NCBI RefSeq assembly: GCF_003576375.1
Contig: NZ_QWGE01000001.1
Location: 310,001 to 374,000 of the forward strand
Source of the DNA: Pontibacter oryzae
GTDB taxonomy: Bacteria > Bacteroidota > Bacteroidia > Cytophagales > Hymenobacteraceae
Reading direction: 5' to 3'
Length of the DNA: 64,000 nt
The notes beneath the pieces are model-generated. The model was not told the DNA's origin. It searched no databases and saw only the letters and a list, made by a program, of their open reading frames with translations. Positions 1 to 64,000 of the stretch are shown one piece after another. Within the stretch, counting starts at the first letter, position 1. Each line of letters starts with the position of its first letter. The position numbers were made by a program, and so were the translations under genes.

Positions 1-120
1 TTTTTAACTCGTCAGGAATTAACCTGAAAGCCTAGCTTATTCCGTGGCTATACTTAGCCCAAGGTATACTTAGGGTGAACACATTTACTTGGTAGATCTT
101 AATGATATTTTAGTGCCTAT

Positions 121-170
121 TAACACAAAAGCGCCATGCAACTTTATAGTTGCATGGCGCTTTTGTGTTA
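121..170. terminator. Bidirectional hairpin terminator
   Basis: A perfect inverted repeat: 121-143 pairs with 148-170 (23 bp) around the loop TTAT at 144-147, with A/T runs in the stem. It lies just past the stop of the minus-strand histidine kinase ending at 201. Bases 1-120 hold no recognisable gene, only two TATACTT words. Confidence 0.8.
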
Positions 171-200
171 CAATTGCATGTAGCCCACAAGCTAGGCCAG

Positions 201-2747
201 TTATTTTTTGAGTTGGATGATAAAGGTTGTGCCTACCCCTACCTCACTTTCTGCCGAGATGCTACCGCCCATTGCTTTGATCTGAGCTTGCGCTATAAAG
301 AGCCCGATTCCTTTACTATTTTCCTGCCTATGGAAACGTTGGTACAAACCGAACAAACGGTCTTTGTATCTCTTGAGGTCAATGCCCAAACCACTGTCTG
401 AAAAGCGAATCTCAATGCCCTTGCCTACATGTTTTGTACACAGCTTTATGTTAAGGTCCCGTTCCGGGGAGCGGTATTTGATGGCATTAGTGAGCAGGTT
501 GAGAAAGATACTGTGTAGGTAGCTCGGGTTTGCGTAAGCATACTCCGCTTCATTGCACGCTACAGACACTTTTGCACCGCTCTCCTGAACAAGACTTTCA
601 ATAGATTTTAAAACCTCCTCAAAGCTGCTCTGAACATGTATATGCTCCAGCTTAAGCCCATTGTTGTTCTTGATGATCAGTACATCCAGCAAATCCTCCA
701 GCGTGTCATTCAGTTTGTGCGTGGCCTCGTTAAACTTGTCTATCAATTTCCGGTTCATCGGGTCAATGATGGCATCTAGCTTTACGAGTTTAAGTATACC
801 TAGCAGGTTTGCCAGCGGAGCCCGCAGGTTATGCGAGGTAATATATGAGAATTGCTTGAGATCAGAGTTGTTTTGCTTTAGCTCCTCAATGAGTAGCTCG
901 CGCTCTACTTCATACGTTTTCGCCTCAGTTACATCATGCATGGCACCAACCAGGCGTGTTGCTTTCAGGTTACTGTCGCGTATAATGTATGCGCGGTCCA
1001 ACACATGAGCATAAGAACCATCTTTTTTAATGAACCTATACTCTTCTTGCCACAAGTCCACGTTGGTAGCCAGGATCGCTTTATGGAGGGACTGCTCAAT
1101 GCGTCTCTGATCATCCGGATGAATGCGCGAAATACGTATATCGGCGTGCTCATCTTCGCGGGCCTCATGCCCAAATATCTTTTCGAAAACCGGCCCGCTG
1201 TAAATTTTGTCCGTCAACACATCCCATTCCCAAATAGCATCATTGATGGCAGCTGTCGCTAAGTCATAGCGCTCATTGCTCTGGCGCAATGCTTTCTCAA
1301 TAGTTTTGTTCTCCAGTAAGATTTGCAACAAGTTGTTAGAGCTCTCTATAGAGTGCTCTTCTTCAGGGGTAGGCAGCCTCTTTTCCTGATAATACACGGC
1401 GAATGTGCCCATAACCCTTTGGGTAGAGCTGATGATAGGTATAGACCAGCAGGATTTTAAGTTTGCGCGTGTTGTAATACTGTTTAGTTCCTCCCAGTTA
1501 GGGTCTGCTCCAATATCTATTGAGAATTCTTTTTTTGCTTTAACGGCAGCCGTGCCGCAGCATCCGAGCCCTTCTCTTACTGCAACGCCGTTAATGGCTT
1601 GCAGGAAATAATTGGGCAAGCTTGGGGCTGCCAAAGTATAAAGACATCCGCCTTCGACCAGCAGTACAGAACACAGCATACCCGGATGAATTCGCTCTAA
1701 ACCTCTTAAGTAGTAGTTTACTGTATCTTTAAGGTCACTATCCGGTTTTATATTAAGCTCCAGCACTTTTTTACCTAAGTGATCCAGCTCCTCGGCATGC
1801 CTTTGCTTGGTTATGTCCTTAAAGTAAACCGACAAGCCTTCTTCCGAAGGATAGGCACTAATGCTGAGCCACGTCTTGAAAACCGAGTAGTAACCGATAA
1901 AGCTAACTGGCTTATACTTGCTCTGAGCCAGGTATAGTTTTTTGTAAAGGCCGTTCAGGCTGGGGTTCATGAACACGTCCCGGAGGTCTTGGTGCAGGAG
2001 TTCGCCCCTTTTTCTGCCTGTAACCCGCTCAGCTTCCTGGTTCCAGTACGTTACCACCCAGTTGTTACTGATAGTGAAAAAGCCATCGGTTATACTCTCA
2101 AGAATGGTACTGATCTGTTCACGGCTTTTCCGCTGCTCTGCTTCCAGTTTAGCTCCATAAAGATTGGCATTATCTATGGCAACCGCCGCCTGTGCCGCTA
2201 TATTCTTGACCAGCGTTTCCTCATACTCCTGAAAAACGCCAGCTTTAGGGTGCCCAAATAAAATCCCTCCAAGCACAGCACCGCTTTTAGAAATCACAGG
2301 TATGGCCATATAGCTTTTGACAGGTAAATGCCCTGCAGGCATGCCGTGGTAGGGCTTGTTTTTCCCGTAGCGTTCATCCTGTGTGATGTCGTTTGACCGG
2401 ACTATGCTTTCACCATGGAATGTAGGCCCGAATATGGCGGTTTTGCGTGGCATCGGGAAACCAGAGAAGTCATCCTGCTTGGCACCTGAAAGGGCGTAAA
2501 GCGAGTATATCTCGCCCTTTTCGTTTGTTCTGTTATAGAAAAAGGCTCCAAACTCTGCTTTGCTGATTTTGGTGGCAATGTCGATAACTTTTTTAACTAC
2601 TTTTTCCAACTCCAGCTCAGAAGTGAGCATGCTACCCACCTGGTTGATTAGCTTTAACTGCGTGTCTTTCTCTTGCAACTCCCTATGTAGCCGCTCTACT
2701 TCTAGGCGCAGTTCCTGTTGGGTAATGCCATGCTGCTGAAAGCCCAT
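201..2747 (-). CDS. Cytoplasmic hybrid GAF/PAS sensor histidine kinase
   Basis: An 848-aa histidine kinase without a signal peptide or obvious membrane segment, so probably a cytoplasmic sensor. Order seen: short N-terminal coiled coil, GAF (about 35-195), PAS (about 215-325), second GAF (about 345-500), PAS/PAC (about 510-640), dimerisation/phosphoacceptor domain with SHNLRAP around residue 638, then a GHKL ATPase with N-box NLLTNAIKY, G1 DSGLGID and G2 KGIGLFIAQ. The phosphoacceptor box has Asn after His instead of the commoner Asp, a variant found in this PAS-kinase group. No response regulator is adjacent, so the partner is unknown. It is monocistronic and ends at the hairpin at 121-170. 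The signal is not predictable; the GAF domains suggest a small ligand. The ATG at 2747 directly precedes the coiled coil and I see no better start. Confidence 0.9.
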   Translation of the reverse strand: MGFQQHGITQQELRLEVERLHRELQEKDTQLKLINQVGSMLTSELELEKVVKKVIDIATKISKAEFGAFFYNRTNEKGEIYSLYALSGAKQDDFSGFPMPRKTAIFGPTFHGESIVRSNDITQDERYGKNKPYHGMPAGHLPVKSYMAIPVISKSGAVLGGILFGHPKAGVFQEYEETLVKNIAAQAAVAIDNANLYGAKLEAEQRKSREQISTILESITDGFFTISNNWVVTYWNQEAERVTGRKRGELLHQDLRDVFMNPSLNGLYKKLYLAQSKYKPVSFIGYYSVFKTWLSISAYPSEEGLSVYFKDITKQRHAEELDHLGKKVLELNIKPDSDLKDTVNYYLRGLERIHPGMLCSVLLVEGGCLYTLAAPSLPNYFLQAINGVAVREGLGCCGTAAVKAKKEFSIDIGADPNWEELNSITTRANLKSCWSIPIISSTQRVMGTFAVYYQEKRLPTPEEEHSIESSNNLLQILLENKTIEKALRQSNERYDLATAAINDAIWEWDVLTDKIYSGPVFEKIFGHEAREDEHADIRISRIHPDDQRRIEQSLHKAILATNVDLWQEEYRFIKKDGSYAHVLDRAYIIRDSNLKATRLVGAMHDVTEAKTYEVERELLIEELKQNNSDLKQFSYITSHNLRAPLANLLGILKLVKLDAIIDPMNRKLIDKFNEATHKLNDTLEDLLDVLIIKNNNGLKLEHIHVQSSFEEVLKSIESLVQESGAKVSVACNEAEYAYANPSYLHSIFLNLLTNAIKYRSPERDLNIKLCTKHVGKGIEIRFSDSGLGIDLKRYKDRLFGLYQRFHRQENSKGIGLFIAQAQIKAMGGSISAESEVGVGTTFIIQLKK

Positions 2748-3073
2748 TTTGAATCTGGTTTCGTAAACTTCTTGCTTTTAAGTTCTGAAAGATACAGAAA
2801 GCTGCGATAAAAATGCACTTCCATCAAACAGGCATTTGGGCTTGTTGCTATTAAGGCCTAAAAAGCCTGCCACACATATAACATAGGGTACATAACTATT
2901 TGCTTACCGGAGTCCGAAGGGGCAATGCAAGTTTTCATTCATACTTACAGTCTTTCACCTGCTGTTTCATTTTGCTCAAATCCAGGCTCACCGATACCTT
3001 TCCCTCGAAAATTTAAACCCCAGACAGGAAGATTAAGTATTACACTTTGTACCTATTTCGATTTCACGATATA
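2748..3073. other. Divergent intergenic region (326 bp)
   Basis: The divergent spacer between the kinase and the curlin-type gene must carry both promoters. On the plus strand TACACTTTG at 3041-3049 resembles the Bacteroidota -7 element TANNTTTG but has one extra base between TA and TTTG. I see no gene or repeat here. Confidence 0.4.
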
Positions 3074-4024
3074 ATGAAAACAAACTTATTTATATGTGCT
3101 GCATGCCTTTGTGCCAGCACTGCAGTTCTAGCACAACAGAACAAGGCAGCTATACTCCAGGCAGGTTCTGAAAACGCCGCCTTTATTTTGCAAACTGGTA
3201 AAACAAACTCTGCAAGCCAAACCCAGCAAGGGTACCGCAACACAAATAACCAAGCCACGTTGGTGCAAACCGGCGACGATAACACCTCCTTTCAAAAACA
3301 ATTAGATCTTACTTTCGGTAGTGGTGCCGATGTTATCCAGACCGGAAAAGGCAACTACGCAGCGCAAACGCAGGATAGGGCAGCCAACAGCCAGCTTACT
3401 ATTGAGCAATCAGGGGATGCCAATAGCGCCCGCCAATCTCAGTCTGATGTAGCGGCAAACGCTGCCTATATTTATCAATCAGGAAATCAAAACCTGGCCG
3501 AGCAGAACCAAAGCTATCTGGGCGCAGAGAATAACCTGGCTACCATTTATCAGGCAGGTAATGAGAACAGCGCCACGCAGCACCAGACGCAGGGCGGAAA
3601 CGCTGCATTAATCACACAAACCGGAGCTAATAACACAGCATTTCAAACACAGCGGTTCTATAGCACGGCTACTATTACCCAAACCGGCAACGGCAATCAG
3701 CATACACAAGACCAGTTCAGCAGAAGCTTTAATAACACTGCAACCTCAAGCGCATTAGGAAACAATAACTACGGCTACCAGCGCCAGTTCAGCAGCGACA
3801 ACACCTCTACCATAGATCAAACTGGCAACTACAACTCAGCTACGACAGCGCAATCTGGTGGGGGCTTTTATATGCGTGGGGGGCACATGAGCACAATTGT
3901 TCAGGAAGGCAATAACAATCAGGCTGAGGTTGAGCAATTTAGCCATGGCGATGCCTCACATCAAAGTGTTATTAACCAATCCGGCGAGAACCAACGCGCT
4001 GTGGTTACACAACACTCGCGGTAA
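3074..4024 (+). CDS. Secreted curlin-repeat (CsgA/CsgB-like) amyloid-type protein
   Basis: A 316-aa protein that I start at ATG 3074 rather than 3047, because MKTNLFICAACLCASTAVLA is a complete signal peptide and the earlier start adds a polar extension in front of it. The mature part is almost entirely about 13 degenerate repeats of the form [IV]xQ[TSA]GxxNxAxxxQ (for example IEQSGDANSARQSQ and ITQTGANNTAFQTQ), rich in Gln, Asn, Ser, Thr and Gly. This is the curlin repeat, which folds as stacked strand-turn-strand units in curli subunits. A structural role in extracellular fibres or biofilm is inferred. Unlike typical curli loci there is no csgG, csgE or csgF nearby, so secretion must depend on genes elsewhere. 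It is flanked by two sensor kinases, but nothing shows that they control it. Confidence 0.85.
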   Translation: MKTNLFICAACLCASTAVLAQQNKAAILQAGSENAAFILQTGKTNSASQTQQGYRNTNNQATLVQTGDDNTSFQKQLDLTFGSGADVIQTGKGNYAAQTQDRAANSQLTIEQSGDANSARQSQSDVAANAAYIYQSGNQNLAEQNQSYLGAENNLATIYQAGNENSATQHQTQGGNAALITQTGANNTAFQTQRFYSTATITQTGNGNQHTQDQFSRSFNNTATSSALGNNNYGYQRQFSSDNTSTIDQTGNYNSATTAQSGGGFYMRGGHMSTIVQEGNNNQAEVEQFSHGDASHQSVINQSGENQRAVVTQHSR

Positions 4025-4061
4025 CAGGTTAAAGACAAGGGGCCAGGCTTAAAGCTATAAA

Positions 4062-4107
4062 CCGCCAAGCGCCGTTTTGCCTGGTTTAGCATAACGGCGC
4101 TTGGCGG
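4062..4107. terminator. Bidirectional hairpin terminator
   Basis: The GC-rich stem 4062-4076 pairs perfectly with 4093-4107 (15 bp), between the convergent ends of the curlin-type gene (4024) and the TPR kinase (4122). There is no long T-run, so it may act in both directions or only protect 3' ends. Confidence 0.7.
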
Positions 4108-4121
4108 CTATAAGTATGATT

Positions 4122-6104
4122 TTATAGCGCGTATGCTACCTTTTCATGGTCTGCCTGTGTGCTATATGCTTTTTGAAGCTCAATATGAAAGGTTGTACCT
4201 ACGCCCTCTTCACTTTCCAGATTCAGGCTACCCGATTGGCTTTCTACAAAGTCTTTGCTAAACATCAAGCCCAGTCCGGTGCCTTTTTCCCTGGCTGTAC
4301 CCAGCGTGGTGTAGCGCTCTTCCTGAAAAATCTTCGCCTGCTCCAGCGCAGACATGCCTTTTCCGTTATCAGCAACGCTTAGCACCATTGTTTGCTCCTG
4401 CTCCTGCGCCCGCGCCTGCACAACACCACCCGGAAATGTAAACTTCAGCGCATTCATCAGCAGGTTTCTAAGTACAAAATCTAGCCGCTGCTTATCTGCC
4501 AGCACCATGGCGTTTTCGGCAACATCGTTTACCAGCTTAATCCCTTTTTGCTGCGCTACTCCTGCTACAAGCTGCATGTTTTCCTCAATCAATTGCTTCA
4601 GCGCTATCGGCTCCAGGTTTACTTCCTCGCCATCCAACTGAGCCTTGGACCAGAACAAAAGGTTCTGGAGCAGCGCCATTACCCCTGTCATTTCCTTGCG
4701 CATAAGGCCTGTAATCCGGAGCCGCTCAGTTTCTGAATAGGATTTGGCCATTAAGAGGTTTATAATACCCTGCACTGATGATAGTGGCCCGCGCAAATCA
4801 TGCGAAATTATAGAGAAAAGCCTGCTTTTCAACTGGTTGGCATCTTCCAAATACTTGTTTTGTTCGGCCATGGCGCGGTTAAGCTTGTCCAGTTCGGCGG
4901 CGTTCTGCTCTATCACCGCGTTTTTTAGTTCCAACTCAAGCCCATACACGCGCCCCTTTTGGTAAAACCGATACCAAACCAAAGCCAGAGTGCCAAGCAG
5001 CAGCAGCGCAACACTCACCAGCAACAACATGTAATTGGTACGCCTCGCCAACTGCTCGGCCCGCAGCATGGCTTTTTCGGAGGCTAGCTGTTGGTCCTGT
5101 TTCTGCCGCAGGATATCGAGGAAATGCAACGCGTAGCTTTTCTCCTGCTGAAACATCTCTTTCTGCTGGTCAACCTGCACATCCTCCCAATAGATCACCT
5201 GTTGCGTATCGCCTTTCTTTTTATTTATTTTAATCAGGACATCCACTGCGTCAACCATTAGCTGGGAGGCAGAAATGGCTTGTGCATCTTTAAGCGCAGC
5301 CTCTGCATAAGCCACTGCACGTGCATACTGGTTGCGGCTGCAGGCAACCTGCGCCAGTTTGGTCTCAGCCAGCGACATGCCATACCTGTCGTTGCTATTC
5401 TTGTCTATTTCGAGGGCGCGTTGGAAGTATGCATCGGCTTTAGAGAGCATATTTTGCTTCTCATAAATCAGCCCTAAGTGAAAGTATGATTTCTTTAGTC
5501 CGTACGTGTAGCCAATATCCTCGCTTTCCTGTTGTGCCTCCCGGACATAGGCTATTGCATCCGTATTTTTTTTCTGCTTAAGCTTTAGTAAGCCTAAGTT
5601 ATTTTTAATGTTGATGGCATCTTCGGTTTCGCCGAGGTAGTGAAAGTGCTCAAGTGCCTGCAAGTATAGTTCTTCGGCCTTTGCAAGGTTTTCCCCCGCA
5701 GCCAAGGCATTGGCAAGTTGGTGGTTGGCACGCGCAATGTTAAACGTATCGCTTATACTTCTGCTAAGTTCCAAGGAACGATAGTAAAGCCCCAGAGCTC
5801 TTTTTTCATATCCGTTCTGCATATAAATTCCACCTTCGTACAAGGCGTTGATGGCTTGTCCCCGGACATAATTTAGGTCATTTGCCAACACGGCAGCCTC
5901 TTGCAACAGGTTAAAGGCACGCTCTAAACTATGGCGCTTTTCTCTAAATGCAAGCTCGTTGAGAGAGTCCACCGCAGATTTATCCGGGTGAAGCAAACCC
6001 TTTATAGCGGACTGGGTTGAATTACCGAAGGGAGACACCACGGCAAACCCTGTGAATTTAACCGAGGCTAATAAAAGAAACAAGGTGAATAAAACGTGCT
6101 TCAT
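4122..6104 (-). CDS. TPR-containing membrane sensor histidine kinase
   Basis: A 660-aa kinase of a type common in Bacteroidota. An N-terminal signal peptide (about 1-21) leads to a periplasmic region of five or six tetratricopeptide repeats (about 75-310). A coiled coil, one membrane helix (about 355-378, LLLVSVALLLLGTLALVW), another coiled coil and the kinase core follow: HisKA with FSIISHDLRGPLSSVQG, N-box NLLMNALKF, G1 DNGKGMS and G2 GTGLGLMFSKDF. All catalytic motifs look intact. The TPRs probably sense a protein or peptide partner in the periplasm. It is monocistronic, has no response regulator beside it, and converges on the curlin-type gene across a shared hairpin. Confidence 0.9.
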   Translation of the reverse strand: MKHVLFTLFLLLASVKFTGFAVVSPFGNSTQSAIKGLLHPDKSAVDSLNELAFREKRHSLERAFNLLQEAAVLANDLNYVRGQAINALYEGGIYMQNGYEKRALGLYYRSLELSRSISDTFNIARANHQLANALAAGENLAKAEELYLQALEHFHYLGETEDAINIKNNLGLLKLKQKKNTDAIAYVREAQQESEDIGYTYGLKKSYFHLGLIYEKQNMLSKADAYFQRALEIDKNSNDRYGMSLAETKLAQVACSRNQYARAVAYAEAALKDAQAISASQLMVDAVDVLIKINKKKGDTQQVIYWEDVQVDQQKEMFQQEKSYALHFLDILRQKQDQQLASEKAMLRAEQLARRTNYMLLLVSVALLLLGTLALVWYRFYQKGRVYGLELELKNAVIEQNAAELDKLNRAMAEQNKYLEDANQLKSRLFSIISHDLRGPLSSVQGIINLLMAKSYSETERLRITGLMRKEMTGVMALLQNLLFWSKAQLDGEEVNLEPIALKQLIEENMQLVAGVAQQKGIKLVNDVAENAMVLADKQRLDFVLRNLLMNALKFTFPGGVVQARAQEQEQTMVLSVADNGKGMSALEQAKIFQEERYTTLGTAREKGTGLGLMFSKDFVESQSGSLNLESEEGVGTTFHIELQKAYSTQADHEKVAYAL

Positions 6105-6632
6105 GGACGATAAAAGAAGCTAATCAAATAATACTATTCCAATTACACACCCCTTCTATGCCACAACTGCCAGATAAGAGAACGATTGAATTAATTCTAT
6201 TAACAAAAAACAACATCAATTAGCAACACAACCTATATCAACTGTTAAAACATTGGTTTTAAATTTTAAATAACATAGTCTAGATCTTACAGAGTCTACT
6301 TCATACACACAGTCCGCATCAAACCATCTTGTATTTTTAAAATATTAAATTCACCAGATACAAGTTATTTGAGTTGCATCTGTAAATATAATTCTTACTT
6401 TTAAATTATACTTATTTTGTACTTTTATTTTACACGTAACCATTGCAATACGCTAATCAGATTTAATCAAAGGGGATGTATTGCAGTAATTTATAAGACT
6501 TGTGTTTTACGGATTTGCTTGGATACACATTGATCCTTTTTGACCTTACTACAGTATATATTTACCCGAAAAAACAAAACGGGACAGCATTGCCTGCTGC
6601 CCCGTTTTTTGAACTATAGAAATGCACTAGAA
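6105..6632. other. AT-rich intergenic region
   Basis: About 530 bp, strongly AT-rich, upstream of the TPR kinase and downstream of the BNR protein. Apart from the hairpin at 6576-6608 I see no gene, tRNA or repeat. Confidence 0.5.
6576..6608 (-). terminator. Terminator of the BNR-repeat gene
   Basis: Stem 6576-6589 pairs with 6595-6608 (14 positions, one imperfect) and is followed on the minus strand by an A/T run, 24 bp past the stop at 6633. Confidence 0.75.
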
Positions 6633-9566
6633 CTACCCTCTTCCTCTGCGTTCAGGTGCTTTTATGGTAAGCTCTTGGGTTGCTGTATTGCCGTTTACTG
6701 TAGTTACCTCTGCAGTATACTTGCCCGGGCGAAGGTAAACAACACCATTTTTAGCTGCCTTAAGGGCAACGGTTTCTTCCCCCTCTTTTTTAGTGCTGTT
6801 TAATGCAGCCGCATAGGCATCAGCCTTTGCAGCATCCACTGAAAGGTTATATGCCACATAATTTAGGCCTCGCTCGCTTTGGTCCTGCAACTCCTTTACA
6901 ACTTCACCTTTATCGGTTTTAATGCGAATAGTGCTTGCACCGGCCGTTGAAGTATAAAACGTAATAGATACCTCAGGTTGGGTAACATCTCCCCAGGTAT
7001 AGCTTTTCTCGCCCCAGTTACTGTTATGCATTACAGAATTAATAGTATAAACGTGCAGTTGCTTGGCAAGCACCTCTGGGGTCAGGCTTTGCAGATGCTC
7101 TACGGAAGCAATGTAGATGGAGCGCCCATGCGTTGCCACCACTAAATCGTTTTCACGCGGGTGCACCACTAGATCGTGCACCGAAACCGCAGGCATTCCG
7201 TTGCTCATGGCCATGAACGTTTTCCCCCTATCCAGCGATATATATAGCCCATGGTCTGTGCCTACATACAGCAGGTTCTCATTCTTAGGGTCTTCCTTAA
7301 TTACGTTTATTGCCTCCTGTGGCAGGCTGGCACCAATGCGTTCCCACTTTTTGCCATTGTCTTCGGATACATACAGGTAAGGCGTGAAATCATCCCAGCG
7401 GTAGCCGTTGAGTGAGGCATACACACGATCTTGCTTGTGCGCCGAGGCAACCACCGTAGAAACCCAAAGGTTTTGCGGCAACTTGTCAGACACCCTTGCC
7501 CAGGTATATCCTCCGTCTTTTGAAGTATGAATCAGGCCGTCATCGGAGCCAGTATATAGCAGCCCGAAGCGAAGCGGCGACTCATCTATACTTGTAAGCG
7601 TGCCATAACCTACATCGCCTTTTCGGCCTCCACGGGTAAGGTCACCAGACAACGCTTCCATATCTTCGCCTTGCTTCAGGGAGCGGTGGAACTTGTTGGA
7701 GCCAAAGTATAAAATATCCTGGTTGTGGCGGCTCAGAAGTATGGGCGCTTCCCAGTTAAACCGCAGTGGGGTCTCGCCTAATTTATGGCTTGGTTTGATG
7801 AAAGCGCGCTCTCCGGTTTGCTTGTTTAAGCGGGTGTAGTTTCCGTACTGCGAGCCAAGGTATACAATGTTATTGTCCCGCCAATCTACCTGCACCATCA
7901 TGCCATCGCCGCCTCCCAGGCGCTCGTATGGGTAACGGCCACGGCTGGTCCAGCCCAGGCTTTGCTTATAGTTGCTTGGCCCATACCATGTGCCGTTGTC
8001 CTGCAGGCCGCCGTATACGTTGTAAGGCTTGGCCATATCCACGGCTATGGAGTAGAACTGCCCTACCGCAGGCGTGTTGGCATACAGCCAGGATTTACCA
8101 TTGTCGTAGGTGATGTTCACGCCGCCATCGTTTCCGTTAATCAGGTGGCCGGGCTTGTCGGGGCTTACCCAGAGCGCCTGATGGTCGGAGTGTACGTTGT
8201 CGCCTTCTATGTTTTTAAATGTCTTGCCACCGTCTTCTGACATAAGCAGCGGCACGCCAAGTATGTAAATATGATTGGGGTTGGTTGGCGCTACGCGCAC
8301 CACGCCAAAATAGTACCCGTAGCTGGAGTACATATCATTTATAAAATCGGCGTGAGTTTTTTTCCACGTCTTACCGGCATCATCAGAGCGGTAAACTTCG
8401 GCCCCACGCACCTCGGTGGCATAGGTTTCCACGGTTGGGTCTGTAAGGTATGCTGTGATATCGGCTGGTTTCACCTCGCCGTTTTTCACTTTCTCCTTCA
8501 GGGTTTTAGCTGTGTATTGCCGCGGGAAACGGTTGTCATCCAAAAACTTGTTCAGGCTTTTATCATCCAGTTTTAAGAACTCCTCCGACGACATGCCATT
8601 GAACAGGTCGCTGTCTAGCATATCCGGTTGGTCTTGCTTCTCCTCCTCCACCGGCCGGCGATCATAGTTATCAACCAGGGCATAAATAATGTTGGGGTTA
8701 TCCGGAAAGAGGCTGAGGCCGATGCGCCCCACATTATCAGAATCCGGAAAGCCATGCTGCGCCGTGCTGATATCGGACCAGGTCGCGCCACCATCGGTTG
8801 ATTTGTATATACCTGATGATTTACCGCCTTCCACAAAGTTCCAGGCGCGGCGTTCGCGGTGCCACATGGCCGCGTATAAGTTATTTGGATTTTTAGGGTC
8901 TACCTGCAGGTCAATGGCTCCTGTGTTTTCGTCCAGGTAAAGCGTTTTCTTCCAGGTTTTCCCACCATCGGTAGTCTTGTAGATACCGCGCTCTTTATTA
9001 GGTGAGTATAGGTGCCCCACGGCTGCTACCCAAAGCGTATTCGGGTGGGTAGGGTGAAGTATGATTCTGCCGATGTGATGCGTATCCTCGAGGCCCGTGT
9101 GCTGCCAGCTTTTGCCGCCATCCGTGCTTTTGTAAACACCAACTCCAGCGTAAGATGAGCGGCTGGAGTTGCTCTCTCCGGTACCTACCCAAATGGTTTC
9201 GTTGTTTTTCCAATCTACGGCAATATCACCGATCGTCATTACAGCCTGTTCGTCAAACAGCGGCTCAAAAGAAAGGCCGTTGTTGGTTGTTTTCCAGAGC
9301 CCACCCGACGCAAAGGCGGCATAGAATGTAACCGCGTCGTTAGGGGAAACATCAATGTCTGTGATGCGTCCGCTCATAACGGTAGGCCCTACGTTTCGGA
9401 AGGCCAGGTTAGTTACCAAAGAGCCTTCTGCCAGTTGTTGGCGCACTTGGTAAGCTCTAAACCGATCTTTTGCCGCAGTTGGCGTAGGTTCTTTTCCTTT
9501 CTTCTGGGCCACTGCCGATCCGCCCAAGGCAAGAAGAAGCGCCACTGATAGTAAATGTTTTTGCAT
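6633..9566 (-). CDS. Large secreted BNR/Asp-box (sortilin-like) beta-propeller protein
   Basis: A 977-aa exported protein with signal peptide MQKHLLSVALLLALGGSAVA. About ten Asp-box (BNR) motifs of the form SxDxGxTW are visible, such as YKSTDGGKSWQH, YKTTDGGKTWKK, YKSTDGGATWSD, LMSEDGGKTFKN, HTSKDGGYTWAR and YISLDRGKTFMA. They run from about residue 80 to 830 and imply one or two large beta-propellers of the sortilin/Vps10 or YVTN type. The last 130 residues look like a separate beta-sandwich. Databases often call such proteins glycosyl hydrolases, but I see no catalytic signature that fixes a reaction, so enzyme activity is unproven. There is no T9SS tail, so it is probably periplasmic or surface-held by other means. 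It is monocistronic with its own terminator. Confidence 0.8.
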   Translation of the reverse strand: MQKHLLSVALLLALGGSAVAQKKGKEPTPTAAKDRFRAYQVRQQLAEGSLVTNLAFRNVGPTVMSGRITDIDVSPNDAVTFYAAFASGGLWKTTNNGLSFEPLFDEQAVMTIGDIAVDWKNNETIWVGTGESNSSRSSYAGVGVYKSTDGGKSWQHTGLEDTHHIGRIILHPTHPNTLWVAAVGHLYSPNKERGIYKTTDGGKTWKKTLYLDENTGAIDLQVDPKNPNNLYAAMWHRERRAWNFVEGGKSSGIYKSTDGGATWSDISTAQHGFPDSDNVGRIGLSLFPDNPNIIYALVDNYDRRPVEEEKQDQPDMLDSDLFNGMSSEEFLKLDDKSLNKFLDDNRFPRQYTAKTLKEKVKNGEVKPADITAYLTDPTVETYATEVRGAEVYRSDDAGKTWKKTHADFINDMYSSYGYYFGVVRVAPTNPNHIYILGVPLLMSEDGGKTFKNIEGDNVHSDHQALWVSPDKPGHLINGNDGGVNITYDNGKSWLYANTPAVGQFYSIAVDMAKPYNVYGGLQDNGTWYGPSNYKQSLGWTSRGRYPYERLGGGDGMMVQVDWRDNNIVYLGSQYGNYTRLNKQTGERAFIKPSHKLGETPLRFNWEAPILLSRHNQDILYFGSNKFHRSLKQGEDMEALSGDLTRGGRKGDVGYGTLTSIDESPLRFGLLYTGSDDGLIHTSKDGGYTWARVSDKLPQNLWVSTVVASAHKQDRVYASLNGYRWDDFTPYLYVSEDNGKKWERIGASLPQEAINVIKEDPKNENLLYVGTDHGLYISLDRGKTFMAMSNGMPAVSVHDLVVHPRENDLVVATHGRSIYIASVEHLQSLTPEVLAKQLHVYTINSVMHNSNWGEKSYTWGDVTQPEVSITFYTSTAGASTIRIKTDKGEVVKELQDQSERGLNYVAYNLSVDAAKADAYAAALNSTKKEGEETVALKAAKNGVVYLRPGKYTAEVTTVNGNTATQELTIKAPERRGRG

Positions 9567-9888
9567 GCGTTAGTTGTTAATTTTAATGGTTTAGCTAGCG
9601 AGCACTAGTTCATTTCTGCCTCCCGTGTAAAATGTCACGGTTAGCTTTCAGGTATGAAAACTTTAATCAGGAAAGCTTATTTTCAGTAAAGTATGATACT
9701 TCAGCCGAGAACTTAAAACAGAATAGAAAATTATTTTTGTTTTCTGCTCAGGTCACATCGGTTTAAGATCAAAAACACTATTGCTGAAAATGAGGCAATT
9801 AACTTTAGAAATGCTTAGAACAGCGCTAAAAGTTAACAAACTCATCTAATTTCAGGTACACTTCTAGCAAGTTAAAGACATGTTTAGC
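9567..9888. other. Intergenic region upstream of tRNA-Pro
   Basis: About 320 bp between the BNR gene start and the tRNA promoter. It must hold the minus-strand promoter of the BNR gene, but I find no clear -7 element. AAGTAT and ATACTT overlap near 9692-9702. Confidence 0.4.
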
Positions 9889-9918
9889 TTGCAAAATGCG
9901 TTAATATTCGTACTTTTG
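9889..9918 (+). promoter_or_regulatory. Bacteroidota-type promoter of tRNA-Pro
   Basis: TTG at 9889-9891, a 19-bp spacer, and TACTTTTG at 9911-9918 match the Bacteroidota primary-sigma consensus TTTG-N19-TANNTTTG. The expected start is near 9925, about 27 nt before the tRNA. Confidence 0.75.
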
Positions 9919-9951
9919 TGCCATCAAGATAAAAGCGATTTTATACTTGTT

Positions 9952-10025
9952 CGGGGTGTAGCGTAGCCCGGTATCGCGCCACATTTGGGATGTGGAGGTC
10001 GTAGGTTCGAATCCTGCCACCCCGA
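9952..10025 (+). tRNA. tRNA-Pro (anticodon TGG)
   Basis: A complete cloverleaf can be drawn by hand. Acceptor CGGGGTG (9952-9958) pairs with CACCCCG (10018-10024); the anticodon stem CCACA/TGTGG encloses the loop TTTGGGA with anticodon TGG at 9986-9988; the T-arm is GTAGG-TTCGAAT-CCTGC; the discriminator base is A10025. The CCA end is not encoded. It has its own promoter and a terminator 8 nt downstream. I found no duplicated 3' end nearby that would mark an integrated element. Confidence 0.95.
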
Positions 10026-10032
10026 CTTTTGA

Positions 10033-10067
10033 AAAAAGCCCTGTAAGATATACTTGCAGGGCTTTTT
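10033..10067 (+). terminator. Rho-independent terminator of tRNA-Pro
   Basis: Stem 10033-10047 pairs with 10053-10067 (15 bp, one G-T) around the loop ATATA and ends in a T-run, immediately after the tRNA. Confidence 0.9.
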
Positions 10068-10187
10068 GTATTTCGTTAGACCCTTTCCATTTTTCTCCTA
10101 AAATCAGCTTAGCGCTCATATTTAGCCATACTAGTTAAAGCAAAGCCAGTAGGCCATGTATAAATTTTCTTCTGCCTGGGCATCCTT

Positions 10188-10466
10188 TTACAGGCTCCAC
10201 TCCTGTAGTATAACTACCACAACCTGCTTACTCAGAATTAAAATCAGGTGCTGCCCACCTTCTCCTTTGGCTGCATAAACAGGTGTTTTATCGGCGGTCA
10301 CTAGCAACCGCCAGCAATAACCGTATCCAACTGCCTGGCCTGCGAGAGACATCGCTATGTGGCGAGTAATTGGTGAGCTTTTGGCTACCCAAGCTGAATC
10401 CAGTATTTGCTTACCATTCAGGCGCAATCCATACTTACTTACTAAAAACTTTAGGTTTGAAAACAA
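10188..10466 (-). pseudogene. Remnant of a beta-lactamase-family serine hydrolase (C-terminus)
   Basis: A 92-codon reading frame whose text follows the C-terminal third of serine hydrolases of the beta-lactamase/penicillin-binding family: a GLRLNGKQILDSAWV segment, then VGYGYCWRLL, then AAKGEGGQHLILIL and a valine-rich strand. In intact relatives these read like NGKQI...W, GYGYxWW and GGQxIxVIP. The Ser-x-x-Lys nucleophile region and everything N-terminal to it are missing, and the DNA to the right (10467-10620) gives no continuous frame. I therefore read it as a decayed gene and not a functional small protein. The assignment rests on pattern resemblance only. Confidence 0.45.
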
Positions 10467-10835
10467 TTTGTGGGTTCTCTACAGAAACTCGGCACCGTGT
10501 CGCTCCGATTGAGGGCGCGCCTGTGTAGGTTGGGATCAAGCTGCGGCGCATTATCTAACCTACGGCTTAGCATGGTGTACCTGGGTAACAGCGGAAGAAT
10601 TACACAATTTCCTGGCTCGTGGATAGTATACCTTGCGGCTTGATTTTTTTTTAAACAGCGAGTATCGTTTCCTTATACTTCTTAAACGTTCTCAAGTATT
10701 TTGGCTAAATGGCTTAAATGATCCTAGATTTGGGGGATTATATGTACAGTCTTGTTTCAGACCTAAGTATGCATATGCAACCTTTTGCTATATATTGCTA
10801 TCCTTACTGAAGTTTACTTACCGTTGTTAAAACTT
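10467..10835. other. Intergenic region
   Basis: About 370 bp between the hydrolase remnant and the amidohydrolase. Its left part may be the unrecognisable N-terminal part of that remnant. I see no RNA gene or terminator. Confidence 0.35.
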
Positions 10836-12143
10836 ATGCTAAAAACTCTACTAAGCTTTTGCCTACTCTTTTACAGCATCTCTGGCTTTGCTCAAAACCT
10901 GCACCTTAAAAACGTAAACATTATAGATGTTGAGTCCGGAAAGTTACTCCCACAAAAAGAGATCGTGGTTACGGATGGCAAAATTGCATCTTTTAAATCA
11001 AAGAAGCGAAAAGTTAAGAACTATCAGGTAATTGATGGGCAAGGCCGCTATGTAATACCTGGGCTATTTGAAATGCATGCGCATATCGGTATACCTAACA
11101 GAAATTATTTGGATACCTTCCTTAAATATGGCATTACCGGCGTGCGGGTTATGGCAGGTAGTGAAGGGGTGCTTGCCTGGAGAGATTCTATAAGTATGGA
11201 CCTCATGAGCGGCCCAAATTTATTTATTGCTTCACCCTTATATGATGGCAACCCGCCACTTTGGGCAGACAACCACAGTGGCCCGGTACTAGAAAACATA
11301 AGCCAGGTTGAGCGTTTAGTGAAGGCGCATCAGCAAAAAGGGTATAACGAGATAAAGGTTTACAATCGGTTGCCTGCGGAAGTTTACTTGGAAATACTCC
11401 GGGCCGCTGATGCGGCAGGCATGCGTGTTAGTGGGCATATTCCCTACACCTTAACGAGTAACGATTTCGGAGACCCGCGCCATACATCTATTGAACACCT
11501 GGATGGATTTATCCAGTTTGCCACTTCGCAGTCTCCGGCTATGGAACAGGGAAAAGAGGAGTCTGCACGTATGTCACTTTACCCTTACTATGATAAAGCT
11601 AAGCTGGCCCCTTATTCAAATCGGATAAAGCAAAACAAAGTGTGGTTATGCCCAACACTGAGTCTGTACGGAAATTTTAACAGCGCAGAAGTGCATGAGG
11701 AATTAAACGAGGTAAAGCATCTAGCGCCAACTAATGGGTTAATGGGTTGGTGGTTAAGCTTACCTGAGCAAGTTGGTGAGAGCTTCAAGGTAAAATTCGA
11801 TTTTAACAGGCAGGTGCTGCAAGATCATTTCCTAGACTATGCAGACCACATATTGGCTGGAACTGATTCTCCTAACCCTTATAACTTACCTGGTCTTGCC
11901 TTGCACCACGAGTTGCAACACCTTACAGAAGCTGGCTTCTCAAATGCAGCAGTCCTAAAAATAGCTACCTATAATGCTGCTAACTACCTTGGCGTGTTGG
12001 ATATGCACGGAACAGTTGCCATTGGAAAATATGCAAACTTGCTGTTACTAGACGGAAACCCGCTGGTAGATATCCAGAACACTAAAAAGATACACCAGGT
12101 GCTGGTAAAAGGGCAGATAAAAACAGCTAAAATTAACTATTGA
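10836..12143 (+). CDS. Exported amidohydrolase (imidazolonepropionase/prolidase-like)
   Basis: A 435-aa metal-dependent hydrolase. I start it at ATG 10836 because MLKTLLSFCLLFYSISGFAQ is a signal peptide, while the start at 10785 would prepend 17 extra residues. The amidohydrolase fold shows in order: an N-terminal beta-sandwich with LKNVNIIDVESGKLLP, the metal-binding pair HAH in EMHAHIG, His in SGHIPYT, His in IEHLDGF, and the catalytic Asp in AGTDSPNPYNLPG. A C-terminal strand segment (YANLLLLDGNPLVDI) returns to the small domain. This group cleaves C-N bonds in cyclic amides or dipeptides; the substrate cannot be deduced. The signal peptide places it in the periplasm. It is monocistronic. 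Confidence 0.85.
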   Translation: MLKTLLSFCLLFYSISGFAQNLHLKNVNIIDVESGKLLPQKEIVVTDGKIASFKSKKRKVKNYQVIDGQGRYVIPGLFEMHAHIGIPNRNYLDTFLKYGITGVRVMAGSEGVLAWRDSISMDLMSGPNLFIASPLYDGNPPLWADNHSGPVLENISQVERLVKAHQQKGYNEIKVYNRLPAEVYLEILRAADAAGMRVSGHIPYTLTSNDFGDPRHTSIEHLDGFIQFATSQSPAMEQGKEESARMSLYPYYDKAKLAPYSNRIKQNKVWLCPTLSLYGNFNSAEVHEELNEVKHLAPTNGLMGWWLSLPEQVGESFKVKFDFNRQVLQDHFLDYADHILAGTDSPNPYNLPGLALHHELQHLTEAGFSNAAVLKIATYNAANYLGVLDMHGTVAIGKYANLLLLDGNPLVDIQNTKKIHQVLVKGQIKTAKINY

Positions 12144-12399
12144 TAAGCGAGGTTTGCTTAGGAGTACTGCTGTTAATTAAACTCCACTTAAAGTGTAAAA
12201 AGGATATACACCCCTTTTATAAGCCTTATAATTTATGAAGCTTATGTGGCAATAAGTCTTACAGTTACCTTTATATGGTATTAATAGTTGCATCGGCTTT
12301 TTATATGCGAAGAAGAAGTAAAATTTTACGACTATATATTTAAGTTGGCTTCGCCATATTACAGCCATGCCCATTTGTTAAGTTTTATACTCAGAATAG

Positions 12400-12771
12400 A
12401 TGATGGATAAATCCTTAATTAGCCATAAACAGCTGCTTTGGCTGTTAGTGTTTCTCTTGCTTCCACTGGCTAGCTTTGCCGAAGGTGGTGTAAAAGCAAT
12501 TGGTGCTTTAACAGAGCTGTTCGTGTACCTAATTTGGTTTCTGGCTTTCATCTCTTTACTGCTATCTTTGATCTGGGGAAAGAAGCATTCCGAAGCAAGG
12601 GTTATTGTCTACTTGCTTTGTGGCTTTTCATTTTTGACCTGGTGGATTGGTTCATTTTTTCTCGGTGGAGCACTAAGTGCATCTTATAACTTAGCTAACT
12701 TGGTTTCACTTGGTATACTGGTGATGACGAGAGTTCGAAAAGAGAGCAAAGCACCATCAAGGCATACCTAA
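12400..12771 (+). CDS. Small membrane protein of unknown function
   Basis: A 123-aa protein that I do not recognise. Four hydrophobic segments are visible: 13-27 (possibly a signal peptide ending SFA), 37-60, 68-88 and 95-110, followed by a basic tail KESKAPSRHT. The next small membrane gene lies 85 bp downstream on the same strand, so the two may share a transcript. Base composition is AT-richer than the housekeeping parts of the window, consistent with accessory DNA. Confidence 0.6.
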   Translation: MMDKSLISHKQLLWLLVFLLLPLASFAEGGVKAIGALTELFVYLIWFLAFISLLLSLIWGKKHSEARVIVYLLCGFSFLTWWIGSFFLGGALSASYNLANLVSLGILVMTRVRKESKAPSRHT

Positions 12772-12783
12772 ATTTACTTGATG
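12755..12783 (+). terminator. Possible weak terminator
   Basis: CATCAAG at 12755-12761 pairs with CTTGATG at 12777-12783 and is followed by CCTTTTT. The stem is only 7 bp and starts inside the stop region of the small membrane gene. Confidence 0.35.
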
Positions 12784-12856
12784 CCTTTTTAGCCTTCACT
12801 AATAGGTCATTTTACTAGAGCCATACTTGTACTAGAAAAAGATATTACCAGCCCCT

Positions 12857-13189
12857 ATGTATATACTGTTTTACATTTATGCACTTCTGTTTCTATCGTT
12901 GCTAGGTACGGCCTTTGCGACCTTTGTTAACCTGATTCTCTACTACATCATTGATAGTGTAGATGTAGAAAATAGATTGAGCCTTTATACCCATACTAAA
13001 AATACATTTCTAGTTGCATGGCTCGCTAACATAGTGCTGTTTATCATTATGATCTGGCATTCTATAGGTACCCGTAAATTTGAAATGGTTGTTGGCCTGG
13101 AAGGGCAGGTTGTATTTTGTGTGGTAACTTCCATAATAGCCTTTATTAACTACATGAGGCTTAGAGAACCAATACTGTTTGAAGAGTAA
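12857..13189 (+). CDS. Small three-helix membrane protein of unknown function
   Basis: A 110-aa protein with predicted membrane helices at about 3-31, 49-69 and 82-101 and no recognised motif. Its stop codon (13187-13189) is followed by further reading frame in the same phase up to 13411, which may be a separate decayed gene. The AT-rich setting suggests accessory DNA. Function unknown. Confidence 0.55.
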   Translation: MYILFYIYALLFLSLLGTAFATFVNLILYYIIDSVDVENRLSLYTHTKNTFLVAWLANIVLFIIMIWHSIGTRKFEMVVGLEGQVVFCVVTSIIAFINYMRLREPILFEE

Positions 13190-13411
13190 CTCCAGCGTAT
13201 TCTAAAGAATATCATTAATACCGGGACAACTTTACTTTCAACCTCAATAGTGCTATGCACAGCGTTTAGTTTAAGAGCACAGAGTTTATTTTCTGTTCTT
13301 TATCTAAATGAAGAAACAGCTGTACACAACGGGGTGCCTAAGCAAATAACTGAAGTTAGAACTTTCTACAACTCCAAGGGAATAGAAGTAAAGCAGGACA
13401 TCACCGAATAA
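13190..13411 (+). pseudogene. Possible remnant of a small exported protein
   Basis: After the stop at 13187-13189 the same frame stays open to a TAA at 13409-13411. It reads like a hydrophobic export signal (GTTLLSTSIVLCTAFSLRAQ) followed by about 40 polar residues with EVRTFYNSKGIEVKQDITE. No ATG precedes the hydrophobic stretch; only GTG or rare codons could start it. I interpret it as a gene that lost its start or was truncated. A non-canonical start is the alternative. Confidence 0.3.
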
Positions 13412-13906
13412 TGGCTATAAGTAATTGCTTGTTATAGCTTACTTTTGAAAATCTCGCTTCTGAGGCAATATTGCTATGTCTAAACAGGTGGTAATTGCGT
13501 TTGAACTTCACCCACTCCGATTAATAATTAAGCGCTAAGATTTGTTAATCGTGTTATTATAACTAGATCAGTGTGAATACTTATTATAATCAATTTTATT
13601 TCATTTTGCTTTAAGCAAAACAATCATCTCTCTAATAAAAACCTGATAAACACCAATAGTTTTGAATTTAAATCATTGACTATCCTCTACGACAAAAAAG
13701 ATAGATCCCTATATTCTTTGCCTTTCTATATCCTTTGCTTTGAGGCATTGTGGTAGTCATTGGCTAAATAAAAATTAAATTTAATCATAAATAAGATTAA
13801 CTATAAACAAAATAAAATTAAATTCGATATACATATAATGCAAAATAATTCAGGATTAATCTTACAATACTGATGAGATTAAGCTTTATTTTAAAAATTT
13901 ACGCGT
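13412..13906. other. AT-rich intergenic region
   Basis: About 500 bp, very AT-rich, especially 13740-13890, upstream of the crystallin/lectin gene. It presumably contains that gene's promoter, but I could not pick a convincing -7 element. Confidence 0.4.
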
Positions 13907-14584
13907 ATGAAATTTCAAATTATTACCTCAGCATTATTAGTGTTGGCCCTATTATGCTTTAGCGCCAATGCTCAGATTTTAACAGTTTATAAAGATTTTG
14001 ATTACGAAGGCACTACTCAATCTTTTGACGAAGGCTTTCATAAAGGCTATTTTAAAATCGGGAATGACGTTATCAGCTCACTGAAAATAAAACCAGGTTA
14101 CAGAGTTGTTCTGTATGAGCATGGCATAGGAAATGGCAAGGAACTAACCTTGTATAGCGACACCCCTAACCTGAGCAATTTTGATTTCAACGATATTACG
14201 TCTAACCTTAAAGTAGAAAAGGTAACCAATACCTTGGCTGCTGGAGAAACGTTGGATACCGAACAAAGATTATACTCTGAGAATGGCGAATACTACTTGG
14301 TCATTCAAACCGATGGTAATCTATGTGTATATACTGCAACTAATGCCTTTAAATGGTGCTCAATGGCACATGGCTTTGAAGGTGCTAAACTCAGCATGCA
14401 GACTGATGGCAATTTAGTAGTATACGATGGCACAAACGAGTCAAAGTGGGCTTCTAAAACAATGGGCTATTTTGATCAAAAGTGGGCAAATACCAATAAC
14501 AAACCAGTAAAATTAGTGTTGGAAGATGATGGTACGTTGAATCTTTACAATGCTTCCGGAGATGCTGTATGGACTAACGAATAG
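13907..14584 (+). CDS. Secreted beta/gamma-crystallin-like plus bulb-type lectin protein
   Basis: A 225-aa protein with signal peptide MKFQIITSALLVLALLCFSA. Residues about 25-105 look like a beta/gamma-crystallin domain: a Greek-key start TVYKDFDYEG, the calcium-site motif NDVISS (pattern N/D-N/D-x-x-S/T-S), and a second, imperfect copy NDITSN at the end of the other Greek key. Residues about 112-225 look like a bulb-type (monocot mannose-binding) lectin domain: three beta-repeats with QTDGNLCVY, QTDGNLVVY and EDDGTLNLY, close to the QxDxNxVxY sugar-binding pattern. The third copy has Glu for Gln and Thr for Asn and may not bind. A calcium-stabilised secreted sugar-binding or defensive protein is inferred. 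It is monocistronic and ends at a very strong hairpin. Confidence 0.75.
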   Translation: MKFQIITSALLVLALLCFSANAQILTVYKDFDYEGTTQSFDEGFHKGYFKIGNDVISSLKIKPGYRVVLYEHGIGNGKELTLYSDTPNLSNFDFNDITSNLKVEKVTNTLAAGETLDTEQRLYSENGEYYLVIQTDGNLCVYTATNAFKWCSMAHGFEGAKLSMQTDGNLVVYDGTNESKWASKTMGYFDQKWANTNNKPVKLVLEDDGTLNLYNASGDAVWTNE

Positions 14585-14589
14585 GTATA

Positions 14590-14654
14590 AAAAGAAGCAC
14601 CTAGCGCGAGAAACGGCGATGAAAGCACCGTTTCTCGCGCTAGGTGCTTCTTTT
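14590..14654. terminator. Long perfect hairpin terminator
   Basis: The 27-bp perfect stem 14590-14616 / 14628-14654 has an 11-nt loop and A and T runs at its ends, starting 6 nt after the lectin stop. Confidence 0.85.
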
Positions 14655-15378
14655 ATTTAGCCCTCTAAACACAGCGAAAGCAGACCAGACTGCATCATGG
14701 CACCTAATAAGTTAAAATTAGTATAGCTCTTGCTCATGCGTTTCATCAGATTCGTCTTGTTATTGTCCGGCGCAATTCCTGCCGCTCCCTGCCAGACCAA
14801 CTTACTGGCTATTTATGAATAAGGCGCAGCGCTGGCGGTCTCCGCTTGGTAGCGGCCAACTTCCACTTCACCACTTTTCCTGGAATACCACCGCAGCCTC
14901 GCATAAAACATGGCGCACCGGTTAAAATGTTGTTTTTGCAGGCTCGTTGTTTCTGTATCGCTGTCTTATGCTTATGCCTGGTGAGAATAAAACCAATAGT
15001 GGCTAATCAGGTTAAGGTTTTCGCCTAATTCAGTCTTCAGCACAGGTATTGCTGGGCAGGCAAAAAGTATGACCACCAGAACCTAGCCCGATAATTCAAT
15101 TTTTGTATTGATACAGGTGCTCGCTATCGGTTATAGTGCATAACCTATACTTCCCATTATTCTTTTGGAGTGATACCTTATTTCAAAGATTCTACTTTTA
15201 TAAACTAAAGGTATACTTACCTTGCCTTTAAAAACAACTTTACTGGCAATGAAGCACTTATATAAATACAGTTGCAACACAGGACTTAAACCGCATTACT
15301 GGCACTTCAATTGCTTGGCACAAATACAGATATATTAGTTTAGTTTTATTTACCTTTAGAGGTTAATTGGCAGAAGTA
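14655..15378. other. Gene-poor region before the stressosome operon
   Basis: About 720 bp in which no reading frame is convincing. A plus frame at 14846-15028 is low-complexity and unlike a protein. A minus frame over about 14655-14810 reads LVWQGAAGIAPDNNKT and resembles coding text but is cut by stops. It may be a degraded gene or mobile-element scar. AAGTATR words occur at about 15065, 15148, 15211 and 15374. Confidence 0.35.
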
Positions 15379-15386
15379 TAATTTTG
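15379..15386 (+). promoter_or_regulatory. Putative -7 element of the stressosome operon
   Basis: TAATTTTG at 15379-15386 matches TANNTTTG, 28 bp before the rsbR ATG. The -33 region (TTT at 15355-15357) is weak, so the site is probable but not certain. Confidence 0.5.
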
Positions 15387-15413
15387 CCATTCAAATCTCA
15401 TTAAATAAGCACG

Positions 15414-16286
15414 ATGAACAACACAGCTCAATTGTTACAGAATAACAAGAAGAAAATTCTGGAAAACTGGATGCAGAACCAGCTAGCCGATGAAGCCCTG
15501 CGCGATGATCTGATCTCGAACGAGGAATTGCGCCGCCAGTCGGATGAGCTGCTGAATGGCTTGGCAACTGCCACTGCCTCCGGCAATGTTGAGAATACTT
15601 ACGCGCCAGAGTACGAAACCGTAACTGAGATCCTTTCAGATATTTCGATTACACGTGCGCGCCAAGGCTTCACCCCGCGCGAAACAGGCATGTATGTGCT
15701 TAGCCTGAAGCAAGCTATCAATCAGGTACTTGAAGAGAAACTATCAGACCAGCCAGAACAGCTCTACAAAGAGTTGAGCATTATAAACAAGTTACTGGAC
15801 AACCTGAGCATGATTACTTTCGACACCTATATTAAAGGCCGCGAAGAAGTAATACTGCGCCAAAACGATGAGATAAACGAAATCTCTACGCCGGTTATAC
15901 GTGTATGGGAAGGTATACTTGCTCTTCCAATCATCGGAACGCTCGATAGCGCACGCACACAGGTGGTGATGGAAAACCTGCTGTTAGAGATTGTTAACAC
16001 AGGCAGCAGCATCGCCATACTTGATATCTCCGGCGTGCCAGCTGTAGACTCCTTGGTAGCACAGCATTTGATCAAAACTGTTAGCGCCACGCGCCTAATG
16101 GGTGCTGAGTGTATCATTAGTGGTATCCGTGCCGAGATTGCGCAAACCATTGTGCACCTGGGTATCGACCTTTCGAACATAAAAACAAAGGCTACACTTG
16201 CAAACGCGTTGCAGCTTGCCTTTAGCATGCGTGGCGTTGAGGTAAAGAAAACCGCCAGATATACAGGCCTTAACCTGAATAAATAG
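15414..16286 (+). CDS. rsbR: Stressosome co-antagonist RsbR
   Basis: A 290-aa RsbR-type protein. Residues about 5-150 form an all-helical sensor module of the RsbR N-terminal type (KKILENWMQNQL ... GFTPRETGMYV). Residues about 155-275 are a STAS domain with DISGVPAVDSLVAQHL and GIRAEIAQTIVHLGI. In Bacillus subtilis RsbRA the corresponding segments carry Thr171 and Thr205, phosphorylated by RsbT. Here the first equivalent is probably Ser in VDSLV, and no Thr is obvious at the second site. RsbR and RsbS build the stressosome shell that holds RsbT until stress. It is the first gene of a tightly packed operon with rsbS 20 bp downstream. The signal sensed by the helical module cannot be told from sequence. 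Confidence 0.92.
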   Translation: MNNTAQLLQNNKKKILENWMQNQLADEALRDDLISNEELRRQSDELLNGLATATASGNVENTYAPEYETVTEILSDISITRARQGFTPRETGMYVLSLKQAINQVLEEKLSDQPEQLYKELSIINKLLDNLSMITFDTYIKGREEVILRQNDEINEISTPVIRVWEGILALPIIGTLDSARTQVVMENLLLEIVNTGSSIAILDISGVPAVDSLVAQHLIKTVSATRLMGAECIISGIRAEIAQTIVHLGIDLSNIKTKATLANALQLAFSMRGVEVKKTARYTGLNLNK

Positions 16287-16306
16287 TAGTAGTAGAGAAG
16301 TGAGCC

Positions 16307-16717
16307 ATGGATAGAATCCCAATTTTAAAGATGGGGCAGTTTTTGCTCGTAACCATACAAGTGGACCTCTACGACAGACTAGCCCTGAACCTAGAGAATG
16401 ACCTAATCAATATGGTGAGCAAGACCGGTGCCCGCGGTGTGCTCATCGATATTTCTGCAGTAAGTATCGTTGACTCATTTATGGGTCGAATCTTGGGCAA
16501 TATCGCCTCCATGTCTCGTATCATGGATGCTGAAACGGTAGTAGTGGGCATGCAGCCCGCTGTGGCTATTACCCTCGTTGAGTTAGGCCTTACCCTGCAA
16601 GGGGTATACACCGCCCTCGACGTTGAGAAAGGCATGGAACTACTACATGATAAAATCGGCACCATAGAGCACCCAGAAGACGAAGAAGAGGAGGCGCCGC
16701 ATGATGATATTGACTAA
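16307..16717 (+). CDS. rsbS: Stressosome scaffold STAS protein RsbS
   Basis: A 136-aa single STAS domain with an acidic tail. DISAVSIVDSFMGRI carries the Ser that aligns with the RsbT phosphorylation site of RsbS (Ser59 in B. subtilis). With RsbR it forms the icosahedral stressosome core, and phosphorylation releases RsbT. The 3' end overlaps rsbT by 17 bp, which points to translational coupling. The acidic extension after residue 120 (HPEDEEEEAPHDD) is an addition to the core STAS domain, and its codons include the overlap with rsbT. Confidence 0.92.
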   Translation: MDRIPILKMGQFLLVTIQVDLYDRLALNLENDLINMVSKTGARGVLIDISAVSIVDSFMGRILGNIASMSRIMDAETVVVGMQPAVAITLVELGLTLQGVYTALDVEKGMELLHDKIGTIEHPEDEEEEAPHDDID

Positions 16718-17114
16718 AGACACGATGCAAATCGTGCGCGAGCAAGATGTAGTACCATTTAGGAACCGGGTTAAGGAATTTGCCACCAAGATTGGCATGA
16801 GCCTGGTAAACCAGACTAAATTGATTACAGCTGCCAGCGAATTAGTGCGTAATATGCTTAAATATGCTAACGGAGGTAAAATTTTGCTGGAAATTATCAG
16901 CAAAAATGCCCAAACTGGCGTAAGGTTAACCTTTATAGATGAAGGGCCTGGTATTACTGATATTAAGCAGGCAATGCAGGATGGCTTTTCTACCGGTAAA
17001 AGCCTCGGGCTTGGTTTACCGGGCGCTAAACGCCTTGTAAACGAGTTTGACCTTAAAAGCAAACCCGGCGAAGGAACAACTGTTACGGTTACGCACTGGA
17101 AAAATGGACGTTAG
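16701..17114 (+). CDS. rsbT: Stressosome serine/threonine switch kinase RsbT
   Basis: A 137-aa GHKL-type protein kinase. N-box ASELVRNMLKYANGG, G1 DEGPGITD and G2 STGKSLGLGLPGAKRLVNEF are intact, as in RsbT, which phosphorylates RsbS and RsbR and on release activates a downstream partner. In Bacillus that partner is the phosphatase RsbU; no rsbU is present here, and the likely output is the two fusion proteins that follow. Start codons at 16701 and 16704 (tandem ATG) are both possible. It overlaps rsbS by 17 bp and the next gene by 11 bp. Confidence 0.93.
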   Translation: MMILTKDTMQIVREQDVVPFRNRVKEFATKIGMSLVNQTKLITAASELVRNMLKYANGGKILLEIISKNAQTGVRLTFIDEGPGITDIKQAMQDGFSTGKSLGLGLPGAKRLVNEFDLKSKPGEGTTVTVTHWKNGR

Positions 17115-18168
17115 TACCCATATTCGCTTATTAATACCTGATAAATCTTATGCTAGCATAGCCAAGCGCGAAATTAGTAAAATGGCTGATGAGGCTGGTA
17201 TGGCACCAGCAGACATTGGCAAGCTAAACATCGTGGTGTCCGAGATGACATCAAACCTGGCAAAACACTCGAAAGAAGGCGGTGAACTGCTTGTTCGGCT
17301 AATTGGCCAGGTAGGGATTGAAATAATATGCTTGGATAAAGGCCCGGGAATGCCCGAACCACAGCGAATGCTGGAAGACGGTGTTTCGACGTATGGCTCT
17401 GCTGGTGAGGGCTTGGGGGCCATAAAAAGGCAGTCCGATGTCTTTGATATGTTCTCGCAAGTTGAGGTTGGCACTGTTATACTGTCGCGGGTGTATAAAT
17501 CTGACTTTAACCTACAGCGGCATCTTCTGGAAATGCGCCATGAGATTGGCTATGTAATGGTTGCTAAACCAAACGAAACGCTCTGCGGTGATGGCTTGGC
17601 TATTATCCAGAAAGGCGCTGAAACATACTTGCTCGCTCTCGATGGGCTAGGGCACGGCGCTCATGCCAACGAGGCAGCCCGGGCTGCCGTAGAAGCATTT
17701 AGAGCCTATGCTCCGCATCATCCAGTTGATATGCTGCGTCATGTGCACCAGCAGATCCGGCGCACGCGCGGCGCCGTTGGCATGGCCGTAAATATCAGTA
17801 GCAACAGCCACAAAATCTCTTACTGTGGCATTGGTAACATAAGTGGCAAGCTGTATGCGGCTGATATATCGCTTACAGGCTCACCGTATAAAAACATTAT
17901 CTCTTACAACGGGATACTTGGGCATAATATTCCGGGTACACTAAATAACCAGCAATTGGACTGGGGCCGCAACAAAATGTTAATTCTACATTCTGATGGC
18001 CTCAGATCAAGGTGGGAGCTTACCAAATATCAATCGTTAAACCGACATCACGCCACAACTATCGCTGCTGTTTTATACAAAGAGCAGAGTCGCCAAACCG
18101 ACGATACGATGGTCTTGGTATGTAAAGCAAAGTATAAGCCCGATGCACCGAAGTATAATCAAGATTAA
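17104..18168 (+). CDS. RsbT/RsbW-like ATPase fused to PP2C (SpoIIE/RsbX-type) phosphatase
   Basis: A 354-aa two-domain protein. I start at ATG 17104, which gives the normal short overlap with rsbT; the frame is open to 17047 but the extra residues do not belong to the fold. Residues about 1-135 are a GHKL anti-sigma-type ATPase (N-box VVSEMTSNLAKHS, G1 DKGPGMPE, G2 GSAGEGLGAIKRQ). Residues about 150-354 are a PP2C-type serine phosphatase with the metal-site motifs LALDGLGHGAHANEA, HSDGLRSRWE and QTDDTMVLV. The phosphatase half corresponds to RsbX, which resets the stressosome by dephosphorylating RsbS and RsbR. The attached ATPase could dock on the STAS proteins or supply an opposing kinase activity. 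The reset role is inferred from its place in the operon. Confidence 0.85.
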   Translation: MDVSTHIRLLIPDKSYASIAKREISKMADEAGMAPADIGKLNIVVSEMTSNLAKHSKEGGELLVRLIGQVGIEIICLDKGPGMPEPQRMLEDGVSTYGSAGEGLGAIKRQSDVFDMFSQVEVGTVILSRVYKSDFNLQRHLLEMRHEIGYVMVAKPNETLCGDGLAIIQKGAETYLLALDGLGHGAHANEAARAAVEAFRAYAPHHPVDMLRHVHQQIRRTRGAVGMAVNISSNSHKISYCGIGNISGKLYAADISLTGSPYKNIISYNGILGHNIPGTLNNQQLDWGRNKMLILHSDGLRSRWELTKYQSLNRHHATTIAAVLYKEQSRQTDDTMVLVCKAKYKPDAPKYNQD

Positions 18169-19489
18169 CATCAATAATGAGCTTGATGTAGTACTTGCTT
18201 ATAAGCGCTCTATGCAGCTTTCTGAACGCTTGGGCATGCCATTGGCCAACCAAACTAAATTTGCAACTGCCGTTTCTGAGATTTGTAGAAATGTGGTTGA
18301 GTATGTTGGCAACGGCTCGATACGGTTCGGCCTTAGCACGCATGGGGGCTCTAATTACCTTTTGGCTCAGATTGTTGACCGTGGCCGTGGCATCGGCAAC
18401 CTCGAAGATATTTTAGCTAACCGCAACTATGACCGCAGCGGGCGCGGCTCAGGCATCCTAAACTCAAAAAAGCTTGTTGAGAACTTTGAGATTGAAAGTT
18501 CTTTTGAAAAAGGGACGGAGGTAAAACTCTACAAAAGATTACCGAATCATGTTCCGGGCATTACCAAATCAATGCTAGAGAGCTGGGTGAATGAGTTTGA
18601 TCAGGAATCAGACATTTCGCCTTATGCCGAAATAAAGAAGCAAAACATGCAGTTGCTCGAGTTATTGGAGCAACTGCGGATGCGCAACCTAGAGGCAGAG
18701 CAGCAACTCAAGGAAATCCAACGGCTTAACAGGCAATTGCAGCAATCTAACCAGGAAATCAACCTCCTGCTGGAAGAGCGCGAAAAGAAAAACGAACTGT
18801 TGCAAAACGTTAACCAAAACCTGGATGCGTTTGCGCATACGGTCTCGCATGACTTGCGTGCGCCCCTGCAAAACATTAATGGCTTAACCTCTGCGCTGGA
18901 AGCATGCCTGGAGTCGGAGCACTTGGCAGAGGCGCAGCACATGCTCCCGTTGCTGCGCCAGCAAACGCATAAAATGGACCGCCTTATAACTGGCATACTT
19001 GCCTACTCATTGGCAGGGCACCATAATATCCAAAAGAAGGTGGTAGACATGGCTCCTCTTCTGCATCAGGTTATCACTTCCATAAATGTGCCGGCTAGCT
19101 TTGTGGTTAGAGTACCTCAGGAGTTACCTGTGCTTTACACCCAGGAAATCTATCTTTACCAGGTTTTCAGCAACCTTTTGAGTAATGCCATTAAGTATCA
19201 CGATCAGCCAGAAAGCGGCCAGATTCAGATATTTTATGAGCAAGGCCGGGAAAAGTTAATATTTTCGGTGATGGATAATGGACCTGGCGTTGCGCCGGAA
19301 ATGCAGCCCCAGATTTTTAGCATGTACGAATCAGGCAACTCCTTTAGCCGGGCCGACAGTACTGGACTTGGGCTATCAATCGTAAAGAAAATTGTAGAGG
19401 AAAAGGGCGGCAAAGTATGGCTTGAATCCAAAGGCCGGGGTAGCCGCTTTTGCTTTACCTGGCCTGCCTCTGAACTCGTAAAGGAATAA
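18143..19489 (+). CDS. RsbT-like ATPase fused to a sensor histidine kinase (stressosome output)
   Basis: A 448-aa protein carrying two GHKL ATPase domains. Residues about 1-135 are RsbT-like: AVSEICRNVVEYVGNGS, G1 DRGRGIGN and G2 GRGSGILNSKKLVENF, with NQTKFATA closely matching RsbT's NQTKLITA. A linker and coiled coil (about 160-225) follow. Then comes a histidine kinase core with His236 in HTVSHDLRAPLQNI, N-box NLLSNAIKY, G1 DNGPGVAP and G2 STGLGLSIVKKIV. There is no membrane segment. The RsbT-like part probably binds the stressosome as RsbT does, coupling release to phosphotransfer. The start overlaps the previous gene by 26 bp, and the stop lies inside a hairpin shared with the convergent response regulator, its most likely partner. 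Confidence 0.85.
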   Translation: MHRSIIKININNELDVVLAYKRSMQLSERLGMPLANQTKFATAVSEICRNVVEYVGNGSIRFGLSTHGGSNYLLAQIVDRGRGIGNLEDILANRNYDRSGRGSGILNSKKLVENFEIESSFEKGTEVKLYKRLPNHVPGITKSMLESWVNEFDQESDISPYAEIKKQNMQLLELLEQLRMRNLEAEQQLKEIQRLNRQLQQSNQEINLLLEEREKKNELLQNVNQNLDAFAHTVSHDLRAPLQNINGLTSALEACLESEHLAEAQHMLPLLRQQTHKMDRLITGILAYSLAGHHNIQKKVVDMAPLLHQVITSINVPASFVVRVPQELPVLYTQEIYLYQVFSNLLSNAIKYHDQPESGQIQIFYEQGREKLIFSVMDNGPGVAPEMQPQIFSMYESGNSFSRADSTGLGLSIVKKIVEEKGGKVWLESKGRGSRFCFTWPASELVKE

Positions 19490-19550
19490 ATAGCATAAAG
19501 CAAAAGCGGCGCTGCAGATATTGCAGCGCCGCTTTTGCTTTATGCTATTT
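19488..19550. terminator. Bidirectional terminator containing both stop codons
   Basis: Stem 19488-19516 pairs perfectly with 19522-19550 (29 bp) around a 5-nt loop. It overlaps the last bases of the kinase stop (19487-19489) and contains the whole response-regulator stop (19545-19547), so the two convergent genes share one compact 3' element. Confidence 0.85.
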
Positions 19551-19997
19551 ACTAAAAAACTCTGCTAGAATTTCTCGGATATCATACTTCGTAAGCGCTT
19601 TGGAATAATGCTTGCGTACCTTGCTGTAGTGCTTTAGCCGTTCCAGGTCATAAAAGCTGGCCGATGACGTCAGCATTAAGATAATTACAGGGTCGGCTGC
19701 ATCCATGTTGTGCTTCTGGTACTCATCCAAAAACGAGAAGCCATCCATAACAGGCATCTTTATATCCAACAGGATAAGATCGGGCCTGGCAAAGGCTGGG
19801 TCTGGCTCTGGGCCATATGCTTTGCTCATGTACTCCATTGCCTCCTTGCCGTTTTTTAGGACCTTATACTCTTTAGCCACCTGCATCTCGCGCATCAAGC
19901 GCTCATTCAGGTAGTTTGTAGTATCATCGTCATCAACCAGTAACACTAAGTCCAACGGAAAATTATAAGGGGTAGTTAATGAGTTCATATTTGCCAT
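19545..19997 (-). CDS. Single-domain response regulator (CheY-like receiver)
   Basis: A 150-aa receiver domain with no output domain. The acidic pocket LLVDDDDTTNYL, phosphoacceptor Asp78 in LILLDIKMPVMDG, conserved LTSS (Ser/Thr) and Lys in HYSKALTKYD are present. Such regulators act by protein contact or as phosphorelay intermediates. Convergence with the stressosome-linked histidine kinase across a shared terminator makes that kinase its probable partner, but separate transcription units leave this as inference. The second ATG (residue 4) is an equally possible start. Confidence 0.92.
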   Translation of the reverse strand: MANMNSLTTPYNFPLDLVLLVDDDDTTNYLNERLMREMQVAKEYKVLKNGKEAMEYMSKAYGPEPDPAFARPDLILLDIKMPVMDGFSFLDEYQKHNMDAADPVIILMLTSSASFYDLERLKHYSKVRKHYSKALTKYDIREILAEFFSK

Positions 19998-20369
19998 TCT
20001 ACTTCACATGCTACAGGCAAACTCACCCACAGCAACAGCTGACTTCCTATCTTTTGTTTAACATTGCAAATATCGTTATAAGGAATGCCAAAACAAACTA
20101 TCAATGCTTAATGTGCTTTATTATGAGCATTTAATGTCAAAATATCAGCGGTGGGCTCAAGAAGTTAACACTAGGGTAATATTGCACTGGCTAAACTAAG
20201 CCTGCCAGTACTTCATGAGGCACTAGTATAGCATCCCACTTCTCTATCATGCTTTTACTGTTCATACGTTGCCGTGCAAGCGGGGCAACGTATAAATCCT
20301 TTTACCTGTAATCGCAGTATTAAGTCTGTAGCGCCACTATGGCCAAAACCTTAACAAAGCTTGTAAACT
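19998..20369. other. Intergenic region
   Basis: The 372-bp divergent spacer between the response regulator and the small coiled-coil gene presumably carries both promoters. No clear -7 element, repeat or RNA gene is visible. Confidence 0.4.
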
Positions 20370-20666
20370 ATGGATTCATACCCTCTAAAGCCAGAACACA
20401 TGCGGGCTCCGGACCACCTTACCAAAGGCGAAGTGCAGAAGAGCCTGGATGAGTTGGATAGCAAAATCAAAACGTTAAAAGCGCGCGTAAACGCAACCAC
20501 AGCTGACTCTAACAACACGTACCAGGAACACATTGCCGGCCTGGAGCGAAAAAAGGAGCTGATCCTCCAGAAGATGGGCGACCCAAGTAACGAGCAGCAG
20601 CATTGGAACGACCTTCATAGCAACATCAACGACTTGCATAAAGATGCAGACAATATGATCAGGTAA
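20370..20666 (+). CDS. Small hydrophilic coiled-coil protein of unknown function
   Basis: A 98-aa soluble protein, highly charged and predicted all-helical, with a heptad-like stretch at about 20-70 (EVQKSLDELDSKIKTLKARV). No family recognised. Small helical proteins of this type are often stress-induced, but nothing here proves it. It is monocistronic and shares a hairpin with the convergent aldehyde dehydrogenase. Confidence 0.6.
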   Translation: MDSYPLKPEHMRAPDHLTKGEVQKSLDELDSKIKTLKARVNATTADSNNTYQEHIAGLERKKELILQKMGDPSNEQQHWNDLHSNINDLHKDADNMIR

Positions 20667-20707
20667 AAGAAAGCCCCGACAGTTTAAACTGCCGGGGCTT
20701 TCTTTTA
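20664..20707. terminator. Bidirectional hairpin terminator
   Basis: The near-perfect 44-bp palindrome 20664-20685 / 20686-20707 has a single mismatch and a GC core with A and T runs. It overlaps the stop region of the plus-strand gene and lies 20 bp from the dehydrogenase stop. Confidence 0.85.
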
Positions 20708-20726
20708 TGCTTTATACTTACTAATC

Positions 20727-22400
20727 TTAGCCAAGAGCCGGCTCACGGAAGCCTACCCAAGTAAAGCGCTTAATCACAAACTCAGGGTTAGTGAAAGAGG
20801 CATTACCTGCCGGGTTGCCGCCAGTAACGTGGAAATCGGAGAAGCCAGCATTCTGGTTTACATAGATATTTCCGGTGAGGTTAAAGCTAACAGGCGTTCC
20901 GGCCAGGCTCATCTCATCCATAATCATCTCCTTTATGCCGGAGTCTGTGGTATAGGCACCGCAGGATATTGCACCGTGGCTCATTGCCATTTCCTTCGCT
21001 ATCGCTACTGATTGTGCCGTGTCGTTGGTTTTGATGATCAGAACCACTGGGCCAAACAACTCACGGCTATAGCTTTCTTTTTCAGAGGCATCCACCTCAT
21101 AAATAACAGGCGTACAGGTGCGGGCGTTTGAGAACATTGGGTTCTCAAAATCGCAGGTGCTTAGCACCTGGCGGCCTACCACCGACTCAGCGCTTTTAAC
21201 CCGCGCGGCAGTGGCCGGGTTCTGTATGGCCCCCAGGATGTGTGGGGCAGCCTTTGGGTTGTTTACAAGAGCAGTAACAGCGCCTGCAATTTTCTCTACT
21301 ACTTCCTGGTAAGGCACTGTTTCGCCACCAACTTTAACGCCAGTTTCCGGTACGTAAAAGTTCTGAGGGGCAGTACACATTTGCCCGGAGTAAAGCGTAA
21401 CGGAAAAGGCCAGGTTCTGCACAACCTTATCCAGGTCGTCCATGGAGTCAAGTATGATGGAATTTACCCCGGTTTTCTCTGTAAAGGTAACTTTGCCCGG
21501 AAGGCTTTCAATGTAGTTCCCAAATTCGGTGCCTCCGGTATAGTCAATCAGTTTTATCTTTGGGTTTTCCGCCAGATCTTTCGTGATCAAATGGTCATTT
21601 GCATCAACACCTAGTTGGCAAATGTTAGGGTCCAACCCATTTTCCTGGAGCACCTTCTGTACCTCAGCTACCACAATGGCTATCGGGAGTACCGCTTTCG
21701 GATGTGGCTTAACAATAACCGGGTTACCGGTAACAAGGCTGGCAAACATGCCCGGCACCGTATTCCAGGTCGGGAAGGTAGAGCAACCAATTACCAGCGC
21801 AACGCCTTTTGGCACGGCGCGCCAGCTTTTATTCAGCTTCAGGTTATACTTGCCCATAGGTTTTTCCCACTCCGTGCTCTCCGGGAAGCGGGTCTGCTCT
21901 TCGTAACCGGCAGCAACTGCCTCCAAAGCACGATCTGCGGCGTGCGGCCCCGATGCCTGGAACGACATCATGTATGCCTGCCCAGTAGTGTGCATGGTGG
22001 CATAGGCGATGTCGAAGAAACGCTGCTTCATATTCTCCAAAGCTTCCACTAAAAGAACTGCGCGTTCGGCGGGCTTTACTTTTCGCCACTGGTGGTATGC
22101 TTCCTCGGCACGGCTAACTAGAGTTTCCGGCGAAAAAAACGGATACGTAATGCCCAGTGGCTGCTGCTCATACGGCGATTCCTCCTGCCCTACCCAGGCT
22201 TCCGGGTTTTGCTGCAACAGCTCAGTAAACTTATTATTCAGTTGATTCTTGTAGTTCGTGCGGCCTTCTTTATCAGCGTTCTCGCCGTATACTTCCGGCG
22301 ATGGGTTTTCAGGGTAGCGTGCATAAAACGTACGCTCATGCAGGGCCTGAACCGCCTCTTTTAATGTGTCTTGATGCTTGTCCACCAAATTTAAGTTCAT
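20727..22400 (-). CDS. paaN: PaaN-type aldehyde dehydrogenase (phenylacetic acid degradation)
   Basis: A 557-aa NAD(P)-dependent aldehyde dehydrogenase with the features of the stand-alone PaaN family: a long N-terminal extension, the Rossmann segment GVALVIGCSTFPTWN, KPHPKAVLP, the Glu of FTEKTGVNS, and the catalytic Cys in SGQMCTAPQNFYVP. In phenylacetate breakdown such enzymes oxidise the ring-opened semialdehyde. No paaABCDE, paaG or paaZ gene is near, so it may act on an aromatic-derived or other CoA-aldehyde from a pathway encoded elsewhere. It is a single gene. The family name is fairly certain, the substrate less so. Confidence 0.8.
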   Translation of the reverse strand: MNLNLVDKHQDTLKEAVQALHERTFYARYPENPSPEVYGENADKEGRTNYKNQLNNKFTELLQQNPEAWVGQEESPYEQQPLGITYPFFSPETLVSRAEEAYHQWRKVKPAERAVLLVEALENMKQRFFDIAYATMHTTGQAYMMSFQASGPHAADRALEAVAAGYEEQTRFPESTEWEKPMGKYNLKLNKSWRAVPKGVALVIGCSTFPTWNTVPGMFASLVTGNPVIVKPHPKAVLPIAIVVAEVQKVLQENGLDPNICQLGVDANDHLITKDLAENPKIKLIDYTGGTEFGNYIESLPGKVTFTEKTGVNSIILDSMDDLDKVVQNLAFSVTLYSGQMCTAPQNFYVPETGVKVGGETVPYQEVVEKIAGAVTALVNNPKAAPHILGAIQNPATAARVKSAESVVGRQVLSTCDFENPMFSNARTCTPVIYEVDASEKESYSRELFGPVVLIIKTNDTAQSVAIAKEMAMSHGAISCGAYTTDSGIKEMIMDEMSLAGTPVSFNLTGNIYVNQNAGFSDFHVTGGNPAGNASFTNPEFVIKRFTWVGFREPALG

Positions 22401-22522
22401 AGTTGTTTTGATTATATCTTGGTATGGATTAGAAACATAGTATCTGATGCGTCAGATGAAGGAAAGATACGGAAAAAAAATGTAAGGCGGCAGTAGGCTC
22501 TGATTTCATCAGCTATTTTTTG

Positions 22523-22530
22523 TACTTTTG
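22523..22530 (+). promoter_or_regulatory. Putative -7 element of the S8 protease gene
   Basis: TACTTTTG at 22523-22530 matches TANNTTTG, 64 bp before the ATG. No TTG is found at the expected -33 distance, so support is partial. Confidence 0.4.
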
Positions 22531-22594
22531 AAGTATCTTTCTCAGTGATAAACTGATCAGAAAATAATATAATTTCAGCCTATATATCGAGCAG

Positions 22595-25500
22595 ATGTTT
22601 ACCCTTTCGTCGCTGCTTTTACGCAGTATTTATACTTTGTTGGCTTGCCTAGTAAGCCTGCCACTGCTTTATGCGCAGCGCCCTATGGTAGAAGCGGGCA
22701 GCCGCACCATACCTTACAAAGTGGTCTATAAACTAAAGCCGCTGCAATTGCAGCTTGCCCGATCAGGCAAAGGCGCATCCATGAGCCAGGCCCTGCAGCA
22801 AATTGGAGCAAAAAAGGTAGCACAGAAGTTTCCGGAAGTGGCTGCTGCGCAGTCTCTTGCTGCCGCCCGCCTGGCTACGCCTGCCGTGGATCTCTCACTG
22901 ATTTATGAACTGGAGTATACCCCAGGCTATACGTATGAGCAGGTCCGAACCTTGTTGCTGAATACTGGCCAGGTTGCCTACGTGGAGCCGCTTTACATTA
23001 GGGAACCGCTCCACCAGCCTAATGATCCCGCCTCTGACTCAACCAAGACAACCCAATATTACCTGAAGCAGATAAAGGCATATGCAGGTTGGGCCGTTGA
23101 GAAGGGAGACACCAATACCGTAATCGGGGTTTTGGACACAGGTTTCAGGTTGACCCACCAAGATCTTAAAACTAAGGTGAAGCATAACTACGCCGACCCA
23201 ATAGATGGCATTGATAACGACGGGGATGGTTACATCGACAATTTCAGCGGATGGGATTTTGCTGATAAGGACAATAACGTAACAGATGATACTCCCTGGA
23301 AGGGACATGGCACTGCGGTGGCTGGCGTTGCCGCGGCAGCCACAAACAATGGTTTGGGCATAGCCGGAACAGGGTACAACAGTAAGTTCTTGCCGCTTAA
23401 AGTTTTCTCGTCTTACGCCAACGGCGCTTTTGGGGGCTACGAGGCAATCGTGTATGCGGCTAACAAAGGCTGCAAGGTAATAAACCTTTCCTGGGGCGGC
23501 TCGGACTATTCTCAGTTTGAGCAGGACGTTATTAACTATGCGGTGCTTGTAAAAGATGCCCTGATCATAGCCTCTGGCGGCAACACAAATGCTTTTATAA
23601 ATATCTACCCTGCCTCCTACGATAACGTGCTTTCTGTGGGTGGAGCAAATAACCAGGACGTAAAGTATAAGGACCATACGTACAACTACAAAATCGACCT
23701 GATTTCTCCGAGCTCTGGCATTTATTCAACTTCGGTTAGCAGCGATTCACGGTATGGCTATGTAGGCGGTACATCTTTTGCCGCCCCTACAGTAGCTGGC
23801 GGTGCGGCTTTAGTTCGCAAACGCTACCCAGAACTTAGCGCCGTGCAAGTGGCCGAGCGCTTGCGTGCAAGCACTGACCCTATCTATCAATTGGAAGGCA
23901 ACCAGCCTTACCTGGAGATGCTTGGCACTGGCAGGTTCAATCTGAAGAAAGCACTTAAAAGTGAAAGCTTAAAATCGGTGCGCTGCGTGGCATTTACACC
24001 GCGCCCAAGGCAACAAATGGGGGCCGGCGAGAATGTGCTGATTGATGCCGCCTTTACCAATTACCTCACCCCTACTCAGAATCTCAAAGTTAGCCTGACA
24101 GCTTTATCGCCGTACGTAACTATAGAGCAGGCAAACCTGAACCCAGGTGCTGTAGCAACTATGGGTAGCTTTACCACCGGCGATCATCCTTTTATAATCA
24201 AAGTTGCCGAAAACGCTCCTACAAACTTAACTGTGTACTTGCGTGTGGGATTTAGTGACGGTAACTACTCAGATTTCCAGCATTTCGAATTAATCGTTAA
24301 CCCGGATTACGTTACCCTTACCGCCAACAACCTGCACCTTACATTGAACAGTTACGGGAACATAGGCTACAATGGCTTAAATTTTAAGCAGGGCGTTGGG
24401 GCAAGCTATAAAGAAAGTGCCTCCCTCCTGTTTGAAGGCGGATTGATGCTTGCCACTGAAGATGGCTTTGTTGCCGATAATCTCCACAATGACTCCTGGA
24501 AAAACGATAGTGATTTTAAAAACCTGAGCCTTATAAAGCTGGCTTATGACACACCCCTAGCCGACCAGGAAGTGCGCACACTTATGCAAACCAACCTGGA
24601 AGGCCACCCAACTATAGACATTAAAACTATTGGCTATGCCTGGGCTACCAAACCGGACCAGGATTATGTCATCGTTGAATACCAACTGACAAACCGTTCC
24701 GAAAAGATGATACAAGAGTTGCACGCCGGCCTGTATGCCGATTGGGACATTGGAAGCTACACACAAAACATGGCTGGCTGGAATGATGACCTGCAATTAG
24801 GTTACGTGTACAACTCTGCAAAACCACTTCCTTTTGCAGGTTTAAAACTGCTAACACCCGAAGAAAAGATTATCTACCATGCCTCCGACAATATCAATGG
24901 AAATGACTCTACTGTGGCCATTGATGACGGCTTTAGCAACGAAGAAAAGTATAAGATTATCTCAAATGGTAAGAGCCGCTTGCGCGCTGGTGGTGAGACT
25001 GGCAATAGCGTATCGCATGTTTTAGGTGGCACGGCCTTAAACCTTGCCCCGGGCGAAACAAAAGTAATCGCCTTTGCCGTACTTGCCGGTGACGACCTGT
25101 CGAGCTTGCAAGCGCATGCGTTAGCAGCGCAGCAGAAGTATAAAAGTATCAAAACCGGGCCGGCTCCCGTGGCTACTAACTATGAAATTTGCCCTTACAG
25201 CCCGGTAGTGATTGCACCGACCGGTGGCAGCAAATTTAATTTTTATGCTGATGCGTCAGCTAATGAGCTCTTGGCTTCAGGCGCCAGCTTTACCATTCCA
25301 TCTGCCCAGCAGAGCCGCACTATTTACGTGATAAATGCTGATTCGCTGTTCAAAAGCGAATCTGTACCGATGCAGGTTAATGTAGTGCCTTTCCCTAAAG
25401 CATCATTTGCCCAACTCCCGATGGATCTGCAAACCGGCGAAGAGCTTTCATTGACAGATGAAAGTGAAAATGCAGTATCCTGGAAATGGCGTTTTGGAGA

Positions 25501-25885
25501 TGGGGACAGCGCACAAGTGCAGCATCCAACGCATACTTATAAAAAACCCGGAACGTACGAGGTAGAGCTAATGGTTACGAACAAGCTCAGTTGCACGGTA
25601 AGCTCCTACAGCCGAACAATCCATGTGTATGACACTGAACCTACCCTGTACCCTAACCCAACCTCGGGCAGCTTAACACTTACGCTTACCAGCCCGTTAT
25701 CGCTGGATGCTATGCCAGAACTGCAGTTCACAGATGTATCAGGTAAGGCGGTGCCCGTTGTAAGCACAGGTTCTGATGAAACGCACTTCTACTATGACCT
25801 GAGCCACTTAAAGGCAGGCATATACATTGCGCGCACTTTGTATCAGGATAAAGTATACGTTGAGCGCATTCTGATAGGTAAGTAA
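22595..25885 (+). CDS. Secreted subtilisin-like (S8) protease with PKD domain and T9SS sorting tail
   Basis: A 1096-aa exported serine protease. After a signal peptide (about 1-27, ending LLYAQ) and a pro-region, the peptidase S8 domain shows the triad Asp181 (GVLDTGFRLTHQDL), His238 (KGHGTAVAGV) and Ser394 (GGTSFAAPTVAGG). A large middle region (about 460-850) is beta-rich and unassigned. A PKD domain lies at about 930-1010 (WKWRFGDGDS ... HTYKKPGTYEVELMV). The last 75 residues form a type IX secretion C-terminal domain beginning LYPNPTSGSLTLTL and ending with AGIYIARTLYQ and a short basic end. It is therefore expected to cross the outer membrane by T9SS and be attached or released at the surface, where it degrades protein. 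It is monocistronic and convergent with aconitase across a perfect hairpin. Confidence 0.92.
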   Translation: MFTLSSLLLRSIYTLLACLVSLPLLYAQRPMVEAGSRTIPYKVVYKLKPLQLQLARSGKGASMSQALQQIGAKKVAQKFPEVAAAQSLAAARLATPAVDLSLIYELEYTPGYTYEQVRTLLLNTGQVAYVEPLYIREPLHQPNDPASDSTKTTQYYLKQIKAYAGWAVEKGDTNTVIGVLDTGFRLTHQDLKTKVKHNYADPIDGIDNDGDGYIDNFSGWDFADKDNNVTDDTPWKGHGTAVAGVAAAATNNGLGIAGTGYNSKFLPLKVFSSYANGAFGGYEAIVYAANKGCKVINLSWGGSDYSQFEQDVINYAVLVKDALIIASGGNTNAFINIYPASYDNVLSVGGANNQDVKYKDHTYNYKIDLISPSSGIYSTSVSSDSRYGYVGGTSFAAPTVAGGAALVRKRYPELSAVQVAERLRASTDPIYQLEGNQPYLEMLGTGRFNLKKALKSESLKSVRCVAFTPRPRQQMGAGENVLIDAAFTNYLTPTQNLKVSLTALSPYVTIEQANLNPGAVATMGSFTTGDHPFIIKVAENAPTNLTVYLRVGFSDGNYSDFQHFELIVNPDYVTLTANNLHLTLNSYGNIGYNGLNFKQGVGASYKESASLLFEGGLMLATEDGFVADNLHNDSWKNDSDFKNLSLIKLAYDTPLADQEVRTLMQTNLEGHPTIDIKTIGYAWATKPDQDYVIVEYQLTNRSEKMIQELHAGLYADWDIGSYTQNMAGWNDDLQLGYVYNSAKPLPFAGLKLLTPEEKIIYHASDNINGNDSTVAIDDGFSNEEKYKIISNGKSRLRAGGETGNSVSHVLGGTALNLAPGETKVIAFAVLAGDDLSSLQAHALAAQQKYKSIKTGPAPVATNYEICPYSPVVIAPTGGSKFNFYADASANELLASGASFTIPSAQQSRTIYVINADSLFKSESVPMQVNVVPFPKASFAQLPMDLQTGEELSLTDESENAVSWKWRFGDGDSAQVQHPTHTYKKPGTYEVELMVTNKLSCTVSSYSRTIHVYDTEPTLYPNPTSGSLTLTLTSPLSLDAMPELQFTDVSGKAVPVVSTGSDETHFYYDLSHLKAGIYIARTLYQDKVYVERILIGK

Positions 25886-25917
25886 AAAGTATATCCTTTC
25901 AGGAAACTCACTAAGAG

Positions 25918-25979
25918 TAACATACAATAAGCAGAAAGGCCTCTCCATACGGAGAGGCCTTTCTGCTTATTGTATGTTA
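25918..25979. terminator. Bidirectional hairpin terminator
   Basis: A 29-bp perfect stem, 25918-25946 with 25951-25979, around the loop ATAC, between the convergent protease and aconitase genes. Confidence 0.9.
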
Positions 25980-25989
25980 CAGCTTGCGG

Positions 25990-28269
25990 TTACGCGTTAG
26001 CGCCCTGCTTTTGCTGCAGTCTGATCAGGTTTAGCGCTGAACCAGCTTTGAACCATGCAATCTGACCTTCGTTGTACGTATGGTTAACCATGAAGCTATC
26101 CTGGCTGCCATCTGCGTGGTGAAGCACCACTTTCAGCTGCTTACCTTCCTGGAAGTCCTCAAGGCCAAGGATATCGATTGTATCAGTTTCCTCGATCAGG
26201 TCATAATCCGCTTTGTTTGCGAAAGTAAGACCCAGCATACCTTGCTTCTTCAGGTTAGTTTCGTGGATACGCGCGAATGACTTCACAATAACGGCACGAA
26301 CGCCTAAATGGCGCGGCTCCATGGCTGCGTGCTCACGGGAAGAACCTTCACCGTAGTTTTCGTCGCCAACTACAACCGTTCCGATGCCAGCAGCTTTGTA
26401 CGTACGAGCAGTTGCAGGTACGGTGTCATAGCCACGAGTCATGTCGTTGTATACTTTGTTAGACTCGCCGTTGAAAGCGTTAATGGCACCGATCAACATG
26501 TTGTTTGAGATGTTATCGAGGTGGCCACGGTACTTCAACCACGGGCCAGCCATAGAGATATGGTCTGTAGTACACTTACCTTGCGCTTTAATAAGCAGTT
26601 TAAGGCCTTTCAGGTCAGTGCCTTCCCATGGCTTAAAGCCTTCCAGCAGTTGCAGACGGTCAGAAGCCGGGTCAACAACTACCTCCACAGTGCTTCCGTC
26701 TTCGGCTGGTGCAGTATAACCTGCATCCTCTACGGCAAAACCTTGCGTTGGCAACTCAATACCTTGTGGCTCATCAAGCATAACCTGCTGGCCATCTTTG
26801 GTAGTAAGCGTATCGGTAAGCGGGTTAAACGTTAAGTCACCGGCAATAGCGAAGGCTGTAACGATCTCTGGAGATGCCACGAACGCGTGTGTGTTCGGGT
26901 TACCATCGTTACGCTTAGCGAAGTTACGGTTAAACGATGTGATGATAGAGTTTTTGCGGTTTGGATCGTCAGTGTGACGCGCCCACTGGCCGATGCACGG
27001 TCCGCAAGCGTTTGCAAGAACAACACCACCCATTTGTGCAAATGTATCCAACAAACCATCGCGGGCTGTTGTAAAGCGAACCATTTCAGAACCCGGCGTG
27101 ATAGTGAACTCGGCCTGTGCAACCAGGTTTTTATCTACAGCCTGCTTCGCGATGGAAGCGGCACGCGTAAGGTCTTCGTAAGAAGAGTTAGTACAAGATC
27201 CGATCAAACCTACTTCCAGCTTAGCTGGCCAGTTGTGCTCTTTTACAACGGCTGCAAACTGAGAAATTGGCCAGGCGGCATCCGGCGTGAATGGTCCGTT
27301 TACGTGCGGCTCCAGCTCAGAAAGGTTAATCTCGATCAGTTGGTCGTAGTATGCAGCTGGGTCAGCGTACACTTCGTCATCGGCGCGCAGCATTGGCGCA
27401 ACCTCATCAGCCAACTGCACAACTTCCTCGCGTCCTGTAGAGTTCAGGTAGGCGCGCATGCTATTGTCGTAAGCGAAAACAGATGTAGTGGCACCGATCT
27501 CAGCACCCATGTTACAGATAGTACCCTTACCAGTACAAGACATAGACTCGGCACCTTCACCGAAGTACTCCACAATAGCGCCCGTACCACCCTTTACAGT
27601 CAGGATGCCAGCTACTTTCAGGATAACGTCTTTCGGAGATGTCCAGCCGTTCAGTTTACCAGTCAGCTTCACACCGATCACTTTCGGGAACTTCAGCTCC
27701 CAAGGCATACCGGCCATCACATCAACAGCATCGGCACCACCCACACCGATCGCGATCATACCCAGACCACCGGCGTTTGGCGTGTGAGAGTCTGTACCGA
27801 TCATCATACCGCCCGGGAAGGCGTAGTTCTCAAGTACTACCTGGTGAATGATACCTGCGCCTGGCTTCCAGAAGCCGATACCATACTTGTTAGATACTGA
27901 AGCAAGGAAATCGTATACCTCTTTGTTTTCATCGTAAGCGTCATTTAAATCGGCTTCAGCGCCTACACGTGCCTGAATCAGGTGATCGCAATGCACTGTT
28001 GAAGGAACCGCTGCCTGCGGCTTTCCGGCCTGCATGAACTGAAGCAAGGCCATCTGTGCTGTAGCATCCTGCATGGCTACCCTGTCTGGCGCGAAATCTA
28101 CATAAGACTGACCGCGCTGGTGTGCGCCTGTGGCCGGTCCTTCGTAAAGGTGCGAATACAGAATTTTCTCTGTAAGGGTAAGCGGCCGGCCAACCTTGCT
28201 ACGGGCGGCTGTAACACGCTCTTCCATGCCGGCATACACTGCCTTGATCATTTCTAAATCAAATGCCAT
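25990..28269 (-). CDS. acn: Aconitate hydratase
   Basis: A 759-aa aconitase that interconverts citrate and isocitrate in the TCA cycle. The three Fe-S cysteines are in [10 protein letters not shown] (one) and [10 protein letters not shown] (two). Substrate-site segments such as [15 protein letters not shown] and [11 protein letters not shown] are intact. The length and motif spacing fit the mitochondrial-type aconitase used by Bacteroidota rather than AcnA/IRP or AcnB. It is monocistronic. Confidence 0.95.
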
Positions 28270-28314
28270 AGTTTTGCTATTGTTAGTGTGTTAAACTCTA
28301 TTGATTAAAGTTCA

Positions 28315-28322
28315 CAAATGTA
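28315..28322 (-). promoter_or_regulatory. Putative -7 element of the aconitase gene
   Basis: On the minus strand TACATTTG (28315-28322) is an exact TANNTTTG match, 45 bp upstream of the ATG. The -33 position has no TTG, only a TTTTTC-like run. Confidence 0.5.
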
Positions 28323-28425
28323 CGAAATCTAAATATCTTGAAAAACATTAGCATACACGAATATAGGTTGCTACATTAATATGCATGCATAATTACCGAA
28401 ATGTGGATATTCATTCTGTATGATG

Positions 28426-28433
28426 TACTTTTG
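28426..28433 (+). promoter_or_regulatory. Putative -7 element of the TlpA-like lipoprotein gene
   Basis: TACTTTTG at 28426-28433, 28 bp before the ATG. The -33 region is poor (TGTGG at 28402-28406). Confidence 0.45.
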
Positions 28434-28461
28434 CAATCTGATAAAAATTAATTCTGCGTGA

Positions 28462-29730
28462 ATGAAACAGCTAACTCTTAATACCCCGTTCAAGTTAATT
28501 TTGTTGTTGGCCCTGCTAGGCTCCCAACTCCTAACTGCCTGTACATCTATGACATCCTCTGAGAATACAATTAAGCCGGGCACCTGGCGCGTAAGCCTGC
28601 AGCATGCCCAGGGCAAAGAAATACCATTTATCATGGAAGCTGAGGAAAAAGCTGGCAAAACCGTGCTTTACCTGATCAATGGCGAAGAGCGCATCCTTGT
28701 GGATGACATTCAACCACAGGGCGACTCCCTTAAAATCGGACTGCACATTTTCGATGCCGACCTGATTGCTAAGGTAGAAGGCGATAAAATGACGGGCCGC
28801 TTCGTGAAGAACGATACCGCAACGCCATACTCTGTTCCGTTTACCGCAGCGCACGGTAAAACCAGCCGCTTCTCCGAAAGCCCTGCCGCCGCCTCGTTCG
28901 ACTTCGACGGCAAGTGGGAGGTTGTTTTCACAGAGAGCGACGGAGGCACTTACAAGGCAATCGGCGTGTTTGAGCAAAAGGATAACCAGCTGAACGGCAC
29001 TTTCCTGACGGAGACCGGCGACTACCGCTACCTGGAAGGACAAGTGGATGGCAACGAGCTAAAGCTTTCTACCTTTGATGGCAACCACGCTTACCTCTTC
29101 ACGGCCAAGCCAACCAACGACAGCACCCTAACCGGCGACTTTTACGCTGGCATGAGCGGCTACGAAAGCTGGACCGCCAAGCGCAACCCGGCGGCTAAAC
29201 TGGCAAGCGCCGATACCCTGACTTACCTAAAACCTGGCTACGAAACGCTTTCCTTCACCTTCCCGAACCTGGAGGGCAAGCAAGTATCACTTTCTGACGA
29301 GAAGTATAAAGGCAAGGTGGTACTGGTGCAGTTGCTTGGCTCGTGGTGCCCTAACTGCATGGACGAAACCAACTTCCTGGCGCCATACTATGACAAGAAC
29401 AAAAGCCGCGGGCTGGAGATTATCGGCCTTGGCTTTGAGCGCAGCCCGGAATTCGACAAAGCCGCCGCACGCCTGCAGAAGATGCAGGAGCGCATGAACG
29501 TGAACTACGACCTGCTGGTTGCCGGCGTATCGGATAAGGAGGCTGCCGCTAAAGCCCTGCCTGCCCTGAACCACGTCCTCTCCTTCCCTACTACCATCTT
29601 CATCGGCCGCGACGGTAAGGTACGCAAGATACACACCGGCTTCTCGGGCCCTGGCACCGGCAAGTACTACGATGACTTCGTGGCCGAATTCAACAAGACC
29701 ATGGAAGAGTTGCTAGCGGAGAAGAACTAA
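28462..29730 (+). CDS. TlpA-like thioredoxin-fold lipoprotein
   Basis: A 422-aa lipoprotein: signal segment ending in the lipobox LLTAC, with the lipidated Cys near residue 27. Residues about 40-265 are a beta-rich domain that appears to hold two similar halves (GTWRVSLQHAQGKEIPF and GKWEVVFTESDGGTYK), a pattern seen in Bacteroidota TlpA proteins. The C-terminal part (about 270-420) is a thioredoxin fold of the TlpA/ResA type with redox motif WCPNC (Cys296, Cys299) and the cis-Pro loop FPTTIFI. It probably reduces disulfides in periplasmic proteins such as apocytochromes; the target is unknown. It is monocistronic and noticeably GC-richer in its second half, with strongly biased codon use. 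Confidence 0.88.
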   Translation: MKQLTLNTPFKLILLLALLGSQLLTACTSMTSSENTIKPGTWRVSLQHAQGKEIPFIMEAEEKAGKTVLYLINGEERILVDDIQPQGDSLKIGLHIFDADLIAKVEGDKMTGRFVKNDTATPYSVPFTAAHGKTSRFSESPAAASFDFDGKWEVVFTESDGGTYKAIGVFEQKDNQLNGTFLTETGDYRYLEGQVDGNELKLSTFDGNHAYLFTAKPTNDSTLTGDFYAGMSGYESWTAKRNPAAKLASADTLTYLKPGYETLSFTFPNLEGKQVSLSDEKYKGKVVLVQLLGSWCPNCMDETNFLAPYYDKNKSRGLEIIGLGFERSPEFDKAAARLQKMQERMNVNYDLLVAGVSDKEAAAKALPALNHVLSFPTTIFIGRDGKVRKIHTGFSGPGTGKYYDDFVAEFNKTMEELLAEKN

Positions 29731-29755
29731 TTATTGGTTGTTTATTGCTGATTGC

Positions 29756-29806
29756 TTAAAGTATGAACCCCGCTTCTGATGATCAGAAGCGGGGTTCATA
29801 CTTTAA
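29756..29806. terminator. Bidirectional hairpin terminator with paired AAGTATG words
   Basis: The perfect 24-bp stem 29756-29779 / 29783-29806 contains AAAGTATG at its left end and CATACTTT at its right end, between convergent genes. Confidence 0.85.
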
Positions 29807-29850
29807 TGGCTTTTCTAAAGTTTATACTCCCACGCAAACACAATAAGAGC

Positions 29851-30474
29851 TTACACAGGCTTTCGCAGTTTTATTATCCTGAACGTGCCCCCCAAAGCCG
29901 CGGGCTCATTTAGCTCTGGCACTAGCGAAGTATGCTTAATAATACTCCCAATACTTCGATTGATATCAGAGAAAAGTGTGCCGGCGATGAGGTTAAGAAA
30001 GCGCCGGAGCATGGAAGGCTTTTGACCGTCTGGCAAGAACTTGTCGAAAACCATCACCGAGCCTCCCGGTTTCAACGTGCGCTCCACTTCTTTAATGCAA
30101 GCCACCGGGTCCGGGATCACGGCAAGTATGAGGTGCAGCACTACGGCATCGAAAGAGGAATCTGTAAAAGTAAGCTGCTGCCCGTTCATGACTCTAGCAT
30201 CTACCTGCAAGTTCAGGCTTTCCGCGCGCTGCTTCAGTTTCGTGATCATGCCCGGCGTAATATCGATGGCGGTGAGGTTGGTGTAGCCTTGCAAGTATGG
30301 AAGGTCCAAACCGGTACCGGCGCCAAGTATAAGTATGGCATCACTGGGTTTTGCCCCAAGCAGCTCAACCGATCGCTTTCTATATTTCCTGAAAATCCGG
30401 TCGGCAATAAGGTCGTACACTGGCAGGTATAAAGTATAGCGCAGGCGGTTCCAAGGGTTGGTGTTCAGGCTCAT
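29851..30474 (-). CDS. Class I SAM-dependent methyltransferase
   Basis: A 207-aa methyltransferase with the Rossmann motif I ILILGAGTGLDLPYL, the acidic strand-2 end TAIDITPGM, and a post-motif segment FDAVVLHLILAVIPDP. It resembles the UbiE/phospholipid N-methyltransferase (PmtA) branch. A membrane-lipid or quinone substrate is possible but not proven. It is a single gene, 252 bp downstream of the polyprenyl synthase gene on the same strand. That spacing is too wide to call an operon, although quinone methylation would fit beside prenyl-chain synthesis. Confidence 0.8.
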   Translation of the reverse strand: MSLNTNPWNRLRYTLYLPVYDLIADRIFRKYRKRSVELLGAKPSDAILILGAGTGLDLPYLQGYTNLTAIDITPGMITKLKQRAESLNLQVDARVMNGQQLTFTDSSFDAVVLHLILAVIPDPVACIKEVERTLKPGGSVMVFDKFLPDGQKPSMLRRFLNLIAGTLFSDINRSIGSIIKHTSLVPELNEPAALGGTFRIIKLRKPV

Positions 30475-30726
30475 CGTTCATAGCTTAATATGTGTTACCG
30501 AAGCTAGCACTACTCCCTATACTTAACGTTACAAAATTCCAGCGAACTTTTACAGAAATTTTAGCTCGGCCTAAATTAAGACTATATCTGGCGCAAGCCC
30601 CCGCTTGTGCCTCTATAATGAAAAGGATAAGCAGGATGTATACTTTCAAGCTTTACTATAAGCAAAAAATTCGGCAGCACACGCGGACGCTTGCGCTAGT
30701 TTTTTATCTACAATTAGTAATTTATT

Positions 30727-31704
30727 CTATTTCTCGCGCTCTATAGTATAAGCAATCAGGTTTTCGAGGGAACGACGCGATGGGGAATCAGGGAAGGTAT
30801 GAAGTATGGCTAGCGCTTCGGCATGGTACTGGTTCATCTGTTGTATGGTGTACTCGATGCCACCGGATTGCTTCACAAAGTCAATCACGTGCTGCACACG
30901 TTTGTTGTCGCCGTTGTTGTTCTTTACGTTGTAGATAACCTTGCGCTTCGTCAGCCAGTCAGCTTCGCGCAGAGCGTGGATCAGCGGCAGGGTCATCTTC
31001 TTCTCTTTGATGTCGATGCCCACCGGCTTGCCAATCTCGGCAGTGCCATAATCAAACAGGTCGTCTTTTATCTGGAAGGCAATCCCCACTTTCTCACCAA
31101 ACAGACGTGCTTTCTCAATATCCTCTTTAGAGGCACCGGCAGAGGCAGCGCCCACCGCACAGCAGGAAGCGATCAGCGAGGCCGTTTTCTGGCGGATGAT
31201 GTCGAAGTATACGTCTTCAGTAATGTCGAGGCGGCGAGCTTTCTCAATTTGCAGCAACTCGCCCTCACTCATCTCCTTTACGGCATTAGACACGATCTTT
31301 AGCAGCTCGTAGTCGTCGTTTTGCAACGAAAGTAGGAGGCCTTTTGAAAGCAGGTAGTCGCCAACAAGCACAGCTATTTTGTTTTTCCAAAGGGCATTTA
31401 CAGAGAAAAAGCCACGGCGGTAATTGGCATCATCCACCACATCGTCGTGCACCAGCGTGGCTGTGTGCAGCAGCTCAATCAGGGCGGCGCCGCGGTAGCT
31501 GGCATCGGAAATGCTATCGCCAAACAGCTTAGCCGAAAAGAACACAAACATAGGCCGCATCTGCTTCCCTTTGCGCTTTACGATGTAGCTCATAATCCGG
31601 TCCAGAAGCAAAACCCGCGTCTTCATGGAGGCACGGAACTTCTTTTCGAACTGCTGCATTTCGGGCGCGATGGGCGCCTGTATTTCTTTTAGGCTTATGC
31701 TCAT
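30727..31704 (-). CDS. trans-Polyprenyl diphosphate synthase (octaprenyl-type)
   Basis: A 325-aa isoprenyl synthase. First Asp-rich motif HDDVVDDANYRRG, second motif KDDLFDYG, and KRKGKQMRP near the N-terminus are intact. It condenses isopentenyl diphosphate onto an allylic primer to build a long all-trans chain, most likely the side chain of menaquinone. Chain length cannot be read with certainty. The gene is monocistronic, with 8-bp-period repeats in its upstream region. Confidence 0.9.
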   Translation of the reverse strand: MSISLKEIQAPIAPEMQQFEKKFRASMKTRVLLLDRIMSYIVKRKGKQMRPMFVFFSAKLFGDSISDASYRGAALIELLHTATLVHDDVVDDANYRRGFFSVNALWKNKIAVLVGDYLLSKGLLLSLQNDDYELLKIVSNAVKEMSEGELLQIEKARRLDITEDVYFDIIRQKTASLIASCCAVGAASAGASKEDIEKARLFGEKVGIAFQIKDDLFDYGTAEIGKPVGIDIKEKKMTLPLIHALREADWLTKRKVIYNVKNNNGDNKRVQHVIDFVKQSGGIEYTIQQMNQYHAEALAILHTFPDSPSRRSLENLIAYTIEREK

Positions 31705-31770
31705 GTGTTAACTCCGCAATATTACGGCCTCCGGCAGTGCTTTCCAAACGCAGGCTGGCAAAACAGCATT

Positions 31771-31810
31771 TAATTGTTAAATTGCTGCATAGTTAAATTG
31801 TTAGTTGCCA
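31771..31810. repeat. Degenerate 8-bp-period ATTGTT repeat
   Basis: Five consecutive 8-bp units at 31771-31810, with consensus near AAATTGTT (TAATTGTT, AAATTGCT, GCATAGTT, AAATTGTT, AGTTGCCA). A reverse-oriented copy of the same pattern covers about 31915-31957. Confidence 0.55.
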
Positions 31811-31914
31811 CATGCTAATTGCATCTTCAGTGAGAGGTTTATTCTCAGTATCGGCTTGGTTCTTTAGTATACTTTGGTGTAGCATTCATTCTGTAAGTAT
31901 TGACTAAGCTTAGC

Positions 31915-31957
31915 GCATCAACTATATCAACAATTTAACAATCAGCCATTAAGCAAT
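31915..31957. repeat. Degenerate 8-bp-period ATTGTT repeat, reverse orientation
   Basis: Read on the minus strand, the segment divides into 8-bp units TTGCTTAA, TGGCTGAT, TGTTAAAT, TGTTGATA, TAGTTGAT, the same family as 31771-31810 but inverted. It sits just before the ATG of the alpha/beta hydrolase. Confidence 0.5.
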
Positions 31958-31965
31958 TAAAAAAG

Positions 31966-32811
31966 ATGAAAGTTGATTTTGTAGTATACCCCGAGCATGG
32001 CCGCCCTTTCACCGCCGATGCCACCTATTGGCCCGACAGCCAGCCCAAACCAATCGTGTTGTTTGCGCATGGCTTTAAAGGATTTAAGGATTGGGGGCAC
32101 TTTAATTTACTGGCAACATACTTTGCCAAGCATGGCTTTGTGTTCATCAAGTTTAACTTTGCCTACAACGGCACCAGCGTGGACAATTACGAGGACATGC
32201 ACGACCTGGAAGCCTTTGGCCAGAACAACTTCAGCCTGGAGCTTGACGACATGCAGGCCCTGCTAAACTTATTGCATTCCGACAACCCACCAATAACAGC
32301 CAACGAACTGGACCTAAGCCGCATTTACCTGGTGGGCCACAGCCGTGGCGGTGGTGCCGTCATCCTGAAAGCTGCCGAAGAGCCGCGTGTAAAGGCACTG
32401 GCTACCTGGGCTGCCTTAAACCGCTACGACAACCGCTGGGACGAACTGCATATGGGCCAGTGGAAGCAGCAAGGCGTGCAATACGTGCTCAATGGCCGCA
32501 CTGGCCAACAGATGCCGCTATACTATCAGATCGTGGAAAATTTCCTGGAGAACAAGCACCGCCTCGACATCCCGACTATTGTTAAAAACCTGAAGCAGCC
32601 GCTCCTGCTGCTGCATGGCGAGGAAGACGAAACCCTCCCGACCCAAATGGCCCACGACCTGAAAACCTGGAAACCTGATGCCGAGCTGCACCTGCTACCC
32701 GCCACAGACCACTCTTTTGGGGGCCAGCACCCATACCCGGAGGAAGAGCTGCCGGAAGCTGCGCGTGCCGCCGCCGATCTAACCATAGACTTTTTCGAGA
32801 GGCATGCCTAA
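31966..32811 (+). CDS. Alpha/beta hydrolase (dienelactone hydrolase-like)
   Basis: A 281-aa cytosolic alpha/beta hydrolase. Oxyanion loop VLFAHGFKGFKDW, nucleophile elbow GHSRGGGAV, an acid residue near LLLHGEEDETLP, and the catalytic His in TDHSFGG complete the triad. The substrate is unknown; the family includes esterases and peptidase-like enzymes. Its stop overlaps folK by 8 bp, so the two are translationally coupled, although no metabolic link is known. Confidence 0.85.
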   Translation: MKVDFVVYPEHGRPFTADATYWPDSQPKPIVLFAHGFKGFKDWGHFNLLATYFAKHGFVFIKFNFAYNGTSVDNYEDMHDLEAFGQNNFSLELDDMQALLNLLHSDNPPITANELDLSRIYLVGHSRGGGAVILKAAEEPRVKALATWAALNRYDNRWDELHMGQWKQQGVQYVLNGRTGQQMPLYYQIVENFLENKHRLDIPTIVKNLKQPLLLLHGEEDETLPTQMAHDLKTWKPDAELHLLPATDHSFGGQHPYPEEELPEAARAAADLTIDFFERHA

Positions 32812-33289
32812 GGTATACCTGCTGCTGGGCGGCAACTTAGGCGACAGGCTGGCTTACCTGCAACAGGCTAATCACCAGATAAACACGCATGTGGGCCGGG
32901 TGGCCCGCCAATCCAAGGTATACCAAACGGCGGCCTGGGGCAAAACTGACCAGCCTAACTTCCTGAACCAGGTACTGGAGGTGCAAACCGAACTACGCCC
33001 CGAACTGGTGCTGCAGCGCGTGAACAGCATTGAGCAGGAACTGGGCCGCAAGCGGCTGGAGCACTGGGGAGCCCGCGTTATCGACATCGACATACTTTTT
33101 TACGACGACCTTGTAATGCAAACGCAACGGCTCAGCGTTCCGCACCCGCAACTGCACCTGCGCCGTTTCACACTGCTGCCCCTCTCCGAACTGGCACCCG
33201 ATATGGAGCACCCTATACTTCAGCAAAGTATAAAGTTACTCTTAGAGCAGTGCCCCGATGTGTTGGATGTGCAGGTGTTTGAGGGGTAG
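32804..33289 (+). CDS. folK: 2-amino-4-hydroxy-6-hydroxymethyldihydropteridine pyrophosphokinase
   Basis: A 161-aa HPPK, which transfers pyrophosphate from ATP to the pterin in folate synthesis. GGNLGDR at the N-terminus, the W-G-K-T-D-Q-P-F-x-N loop (AAWGKTDQPNFLNQ) and the magnesium site RVIDIDILFYDD are intact. It starts inside the preceding hydrolase gene (8-bp overlap). The length is normal for the family. Confidence 0.95.
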   Translation: MPKVYLLLGGNLGDRLAYLQQANHQINTHVGRVARQSKVYQTAAWGKTDQPNFLNQVLEVQTELRPELVLQRVNSIEQELGRKRLEHWGARVIDIDILFYDDLVMQTQRLSVPHPQLHLRRFTLLPLSELAPDMEHPILQQSIKLLLEQCPDVLDVQVFEG

Positions 33290-33329
33290 TTGTTTGTGAG
33301 CAGATAATAGTAGTCTATTCCATATAACA

Positions 33330-33980
33330 GTGAGCCTAGGAATAAAAGCCCTATACCTCTTCTTGATGATTTGTTCCTTTTCCTGTGCTACAAAGGCACA
33401 AAATGAAAAGAACGCATTGTTATGCAGAAACGATATTGAGAAGTATAGTTACGACACACTTTTAAGTCAGTGCTACCATCTCTCTTACAGTGTTTATCAG
33501 GATTCAATAACGAATGACTGTTTTCAGAGCCCCAAACTTGTAGCAGGCAACAGAAACATTAGACAATTGAGTGAAACAAGCTATCCGATGCTTTATAAGA
33601 ACCTTGGATACATTGGAGCTGACTTCGGCAAGTTCTTCCTCTTTGTCCAGTCATTCGGTTAAGGAAACCCTCATCAGATACAATTGATTGAAAAGCAGTC
33701 AGGTGTAAGGCTATTAGAAGGAACTTGGGTAGATGTAGATGAATCTGAAATGGTTATTCTTTACCTTATAAACCTTTATGGAGATGATGAGGAGCTTAAA
33801 CTTCGTGATCTAAAGACTAACAAGGAGTTTATAATCAAAGACTTTTCCTGTTCAGAATGTGCAAAGGAGCAAATCGGAGGATTACGGAACTGCGTAGAGA
33901 TTGACACTGTAAACTCTGATGTAATTGTTTTAAAAATTGAGAACGAATTTGAAAAAATCGTACGGAAATATAAACGCTAA
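33330..33980 (+). pseudogene. Exported protein gene interrupted by an in-frame TAA
   Basis: Starting at GTG 33330, a frame encodes a signal-like N-terminus (ALYLFLMICSFSCATKAQ) and runs to TAA at 33660-33662. The same frame then continues without a break as GNPHQIQLIEKQSGVRLLEGTWVDV and on to a stop at 33978-33980. No base shift is needed, so a single nonsense codon divides a product of about 216 residues. The second part has a Cys pair in FSCSECAKEQIGG. No family recognised. Either the gene is a recent pseudogene or two peptides are made; the only candidate start for the second is TTG 33684. The region is AT-rich against its neighbours, suggesting acquired DNA. Confidence 0.55.
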
Positions 33981-34010
33981 ACTACAGTTTACCACAGCTG
34001 CTGCCTAAGC

Positions 34011-34628
34011 ATGAGACTACATAACACACTTTGGCTACTTCTTGTAGGGCTAGTAATTTCCTGCAATAGCCCGATTGCTGAACATCAAAATTCCATACCA
34101 ACAGACTCAACTGTAAAACAGGCTGAAACAATGCCAAACAATGTAGCTTCAAGTGCCGGCTCATCCTACGAGGAAAGTATGGATGACTGTATTTTCGATC
34201 AGGAAACCCAGACAGATGAATTCCTTAAAAACGTTAGCGAACTCAACAATTACAGCTGGGATAATGACAAACGCACTGCCACAGTTATACTTGAAACCGG
34301 TGATACATTGTTAATTTACAGGGGCGGATGCAATCACTTTAGCGTTGCAGCCGAGTTCAGGTTCAGAAAGGATAAAACCGATTATTCTAGATGGAGCAAC
34401 GTGTACGAGAAGGTGCTGTGGATCGCCAACTTGCTAGATAAGGAATTTGATTACAACGAACTCAAGCAAGCCATAAATTCTAAAAATCTGACCTATAAAA
34501 GGCTTGAAGAGACAGAAACAGATGAGGTGCTCTTCAATGATCCAAGTTTGCAGGAACAAAATTACAAGATTGAAAGGAAGCTAGGGCCAACTGCACAAAT
34601 CATCTCATTGAGCTACACGATTAATTAA
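34011..34628 (+). CDS. Putative lipoprotein of unknown function
   Basis: A 205-aa protein with a lipoprotein signal (LLLVGLVISC, Cys18). The mature part is polar, with a Ser/Thr-rich linker (about 20-55) and a mixed alpha/beta domain from residue 60 (ILETGDTLLIYRGGCNHFSV). No family recognised. It shares low GC content with the interrupted gene 30 bp upstream, and the two may have arrived together. Confidence 0.6.
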   Translation: MRLHNTLWLLLVGLVISCNSPIAEHQNSIPTDSTVKQAETMPNNVASSAGSSYEESMDDCIFDQETQTDEFLKNVSELNNYSWDNDKRTATVILETGDTLLIYRGGCNHFSVAAEFRFRKDKTDYSRWSNVYEKVLWIANLLDKEFDYNELKQAINSKNLTYKRLEETETDEVLFNDPSLQEQNYKIERKLGPTAQIISLSYTIN

Positions 34629-34692
34629 GTCCTCATTTGCAGCTTTGATACGCACCTAGTCAAGCAGTTCGGTTTAAAGCGAAGTATAATAA

Positions 34693-34741
34693 AAAGTATA
34701 AGGCCCGCCCTGGCAACTTGCCAGGGCGGGCCTTATACTTT
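34693..34741. terminator. Bidirectional hairpin terminator with paired AAGTATA words
   Basis: A 24-bp palindromic stem, 34693-34716 with 34718-34741, GC-rich in the centre, with AAAGTATA and TATACTTT at the outer ends, between the convergent lipoprotein and fabD genes. Confidence 0.85.
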
Positions 34742-34756
34742 GGTAAGCGCCAGCTG

Positions 34757-35638
34757 TTACTCCGCAGAGCTAACTTCGGCAGTGCGCTCGATCTTTTTAA
34801 CAAGTCCCTGAAGCACTTTGCCTGGGCCGCACTCCACAAAGTGCGTGGCGCCGTCGGCTACCATCTGCTGCACCGACTGCGTCCAGCGCACCGGGGCGGT
34901 AAGCTGCATTATCAGGTTTTGCTTGATCTCGGTTGGGTCGGTGTGCGGCTGTGCGTCCACGTTTTGGTAGATCGGGCAGATGCCTTGCGCGAAAGTAGTC
35001 TCCTCGATGGCCTTTGCCAATTCCTCTTCGGCTGGCTTCATCAGCGGCGAGTGGAAAGCGCCACCTACCGGCAGAGGCAGGGCACGCTTGGCACCAGCTT
35101 CCTTCATTTTCTCGCAAGCAATCTCAATACCTTTGTTAGAGCCTGAAATTACCAGCTGTCCCGGGCAGTTATAGTTGGCGGCAACTACCACCTCGTCTTC
35201 CACGGCAGCACAAACTTCCTCCACCTTCGCATCGTCCAAGCCAAGTATGGCGGCCATCGTGGATGGGTTAGCCTCGCAGGCAGCTTGCATCGCCAGCGCT
35301 CTTTTAGACACTAGTCGCAAGCCGTCTTCAAAGCTAAGTACTTTGCTGGCAACCAGCGCCGAGAACTCACCCAGCGAGTGGCCTGCCACCATGTCCGGGG
35401 CAAAGTCTTTGGCTACGGCGGCCTGCGCCACCGAGTGCAGGAAAATAGCTGGCTGGGTAACTTTGGTCTGCTTCAGTTCCTCGTCGGTGCCGTTAAACAT
35501 GATCTCCGTGATGTTGAAACCAAGAATCTCGTTCGCCTTGTCAAACAACTGCTTTGCTTCTTCATGTTGCTCGTACAGGTCTTTGCCCATGCCAACAAAC
35601 TGAGAGCCCTGTCCGGGGAAAACGTATGCTTTCTTCAT
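34757..35638 (-). CDS. fabD: Malonyl CoA-acyl carrier protein transacylase
   Basis: A 293-aa FabD that loads malonyl groups onto ACP for fatty acid synthesis. FPGQGSQ at the N-terminus, nucleophile Ser in AGHSLGEFSAL, and the catalytic His in GGAFHSPLM are present. It stands alone and not within a fab cluster. The upstream spacer carries an 8-bp-period repeat. Confidence 0.95.
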   Translation of the reverse strand: MKKAYVFPGQGSQFVGMGKDLYEQHEEAKQLFDKANEILGFNITEIMFNGTDEELKQTKVTQPAIFLHSVAQAAVAKDFAPDMVAGHSLGEFSALVASKVLSFEDGLRLVSKRALAMQAACEANPSTMAAILGLDDAKVEEVCAAVEDEVVVAANYNCPGQLVISGSNKGIEIACEKMKEAGAKRALPLPVGGAFHSPLMKPAEEELAKAIEETTFAQGICPIYQNVDAQPHTDPTEIKQNLIMQLTAPVRWTQSVQQMVADGATHFVECGPGKVLQGLVKKIERTAEVSSAE

Positions 35639-35671
35639 TCTTATTTAAAGTTGATAAATGGCTGTTTCGTG

Positions 35672-35711
35672 AAATTGTTTGATTGTTGCATTGCCACATT
35701 GTTTAATTGGC
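35672..35711. repeat. 8-bp-period ATTGTT tandem repeat
   Basis: Five in-register 8-bp units: AAATTGTT, TGATTGTT, GCATTGCC, ACATTGTT, TAATTGGC, about 34 bp upstream of fabD. A similar, less regular stretch lies at about 35793-35826. Confidence 0.6.
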
Positions 35712-35832
35712 AGGTTAAGCTTTGGTGCTGTGAGTTCCATCATACTTTTAAAGCACGAGCAAGTATAAACACAACTGCAAACCCTAAAGACAATAACAAT
35801 CAGCAACTAACAATTACCAATGAAAATTAAGC

Positions 35833-36261
35833 TTAGCCCACAAACCTGGCCCTTTGCTCGGGGCTGGGTAGCAGGCAGCTTTGGTTGCGGCCGGCTACTT
35901 TGTAGCGGTTACGGGCTACAAAGCGGTACACAAAATCGCGGAAAGATAAAGGAATAATCCGGAAAACCGAAAGCATGGACAAGGGAAAATCGAGGTGGCG
36001 GGCAAGGCGCAACACCGCTTCAGACTCAGCGTACAGCTTTCCGTTTTCAAAGAAAAGTATGGAGTCGGGCAACGGATCGGGGCGCTTCTTTTTGGAAACC
36101 AGGGCCTCCAGCGCACCAGATTGCAGTGCAGCAAAGTATAAGTTGTGCTGGCTGTTATACTCTAAAACCAGCTGCACGCTGGCCTGGCAAAAGCCGCAGG
36201 TTCCGTCGTAAAACACGATTGGTTTGCCCTGCAGCTGCTCCAGGTTATGGTTTGTTATCAT
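35833..36261 (-). CDS. DCC-family thiol-disulfide oxidoreductase
   Basis: A 142-aa protein of the DCC (DUF393) family: the founding motif FYDGTCGFCQASV near residue 18 carries the CxxC pair, and VARNRYKVAG is the typical C-terminal segment. It probably has a thioredoxin-like redox function in the cytoplasm; the substrate is unknown. Its ATG overlaps the stop of the upstream T9SS protein by 4 bp, so the two are co-transcribed. Confidence 0.88.
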   Translation of the reverse strand: MITNHNLEQLQGKPIVFYDGTCGFCQASVQLVLEYNSQHNLYFAALQSGALEALVSKKKRPDPLPDSILFFENGKLYAESEAVLRLARHLDFPLSMLSVFRIIPLSFRDFVYRFVARNRYKVAGRNQSCLLPSPEQRARFVG

Positions 36262-39029
36262 CTTACAATCTCTACCCAGCCTTTATACTTGGTACGTGCC
36301 TGGGCAGGGTCCAGGGAGTAAAACTCTACTTCAGCTTCATAGTAATAGGTGCCATCCGGCAACCTATTACCGTCTTTATCTACGCCTGCCCAGTTAATAT
36401 AAAGCCCTTCACCGTCAGTTATTGTTCCGCTGTTGTATACTTCCACGCCCCACCGGTTTACCACCTTAAAGCGCATGCTCTTGATAAAGGCTTTCACTTT
36501 TGGCCGGAACACATCGTTCAGGTTATCGCCGTTCGGGGTGATGATGTTGGGAAGTATAAATGAGATACAGTTATCCTTGCACTCCTCGTTGCTAAACGCG
36601 CTTTCGGTGCCGTTAATATCCGTGGCAGTTACTACATAGCAACCGGCAAAAGACTGTAAGTCATTATGCGTATAAGTGGTTGCAGAAGTTGTGTCCAGGC
36701 GCGTGTATTCTGCATCTAGGGATGGCTTGAAGTATATTGTATAGTAGTCTATATCTGCCGTACAATCGCCGGTGATGTTTGGCACCCAGGTTAGCACATT
36801 TTGGTACGGCGGCTGCGTTGGGTTCTGCGCAAACTGGTCACAATCCAGCACATCGAGGCTAAGCTCTGGTGGGCAAACCAGTTTTGGCAGGGTGGCGCAT
36901 ACTTGCTGGCTGTTGTTTAACAACGGAACCGGTAAGCCTTCAACATCATACTTGCCAGCTGTCTGCACATAATAGCAATACTCCGTGCCACGCTGCAGTT
37001 CCTCACCTCCGAATGTGCCTTGGTCGGTGTACGTACCGCTTGTAGCTGAGGCAGATACACTATCAATTAAAGTAAAGGTGCCGTTTATTTCACGGTAGAT
37101 ATAATGCCTCAGAGCACTGTTATCCCATGGCACGTCATATGCCCAGTTAAGTGAGATATTTTTGGCATCATTCCCTTCTGATGGGGTTAAGGTCAGGTAT
37201 ACGCTCGACGCTTCGGAGCTATCGCGTAGCACTGTAGGTTGGCCGCCAGGGGCAGGTGTCTGGTAAAACTCCAGTCGGTAGCGGTAGGCGTTTGCAACTG
37301 TGTTCAGGCCTGAGTCCACAAAAGTAGTGTCGCTCATGTTACGGGTACGCTTCACTTCGGTAAAGCCTGTGCCAGTTTCCTGTCCAACCTTGCGGTATAG
37401 CACATACTCCAGCGGCGGTGTCAGGTTCTGAACGTCCATCGGTTGGCTCCACTTTACGGTAATCTCCCCGTTGGTTTCGTCAGTCTCATCCACCGTGACA
37501 TTTGTTAAGTATGGGATATCCTGATCTATCACAACACAAGCTTCGGCAGAAGCTATACTTTCGCCTCGGCCGAGCGGCGGGAACGTAGCATAGATGATAT
37601 AGCAGTACTCCACACCAGCCTCCAGGCCTGCCCCCTTGTTATTATCAAAGAAAGTAATCTCACCGGTGTTTACTTCGCCAATCAGTACATAGCCTGTTGA
37701 TGCGGGCACGCCTGTCTGGCACTCATCCGGCACAAAGTTGCTTGGTCCTTCGCGGCGGTAAATTCTTATTTTATCGGCATTTTGGCAGATGTAGGGGTCC
37801 CAGGTGAGAGTTACGTTACGGTCTGCGCTGGCGGCTGCCAGGTTTTGCGGTGGCGGACCTACCACACGTATGTTCCATGGTTGTAGGTCGGCCAGGCGCT
37901 TTTCGTTATTTGGCCTAACATCTTCTGCCCTGAACACGACCTGGTACGGTGATTGGCGCACATCCTGGCACGAGGTTGACCATACAAGCTCTCCGGTTGC
38001 AAGGCCTGCGGTTTTAGTAACCTGCCTAAACGTAGCCGGCGGCACAATACCGCTACCTGCCACTGTCAGGTTAATCAGGTCACCATCAGGGTCAGTGGCT
38101 TTAACGATGCCGCGCAAGGTTGTGCCTGCCACCACGCAGGTATCTTTTGGTTCTAACACAGGGGGCCGGTTCTCGTTTTCCTCTACCCTTATCTGCATGT
38201 CGCGCACAACCTCGCCTATTTTAACAGCTCCGCCGTTTGGCCCGCGCCGCCACTCTTCCACAATAAAGGCAATGTTATACTCCCCTTTCACACAGGGAGC
38301 ATCCCAGGTAAGCTGGCCTGTATTTACATCCAACGTAAAGAATGCGGGGCCGCTGGCATTGGAGGTCTGGCACTGAAACGTGTTAGAAGGTATACTGTAG
38401 CCTGGCACCACGGCTATGGAACCGTTTGGCTGCTGGTAGCGCGGGGCAATCAGTTTAAAGGAAAGGCTGTCTCCATCTGCATCGAATGCACCTGGGTTGT
38501 GTACGAATTTACGGTTTATAGCAGCCTTATCGATAGGAGCAACTGTAAGAACCGGTGTGCTGTTAAAGCCGCGCAGCGCATTTATGTCGATTGTAGTAGA
38601 AATGAAGAAAGAGCGCTGATCAGATGGCGGGGCCATGTTAAGAATCCCATTATTACGGTTCTCCCCGATCCAGAAGGTCGTAAAATTTCCGTCAGATGGG
38701 TAAGTATATTCCCACTTAAAAACCTCTTTATCCGTGTCAGCACTAATTGGTGTTACTGAGAGGCGGGGTACTTTAAGGGTGGTTCCTGCTCCTGTAAAAA
38801 TCGTTGCCTCAGGGTCTTCGGCCCCAGAGAAGTGGTTGGTGTAAATAATCATGGTGAAGAAGAAGCGGCGAGGGTTCGGGTTAGGCGTAGTATCCCTCTT
38901 GGCTGTTATGTCTCCTGCTCTAATGTGGGTAGCCTGTACTTCAGCGGAAGCACCCAACAACATCAATATCAACAACACCCATAACAGATTACCACGCAGC
39001 AGATACAGTAGGCGTATAAGGTTTGGCAT
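36258..39029 (-). CDS. Large surface protein with Ig/FN3-like repeats and gliding-motility-type T9SS tail
   Basis: A 923-aa secreted protein. A long N-terminal signal (LLWVLLILMLLGASAEVQA) precedes the conserved start THIRAGDITAKRD. Several beta-sandwich domains of cadherin or FN3 type follow (YNIAFIVEEWRRGPNGG; AASADRNVTLTWDPYIC; EITVKWSQPMDV). The last 90 residues are the gliding motility-associated (type B T9SS) domain: LPNIITPNGDNLNDVF, then VVNRWGVEVYNS, then GTYYYEAEVEF. It is expected at the cell surface as an adhesin or structural protein. About a dozen Cys residues in the middle probably form disulfides. Whether it takes part in gliding is not shown by the tail alone. Confidence 0.9.
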   Translation of the reverse strand: MPNLIRLLYLLRGNLLWVLLILMLLGASAEVQATHIRAGDITAKRDTTPNPNPRRFFFTMIIYTNHFSGAEDPEATIFTGAGTTLKVPRLSVTPISADTDKEVFKWEYTYPSDGNFTTFWIGENRNNGILNMAPPSDQRSFFISTTIDINALRGFNSTPVLTVAPIDKAAINRKFVHNPGAFDADGDSLSFKLIAPRYQQPNGSIAVVPGYSIPSNTFQCQTSNASGPAFFTLDVNTGQLTWDAPCVKGEYNIAFIVEEWRRGPNGGAVKIGEVVRDMQIRVEENENRPPVLEPKDTCVVAGTTLRGIVKATDPDGDLINLTVAGSGIVPPATFRQVTKTAGLATGELVWSTSCQDVRQSPYQVVFRAEDVRPNNEKRLADLQPWNIRVVGPPPQNLAAASADRNVTLTWDPYICQNADKIRIYRREGPSNFVPDECQTGVPASTGYVLIGEVNTGEITFFDNNKGAGLEAGVEYCYIIYATFPPLGRGESIASAEACVVIDQDIPYLTNVTVDETDETNGEITVKWSQPMDVQNLTPPLEYVLYRKVGQETGTGFTEVKRTRNMSDTTFVDSGLNTVANAYRYRLEFYQTPAPGGQPTVLRDSSEASSVYLTLTPSEGNDAKNISLNWAYDVPWDNSALRHYIYREINGTFTLIDSVSASATSGTYTDQGTFGGEELQRGTEYCYYVQTAGKYDVEGLPVPLLNNSQQVCATLPKLVCPPELSLDVLDCDQFAQNPTQPPYQNVLTWVPNITGDCTADIDYYTIYFKPSLDAEYTRLDTTSATTYTHNDLQSFAGCYVVTATDINGTESAFSNEECKDNCISFILPNIITPNGDNLNDVFRPKVKAFIKSMRFKVVNRWGVEVYNSGTITDGEGLYINWAGVDKDGNRLPDGTYYYEAEVEFYSLDPAQARTKYKGWVEIVR

Positions 39030-39183
39030 ATATAGATCGGGTTAGGCAGTAAATATAGGTATAATATTAAACTATTATTTCCAGAAATTATTGTCAACAA
39101 AATGACTTGCTGGGGGTTAGTACAGTACGGGTTTTAAGTCCTACGGATACCAATTTAGATTGATTCAAAATATGAAACCAAAA

Positions 39184-39214
39184 TTGTTTTATAGGAGGTC
39201 GGCATGTACCTTTG
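39184..39214 (+). promoter_or_regulatory. Promoter of the succinate dehydrogenase operon
   Basis: TTG at 39184-39186, a 20-bp spacer, and TACCTTTG at 39207-39214 fit the Bacteroidota promoter. The expected leader is about 36 nt before the sdhC ATG at 39257. Confidence 0.65.
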
Positions 39215-39256
39215 AGAATTAAAAACGCATAATTAATCAAACTTTAACTAATACAG

Positions 39257-39928
39257 ATGAATTGGTTTACTAAAACGTTTTCCAGTACAATCGGACGCAA
39301 GGTTATCATGTCGATCACAGGCTTGTTCCTGTGCTCTTTCCTGGTGATCCACTTGATTGGTAACTTCCAGCTTTTTAAAGACGACGGAGGTCTGGCATTT
39401 AATGTCTACTCAGAGTTTATGGGGCATAACCCGATAATCCGAACCCTGGAAATCGTCCTGTTGCTGGGTTTCGTGTTTCACATCTATGATGCGTTTGTAC
39501 TTACCCGCCGCAACAAAACTGCCCGCCCGGTTGAGTACGCAAATACACGTCCTTCAGAGAATAGCACTTGGTCTTCCCGCAACATGGGCTTGTTAGGTAC
39601 TGTTATACTTGTATTCCTTATCATCCATTTATACAACTTCTTCTGGCGCGCGCGCTTCGGTGATATCCCTGCTGATGCTGACGGTGTAGAAAACCTGTAC
39701 ATGGTTGTGGTTGAGTCGTTTCAGCAGTGGTGGTATGTATTGCTATACGTTGTTGCGATGGCGGCTCTTGCCTTCCACTTGATCCACGGTTTCCAAAGCG
39801 CTTTCCAGACACTGGGCCTTACACATAAAAAGTACACGCCGTTTATCCAGGCTTTCGGTTATGCCTTCTCGGTTCTTATCTGCCTGGGCTTTGCTATCAT
39901 GCCGCTGTACTTTTTCTTTTTCTTTTAA
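39257..39928 (+). CDS. sdhC: Succinate dehydrogenase cytochrome b subunit
   Basis: A 223-aa integral membrane subunit with five hydrophobic helices, of the B-type found in Bacteroidota, where one polypeptide carries the di-haem site and no SdhD is needed. Conserved His residues lie in helices (SFLVIHLIGN, LLGFVFHIYDAF, LVFLIIHLYNFF, ALAFHLIHGFQSAF). It anchors SdhAB and passes electrons to menaquinone. It is first in the sdhCAB operon, 24 bp before sdhA. Confidence 0.94.
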   Translation: MNWFTKTFSSTIGRKVIMSITGLFLCSFLVIHLIGNFQLFKDDGGLAFNVYSEFMGHNPIIRTLEIVLLLGFVFHIYDAFVLTRRNKTARPVEYANTRPSENSTWSSRNMGLLGTVILVFLIIHLYNFFWRARFGDIPADADGVENLYMVVVESFQQWWYVLLYVVAMAALAFHLIHGFQSAFQTLGLTHKKYTPFIQAFGYAFSVLICLGFAIMPLYFFFFF

Positions 39929-39952
39929 TAACATAAACTTTCCATAGTTACT

Positions 39953-41887
39953 ATGATATTAGATTCAAAAATCCCGGAAGGCCCTTTAGCCGAAAAGTGG
40001 GAAAAGCATAAATTTGACATGAAGCTGGTTAACCCAGCTAATAAGCGTAAGTATGATATTATTGTAGTAGGAACTGGCCTTGCCGGTGCATCTGCTGCTG
40101 CAACTTTTGGTGAGCTGGGCTATAACGTAAAAGCGTTCTGCTTCCAGGATTCTCCGCGCCGTGCACACTCTATTGCTGCGCAAGGCGGTATAAACGCTGC
40201 TAAGAACTATCAGAACGATGGTGACTCTGTATTCCGTCTCTTCTATGACACAATTAAAGGCGGTGACTACCGCGCCCGTGAGGCAAACGTTTACCGCCTT
40301 GCCCAAGTATCTGTAAACATCATTGACCAGTGCGTGGCTCAGGGTGTGCCTTTCGCTCGCGAGTATGGTGGTTTGCTGGCTAACCGTTCGTTCGGTGGTG
40401 CCCAGGTATCGCGCACATTCTATGCCCGCGGCCAAACAGGACAGCAGCTACTTCTAGGTGCTTACTCTGCCATGAACCGCCAGATTGCCTACGGTAAAGT
40501 GAAAATGTACCCGCGTACAGAGATGCTTGACCTTGTTACCATTGATGGCCAGGCCCGTGGTATTGTGGTTCGTAACCTGATTACCGGGCAAATCGAATCG
40601 CATAGCGCACACGCTGTGGTGTTAGCAACAGGTGGTTACGGCAACGTGTTCTTCCTTTCTACTAACGCAATGGGCTCTAACGCAACAGCTGCCTGGAGAG
40701 CGCACAAGAAAGGTGCTTTGTTCGCGAACCCTTGCTTCACGCAGATTCACCCAACGTGTATCCCGGTATCTGGTGAGTATCAATCTAAGCTTACCCTGAT
40801 GTCTGAGTCATTGCGTAACGATGGACGTGTTTGGGTACCTAAAACTGTTGAGACAGCTGAAAGACTAAGAAAAGGCGAAATTAGCGTAAACGATATCGCT
40901 GAAGCAGACCGTGATTACTATTTAGAGCGTAAGTATCCAGCCTTCGGCAACCTGGTTCCGCGCGACGTGGCTTCACGTAACGCTAAGCTAGTTTGCGACG
41001 AAGGACGCGGTGTAGGTTCAACTGGCCTGGCCGTTTACCTCGACTTTGCTGATGCCATTAAGCGCGACGGCCAACCAGCTATCGCAGCCAAGTATGGTAA
41101 CCTCTTCGAGATGTATGCAAAAATCACTGACGAGAACCCATACGAACGACCAATGCGCATTTACCCAGCGGTACACTATACTATGGGTGGCCTTTGGGTT
41201 GATTATAACCTAATGACCAACATCCCGGGTCTATACGCTGCTGGTGAGGCTAACTTCTCTGACCACGGCGCCAACCGCTTAGGTGCATCTGCCCTGATGC
41301 AGGGTTTGGCTGACGGTTACTTTGTGTTGCCTTATACTATCGGTGATTACCTGGCTCGCCTACCATACGATAAAGTTTCTGTAGATCATCCAGCCTTCAA
41401 AGAAGCTGAACAAGCTGTGATCGCTAAAAACAACCAGCTGCTCGCCATCAACGGTACGCGCACGGTAGATGATTTCCATAAAGCTTTAGGCCAAATCATG
41501 TGGGATTACTGCGGTATGGCTCGTAATGCTGAAGGACTTACTTTCGCTAAGCAGGAGATTCGCAAACTGCGCGATGAGTTCTGGCGCGATGTGAAGGTAA
41601 CCGGCGTAAACGAGGAACTGAACCAAACCTTGGAGAAAGCTAACCGCGTAGCCGACTTCCTGGAGCTTGGAGAGCTGATGGTAGATGATGCCCTTAACAG
41701 AAGCGAGTCGTGCGGCGGCCACTTCCGTGAGGAATCTCAGACACCGGAAAACGAAGCCCTTCGCGACGACGAGAACTATACTTATGTAGCAGCCTGGGAG
41801 TTTACAGGTGTGGGCAACGAGCCGGTGCTGCATAAGGAAGAGTTAAAGTTCGAAAACGTGAAGCTTACGCAGCGTAGTTATAAGTAA
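39953..41887 (+). CDS. sdhA: Succinate dehydrogenase flavoprotein subunit
   Basis: A 644-aa flavoprotein. The FAD site [12 protein letters not shown], the His for covalent FAD in [15 protein letters not shown], the active-site stretch [12 protein letters not shown] and the Arg-rich [14 protein letters not shown] are present. It oxidises succinate to fumarate in the TCA cycle and complex II. The length fits the B-type family. The spacing to sdhB is unusually long (119 bp) and AT-rich with inverted repeats. Confidence 0.96.
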
Positions 41888-42006
41888 TTGATAGATAATT
41901 AAAAATTAGAGATTAAAGATTAGAAATGAGTGCTACTACTAGATTAGGATAAGCGTCAGGTCTAATGATTTCTAATTCATAATTTATAATTTCTAATTAA
42001 AAAGAA
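41888..42006. repeat. AT-rich inverted-repeat spacer between sdhA and sdhB
   Basis: ATTAGAAAT at 41919-41927 is answered by ATTTCTAAT at 41968-41976 and again at 41989-41997, allowing alternative hairpins in the transcript. No gene is present. Confidence 0.5.
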
Positions 42007-42795
42007 ATGGCTGGAAGTAATCCAAATGCTAAACCAATGGACCTTACGCTAAAGGTTTGGCGCCAAAAAGATAGAAACTCACCAGGTCAGATGGTGACAT
42101 ACCCTCTAAAGGGAATCTCTCCTGATATGTCTTTTCTGGAGATGCTTGATGTTTTAAATGAAGACCTGCTACGCAAAGGCGAAGAGCCAATTGCTTTCGA
42201 CCACGATTGCCGCGAAGGTATTTGCGGTATGTGTAGTTTGTTCATCAATGGCCGTGCACACGGCCCGGAGCGTGGCACAACCACGTGCCAGTTGCATATG
42301 CGCCATTTCTCGCACGGCGAAACTATTACAATAGAGCCTTGGAGAGCTGCTGCCTTCCCGGTGCATAAAGACCTGATTGTTGACCGCTCGGCTTTCGATC
42401 GTATTCAGCAGGCTGGTGGTTACGTGTCTGTAAACACTGGTGGTGTTCCGGATGCAAACGAAATTCCAATCCCTAAATCAATCGCAGATAAGGCTTTTGA
42501 TGCGGCTACTTGCATCGGTTGCGGCGCTTGCGTGGCAGCATGTAAAAATGCGTCGGCAATGCTGTTTGTTTCTGCTAAAGTATCTCAGTTGGCTATGTTG
42601 CCACAGGGTAAAACAGAGCGTAAGACACGTGCTGAGAACATGGTAGCTCAGATGGACATTGAAGGTTTCGGGGCATGTACTAACACAGGAGCTTGCGCTG
42701 CTGAGTGTCCGGTTGGTATCTCTTTGGAAAACATTGCTATGTTAAACAGAGAGTACATGGGCGCGAAACTTACTTCCGAAAACGTAGCTTCTTAA
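42007..42795 (+). CDS. sdhB: Succinate dehydrogenase iron-sulfur subunit
   Basis: A 262-aa electron-transfer subunit. The [2Fe-2S] ligands are in [15 protein letters not shown], the [4Fe-4S] motif is [13 protein letters not shown], and the remaining cluster ligands are in [15 protein letters not shown]. It links the flavin in SdhA to the haems in SdhC. It is the last gene of the operon, followed by a terminator. Confidence 0.96.
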
Positions 42796-42814
42796 GCGCG
42801 TTATACTTCCAGAG

Positions 42815-42845
42815 AAGGCGAGGTGCTATGTAAGCGCCTCGCCTT
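42815..42845 (+). terminator. Rho-independent terminator of sdhCAB
   Basis: Stem 42815-42826 pairs with 42834-42845 (12 bp, one G-T), followed by TTTT, 20 bp after the sdhB stop. Confidence 0.85.
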
Positions 42846-42849
42846 TTTT

Positions 42850-43474
42850 ATTTAACCATGTAGTGGCTATCTATACTCGACAAAGCATACTTTGGTGAAG
42901 CCGAACTAACAGAATTGAGACCTAAAAGCTATAAGCTCCTTTAACAATTACTACTGAGATCATACTTACATCAGGCACAAAAAAACCTGCATCTAAGACC
43001 CAAATGGTTATTGAAGTTGAACTATAAGCTACAAACCATTAAGAGAGTAGCATTTCCTATTAGGTTTTAGACATCGCAAAACTCCCCGCAGATTTAACCA
43101 TCTTGGCTTTTTATGAGAACACTGCTAATGAAGCACTAAAAGCTTATCGAGAGAATTACCACTTCTAACAAGTTTTCATTTGCGGTGCCTAAGTATAACT
43201 TTTCGTTTCCGGGTGTATTAGAAGCTCACTCATGGGCTAAACTTACCTGTTAATTTTAGAAATAAAGGGAGCTTAATCTGACTATCACCAGTTATGTAAA
43301 ATAGCAGGCTGTCATTGACCCGTCTTTCAGATATGGGGCATGCACCTGCTGGCAATGCGCCTAAAACTGGCACACATCGTGAAATACATCAATCGCAAGT
43401 AGCTCGCCTCCAAACTCCATGATAAGCTGCTGGATGGATATCTAGAGAAATTGCTTCGTTTTTTATGAAGACCC
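42850..43474. other. Gene-poor region between sdhB and ftsZ
   Basis: About 620 bp without an intact gene. A plus frame around 43066-43167 gives coding-like text (AKLPADLTILAFYENTANEA, ending at a stop) preceded by a stop and without an ATG. Another short open piece near 43318-43401 reads HLLAMRLKLAHIVKYINRK. Both could be relics of lost genes; neither is identifiable. Confidence 0.35.
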
Positions 43475-43530
43475 AAGTATAAAAAGAGAGGGAGCTGTAA
43501 CTTAATGCAGCTCCCTCTCTTTTTATACTT
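43475..43530. terminator. Terminator of the dcw cluster with paired AAGTATA words
   Basis: The 23-bp perfect stem 43475-43497 / 43508-43530 starts with AAGTATA and ends with TATACTT. It lies 16 bp after the ftsZ stop, on the minus-strand exit of the division cluster. Confidence 0.85.
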
Positions 43531-43545
43531 ACTCGTAGGATACGT

Positions 43546-45111
43546 TTAGTCTACATTATCATGCAAGAAACGGTTATCTCCAAGAATTTCATTATCATCG
43601 TTAAGGTTAAAGCGAGAGATATTACGCTCCGATGAGTGCGATACTTTATCCAAGGCTACATTACGACGCAGGTAAGCAGGAACATCCAGCTTTTCCTTTA
43701 TTGCTTCTGAAGTAATCTCCGAGCTCAGCATACGTAGGCGCTCACGACGCTCTTCCGCACGGCGCTGCATCAACTCGCGCTCTTCTGCAAGACGGCGCTC
43801 AGCTTCCTGCTCCCGGTCAGCCTGCGTGGCTTCCTCTCGCTGTGAGTTATAGAAGCTATCATTCTGAGAACTGCCATCCAATTCGAAAACGATACGCTGT
43901 GGCTGTGCTTGTTGTGGCTGCTGCGGTTGCTCAGCCTGACGGCGCGGAGCACTATCGTTAAACCCAGATGACTGTTGTGGCTGTATAGGTGCTTGTGGCG
44001 TTACCACAGGAGCCGGAGCTACTTGTTTAGGCACAAAAGTAGCCACCTCTGGCTCTGGCTTAACAGGCTCCGCTACTTCAATTTTTTTTTGGCTCTCCAA
44101 GTCAAACACCGTTTTCTTTGGCTCAATAATGCTTTCAGCATCGCTGGCAAAACCTGTAGCTATTACCGTTACGCGGATGCTCTGGCCCAATGTTGAGTCA
44201 ATTCCATGACCGAAGATAACTTCAGCTTCCTGTCCGGCTTTATCCTGGATATACTCTGTAATTTCAGTCAGTTCATCCATTTCCAGTTCAGCCTGCTCAC
44301 CAGACATGATAGAAAGAAGGATTTTCTGTGCACCATGAATATCGGTGTTATTGAGCAACGGAGAAGAAAGCGCTTCCTCTGCGGCACGCAGGGCACGGCC
44401 TTCGCCCTCTGTTGTTGCAGAACCCATCACAGCAGCTCCAGAATCTTTCATCACCGTTTTCACGTCTTCAAAGTCGACGTTTACTTCGGCTGTGACTGTT
44501 ATAATCTCAGCGATAGATTTAGCAGCAGTAGTCAGGACATTATCAGCCTTTGCAAAAGCCTCACGGATGGTCAGGTTACCGAACATCTCTCTCAGCTTAT
44601 CGTTCAGGATCACTAGTATCGTATCGCAGTTTTCGCTCAGCTCTTTCACGCCATTTTCTGCAGCAACCTTCTTCTTTTTACCCTCAAAGGCAAAAGGAGC
44701 AGTTACGATACCTACTGTAAGCACGCCAAGTTCTTTGGCTACTTTGGCAATTACCGGAGCGGCACCTGTACCGGTACCACCACCCATACCTGCCGTGATA
44801 AACACCATTTTAGTGTCGTTGCTTAGCATCTCCCGGATTTCTTCTTTACTCTCCAGGGCTGCTTGCTTACCTTTTTCAGGATTAGCACCTGCACCAAGTC
44901 CTTCTGTCAGGTTTTGGCCAATCTGTAACTTGCTTGGCACACCGCTACTTTTCAGCGCCTGTACATCGGTGTTACAGATAATGAATTCAACGTCCTTAAT
45001 CCCTTGGTTATACATGTGGTTAACGGCATTGCTGCCACCACCTCCCACGCCGATCACCTTTATAATAGACTTACCGTTTGCAGGCAAGTCAAATGTGTAT
45101 GCTGATGTCAT
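43546..45111 (-). CDS. ftsZ: Cell division GTPase FtsZ
   Basis: A 521-aa tubulin homologue that polymerises into the Z-ring. Nucleotide motifs VGGGGSNAVNHM, GMGGGTGTGAAPVIA and the T7 region (NVDFEDVKTVM) are intact. After the core (to about 330) comes a long Gln/Glu/Pro-rich linker and a conserved Bacteroidota ending (VPAYLRRNVAL, then NRFLHDNVD), longer than in model FtsZ proteins of about 380 residues. It is the last gene of the dcw cluster, 24 bp after ftsA. Confidence 0.97.
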   Translation of the reverse strand: MTSAYTFDLPANGKSIIKVIGVGGGGSNAVNHMYNQGIKDVEFIICNTDVQALKSSGVPSKLQIGQNLTEGLGAGANPEKGKQAALESKEEIREMLSNDTKMVFITAGMGGGTGTGAAPVIAKVAKELGVLTVGIVTAPFAFEGKKKKVAAENGVKELSENCDTILVILNDKLREMFGNLTIREAFAKADNVLTTAAKSIAEIITVTAEVNVDFEDVKTVMKDSGAAVMGSATTEGEGRALRAAEEALSSPLLNNTDIHGAQKILLSIMSGEQAELEMDELTEITEYIQDKAGQEAEVIFGHGIDSTLGQSIRVTVIATGFASDAESIIEPKKTVFDLESQKKIEVAEPVKPEPEVATFVPKQVAPAPVVTPQAPIQPQQSSGFNDSAPRRQAEQPQQPQQAQPQRIVFELDGSSQNDSFYNSQREEATQADREQEAERRLAEERELMQRRAEERRERLRMLSSEITSEAIKEKLDVPAYLRRNVALDKVSHSSERNISRFNLNDDNEILGDNRFLHDNVD

Positions 45112-45135
45112 GCTAATTTCTCCTGCTCTAATGGG

Positions 45136-46461
45136 TTAGTAACTTTGTTTGTTGTCTATGTCATCTGATAAGAAGCCCTTTAGCTTCTGCAACAGCCCCC
45201 CGCCATTGTTGCTTGCCGGGCTTTTTTGCTCAGCAGGCCTAACATAGTCATGTTCTTCTGTTTGGATGTAGCGTTCCACACGTTGGTCTAATGGCTGATA
45301 GCCGGCCAATACCAAGCCAACGGTAGTGGCATACATTGGGCTTTTCACAGCTTCGATCTTTGAACGGCCTAAGTGCTCGTTCGGGTAGCCGATACGCGTG
45401 TCCATGCCAGTAATGTACTCCACCAACTGCACAAGGTTCTGAAGTTGCGCCCCGCCCCCAGTGATCACAATACCACCGGCAAGACTGTTGGCGTAGCCTG
45501 AGCGAACGATCTCAGCATAAACCAACTCAACTATCTCTTCCATTCTGGCTTCAATAATAAATGCCAGGTTTTTGATGGATATCTCTTTAGGTGTACGGTC
45601 GCGCAGGCCAGGTATAGATACGATCTCGTTATCAGATGCCTCATCGGCTATGGCTTTGCCAAACTTCACCTTCAGTTGCTCGGCCTGGTTCTGCATAACC
45701 ATGCAGCCCTGCTTAATATCTGAAGTGATGATGTGCCCTCCAAAAGGAAGAACTGCCGTATGGCGGATAATATTGTCCTTGAAGATAGCCAGATCTGTTG
45801 TACCTCCACCAATATCTACCAATGCAACACCCGCTTCTTTCTCCTCATCGCTCAGCACTGACATACTTGAAGCAAGCGGCTCAAGTATCAATTGATCAAT
45901 TTCTAAGCCAGCGCGGGTTACGCATTTGTTTATGTTGTTAATGGCATTGGACTGCGCCGTGATAATGTGGAAGTTACCTTCCAGGCGCACACCAGACATG
46001 CCAACAGGGTCTACAATGCCTTCCTCGTAATCTACTTTATACTCCTGCGGCATTACATGAATGATCTCGCTGCCTGGAGGAGTTACCAGCCGATACATAT
46101 CGTTTGTAAGACGGTTCACGTCCTCCACACGGATCTCGTGGTCTGTTACCTGGCGTGTAATACTGCCATTGTGCTGCAGGCTCTTTATGTGCTGGCCGGC
46201 AATCCCAACATTTACGACACCAATATTAATTTTTGCCTGCTCTTCAGCCTGACTTATCGCCTTTTTAATGGCTTCAACAGTCTTATCGATATTGCTCACG
46301 ATGCCTCTTACTACACCCTCCGACACGGCTTTACCCATGCCCAATATCTCTAGCTTGCCAAATTCATTTTTCCGACCAACAAGTGCGCAAACCTTGGTTG
46401 TGCCAATATCCAAGCCTACTACAATTTTGTCGTTCTGCATATTTTCGTTCGTTATTCGCAA
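45136..46461 (-). CDS. ftsA: Cell division protein FtsA
   Basis: A 441-aa actin-family ATPase that tethers FtsZ to the membrane. Phosphate-1 motif VGLDIGTTKVCALVG, phosphate-2 VALVDIGGGTTDLAIF and the adenosine motif IVITGGGAQL are visible. The C-terminus LLQKLKGFLSDD is a plausible amphipathic membrane helix. It overlaps ftsQ by 10 bp. Confidence 0.96.
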   Translation of the reverse strand: MRITNENMQNDKIVVGLDIGTTKVCALVGRKNEFGKLEILGMGKAVSEGVVRGIVSNIDKTVEAIKKAISQAEEQAKINIGVVNVGIAGQHIKSLQHNGSITRQVTDHEIRVEDVNRLTNDMYRLVTPPGSEIIHVMPQEYKVDYEEGIVDPVGMSGVRLEGNFHIITAQSNAINNINKCVTRAGLEIDQLILEPLASSMSVLSDEEKEAGVALVDIGGGTTDLAIFKDNIIRHTAVLPFGGHIITSDIKQGCMVMQNQAEQLKVKFGKAIADEASDNEIVSIPGLRDRTPKEISIKNLAFIIEARMEEIVELVYAEIVRSGYANSLAGGIVITGGGAQLQNLVQLVEYITGMDTRIGYPNEHLGRSKIEAVKSPMYATTVGLVLAGYQPLDQRVERYIQTEEHDYVRPAEQKSPASNNGGGLLQKLKGFLSDDIDNKQSY

Positions 46462-47213
46462 ATAATCTGTTCTTCAAACTCAACATTAACCCGTTTGTAC
46501 CGGTCCCACCCCATTGTTGGCAGGATTTCTTTGTACAGCACGGCTAATTTTTTAAACTTCTCTTCTACCTTAACGGGCTTGCCAAACTCTATCGTATGGT
46601 CGCCTACTTGTGGTAAAAAAGATACTTTGCCCTTACCATCTATGTGCATCTGGGCAAGTTGGGCCTTCCAAAACTCATCTTTCTCGATGAACTGAAGCAA
46701 TGAAAGGTAAGACTGGCCTAAGGAGTCTTTAAAGAACCCTTTATCAGTTGGCTTAATAAGAGCTGACTTAGTTATCGGGATTACACGAGCGGTGTACCTA
46801 TCAGAGAGTGGGAGAATGTTCCCCTCGGCGTCAATGTAAACATCTTGATCTTGTCGTATAATTCTAGCAATAGGCCTGTTCTGTTTTACAAATACCTGTA
46901 TGTTGCCATCTAACCCCCTGTAAACCTCTGCATCCTTTACAAACTTGTTGGCTTCGATGCGCTTCTCAAGGTTTTTCAGGTCGATGTCCTGATTCGAAAG
47001 CCCTTCCAGTTTCCGATCTCCCTCGCGGGTTAGCAGATTCCGAACCTCCTTATCCCCAATAAAGTAATTGTTGTACTCATTATCAATTCTTATTGACACT
47101 TTTTCACAGATTTTTTCATTTTGACGTGAAGATGAAAATGCTGCCAAAGCGCCGATCGTGACAATGCTACAACCTGCAAAAATTAAAGATTTTATTCTAC
47201 TATTCAAGCCCAT
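46452..47213 (-). CDS. ftsQ: Cell division protein FtsQ
   Basis: A 253-aa bitopic membrane protein: one helix at about 10-27, then a POTRA-like domain (VRNLLTREGDRKLEGL) and a beta domain. It links early and late divisome proteins from the periplasm. Sequence conservation is weak in this family, so the assignment rests on position between murC and ftsA, length and topology. It overlaps murC by 14 bp and ftsA by 10 bp. Confidence 0.88.
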   Translation of the reverse strand: MGLNSRIKSLIFAGCSIVTIGALAAFSSSRQNEKICEKVSIRIDNEYNNYFIGDKEVRNLLTREGDRKLEGLSNQDIDLKNLEKRIEANKFVKDAEVYRGLDGNIQVFVKQNRPIARIIRQDQDVYIDAEGNILPLSDRYTARVIPITKSALIKPTDKGFFKDSLGQSYLSLLQFIEKDEFWKAQLAQMHIDGKGKVSFLPQVGDHTIEFGKPVKVEEKFKKLAVLYKEILPTMGWDRYKRVNVEFEEQIICE

Positions 47214-48609
47214 TGCGTTTATTTTCTAAAAAATTTCTGATAGGCCTCACTAATGTATCAATATCGCCTGCTCCTAGTGTAGCTAAAACCTCAAAATTAT
47301 CATTCTGAAGCAGATTTTCGAGTATATCGTTCTTCTTCAATATTTCTTTTGACGCACAAGAAACTTGCTGTAAAATTAAGTCGGAAGTAACTCCATTTAT
47401 AGGTTTTTCGCGCGCGGGGTATATATCCAAGAGTGCAAGTTCATCTGCCTGGCTCAAACTTAGTGCAAATTCTGCTGCAAAATCGCGTGTACGGCTGTAG
47501 AGATGCGGCTGAAATATCACTTTAATTCGCCTACCCGGGTACAAGGCCCGCAACGATTTCATGAAAGCATCAATCTCCTTTGGATGGTGTGCATAGTCAT
47601 CTATATAAACCACTCCTTCATCTTCATACACAAACTCAAAGCGGCGCTTTACACCTTTAAAAGACTCTATGCCAGCTTTTATACTTTCCGCTGGCACTTG
47701 AAGCACTTGGGCAGCAAGTATGGCAGCCAGCGTATTCTCAGCATTATGGAAACCCGGCACCCCGAGCCTTACCCCGGATAGGTTTGCAAAAGGAGTAATA
47801 GCATCAAACTCGAACCATCGCCCTTCTATCTGCAAGCCATTAAGGTGTGCATCACCTTTATCGAGGCTGTACTCAAACACGTGTACGCCTTCCTGTATTT
47901 TATCGGTTAACCGCGCATCGATGCCCTCATGTATAAACAAATACCCTCCCGGCTTCACCTGGCTAATAAAATGCTGGAACGTGCGCACCAGCTCTTCCTT
48001 GTCGCCATAGATATCCAAATGGTCTGGATCCGTGGAGGTGACTATCGCCACATCCGGGAACAGCGTCAGGAAAGAGCGGTCATACTCATCGGCTTCTACT
48101 ACCACTACTTCTCTATCAGCAGTGCCTTTGCCAATCAGCAGGTTGGAATTTAGGTTAGTGGAGATGCCGCCTAAAAAAGCAGAGCAATCCACGCCAGCAT
48201 GGTGTAGCAAGTGTGCCACAATAGATGACGTGGTTGTTTTGCCATGCGTACCCGCCACTGCAACGGTATACGCCGAGGCAGTGATAATGCCCAGTACTTC
48301 AGAACGCTTTTTAATTGCATAATTCTGCCCTTTCAGGTAAGCCCACTCCTGATGGTCTGCCGGTATGGCCGGCGTAAGCACCACTAAGGTTTTCTCAATG
48401 TCCTGAAGGATTTCCTGCGGCAACAGCGCCGGGTCATCCTCATAGTGTATAGCAATGCCTTCCTGCTCCAGTGCCTCGGTCAGGGTGGTGCGCGTTTTAT
48501 CATAACCCCACACCGGATACCCTTTGGCATGGAACCAGCGAGCAATGGCGCTCATCCCGATGCCGCCAATGCCTAGAAAGTATACATAGCTATAGTTATC
48601 CAGTCTCAC
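47200..48609 (-). CDS. murC: UDP-N-acetylmuramate-L-alanine ligase
   Basis: A 469-aa Mur ligase that adds L-Ala to UDP-MurNAc. The N-terminal Rossmann motif GIGGIGMSAIARW, ATP loop VAGTHGKTTTSSIVAH, and the central YDRSFLTLFPDVAI and DDYAHHPKEI motifs are present. It overlaps murG by 4 bp. Confidence 0.96.
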   Translation of the reverse strand: MRLDNYSYVYFLGIGGIGMSAIARWFHAKGYPVWGYDKTRTTLTEALEQEGIAIHYEDDPALLPQEILQDIEKTLVVLTPAIPADHQEWAYLKGQNYAIKKRSEVLGIITASAYTVAVAGTHGKTTTSSIVAHLLHHAGVDCSAFLGGISTNLNSNLLIGKGTADREVVVVEADEYDRSFLTLFPDVAIVTSTDPDHLDIYGDKEELVRTFQHFISQVKPGGYLFIHEGIDARLTDKIQEGVHVFEYSLDKGDAHLNGLQIEGRWFEFDAITPFANLSGVRLGVPGFHNAENTLAAILAAQVLQVPAESIKAGIESFKGVKRRFEFVYEDEGVVYIDDYAHHPKEIDAFMKSLRALYPGRRIKVIFQPHLYSRTRDFAAEFALSLSQADELALLDIYPAREKPINGVTSDLILQQVSCASKEILKKNDILENLLQNDNFEVLATLGAGDIDTLVRPIRNFLENKRNGLE

Positions 48610-49718
48610 TTGATCAACTTTATCAGTTCATTTACAATATCAATGGCGGCATTTGGCCGGGCCATTTTAAGTATATTCTGATGCAGGCGCTGCTGCTCCT
48701 TCTCATCCTGCAATAACTGCAACGTGGTTGAGATAAGCTTTTCAGCGGATTCTGCGTCTTTTACAAGTATGGCTGCCTCTTGCTGCACGAGGGCCATGGC
48801 ATTTTTAGTCTGATGGTCTTCGGCAACGTTAGGAGAAGGTACTAATACTGCCGGTTTCCCGGCCAGGCACAGCTCCGAGATAGACAAGGCTCCTGCCCGT
48901 GAGATGACAACATCTGCGGCGGCATAAGCCAGATCCATGCGTTTGATGAACTCATGCGCCCCGATGCCCTGCGCTTTATACTTTACCTCCAACTGCTGTG
49001 CCTGCGGGTAAAACGCCTTTCCCGTTTGCCAGATCAGCTGGTAACCGGCTTTAGCTATACTTTCCAGGCCGGCTGCCATACTTTGGTTAATGGTTCTGGC
49101 CCCCAGGCTTCCGCCAATCACAAGTATGGTTTTCTTGTCGGGGTTCAGGTTGAAGTGCTGCATGGCCTCTTCGCGCTTGCCCTCTAGAGCCATAATATCT
49201 GAGCGAACTGGGTTTCCGGTCAGCACTAGCTTGTCGGCCGGGAAAAAGGATTCCATGTTCGGGTAAGCCACGCATACTTTATCAACCCGCTTTGCCAGCA
49301 ATTTATTGGTGATGCCTGCGTAAGAGTTCTGTTCCTGTATTAAGGCCGGGATGTTACGCGCAGTGGCTGCGTACAGTAACGGGCCACTGGCATAGCCTCC
49401 CACACCTACCACGGCATCAGGCTTAAAGTCTTTTATAATTTTATGCGAGGCGCGGATACTGGACAGCACCTTTAGTGGGAAAGACAGGTTATCCAGCGTG
49501 AGACGGCGTTGCAAACCGCTGATCCAAAGGCCCATGATCTTGTAGCCTGCCTCCGGCACGCGCGTCATTTCCATACGGCCTTGTGCGCCGACAAACAGAA
49601 TCTCTGTTTCCGGGTTAACCGTACGCAACTGGTTGGCAATGGCAACGGCAGGGTAAATATGCCCACCTGTGCCGCCACCGCTTATAATTACACGATATGG
49701 TCTTTGCTGCTTAGGCAT
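48606..49718 (-). CDS. murG: UDP-GlcNAc:undecaprenyl-PP-MurNAc-pentapeptide GlcNAc transferase
   Basis: A 370-aa GT28 glycosyltransferase converting lipid I to lipid II at the inner membrane face. The two G-loops (ISGGGTGGHIYPAVAIA and VIGGSLGARTIN) and the donor-site stretch VISRAGALSISEL are typical. It overlaps ftsW by 8 bp. Confidence 0.96.
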   Translation of the reverse strand: MPKQQRPYRVIISGGGTGGHIYPAVAIANQLRTVNPETEILFVGAQGRMEMTRVPEAGYKIMGLWISGLQRRLTLDNLSFPLKVLSSIRASHKIIKDFKPDAVVGVGGYASGPLLYAATARNIPALIQEQNSYAGITNKLLAKRVDKVCVAYPNMESFFPADKLVLTGNPVRSDIMALEGKREEAMQHFNLNPDKKTILVIGGSLGARTINQSMAAGLESIAKAGYQLIWQTGKAFYPQAQQLEVKYKAQGIGAHEFIKRMDLAYAAADVVISRAGALSISELCLAGKPAVLVPSPNVAEDHQTKNAMALVQQEAAILVKDAESAEKLISTTLQLLQDEKEQQRLHQNILKMARPNAAIDIVNELIKLIK

Positions 49719-50877
49719 TGGCCGGTACGTTTATAGGTGCATTAACTGGTGTGCCGAGGGCTTCGCGCTGCGCCTCATCATCGGTGCGACTCACGCTAAG
49801 TATAATTCCGATGGAAATTCCGGTAAAGATCAGGGAGGTGCCACCCATACTTAGCAATGGCAACGGCAAACCAGTGATCGGACCTAAACCAACGGCCACG
49901 GCCATATTTACCATTCCCTGCAATACTAAGCTGAAGCTTAGCCCAGCGGAAAGCAGACCGCCAAAGGCTCCGTTGCTTTTGCTAACGGTTACCAAGCCGC
50001 GGTAAAGCAGAGCCAGGTATAAAAAGAGCACTACCACACCTCCCAGCAAACCATATTCCTCAAGTATGATGGCATAGATAAAGTCGGAGTACGGGTGTGG
50101 TAAAATGTCGCGTTGGTCGCTGTTACCAGGTCCTTTTCCTACTACCCCACCGGTGGCAATGGCGATGTAGGATTGCTCCAGTTGAAAGGGCACCTCGTTC
50201 GGGTCCATAAAATCCTGGAAGCGGCTAACGGCGGTTTCCATACGCTGGCCTGCTGCCAAGGCTCCGCCTCCCACTACTACACCTATCAGTACCACGCTTG
50301 CCAGGTACTTAAACGGCACACGCCCGATGAACATAAGAAGCATACAGGTGGCGAAAAGCAGAACGGCTGTAGACGTGTTGGTAAGCGCGATCAAGGCGCA
50401 GATAACTACCGTCCAGATAAGCATCGGCACTAAGGTTTTTTTCCAATCGGCCAGCTCGCGCTGCTTTTTAGAGAGCATGCTTGCCAGATAAGAAATCAGG
50501 GCCAGCTTGGCTAAATCCGAAGGCTGGAAGGTCTGGTTTATCACCGGAATCGTGATCCAGCGGGAAGCATCGTTAATGTTGGAGCCGTAAAAGAAGGTCA
50601 CTATCAGCAACGGCGCTGAAATGATAAGCGCTACCAGCGAAAGCCTGGAGTAATAGCGGTACGGGATTTTGTGCGCTGCCCACATGAAGGCAAGGCCTAC
50701 CAAAATCAGGAAGGTATGCTTGAAGAGGAAATACTCTGTGTTGCCTTCCATCTTCTTGTAAGCCAATGTACCGGTGGCAGAGTAAACCACCGCCACGCTT
50801 ATAAGCGAGAACGCAATCACGATACCCCACAAAACGGAGTCGCCCTTCAGGTTTTTCTGTAACCACTGCTTTATCAT
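49711..50877 (-). CDS. ftsW: Lipid II polymerase FtsW (SEDS family)
   Basis: A 388-aa polytopic SEDS glycosyltransferase with about ten helices, polymerising septal peptidoglycan together with FtsI. The signature LSMGGTSLIFTGISIGIIL near the C-terminus and GKGPGNSDQRDILPHPYSDF in the large periplasmic loop, containing the catalytic Asp region, are intact. It lies 18 bp after murD. Confidence 0.95.
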   Translation of the reverse strand: MIKQWLQKNLKGDSVLWGIVIAFSLISVAVVYSATGTLAYKKMEGNTEYFLFKHTFLILVGLAFMWAAHKIPYRYYSRLSLVALIISAPLLIVTFFYGSNINDASRWITIPVINQTFQPSDLAKLALISYLASMLSKKQRELADWKKTLVPMLIWTVVICALIALTNTSTAVLLFATCMLLMFIGRVPFKYLASVVLIGVVVGGGALAAGQRMETAVSRFQDFMDPNEVPFQLEQSYIAIATGGVVGKGPGNSDQRDILPHPYSDFIYAIILEEYGLLGGVVVLFLYLALLYRGLVTVSKSNGAFGGLLSAGLSFSLVLQGMVNMAVAVGLGPITGLPLPLLSMGGTSLIFTGISIGIILSVSRTDDEAQREALGTPVNAPINVPANA

Positions 50878-50895
50878 ACTCTTCCGGCTTAAATA

Positions 50896-52239
50896 TTATT
50901 TCTTCAGCACAATTTTCTCCACAGCCTCTTTAAATCGCTGTCCGCGGTGTTCGTAATTATCAAATAAATCGAAGCTTGCGCAGGCTGGCGATAGCAACAC
51001 TACATCGCCGGGCGTTGCCAGCGAACGGCTCAAGCGTACGGCATAGTCTATAGAAGTTGTTTCGGCGATAATCGGCACAATGCGCCCAAATGCCTGCTTT
51101 AGTTTTTCGTTGTCTTTGCCAAGGCAAACCAGCACCTTTACCTTTTCACGGGCCAGTTCTCCCAGGGTGCTGTAGTCGTTGCCTTTGTCCACGCCGCCGG
51201 CAATCCAGATAATAGGCTGCTTAATGCCTTCCAGGGCATACCAAACGGCTTCCACGTTGGTGGCTTTGGAGTCGTTGATGTAGGTTACCTCTTTGGCAAA
51301 GCCCACATGCTGCAAGCGGTGCTCGGCGTTCTCAAAGGTCTCCAGGGCCTTCTCGATGTCTTGGTCAGCCACGCCCATCAGTTTTGCCACCCCTACGGCA
51401 GCCATGGTGTTATATTGGTTATGCTTCCCGATCAGGCCTGAGTTGGAGGTATCCACTGTGCCTTCGTAGAATTTTTCTGTAACCCGGATGTTCTTGCCCT
51501 CGAAGTATACTTTGGCGTTTTCCGCGCCTTCCAGCGAGAAAGGCATAGCTGTTCCGCCGAAATTCGCTGAATCAAAAGCTTTGGCAATGTTGGCATCATC
51601 GGCGTTGAAAAGGAAGAAATCTGCACCGGTCATGTTCTGGGCCACGCGCAGTTTAGAGGCTGCGTAGCGCTCCATACTGTTGCCGTAGCGGTCCAGGTGG
51701 TCCGGGGTGATGTTCATCAGCACGGCAATGTGCGCCTTAAACTGGTACATGTTATCCAGTTGGAAACTGCTCAGCTCCACCACGAAGTAATCATACTTGT
51801 TTTCAATCACCTTCTCGGCCAGGCTCTCACCGATGTTTCCGGCCAAGCTCACGTTTAAACCTGCGTTTTTCAGCAAGTGATAAGTGAGCAGCGTAGTAGT
51901 GGTTTTGCCGTTGGTGCCCGTGATGCAGATAAACTTTGCTTGCGTGTAACGCGCGGCAAACTCTATCTCCGAGATCACCGGGATATCTTTCTTTACAGCC
52001 TCCTGAATGATAGGCGCTGTATCCGGAATGCCCGGGCTCTTCATGATCTGGTCTGCGGCAAGTATGCGCTCGGTAGTATGCGTGCCTTCCTCGTAAGGGA
52101 TGGCAGCCATAGCGAGCTTAGCCTTGTATTGCTCCTTTATCTCGTTTTTATCAGACACAAACACTTCGAGGCCCTTTGTCTTTGCCAGCAAAGCTGCCCC
52201 TACACCACTTTCTCCCGCACCAAGTATCGCTAATTTCAT
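50896..52239 (-). CDS. murD: UDP-N-acetylmuramoylalanine-D-glutamate ligase
   Basis: A 447-aa Mur ligase adding D-Glu. N-terminal LGAGESGVGAALLA, ATP loop ITGTNGKTTTTLLTYH, MNITPDHLDRYG and NDSKATNVEAVW are typical. It is encoded between ftsW and mraY. Confidence 0.96.
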   Translation of the reverse strand: MKLAILGAGESGVGAALLAKTKGLEVFVSDKNEIKEQYKAKLAMAAIPYEEGTHTTERILAADQIMKSPGIPDTAPIIQEAVKKDIPVISEIEFAARYTQAKFICITGTNGKTTTTLLTYHLLKNAGLNVSLAGNIGESLAEKVIENKYDYFVVELSSFQLDNMYQFKAHIAVLMNITPDHLDRYGNSMERYAASKLRVAQNMTGADFFLFNADDANIAKAFDSANFGGTAMPFSLEGAENAKVYFEGKNIRVTEKFYEGTVDTSNSGLIGKHNQYNTMAAVGVAKLMGVADQDIEKALETFENAEHRLQHVGFAKEVTYINDSKATNVEAVWYALEGIKQPIIWIAGGVDKGNDYSTLGELAREKVKVLVCLGKDNEKLKQAFGRIVPIIAETTSIDYAVRLSRSLATPGDVVLLSPACASFDLFDNYEHRGQRFKEAVEKIVLKK

Positions 52240-52271
52240 AGTATGTATTTGTGTTATGCGTTGTCTGTTTA

Positions 52272-53492
52272 TTATCTGAGCTTAAGCGTTGCCAATGTTA
52301 GGATGGCCAGCATGATGCCTACAATCCAGAAGCGGCCTACGATCTTAGACTCGTGGTAGCCCAGCTTTTGGTAATGGTGGTGCAGCGGCGACATTTTAAA
52401 GATGCGACGGCCCTCGCCATATTTCTTTTTGGTGTACTTAAAGTAACTCACCTGCAGCATTACCGATAAGTTTTCTACTAAGAAGATACCGCAAAGTATA
52501 GGTATAAGCAGCTCTTTGCGTATGATAAGCGCCAAAACCGCAATGATGCCGCCTATGGAAAGGCTGCCCGTGTCGCCCATAAAAACCTGTGCCGGGTAGG
52601 TGTTGTACCACAAGAAACCCACGCAGCCTCCCACAAAGGCAAGACAGAAAATGGCCAGCTCACCGGAGTTCGGTATGAACATGATGTCCAGGTAATCAGC
52701 GAAAATGGTGTTACCCGAAACGTATGTAAAAATGGCCAGCGTAGTGCCAATTATGGCAGATGTCCCGGCAGCCAGGCCATCAATGCCGTCCGTGATGTTC
52801 GCGCCGTTAGATACTGCCGTGATGACCAGGATTACAAAGGGAATGTACAGGTAGCAAGACCAACCCTCAAACAATGGGCCTGCAAAGGAGAACAGGTTGC
52901 AATAGTCTAGCTCGTTGTTTTTTCGGAACGGGATAGTAGTGATCATGCTATGCACATCTACAAACTTAGTAGATGCGTTAACCGCAGATGTCGAGCCGTC
53001 GCTGAAGATATACTGGCGCACCACCACATCATCGTTGAAGTATAGCGTCAGGCCCACAATCAGCCCCAGGCCAATCTGGCCCAAGATCTTAAACCTGCCA
53101 GCCAGGCCTTCTTTGTTCTTCTTGAATACCTTGATGTAATCGTCTAGGAAACCGATAAGCCCGAGCCAAACCGTAGACACGATCATCAGCTGCACGTACA
53201 CGTTGTCAAGGCGCGCAAAAAGCAGCACCGGCACAAGTATGGCCATTATGATGATAAGCCCGCCCATCGTTGGCGTTCCCTTTTTTTCAATCTGGCCTTC
53301 CAGCCCAAGGTCGCGGATTGACTCGCCAACCTGCTTGCGCTGCAAAACTTTTATAAGCTTTCCGCCAAAGATCATCGCGATGAGAAGCGACACAAGTGTA
53401 GCCATACCTGCCCGGAAGGAAATATACTGGAAAACTCCAGCCCCGAAGAGATCGAACTCGCGGTCCAGGTATGTGAAGAGGTGATAAAGCAT
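52272..53492 (-). CDS. mraY: Phospho-N-acetylmuramoyl-pentapeptide transferase
   Basis: A 406-aa polytopic enzyme making lipid I from UDP-MurNAc-pentapeptide and undecaprenyl phosphate. Motifs [43 protein letters not shown] and [14 protein letters not shown] are intact. It is about 45 residues longer than the E. coli enzyme because of a loop insert (about 180-215), as in other Bacteroidota. Confidence 0.96.
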
Positions 53493-53549
53493 TTAGTTAA
53501 AATTCGGTTCCTTTGGCTGTTTTTAAATGTTTGGTATTCGGGGTACTGG

Positions 53550-55013
53550 TTATTTGCCGAACTGCTCGAACATGTCGCGCAATATTTTCTTATCATCAAA
53601 ATCGTACTTCACGCCCTTTATCTCCTGGTAGGTTTCGTGGCCCTTGCCGGCAATGAGTATGATGTCGTTTGGCTCGGCCAGCATGCAGGCAGTTTTAATG
53701 GCCTCCTTACGGTCCAGAACCGATAGCGTTTTCTTAAAATCCAGGGGTTTTACGCCTTTCTGCATATCGTCCAAAATGGCTTGCGGCTCCTCAAAGCGTG
53801 GGTTATCCGATGTCAGGATCACTTTATCGCTCAGGCGGCAGGCAATATCGGCCATCACTGGGCGTTTGGCAGCATCGCGGTTCCCGCCGCAGCCCACCAC
53901 GGTAATCACCTTTTGGTTCGGGTCTCTGATTTGCTGGATGGTGTTCAGCACATTTTCCAGCGCATCCGGCGTGTGCGCATAATCCACGATGCCAGTAATT
54001 TGAGAATCCGACACAATGTAGTCGAAACGGCCAGCGGCAGAGTTCAGGCTAGAGAGCACGGTCAGCGTTTCCATCGGGTCCTCGCCCAGCAACACGGCCA
54101 CGCCATAAGCGCCTAATAGGTTGTATGCATTAAAGGCCCCGATCAGCTTGCACCAGATTTCCTGGCCGTCCACCTCCAGGTGCAATCCCTGAATAGTATT
54201 ATCAATTATTCTGGCTTTAAACTCCTCTGCCTTGCGTAAAGCATAAAAATGAGCGCTTGCCTTGGTGTTTTGCACCATAATTGGCCCTCGTTTATCATCT
54301 GCATTAACCAGGGCAAAGGCATTTTTAGGCAGCATATCGAAAAAAGACTTCTTTGCCTTAATATACTCATCGAAACTACCATGGTAATCGAGGTGGTCGT
54401 GGGTGATGTTGGTAAAAACACCACCTGCAAACGTGATGCCCGCCACGCGTTGCTGCACCATGGCATGCGAGCTTACCTCCATAAAACAGTGCGAGCATCC
54501 AGCCTTTACCATTTTAGCAAGCAACTCGTTGAGCCTAATGGCATCCGGCGTGGTGTGCGTGGATGGAATGACCTCCTCGTCTATTTGGTTCTGCACTGTC
54601 GAGATCATGCCTACATGGTAGCCCAGCTCCCTGAAAAGCTTATGCAAGAGCGTTACAGAGGTAGTTTTACCGTTGGTACCAGTTACCCCAATCAGTTTTA
54701 GCTTACGGGAAGGATGCCCGTAAAAAACCGATGCCATCTGGCCTAGCGCCTCGGGTGTGTTTCTCACCTGCACATAGGTCATGCCTTCCTGCAACTGTGC
54801 TGGCAGCGTTTCACAGATAATGGCGGCAGCCTTTGCTGCCTCTGCCTTTGGTATAAACGCATGGCCATCTACCTGCACGCCGGGCATGGCAACAAACATC
54901 ACCCCTTCCTTCGCTTGCCGCGAATCGAAGGTGATGGCCTGCACTTGTACACCAAGCGGGCCATGCGTGCCTAGCACGTTTACATTTTGAAGTATGTTTT
55001 GCAGTAGCTGCAT
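53550..55013 (-). CDS. murE: UDP-MurNAc-L-Ala-D-Glu:meso-DAP ligase
   Basis: A 487-aa Mur ligase. ATP loop VTGTNGKTTSVTLLH and the amino-acid-specificity motif SDNPRFEEPQ are visible; DNPR predicts meso-diaminopimelate as the added residue, so the wall is of the DAP type. It shares one base with ftsI (55013). The next dcw gene in many bacteria, murF, is absent here; mraY follows directly. Confidence 0.96.
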   Translation of the reverse strand: MQLLQNILQNVNVLGTHGPLGVQVQAITFDSRQAKEGVMFVAMPGVQVDGHAFIPKAEAAKAAAIICETLPAQLQEGMTYVQVRNTPEALGQMASVFYGHPSRKLKLIGVTGTNGKTTSVTLLHKLFRELGYHVGMISTVQNQIDEEVIPSTHTTPDAIRLNELLAKMVKAGCSHCFMEVSSHAMVQQRVAGITFAGGVFTNITHDHLDYHGSFDEYIKAKKSFFDMLPKNAFALVNADDKRGPIMVQNTKASAHFYALRKAEEFKARIIDNTIQGLHLEVDGQEIWCKLIGAFNAYNLLGAYGVAVLLGEDPMETLTVLSSLNSAAGRFDYIVSDSQITGIVDYAHTPDALENVLNTIQQIRDPNQKVITVVGCGGNRDAAKRPVMADIACRLSDKVILTSDNPRFEEPQAILDDMQKGVKPLDFKKTLSVLDRKEAIKTACMLAEPNDIILIAGKGHETYQEIKGVKYDFDDKKILRDMFEQFGK

Positions 55014-57112
55014 TAGCTAAGTATAATCGTAATCGTTTTTTCTTTATCTATATCGGTTCCTGGCGCCATCGACTGTTTCTGTACCCGCTTGCCGCTGCCC
55101 TGTACTTTAACCTGCAGGTGCTGGTTGCCAAGTATGAACAGCGCATCGCGCAGGGTCATGCCCACCACATCGGGCACCTTATTCTCCAGTACCGGGTTTG
55201 AGGCAAACTCAAAGGAGCGGCGCTTCGGCGACACCTTCACCCATTCCTCGTCCGTGTTTTCGGTGTGCGTGCTTAGACCAATTGTATTGCAGATCATTTT
55301 CAGGTCATCAAAGCTACCTGCCTGCAACACGGGCATACTGTCTTTTGCCGGCACCACGCGCGCATGCATAGGTTGGTGCATGGCCAAATCACGAGCATAG
55401 GCTTTATCAGCAAGTTCTTTAAACACCGGGGCTGCCACATCGCCACCATACACATTCACACCTTTTGGGCTGTCTATAATCACGATGCAGCTATACTTTG
55501 GATTGTCGGCTGGGAAATAACCGGCAAAGGATGCTGAATACTCGCGTACATAGCGGCCATCTTTTACCTTGCGGGCTGTGCCGGTTTTACCTGCAATTTT
55601 ATAATCTTTACTATGGATGTTTTTGGCCGTGCCGTGCTCTACTACACCTTCCAGCATTTCGCGCATCTTCTTCAGCGTTGCCTCTGAGCATATTTTCTCG
55701 TTCAACACACGCGTGCTAAACGATTGAATAACTTCATCAGCTTTGCGAATTTCCTTCACGATGATAGGCTGGATCTTAACCCCGTTGTTAGCCACGGCAT
55801 TGTACATGGCAAGGGTTTGCAGCGGCGACAGCTTCATCTCGTAGCCAATAGCCATAGAGGTTAGCGTGGTGCCGTACCAGTTTTTATCCTGTGGGCTTTT
55901 CATGTATGGCCGGGCCTCGCCTTCCATCTGGAAGCCAAGCGTGCTATTCAGGCCAAATTTATGCAGGTAGTCTACATAGGCTTGCTGCTCCGTGCCAAAG
56001 TACTTCTCCATCAACTTCACAACACCGATGTTGGAAGATTTTTCAAAAACCTCTTTCACGGTAAGCACGCCGTAGCCGCCAATCTTAGAGTCCGACATCA
56101 CGGTGTTCTTGATACGGTAACGACCATCGCCGGTATCCACGGTGTCGGTCAGTTTTATATCCGGGGCGTGCTCAAACAAGGCCATCATGGAAGCCAGCTT
56201 AAAGGTAGACCCTGGCTCCGTACGCCCCTGGTTACCAACAGCATAGTTATAATCCTCAATGTATCCACCTTTGGTTTTACCGAGGTTCGCGATTGCTTTT
56301 ACCTCACCGGTCTTCACCTCCATCATAATCACGCAGCCATACTCCGCGTCGGTTTTCTGGAGCACCTTATAAAGCGCGTTTTCGGCTACGTCCTGCAGGT
56401 TAATGTCCAGCGTAGTCTTTATGTCATAGCCGTGCAGCGGCTTAACCTCGGTGCCATCATAGATTGGCTTGCTTCCGCCCGCAATACGCTCAAAAAGAGC
56501 CTCGCCGTTAGTACCAGCCAGGTCGCCGTTAAAGCTATATTCCAGACCAGCTCCGTTTTTATCCTCGTTTATAAACCCGACAGTACGCTCTGCTAACAGG
56601 CCAAAAGGCTTGAAGCGCTTTTCTACCTTCTCAAAGATGACACCTCCCTTATTTTTGCCCTCACGGAAAATAGGCCACTGCGCCATCAGCTTTTTATCTT
56701 GGTAATTGATCTGGCGGCTGTTCATGCGAATATACCTTCGGCCAGAATGGCGGGCGTTCTTTATTTTACGGCGGTAATAATCCTCAGATCTGTCGCCGTA
56801 GAAACGAGCAAGCAGCATGGCCAGGGAGTCTACGCCGCCGTTAAACACCTCTGCCTTCGCTACGGTTGGGTCGAAAGCCACGCGGTAGAAAGGCAGCGAC
56901 GTGGCAAGTATACTTTCGTTATCAGAGAGGATGTTGCCGCGGGTAGCAAATACTGGCTTATAAAAAATACGACGCTCTTTGGAGATGCTCTTCCACTTCT
57001 CCCCGTCGAAAAATTGAATGTTAACGATTTTATACACGATCGCAAACGCAAAAAGGCATACCAACAGGAATGCCACTCTTACTCGGATCAGTATGGATTT
57101 CTTAATATTCAT
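55013..57112 (-). CDS. ftsI: Septal transpeptidase FtsI (PBP3) with PASTA domain
   Basis: A class B penicillin-binding protein of about 699 residues. I start at ATG 57112 (MNIKKSILIRV), since the frame to 57124 adds only MCRQ. One membrane helix (about 10-28) precedes a dimerisation domain and the transpeptidase with GSTFKLASMM (SxxK), KSSNIGVVK (SxN) and AGKTGTARK (KTG). The C-terminal 65 residues form a PASTA domain (VPDVVGMTLRDALFILGNQ), which binds unlinked peptidoglycan. It cross-links septal wall with FtsW and overlaps ftsL. Confidence 0.95.
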   Translation of the reverse strand: MNIKKSILIRVRVAFLLVCLFAFAIVYKIVNIQFFDGEKWKSISKERRIFYKPVFATRGNILSDNESILATSLPFYRVAFDPTVAKAEVFNGGVDSLAMLLARFYGDRSEDYYRRKIKNARHSGRRYIRMNSRQINYQDKKLMAQWPIFREGKNKGGVIFEKVEKRFKPFGLLAERTVGFINEDKNGAGLEYSFNGDLAGTNGEALFERIAGGSKPIYDGTEVKPLHGYDIKTTLDINLQDVAENALYKVLQKTDAEYGCVIMMEVKTGEVKAIANLGKTKGGYIEDYNYAVGNQGRTEPGSTFKLASMMALFEHAPDIKLTDTVDTGDGRYRIKNTVMSDSKIGGYGVLTVKEVFEKSSNIGVVKLMEKYFGTEQQAYVDYLHKFGLNSTLGFQMEGEARPYMKSPQDKNWYGTTLTSMAIGYEMKLSPLQTLAMYNAVANNGVKIQPIIVKEIRKADEVIQSFSTRVLNEKICSEATLKKMREMLEGVVEHGTAKNIHSKDYKIAGKTGTARKVKDGRYVREYSASFAGYFPADNPKYSCIVIIDSPKGVNVYGGDVAAPVFKELADKAYARDLAMHQPMHARVVPAKDSMPVLQAGSFDDLKMICNTIGLSTHTENTDEEWVKVSPKRRSFEFASNPVLENKVPDVVGMTLRDALFILGNQHLQVKVQGSGKRVQKQSMAPGTDIDKEKTITIILS

Positions 57113-57533
57113 CTGCCGGCACAATCACTTGATATGGTGGAGATGAGCTTTCTTCCAGGCCAAGCGGCGCCACATTGCGGGCCACCTCAGACTGTTTACT
57201 GGCTTCCATGTAGTCAGACTTCAGCGTGGAATAGTCTGCGCGCAGGTCTTCCACCTCTACTTTAACCTTATCTATTCTTCGGATGGTTTTTTCGGCGAAG
57301 TGCGTATTGCCGATATAAAAAAGGGTTACGCCAGTCAGGAAAAGCACCCGTGGCATATACTTCAACGGAACACCCTCTTCGAATAAGGCATCCACATTAG
57401 CATACTTCTCAACAAGCGCAAACAGGCTGAACCCTCTTTTCTTAGGCTTCTGAGATTCTTCGGCCTCTGGCTTCACGCGCACCGAATTGGTTTTCGGGGC
57501 AGCTGGTCTTTGGTTGAGTACGTTTGAAGCCAT
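57102..57533 (-). CDS. ftsL: FtsL-like divisome protein
   Basis: A 143-aa bitopic protein: a charged N-terminal tail (1-60), one membrane helix (about 62-78, VLFLTGVTLFYIG), then a periplasmic coiled coil (IRRIDKVKVEVEDLRADYST). It is identified by topology and by its position between rsmH and ftsI, because FtsL sequences are poorly conserved. It probably scaffolds FtsI/FtsW activation. Confidence 0.8.
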   Translation of the reverse strand: MASNVLNQRPAAPKTNSVRVKPEAEESQKPKKRGFSLFALVEKYANVDALFEEGVPLKYMPRVLFLTGVTLFYIGNTHFAEKTIRRIDKVKVEVEDLRADYSTLKSDYMEASKQSEVARNVAPLGLEESSSPPYQVIVPADEY

Positions 57534-57561
57534 ACGTATTTACTTTAGCTAATCGTTTGTT

Positions 57562-58482
57562 TTACTTTTCTGCACGCGCCTCCTTTTTCTCAGCTACTCT
57601 TAGCTTGGCACTTCTGGAACGGCTGTTTTCCAGCAGCTCCTCTTCTGATGGTGTAATCGGCTTGCGGCTTACAGCCTCCAGCGGCTTTATCTCATTTCCG
57701 AATAGATCTTTTTCCACCTCCCCGAAAAATTTACCCTTTGCAATGAAGTTCTTCACCATACGGTCTTCCAGAGAGTGATAAGAGATCACGGAGAGTCTTC
57801 CGCCGGGCTTCAGCACCTCTGCTGCCTGCTCCAGCATCTCTTCAAGCGCCTTCATCTCATCGTTCACCTCAATGCGAAGCGCCTGAAACACTTGCGCCAG
57901 GTATTTATTCTCTTTCCCTTTCGGCGTGCAGGAACTGATCGCCTGCTTGAACTCGCTAATAGTTTGGAAAGGTTGCCTGTTGCGTTTCTCCATCACGGTC
58001 CGGGCCAGTGTCTTGGCGTTCTTCACCTCTCCGTAAATCCCAAAGATGCGGTGCAGCTGCTCCTCTGAGTAAGTTTCCAGCACCTCCTGGGCGGTAATAC
58101 CAAAATCGGCATCCATGCGCATATCCAACGGGCCATCAAAACGGGTTGAAAAACCACGCTCCGGCACGTTAAACTGATGCGACGAAACGCCTAGATCCGC
58201 CAGTATACCATCAACCTGGCTTACGCGGTATAGGCGCAGGTATTTCTTCAGGTCGCGGAAGTTAGCTCGTACAAACTGAAAAGTTGGCGCTTCCAGCTTT
58301 TTAGATTGCTCCTGCGCATCGCTATCCTGGTCAAAACTATACAGCTTGCCTGTTGTGAGCTCCTGCAGAATACGCGCAGAATGCCCGCCGCCGCCAAAGG
58401 TCACATCCACATATACACCATCCGGCTTAATGGCGAGTGCCTTAACCGACTCCTCCAGCAATACTGGGCGATGATACTCCAT
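57562..58482 (-). CDS. rsmH: 16S rRNA m4C1402 methyltransferase
   Basis: A 306-aa RsmH (MraW) methylating N4 of C1402 in 16S rRNA. SAM motif YVDVTFGGGGHSARIL, HRPVLLEE at the N-terminus and ISYHSLEDRMVKNF are typical. It lies directly after mraZ in the usual dcw order. Confidence 0.96.
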   Translation of the reverse strand: MEYHRPVLLEESVKALAIKPDGVYVDVTFGGGGHSARILQELTTGKLYSFDQDSDAQEQSKKLEAPTFQFVRANFRDLKKYLRLYRVSQVDGILADLGVSSHQFNVPERGFSTRFDGPLDMRMDADFGITAQEVLETYSEEQLHRIFGIYGEVKNAKTLARTVMEKRNRQPFQTISEFKQAISSCTPKGKENKYLAQVFQALRIEVNDEMKALEEMLEQAAEVLKPGGRLSVISYHSLEDRMVKNFIAKGKFFGEVEKDLFGNEIKPLEAVSRKPITPSEEELLENSRSRSAKLRVAEKKEARAEK

Positions 58483-58950
58483 TTATAAAAGTGGCTCTTC
58501 AGCCGGTTTATCACCCAGAAACTTCTGGGCAAGCTGTGAAAAACTCTGTTGATCCTGGATTAGGAACTCCTCATACTTATCAGGGTTCCAGATCTCTACC
58601 CGGTTGCCTAAGCCCACCACAATAGCTTCCTTCTCAAGCGATGCAAACCGCGCCATGGTTTTTGGAACGATAAAGCGGCCAGCACCATCCAGTTCGATCT
58701 CGGTATTTCCGCGAAAGAAATTGCGCTGAAAGTGCCGATACTCTTCGTTGAACTCATTCAGGCCCGCTACCTTGTCGTAAATCACTTTCCACTCCGCTTT
58801 TGGGTAAAGCACTAAGCAAGGCTCAAACCCTCTCATCAGCACCACATGATTGCCCGACGCCTCCGGCAAGTTGGTTTTTATCTTCGCAGGTAAAACCAAC
58901 CGTCCCTTAGGATCGATCTTGCACTCATATTCGCCAGAGAGAAAGTTCAT
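58483..58950 (-). CDS. mraZ: Transcriptional regulator MraZ
   Basis: A 155-aa AbrB-fold DNA-binding protein, first gene of the dcw cluster. The frame is open to 59043, but I start at ATG 58950 (MNFLSGEYECKIDPKGRLVL), the normal MraZ N-terminus. Starting earlier would place the promoter inside the gene. Two copies of the DxxGR DNA-binding motif are seen (DPKGRLVLPAK and DGAGRFIVPKT). MraZ proteins bind GTGG-containing repeats upstream of their own gene and repress dcw transcription; such repeats are present at 59020-59043. Confidence 0.95.
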   Translation of the reverse strand: MNFLSGEYECKIDPKGRLVLPAKIKTNLPEASGNHVVLMRGFEPCLVLYPKAEWKVIYDKVAGLNEFNEEYRHFQRNFFRGNTEIELDGAGRFIVPKTMARFASLEKEAIVVGLGNRVEIWNPDKYEEFLIQDQQSFSQLAQKFLGDKPAEEPLL

Positions 58951-58989
58951 AGGCAATGGTAGTTTAGCCCGTATATTCTTTGGACTATA

Positions 58990-59019
58990 CAAATGTAGCC
59001 ATTCAACAAAAGATCGCAA
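58990..59019 (-). promoter_or_regulatory. Promoter of mraZ and the dcw cluster
   Basis: On the minus strand TTG (59017-59019), a 19-bp spacer and TACATTTG (58990-58997) match the Bacteroidota consensus exactly in the -7 element and spacing. The leader would be roughly 33 nt. Confidence 0.75.
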
Positions 59020-59043
59020 CCACAATCTACCACTTTTTACCAC
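59020..59043 (-). promoter_or_regulatory. Putative MraZ operator (three GTGG repeats, 10-bp spacing)
   Basis: Minus-strand GTGG at 59020-59023, 59030-59033 and 59040-59043 recurs every 10 bp and directly abuts the -33 element. Regularly spaced GTGG-type repeats next to the mraZ promoter are the known binding pattern of MraZ. Confidence 0.7.
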
Positions 59044-59045
59044 TT

Positions 59046-59092
59046 TGTGGATAAATTATGGTAATCCACACCACTTATCCACATTATCCACA
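59046..59092. promoter_or_regulatory. Cluster of DnaA-box-like sites
   Basis: Perfect TTATCCACA nonamers lie at 59075-59083 and 59084-59092 (plus) and 59046-59054 (minus). TAATCCACA at 59062-59070 has one mismatch. TTATCCACA is the strong DnaA-box consensus. The same bases contain additional GTGG words, so an extended MraZ operator is an alternative reading. Confidence 0.55.
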
Positions 59093-59322
59093 TTCGGATG
59101 GCTTCATTTTGGGGGTAACTTTATTTGCAGCATAATTGCTTTTTATTTAAAATACGACCCCCAAAGGCACATTTCGGCTGATTATCAGCAAATTAACTTG
59201 CTTAAGATAGTATATAGCATATTTTATATAGCTACCAACCGCAAAAGTGGGGCAAAGTGGCAAGAATAGAATAAAAAGTAAGGGATTTAACCAAGGTAGG
59301 TGAAAGTGGCAGTTGCTTTTCA
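59093..59322. other. AT-rich divergent spacer with further GTGG words
   Basis: AT-rich at 59130-59160 and especially 59180-59235, with a low-melting stretch near 59205-59230. Plus-strand GTGG words at 59247-59250 and 59257-59260 again show 10-bp spacing, and another lies at 59306. No gene is present. Confidence 0.45.
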
Positions 59323-59330
59323 TATCTTTG
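59323..59330 (+). promoter_or_regulatory. -7 element immediately before the metal-module gene
   Basis: TATCTTTG at 59323-59330 is an exact TANNTTTG match whose end is only 4 bp from the ATG at 59335, so the transcript would be leaderless or nearly so. The -33 region lacks TTG. Confidence 0.5.
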
Positions 59331-59334
59331 CAAT

Positions 59335-59730
59335 ATGAAAGGCAATTTCAAAAATACACTTACCATACTACTCATGTGCAGCGTGCTGCTGGGGTCTGTG
59401 AGTATTGCCTTTCAGAAACGACTGTGCCAGCTAAGTGGCGTTGTAATTACCAGCCTTTCAGACAATGATTTGGCTTGCTGCGCCACCGATAGCGGTAACT
59501 CCGCGTTTAGGACTGATAGCTGCTGCACAACGGAGCTGAATCTGGCCAACCTTGCCCCAGTTGACTTAGGCAAGAATGTCACACTTCGACTGGTTGGCAT
59601 CCTGGCCCCGGCCACGCTTATGCTTCCAGCTTTCTACGCTGAGCAAGAAAAGGCCTTCGCATTCAGCGACACCTCGCCTCCGCATTTCAGTTACCGATTG
59701 CTTCATTTCATCCAGGTCTTTAGGCTATAG
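59335..59730 (+). CDS. Small Cys-rich exported protein (HYC_CC_PP-like)
   Basis: A 131-aa exported protein (signal about 1-25). Cys residues at KRLCQ, ACCATD and DSCCTTE and a late PPHFSYRLLHF segment match the layout of the small Bacteroidota family known by its H-Y-C, CC and PP motifs, although the first motif here is RLC and not HYC. Such proteins sit before TonB receptors and HMA proteins, as here, and a role in metal handling is presumed from Cys content and context. It probably forms an operon with the TonB receptor (71-bp gap). Confidence 0.65.
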   Translation: MKGNFKNTLTILLMCSVLLGSVSIAFQKRLCQLSGVVITSLSDNDLACCATDSGNSAFRTDSCCTTELNLANLAPVDLGKNVTLRLVGILAPATLMLPAFYAEQEKAFAFSDTSPPHFSYRLLHFIQVFRL

Positions 59731-59801
59731 TAAATTCAGATTTCGCTGTAACAGGCTAAGTCATGCCTGCTGTTTTTACTAAAAGCTAATTTTAAAGACC
59801 T

Positions 59802-62027
59802 ATGTTAAAATATTTGAGTGAGCATAAAGTGCTCGCCCTGTTCATTAGTACGCTACTGTTATCCTCTGCTTCGCTATTGCAAGCACAACACTTAACAGGA
59901 AAAGTAGTGGACAAAGCAAACCCTAGCCAGCCGTTAGTCGGCGCTAACGTAATCTGGCTTCAAACTGACAAAGGAACTGCAACCGATGCCTCTGGTAAGT
60001 TTACCCTCTCGCTATCGGATGCGGCTAAACCCGTTGTTTTAGTTACCTACGTTGGATACACACCGGATACAATAAGTGTAGCCGGCCGCTCTGACATTAC
60101 CGTTGCTCTGGAGGCCGCCAAAGGCATGACGGAAGTTGTTATTGAAGGGGAAAAAGAACGCCATTCAGCGTTAACGCCTACGCAAACGCAGTTCATCACA
60201 ACCAGTGACCTTGAAAAATCTGCTTGCTGCAACCTGGCCGAAAGCTTTGAAACGAATGCCGCCGTGGAAGTAAGCACTACCGATGCCGTTTCTGGTGCCA
60301 AGCAGATTCAGATGCTGGGGCTTGATGGCTCTTATACATTACTGACCACTGACAACATTCCTGCCCTGCGTGGCTTGGCTACTCCTTACCGCTTAAATTA
60401 CCTGTCGGGCACATTTATCGAGTCCATAGACATTATTAAAGGGATGGGGTCTGTGCTGAATGGCTATGAATCTATTTCCGGTCAGGTGAACGTTACCTTA
60501 CGGGACCCAGAGAAAGCCCAGCGCCTTTATATGAACCTCTATGGCAACAGCTTAGGCCGCTATGATGCAAACCTTAACCTGGCTGGCAGCCTCAACAAAA
60601 AGTGGAGCACCATCCTGATGCTGCACACCGACCAGCTGCAACACCGCTCCGACCGCAACCACGATGGTTTTATGGACCTTGCTACGGGCAGCCAGTATAA
60701 TGTCTACAACAAGTGGAAGTATGTTTCTGGTGACTGGGTGGCAGAGTTTGGACTGACTGCCTTACAAGAGCAAAAAGTAGGCGGCCAACTCGATTTTGAT
60801 GAAAACACCCCCAAGGAAGAGCAGCCGCACTACGGTATAAAATCAGATGTTGATCGCTTGGCCGGCCATACCAAAACCTCTTATACTTTTGCAGGTAAGC
60901 CCTACCAGAGCATTGGGCTCATCACATCAGCCACGCACCACAAATTTACGTCGCAGTATGGCTTACGCGACTATGATGGCGAACAGAACAGCGCCAATGC
61001 ACGCCTTATTTTCCAATCAATCATCGGAGATACGCGTCATACCTATAAAACCGGCCTCAGTTATACTTTCGAGGATTACAGCGAAAACCTAAACGACTCG
61101 CTCTTTAACCGCCGCGAGATCGTTCCGGGTGTTTTTGGAGAGTACATCTACAGCAATACACATAACCTAACCGTGGTAGCAGGCGCACGCCTTGATTTCC
61201 ATAACCTGTACGGCACGCAGTTTACGCCCAGGCTCAACGTTAAGTATGATATCTCACCGAGAAGCATACTTCGGTTTGCCACTGGCACTGGCTTTCGTGT
61301 ATCCAATATAATTGCCGAAAATACTGCCACCTTAGTAAGCTCGCGGCGTTTTGTTGTGGAGGAGGATTTAGAGGCAGAGAAAGCGTGGAACATTGGCGGC
61401 TCGTTTACTCATTACTTCGAGGTAGCAGGCCGGCCTGGCACTTTCGTGACTGACTTTTACCATACAAGCTTCATCAATCAGGTGGTGGCAGATATGTATA
61501 CTATGCCTGGCTCAGTGTTATTCTATAATTTAGGCGGTCGTTCTTATGCCAACAGTTTCCAGGCGGAGTTACAGTATGAAGTGCTCCGTGGCCTGACTGC
61601 AAAAGCGGCATATAAGTATTATGATGTCAAAACCAGTTACAAGGATAAGTTATGGCAGAAACCCATGATACCTGAACACCGGTTCTTTGTGAACATTGGT
61701 TTTGCCACACCTTTTGAAAAGTGGCGCGCCGACCTGACAACTCAGTTTTTTGGCCTAATGCCACTTGCTACAATGCAAGAGGATCACAACCAGCCCTTGG
61801 AACATAAAGCAAACTCAGACCGTTTTGCTACGGTAAACACGCAGGTAACTCGTGCATTTAAGCGTTGGGAAGTATATCTTGGGGCCGAAAACCTGCTTAA
61901 TTACCGCCAGCCAAACCCCATTTATGGGGCCAATGAGCCATTTAACGCTGGCTTTGACGCAAGTATGGTGTGGGGCCCTGTTACCGGGCGTGTGTTATAC
62001 GCAGGCCTTCGGTTTAAACTCGATTAA
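59802..62027 (+). CDS. TonB-dependent outer membrane receptor, probably metal-related
   Basis: A 741-aa receptor. Signal peptide (to about 29), carboxypeptidase-like beta-sandwich (about 30-110, LTGKVVDKANPSQPLVGANV), plug (about 125-235, with the unusual double Cys in LEKSACCNLAESFETN) and a beta-barrel to the C-terminal LYAGLRFKLD. The SACCNLAESFETN stretch occurs in Bacteroidota receptors located beside HMA proteins, and copper or another soft metal complex is the likely cargo; this is inference from context. It lies between the Cys-rich protein and the HMA protein. Confidence 0.88.
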   Translation: MLKYLSEHKVLALFISTLLLSSASLLQAQHLTGKVVDKANPSQPLVGANVIWLQTDKGTATDASGKFTLSLSDAAKPVVLVTYVGYTPDTISVAGRSDITVALEAAKGMTEVVIEGEKERHSALTPTQTQFITTSDLEKSACCNLAESFETNAAVEVSTTDAVSGAKQIQMLGLDGSYTLLTTDNIPALRGLATPYRLNYLSGTFIESIDIIKGMGSVLNGYESISGQVNVTLRDPEKAQRLYMNLYGNSLGRYDANLNLAGSLNKKWSTILMLHTDQLQHRSDRNHDGFMDLATGSQYNVYNKWKYVSGDWVAEFGLTALQEQKVGGQLDFDENTPKEEQPHYGIKSDVDRLAGHTKTSYTFAGKPYQSIGLITSATHHKFTSQYGLRDYDGEQNSANARLIFQSIIGDTRHTYKTGLSYTFEDYSENLNDSLFNRREIVPGVFGEYIYSNTHNLTVVAGARLDFHNLYGTQFTPRLNVKYDISPRSILRFATGTGFRVSNIIAENTATLVSSRRFVVEEDLEAEKAWNIGGSFTHYFEVAGRPGTFVTDFYHTSFINQVVADMYTMPGSVLFYNLGGRSYANSFQAELQYEVLRGLTAKAAYKYYDVKTSYKDKLWQKPMIPEHRFFVNIGFATPFEKWRADLTTQFFGLMPLATMQEDHNQPLEHKANSDRFATVNTQVTRAFKRWEVYLGAENLLNYRQPNPIYGANEPFNAGFDASMVWGPVTGRVLYAGLRFKLD

Positions 62028-62056
62028 TTTCTGAACTAACTAATAAACTTATTATC

Positions 62057-62413
62057 ATGAAAAAACTACAAACCCTACTCCTGAGCTTTATACTTACCTT
62101 TATAGCTATAGGAGCACAAGCACAAGCCAAAAAAGAAACTACTCAAACAGTGGAGATCAAAACATCAGCTGTTTGCGGCATGTGCAAGAAAACACTGGAA
62201 AAGGCAATGGCCTACGAGAAGGGCGTTAAGTCTTCCAGCTTAAATGTGGAGTCTAAAGTATTGACAGTGGTATTTGACAGCCGTAAAACTGATGCAGCCA
62301 ACATACGCAGTGCCGTGAATAAAACCGGCTATGATGCCGATAAGCAACCGGCTGACGCACGCGCTTACAACCGCCTCGATGAATGTTGCAAGAAAGAAGC
62401 TGGAAGCCATTAA
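62057..62413 (+). CDS. Periplasmic HMA-domain metal-binding protein
   Basis: A 118-aa exported protein with signal MKKLQTLLLSFILTFIAIGA. The heavy-metal-associated domain (about 31-98) has ligands Cys40 and Cys43 in SAVCGMCKKTLEKA and the ferredoxin-like pattern GVKSSSLNVESKVLTVVF. An extra Cys pair lies near the C-terminus (DECCKK). It probably passes copper or a similar ion in the periplasm in concert with the receptor 29 bp upstream. The gene ends at a strong hairpin. Confidence 0.9.
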   Translation: MKKLQTLLLSFILTFIAIGAQAQAKKETTQTVEIKTSAVCGMCKKTLEKAMAYEKGVKSSSLNVESKVLTVVFDSRKTDAANIRSAVNKTGYDADKQPADARAYNRLDECCKKEAGSH

Positions 62414-62424
62414 ACTGGTTCATG

Positions 62425-62470
62425 TATAAACAGAAAGGGGAGCTCTAACCAGCTCCCCTTTCTGTTTATA
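62425..62470. terminator. Bidirectional hairpin terminator
   Basis: A perfect 20-bp stem, 62425-62444 with 62451-62470, and a 6-nt loop, between the HMA gene and the convergent beta-barrel gene. Confidence 0.85.
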
Positions 62471-62485
62471 TGTAAAATTTATACT

Positions 62486-63079
62486 TTAAAATTTAAACCC
62501 GACATGCATACCGACGGATAGAACAGGCGTGCCTTTGGAATAATGAAAATATCCGACTCTGCCGCCCGCTACTCCATTTTTAAGAATATTAAAATCATTT
62601 TCTATAAAGCCAACCACACCCGCTTCAGATGTTTTAACATGTGTTACGGAGCCGTCCTGCGTACCTACATTTTCTAGGCTAGAGTTAATTTCTGCACGAT
62701 GCCTTGCCGTTGGGCCGCCCCCTATGCGAAACAAAACCGATTCACTTTGCATCAGGTCGAACGTAACTTCTGCGGAGCCCATGTAAAAAGTATTCTGCAC
62801 AGTGTAAATTTGCTTAGAGTTGTCAAAGCGCTTAGCAGACAGCATTCCAAGATTTAGCCCCACTGCGAGTCGGTTGCCTAAATAATGGTTAAAGCTGTTG
62901 CTGAACATAAGCCCTTGGCTGTCGTTCTCGGCAAGCCATACAAAACTTACGCCTGCTTTGAGAGTTGCGGGATCTTTACTATGGCCAATCCTTGATGCGC
63001 TTTGGCTATAGGCAGAAAATGGCTGGGAAAGCATAAGCACACTTATGCCAATTACTGCAATGGCAATAGAGAACTTCAT
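62486..63079 (-). CDS. Putative outer membrane beta-barrel protein
   Basis: A 197-aa exported protein (signal to about 26, ending SAYS) with alternating hydrophobic strands and a C-terminal GMHVGFKF that ends in Phe, typical for outer membrane barrels of about eight strands. No specific family recognised. It is monocistronic and convergent with the metal module; no functional link is shown. Confidence 0.6.
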   Translation of the reverse strand: MKFSIAIAVIGISVLMLSQPFSAYSQSASRIGHSKDPATLKAGVSFVWLAENDSQGLMFSNSFNHYLGNRLAVGLNLGMLSAKRFDNSKQIYTVQNTFYMGSAEVTFDLMQSESVLFRIGGGPTARHRAEINSSLENVGTQDGSVTHVKTSEAGVVGFIENDFNILKNGVAGGRVGYFHYSKGTPVLSVGMHVGFKF

Positions 63080-63204
63080 GAGGCTTGGGGAGAAAAGGGT
63101 GAAACGTAAAGGGTTAAGGTATATACCAAAATCCCTATAACATACGGCACACCCTTAACCGCTGTTGCACTTCCCTACCTATCGGCGTAAAAATAAGCAC
63201 AATT

Positions 63205-63906
63205 CTATATTTTGGCTTTGTATAGCTGCCACCACGGCAAGTATGGTTTGTCGTGGTGCTCGTAATGGTAACCAAAGAAATAGCAGCTTATAAAAGCCCA
63301 TAGGTGGTTCTTAGCCTGCGTGGATGATTTGTGCGGGTTTTCTGGTTTATGCTCCCCGCGGTGAGGCAGATACGTACCAAAATAGAACAACTGAAACGTG
63401 GCAAGTATGGCTGGCAACATCCAGAACAGCACCACGTTCTCCAGCGGGAAGTATAGCTTTAGCACGTTAAACGTTATTGCCATTAGCAAGAGCTGCCACC
63501 AAGTAATGTATTGCTTCAGAAAGCTGAAATACCAGGGCCAGAATGTTCCCTGATAATAGTCTGGGTCATGCGCTGTGGCTACATGGCGGTGATGCTGGTG
63601 ATGGCGCGGCAACAGCCTAGGGTACCAATTGTAAGCAAAGAGAAAGGCTGCAACGGTGCCAACGGCTTTGTTAAGCTTTGGCCTGCCAGGTGCCACTACG
63701 CCATGCATAGCATCATGCGCCGTAATAAAAAGACCGGTGTACAAATGGGTTTGCAGTAAAACAAATAGATACGTGAGCGGCGACTGTAACGACACGGGCC
63801 AGCCCAACAGGTAAACTAATAACGCCAGCCAGCAAGCTATTACTAGACCTGCTATAAAAATCCCCCTATTATCGCGCTTTGCCATGTGTACTCTAAGGTT
63901 TTGCAA
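63205..63906 (-). CDS. crtW: Beta-carotene ketolase CrtW (fatty acid desaturase fold)
   Basis: A 233-aa membrane di-iron enzyme. The three His clusters are HDAMHG, HHQHHRH (with the following AHDPD) and GYHYEHHDKPYLPWW; TYLPHRGEHKPEN is also typical of CrtW-type ketolases. It adds keto groups at C4/C4' of carotenoid rings, giving canthaxanthin- or astaxanthin-type pigments. It lies 13 bp downstream of the ispH stop on the same strand, suggesting co-expression with isoprenoid supply. Start 63906 is used; an ATG at 63885 (MAKRDNRG) is possible. A related hydroxylase is the main alternative. Confidence 0.8.
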   Translation of the reverse strand: MQNLRVHMAKRDNRGIFIAGLVIACWLALLVYLLGWPVSLQSPLTYLFVLLQTHLYTGLFITAHDAMHGVVAPGRPKLNKAVGTVAAFLFAYNWYPRLLPRHHQHHRHVATAHDPDYYQGTFWPWYFSFLKQYITWWQLLLMAITFNVLKLYFPLENVVLFWMLPAILATFQLFYFGTYLPHRGEHKPENPHKSSTQAKNHLWAFISCYFFGYHYEHHDKPYLPWWQLYKAKI

Positions 63907-63919
63907 ATCAGGCAGTTCT

Positions 63920-64000
63920 TTAATAGGTTAACAGTGCATCACGCACTTCTTCCATCAGCCACATTGGAGTGGAGGTAGCTCCGCAAATACCTATCGTTTC
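63920..64000 (-). CDS. ispH: 4-hydroxy-3-methylbut-2-enyl diphosphate reductase, C-terminal end (partial)
   Basis: The last 26 codons of a minus-strand gene that enters from the right edge. The frame reads ETIGICGATSTPMWLMEEV and ends at the stop at 63920-63922. This matches the C-terminus of IspH (typically GASTPxWLIEEV), the last enzyme of the MEP isoprenoid pathway. The rest lies outside the window. Confidence 0.8.
   Translation of the reverse strand, partial: ETIGICGATSTPMWLMEEVRDALLTY

Follow-up and report, generated by a model that had tools for sequence, protein, structure and literature searches.

How does a stressosome deliver its signal when no sigma factor lies downstream of it? 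The question is posed by a five-gene operon of Pontibacter oryzae (15414-19489, plus strand), found in the 64,000-nucleotide stretch of DNA analysed here (the window). It encodes the RsbRST module, i.e. RsbR (sensor plus STAS), RsbS (STAS) and RsbT, together with a phosphatase (X) and a histidine kinase (HK) that each carry an RsbT-like domain (X-N and HK-N), and a single-domain receiver gene (REC) converges on it. Domain profile matches placed all six genes, with their domains, where the original prediction had put them. Its statement that sigB is missing can be extended to the whole genome, in which no match reaches the cut-off of the SigB-type model TIGR02980 (best match 114.1 bits, cut-off 234.35). 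The companion statement on rsbU, rsbV and rsbW holds for the surroundings of the operon but not for the genome, where contig 4 carries a separate trio of PP2C, STAS and RsbW-like ATPase genes resembling RsbU/V/W.

RsbR (15414-16286, 290 aa) joins an RsbRD_N sensor domain (PF14361, 97.9 bits) to a STAS domain; RsbS (16307-16717, 136 aa) is the STAS scaffold, its profile matching RsbS chains in the PDB at E 1.6e-38; and RsbT (16701-17114, 137 aa; HATPase_c/_2) is the switch kinase, whose ATP motifs are intact in the window and in all 94 sequences compared, with no degenerate case. Three conserved columns of RsbS and RsbR we take to be the phospho-acceptor sites, from the literature and from variant PDB chains: the RsbS column (S57 in the window) is Ser in 169/170 sequences with one gap, RsbR site 1 (S179) is Ser in 163/169 (five Pro, one gap), and RsbR site 2 (S213) is Thr or Ser in 167/169 (two Glu). 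T176 was considered as an RsbR site and rejected, the variant PDB chains marking the neighbouring D-S/T column, which is that of S179.

Directly after rsbT, and overlapping it, lies the gene for X (17104-18168, 354 aa), an RsbT-like ATPase domain (HATPase_c_2) followed by an RsbX-type PP2C phosphatase (SpoIIE/PP2C). Its nearest solved structures are 3zt9 (SpoIIE-type) and RsbX 3w40, and the metal-site residues DG/DG/DD are kept in 89/89 sequences. X likely starts at the ATG at 17104, overlapping the rsbT stop; the alignments of X began at 17107, i.e. without the Met. An rsbS/rsbT overlap of 17 nt occurs in 22/24 orthologous loci and an rsbT/X overlap of 11 nt in 24/24, and since the window shares both values, the overlaps are not due to chance. 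HK (18143-19489, 448 aa) begins with HK-N (residues 1-134, 18143-18544; HATPase_c_2), followed by a helical linker, HisKA (His236) and HATPase_c; positions 18617-18808 encode the junction motif SPYAEIKKQN, which starts at residue 159, together with the long linker helix that runs into the phospho-acceptor helix. A perfect inverted repeat of 30 nt (19487-19551), terminator-like on both strands, separates HK from REC (19545-19997, minus strand, 150 aa; Response_reg). An apparent natural fusion of X and HK in three relatives (L045, L051 and L052; 800-aa frames from tblastn) was discarded when a stop was found between the genes.

Comparison of gene order in related genomes, the check that had been proposed, confirmed that the five genes stay together. 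Scored with our own profiles, the set is complete in 75 of the 79 loci gathered from the order of the window, in 6/6 loci of the same class from other orders, and in 72/80 named loci of other phyla, the named set being 80 of at least 553 confirmed loci. The four incomplete loci of the order (L067, L093, L109, L111) all lie at contig ends, and in L111 the N-domain additionally scores below the cut; of the eight in the named set, six are at contig ends (L133, L148, L193, L199, L176, L185) and two look eroded (L170, L201). Outside the 79 stand L056 and L057 (both in G008) and L112, a second, decayed copy in G200. A same-genus genome, G225, gave no RsbS match.

We propose, with a probability of about 55%, a stressosome of the RsbRSTX type that has the histidine kinase as its output, the kinase being docked through HK-N and passing phosphate to a receiver. 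RsbR and RsbS would form the STAS core, which RsbT would phosphorylate on stress, and X would be the RsbX-type resetting phosphatase, which its RsbT-like domain would bring to this core. HK would dock through HK-N on the STAS core, or on the partner surface of RsbT, and be kept in one state until phosphorylation of the core or competition by RsbT altered or freed it. The signal would then run along the continuous linker helix to the phospho-acceptor helix and alter phosphotransfer to the receiver, here probably the convergent REC and, in most of the kinases examined from other phyla, a receiver fused to the kinase. Docking, release, direction of effect and phosphotransfer are inferred; what is observed is gene content, order and conservation, domain homology and intact catalytic motifs.

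By its motifs the kinase is an orthodox two-component histidine kinase, the His motif and the N, G1 and G2 boxes being present in 85/87 kinases (the other two rows are only partly aligned). It probably signals to a receiver: of the 74 kinases of the named set (80 of at least 553 loci), 70 have one fused to them. REC keeps D22-D24, D78, T110 and K133 invariant in 24 aligned sequences, the window included. The most serious alternative, possible if clearly the less probable, accepts the link between stressosome and HK and makes the convergent REC not the acceptor, or not the only one. REC is adjacent in 33/33 same-genus loci carrying the operon (window included) and in 41/43 loci of family f1, and in G018 it is kept while the other tested downstream neighbours are gone, all of which speaks for a partnership; the fused receivers of the relatives point the same way. 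However, within f1 it is adjacent only in genera g1, g18 and g20 (0/2 loci in g17), and among loci from other families whose sequence runs on for 600 nt or more past HK it was adjacent in 0/30, so that REC, as a partner, would be lineage-specific. Counting REC, the genome has eight matches to the REC family at E≤1e-12, among them a close paralogue on contig 3. G008 has an intact receiver frame, although its kinase gene is a frameshifted remnant and the 16 kb examined contain no RSTX, and REC may for that reason serve other kinases. Of the chain originally drawn, from stressosome through His-Asp phosphotransfer to a lone regulator, the place of the kinase in the operon and a probable receiver output are upheld, and the lone receiver would be a partner in its own lineage only.

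The linker raises a different alternative. According to PMC12143880, RsbU is switched on when RsbT brings order to a coiled-coil linker, a mode of control that the authors suggest histidine kinases share; by analogy released RsbT could bind and order the linker helix of HK in trans and switch the kinase, with HK-N as an auxiliary or inhibitory RsbT copy at the same site. The linker is strongly conserved (over 74 kinases the most frequent residue reaches a mean fraction of 0.86 in the stretch LNxELxDTNRGVVALYAELD), and a Variovorax kinase keeps the linker motif and lacks HK-N, which also counts against our docking model. We nevertheless consider trans action unlikely: the window kinase has no RsbU_N match at E≤0.01, and HK-N exceeds all other parts of the kinase in conservation in alignments A11 (0.68 against 0.52-0.57, although the search pattern biases its helix 2) and A10. 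In the genus set A1 it is no more than level with the phospho-acceptor region (0.77 and 0.78).

What, then, is HK-N? In a tree of the family, RsbT, X-N and HK-N form three separate groups, each spanning phyla (RsbT, 36 rows, support 97/64; X-N, 37 rows, 100/99; HK-N, 37 rows, 100/95). The window HK-N matches PF13581 in two stretches, best at 30-131; X-N matches this family as well, and PF13581 is found in 74/74 named kinases (from the 80 of at least 553 loci), a whole-protein count that may include the kinase's own ATPase domain. All seven ATP-motif positions of HK-N are kept in the window (N-box E46/N50, G1 D79/G81/G83 among them) and in 52/85 kinases, which implies that many lineages retain ATP binding and that docking alone may be too simple a role. 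In 31/85 the site is degenerate: the G1 glycines are lost in 31/31 and the N-box Asn in 28/31, and the segment 83-95 with the ATP lid is absent in 94-97%. (The named set was gathered by a pattern that lies within helix 2 of HK-N, so its N-boxes are intact by construction and it is uninformative on degeneracy.) The core motifs of the kinase are intact in all 31, helices 1-2 and the SPYxEIK junction are largely conserved in both intact and degenerate sets, and a degenerate HK-N, modelled for one relative, has the RsbW/SpoIIAB fold (Z 15.0), with ordinary histidine-kinase ATPase domains at Z 8.1 or below and SiaB (11.9) and the LvrC domain (10.4) in between. Given this closeness and the PF13581 match, we rejected the idea that HK-N simply duplicates the ATPase domain of the kinase.

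Loss of the ATP site with persistence of kinase core, helices 1-2 and RsbW fold leads us to read HK-N, from sequences and a model, as mainly a docking or partner-switch domain. RsbT residues R19, R23 and N24 are implicated in binding RsbU (PMC12143880, as far as its available text goes), and by their numbering should fall in helix 1. The intact motifs of the 52 kinases and the window would also suit an active second Ser/Thr kinase, with HK feeding back on RsbR/RsbS or X; this we find improbable, the domain, operon and kinase core having outlived the glycines and mostly the lid in the 31, and RsbT, never degenerate, seeming to retain the kinase role. Least probable of all is that HK is merely co-transcribed and the stressosome acts elsewhere, e.g. 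through the contig 4 trio or another sigma factor (sigma70_r2 has 20 matches in the genome), given an N-domain homologous to RsbT and the linkage of kinase to RSTX across many phyla described above. Returning to docking, we put at slightly under even odds a broader picture, a stressosome class of ancient origin that crosses phyla and whose RsbT gave rise, inside the operon, to two adaptor copies, one on the resetting phosphatase and one on the kinase. The kinase copy would be able to dock without ATP, and partner switching would directly gate the two-component phosphorelay.

Stressosome-to-two-component links have already been published for Vibrio, and the operon is a widespread variant of such links; the remark that this wiring had little experimental background does less than justice to what is known from Vibrio vulnificus. 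There, according to the available portions of PMC9237108 and PMC10014275, an RsbR-RsbS-RsbT-RsbX operon without sigB is likewise followed by two-component genes (VvD1/VvD2), and mutants lacking RSTX or D1, the downstream kinase, have similar phenotypes (PMC10014275). Counting against our proposal, binding of VvRsbT to VvD1 was undetectable (PMC9237108, in its available part). The Vibrio RsbR is described there as a haem-binding globin sensor and its RsbX as a single-domain PP2C, in contrast to the RsbRD_N of the window RsbR and the added HATPase_c_2 domain of X, so the window operon falls outside the RSTX module as delimited in PMC9237108 (single-domain RsbX, globin-coupled RsbR). Those same portions mention no RsbT-like domain in VvD1, whereas HK has one.

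With the Bacillus subtilis pathway (RsbRST-RsbU-RsbV-RsbW-SigB) the operon shares homologues of RsbR, RsbS and RsbT with their phospho-acceptor columns, and a PP2C matching RsbX among solved chains; it differs in having as candidate output a histidine kinase that gives no RsbU_N match, in a genome without a SigB-type factor. RsbU_N histidine kinases and GGDEF proteins encoded beside rsbT likewise connect a stressosome operon with an effector other than a sigma factor, by way of an N-terminal domain and a coiled-coil linker (PMC12143880 and PMC9237108, available text), but they carry an RsbT-binding domain where HK itself carries an RsbT-like one. HK-N and X-N in turn resemble the GHKL ATPases RsbW, SpoIIAB and RsbT in profile and, for the degenerate HK-N, in modelled fold, and depart from them in being fused to a histidine kinase or phosphatase and in the frequent decay of the HK-N ATP site. 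The parts of the open-access literature available to us yielded no published description of this architecture. A kinase bearing a domain of RsbT's own family offers a concrete, testable path from stressosome to phosphorelay, and suggests how stressosomes could control two-component signalling in place of a sigma factor.

In the wider phylum sample, in 5/6 loci from other classes, the PP2C is without an RsbT-like domain, and in the same five the models found no RsbT-like kinase domain. The operon also gives a handle on the stressosomes of bacteria that lack SigB; one of these is Deinococcus radiodurans, which carries it on plasmid MP1.

The rsbR-rsbS-rsbT-X-HK operon (window 15414-19489, forward strand) lies in a 4.23-Mb genome of nine contigs, the window being contig 1 bases 310001-374000, and converges with a lone receiver gene, REC (19545-19997, reverse strand). 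Gene and domain calls recovered all six genes where the original prediction had placed them, with the domains it had named; X joins an RsbT-like ATPase domain (X-N) to an RsbX-type PP2C phosphatase, and HK joins another (HK-N) to a histidine kinase. Gene boundaries are tight throughout from rsbR to HK. The X start is better placed at ATG 17104, which puts the last 11 nt of rsbT, stop codon included, inside X; this overlap is found in 24/24 orthologous loci, and that of rsbS and rsbT is 17 nt in 22 of the 24. The convergent HK and REC genes meet at a perfect inverted repeat of 30 nt with a terminator score on each strand.

A full-length fused kinase is present in 23/24 other genomes of the genus (57-75% identity) and, outside the family, in one of 14 genomes of the same order (49%). 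All 24 loci with this kinase (23 same-genus plus G028, from another family) have RsbR-RsbS-RsbT-X-HK; the convergent REC is present in all 23 same-genus loci and absent beside the G028 operon. Genome G008 is a natural loss case within the genus: at its locus (L056, contig 42) HK is a frameshifted piece and the REC frame is intact, with RsbR, RsbS, RsbT and the RsbX-type phosphatase (together RSTX) not found within the 16 kb fetched. G225, of the same genus, has no RsbS match. An RsbS profile (A3) matched 63/390 sampled genomes of the order, in 21/129 genera; these together with the genus set gave 79 order loci. The gene-order comparison proposed with the original prediction bears out the linkage, since 75/79 order loci have the five genes complete in the same order, and the remaining four run to a contig end. 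The convergent REC occurs in 33/33 loci of the window's genus and, in other genera of its family, in 7/7 (g18), 1/1 (g20) and 0/2 (g17) loci; in other families it occurs in 0/30 of the loci that extend 600 nt or more past HK. In genome G200, a decayed second operon copy (L112) lies about 70 kb from the intact one (L079) on the same 103-kb contig, possibly a plasmid.

In a phylum sample RsbS was found in 14/395 genomes; the window's own genome and G053 are among these 14 and also belong to the sets above. Same-class loci outside the order were complete (6/6). Among other-class loci, 5/6 have a phosphatase lacking an RsbT-like domain, and our models found no RsbT-like kinase domain in the same five. 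A locus from another class of the phylum (L119, genome G587) has two histidine kinases after X, the first beginning with receiver-like sequence and the second with an RsbT-like N-domain; this operon is a possible intermediate.

RsbS matches about 70% identical lie on plasmids of Deinococcus radiodurans, Sphingomonas, Variovorax and Caballeronia. The MP1 operon of D. radiodurans has the same five genes, its kinase bearing a C-terminal receiver and followed by a receiver-kinase; on the Variovorax plasmid (L127) the kinase after X lacks the RsbT-like domain, but its HisKA is still preceded by the conserved linker motif. Scanning named genomes with HK-N gave at least 553 confirmed loci, and among the best 80 the operon is complete in 72. 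By record title these include Sphingomonas, Bradyrhizobium, Methylobacterium, Herminiimonas, Massilia, Povalibacter, Geobacter, 'Deltaproteobacteria', cyanobacteria such as Microcoleus, Bryobacteraceae, Gemmatimonadales, Planctomycetota, Rokuibacteriota and Candidatus Binatia, names that together span many phyla. Of these best 80, 74 have the kinase stop codon inside the fetched stretch; HATPase_c_2, HisKA and HATPase_c all match in 74/74 of these kinases, and a receiver is fused in 70/74.

In a domain tree (110 sequences, 128 columns), X-N, HK-N and RsbT are each set apart from the rest by a single branch (support 100/99, 100/95 and 97/64, respectively); shuffled labels on the same tree require about 30 changes. 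With so few columns, neither the inner forks nor the placement of the long rows (L110, also L119) is secure. Because each domain forms a single group across phyla, the three copies parted before the sampled phyla acquired or inherited the operon.

The three differ in catalytic state. All seven checked ATP-motif positions are kept by RsbT in 94/94 loci and by X-N in 87/89, with one change in the other two, and the PP2C metal-site residues of X are kept in 89/89; in the named set (best 80 of at least 553) RsbT is intact in 76/76 and X-N in 76/78, the exceptions being two gapped rows. In HK-N the seven positions are intact in 52/85, changed once in two and degenerate in 31; these 31 come from several families within the class to which the window belongs and from the Caballeronia plasmid copy. 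The degenerate domains have lost the G1 glycines (31/31), the N-box Asn (28/31) and, in most, the ATP lid, while the kinase-core motifs are kept in 31/31. Intact and degenerate HK-N alike conserve the majority of positions in helix 1 (N12-R22), in helix 2 (Q37-R49) and in the SPYxEIK junction, though some letters differ between the two sets (Y20 versus H20). A model of one degenerate HK-N (L083; mean pLDDT 85.9, pTM 0.76) finds RsbW and SpoIIAB-type chains as its best solved matches (Foldseek E 2.0e-06; VIA Z 15.0, rmsd 1.8 over 109 residues), whereas ordinary histidine-kinase ATPase domains reach Z 8.1 at most and SiaB (11.9) and LvrC (10.4) fall in between. A shared fold does not by itself establish function. 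An interaction module is the best explanation for HK-N, because in several families its fold, place and two helices are kept while the nucleotide motifs are dropped. RsbT residues R19, R23 and N24, implicated in RsbU binding (PMC12143880), would by their numbering lie in helix 1. The signal could plausibly travel along a single helix of HK: in the model of the window kinase (mean pLDDT 85.7, pTM 0.49) the linker continues into the phospho-acceptor helix as one predicted helix of residues 160-257, which contains His236. X, whose phosphatase has 3zt9 and RsbX as nearest solved chains, would act as a resetting phosphatase of RsbX type, brought to the RsbR/RsbS core by its own RsbT-like domain.

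As to output, the claimed absence of sigB held genome-wide, no SigB-type factor being encoded. The same claim for rsbU, rsbV and rsbW stands for the operon's surroundings but not for the genome, where contig 4 (about 260892-261836; L217) carries a separate trio of genes for a PP2C (686 aa), a single STAS protein and an RsbW-like ATPase. This trio could conceivably be another stressosome target; no sigma factor gene was found around it in the 3.6 kb fetched. A receiver as HK output is supported by sequence comparison, since receivers are fused to the kinase in other phyla and linked in one family. The particular lone receiver of the prediction is a candidate partner, because the genome holds a close paralogue and the REC frame survives in G008.

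PMC9237108 describes RSTX modules whose downstream genes vary and can be HisKA/REC phosphorelays, and does not settle how a signal is passed on when RsbU_N is missing; RsbX there is single-domain, whereas the window's X adds an RsbT-like domain. In Vibrio vulnificus, deletions of RSTX and of the downstream kinase gave similar phenotypes, according to PMC10014275. PMC12143880 shows that RsbT activates RsbU by way of a coiled-coil linker, and draws attention to RsbU_N histidine kinases in stressosome operons. No description of an RsbT-like domain on both phosphatase and kinase was found in the open-access papers searched. Links between stressosome and two-component system are already published, and the operon counts as a variant of these rather than a new kind.

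The product of window 13907-14584, upstream of rsbR, matches B_lectin and beta/gamma-crystallin weakly, under Pfam cut-offs. GC falls to 0.385 in window 12001-16000 versus 0.456-0.514 in the remaining 4-kb steps. Past REC, the small protein encoded at 20370-20666 belongs to the sll1863 family of stress response proteins (NCBIfam, over cut-off), and 21/24 fetched relatives have a homologue. In eight of these (L044, L047-L053) about 4 kb separates it from REC; in L048, the sole insert examined, this encodes a TonB-dependent receptor and a PepSY_TM protein.
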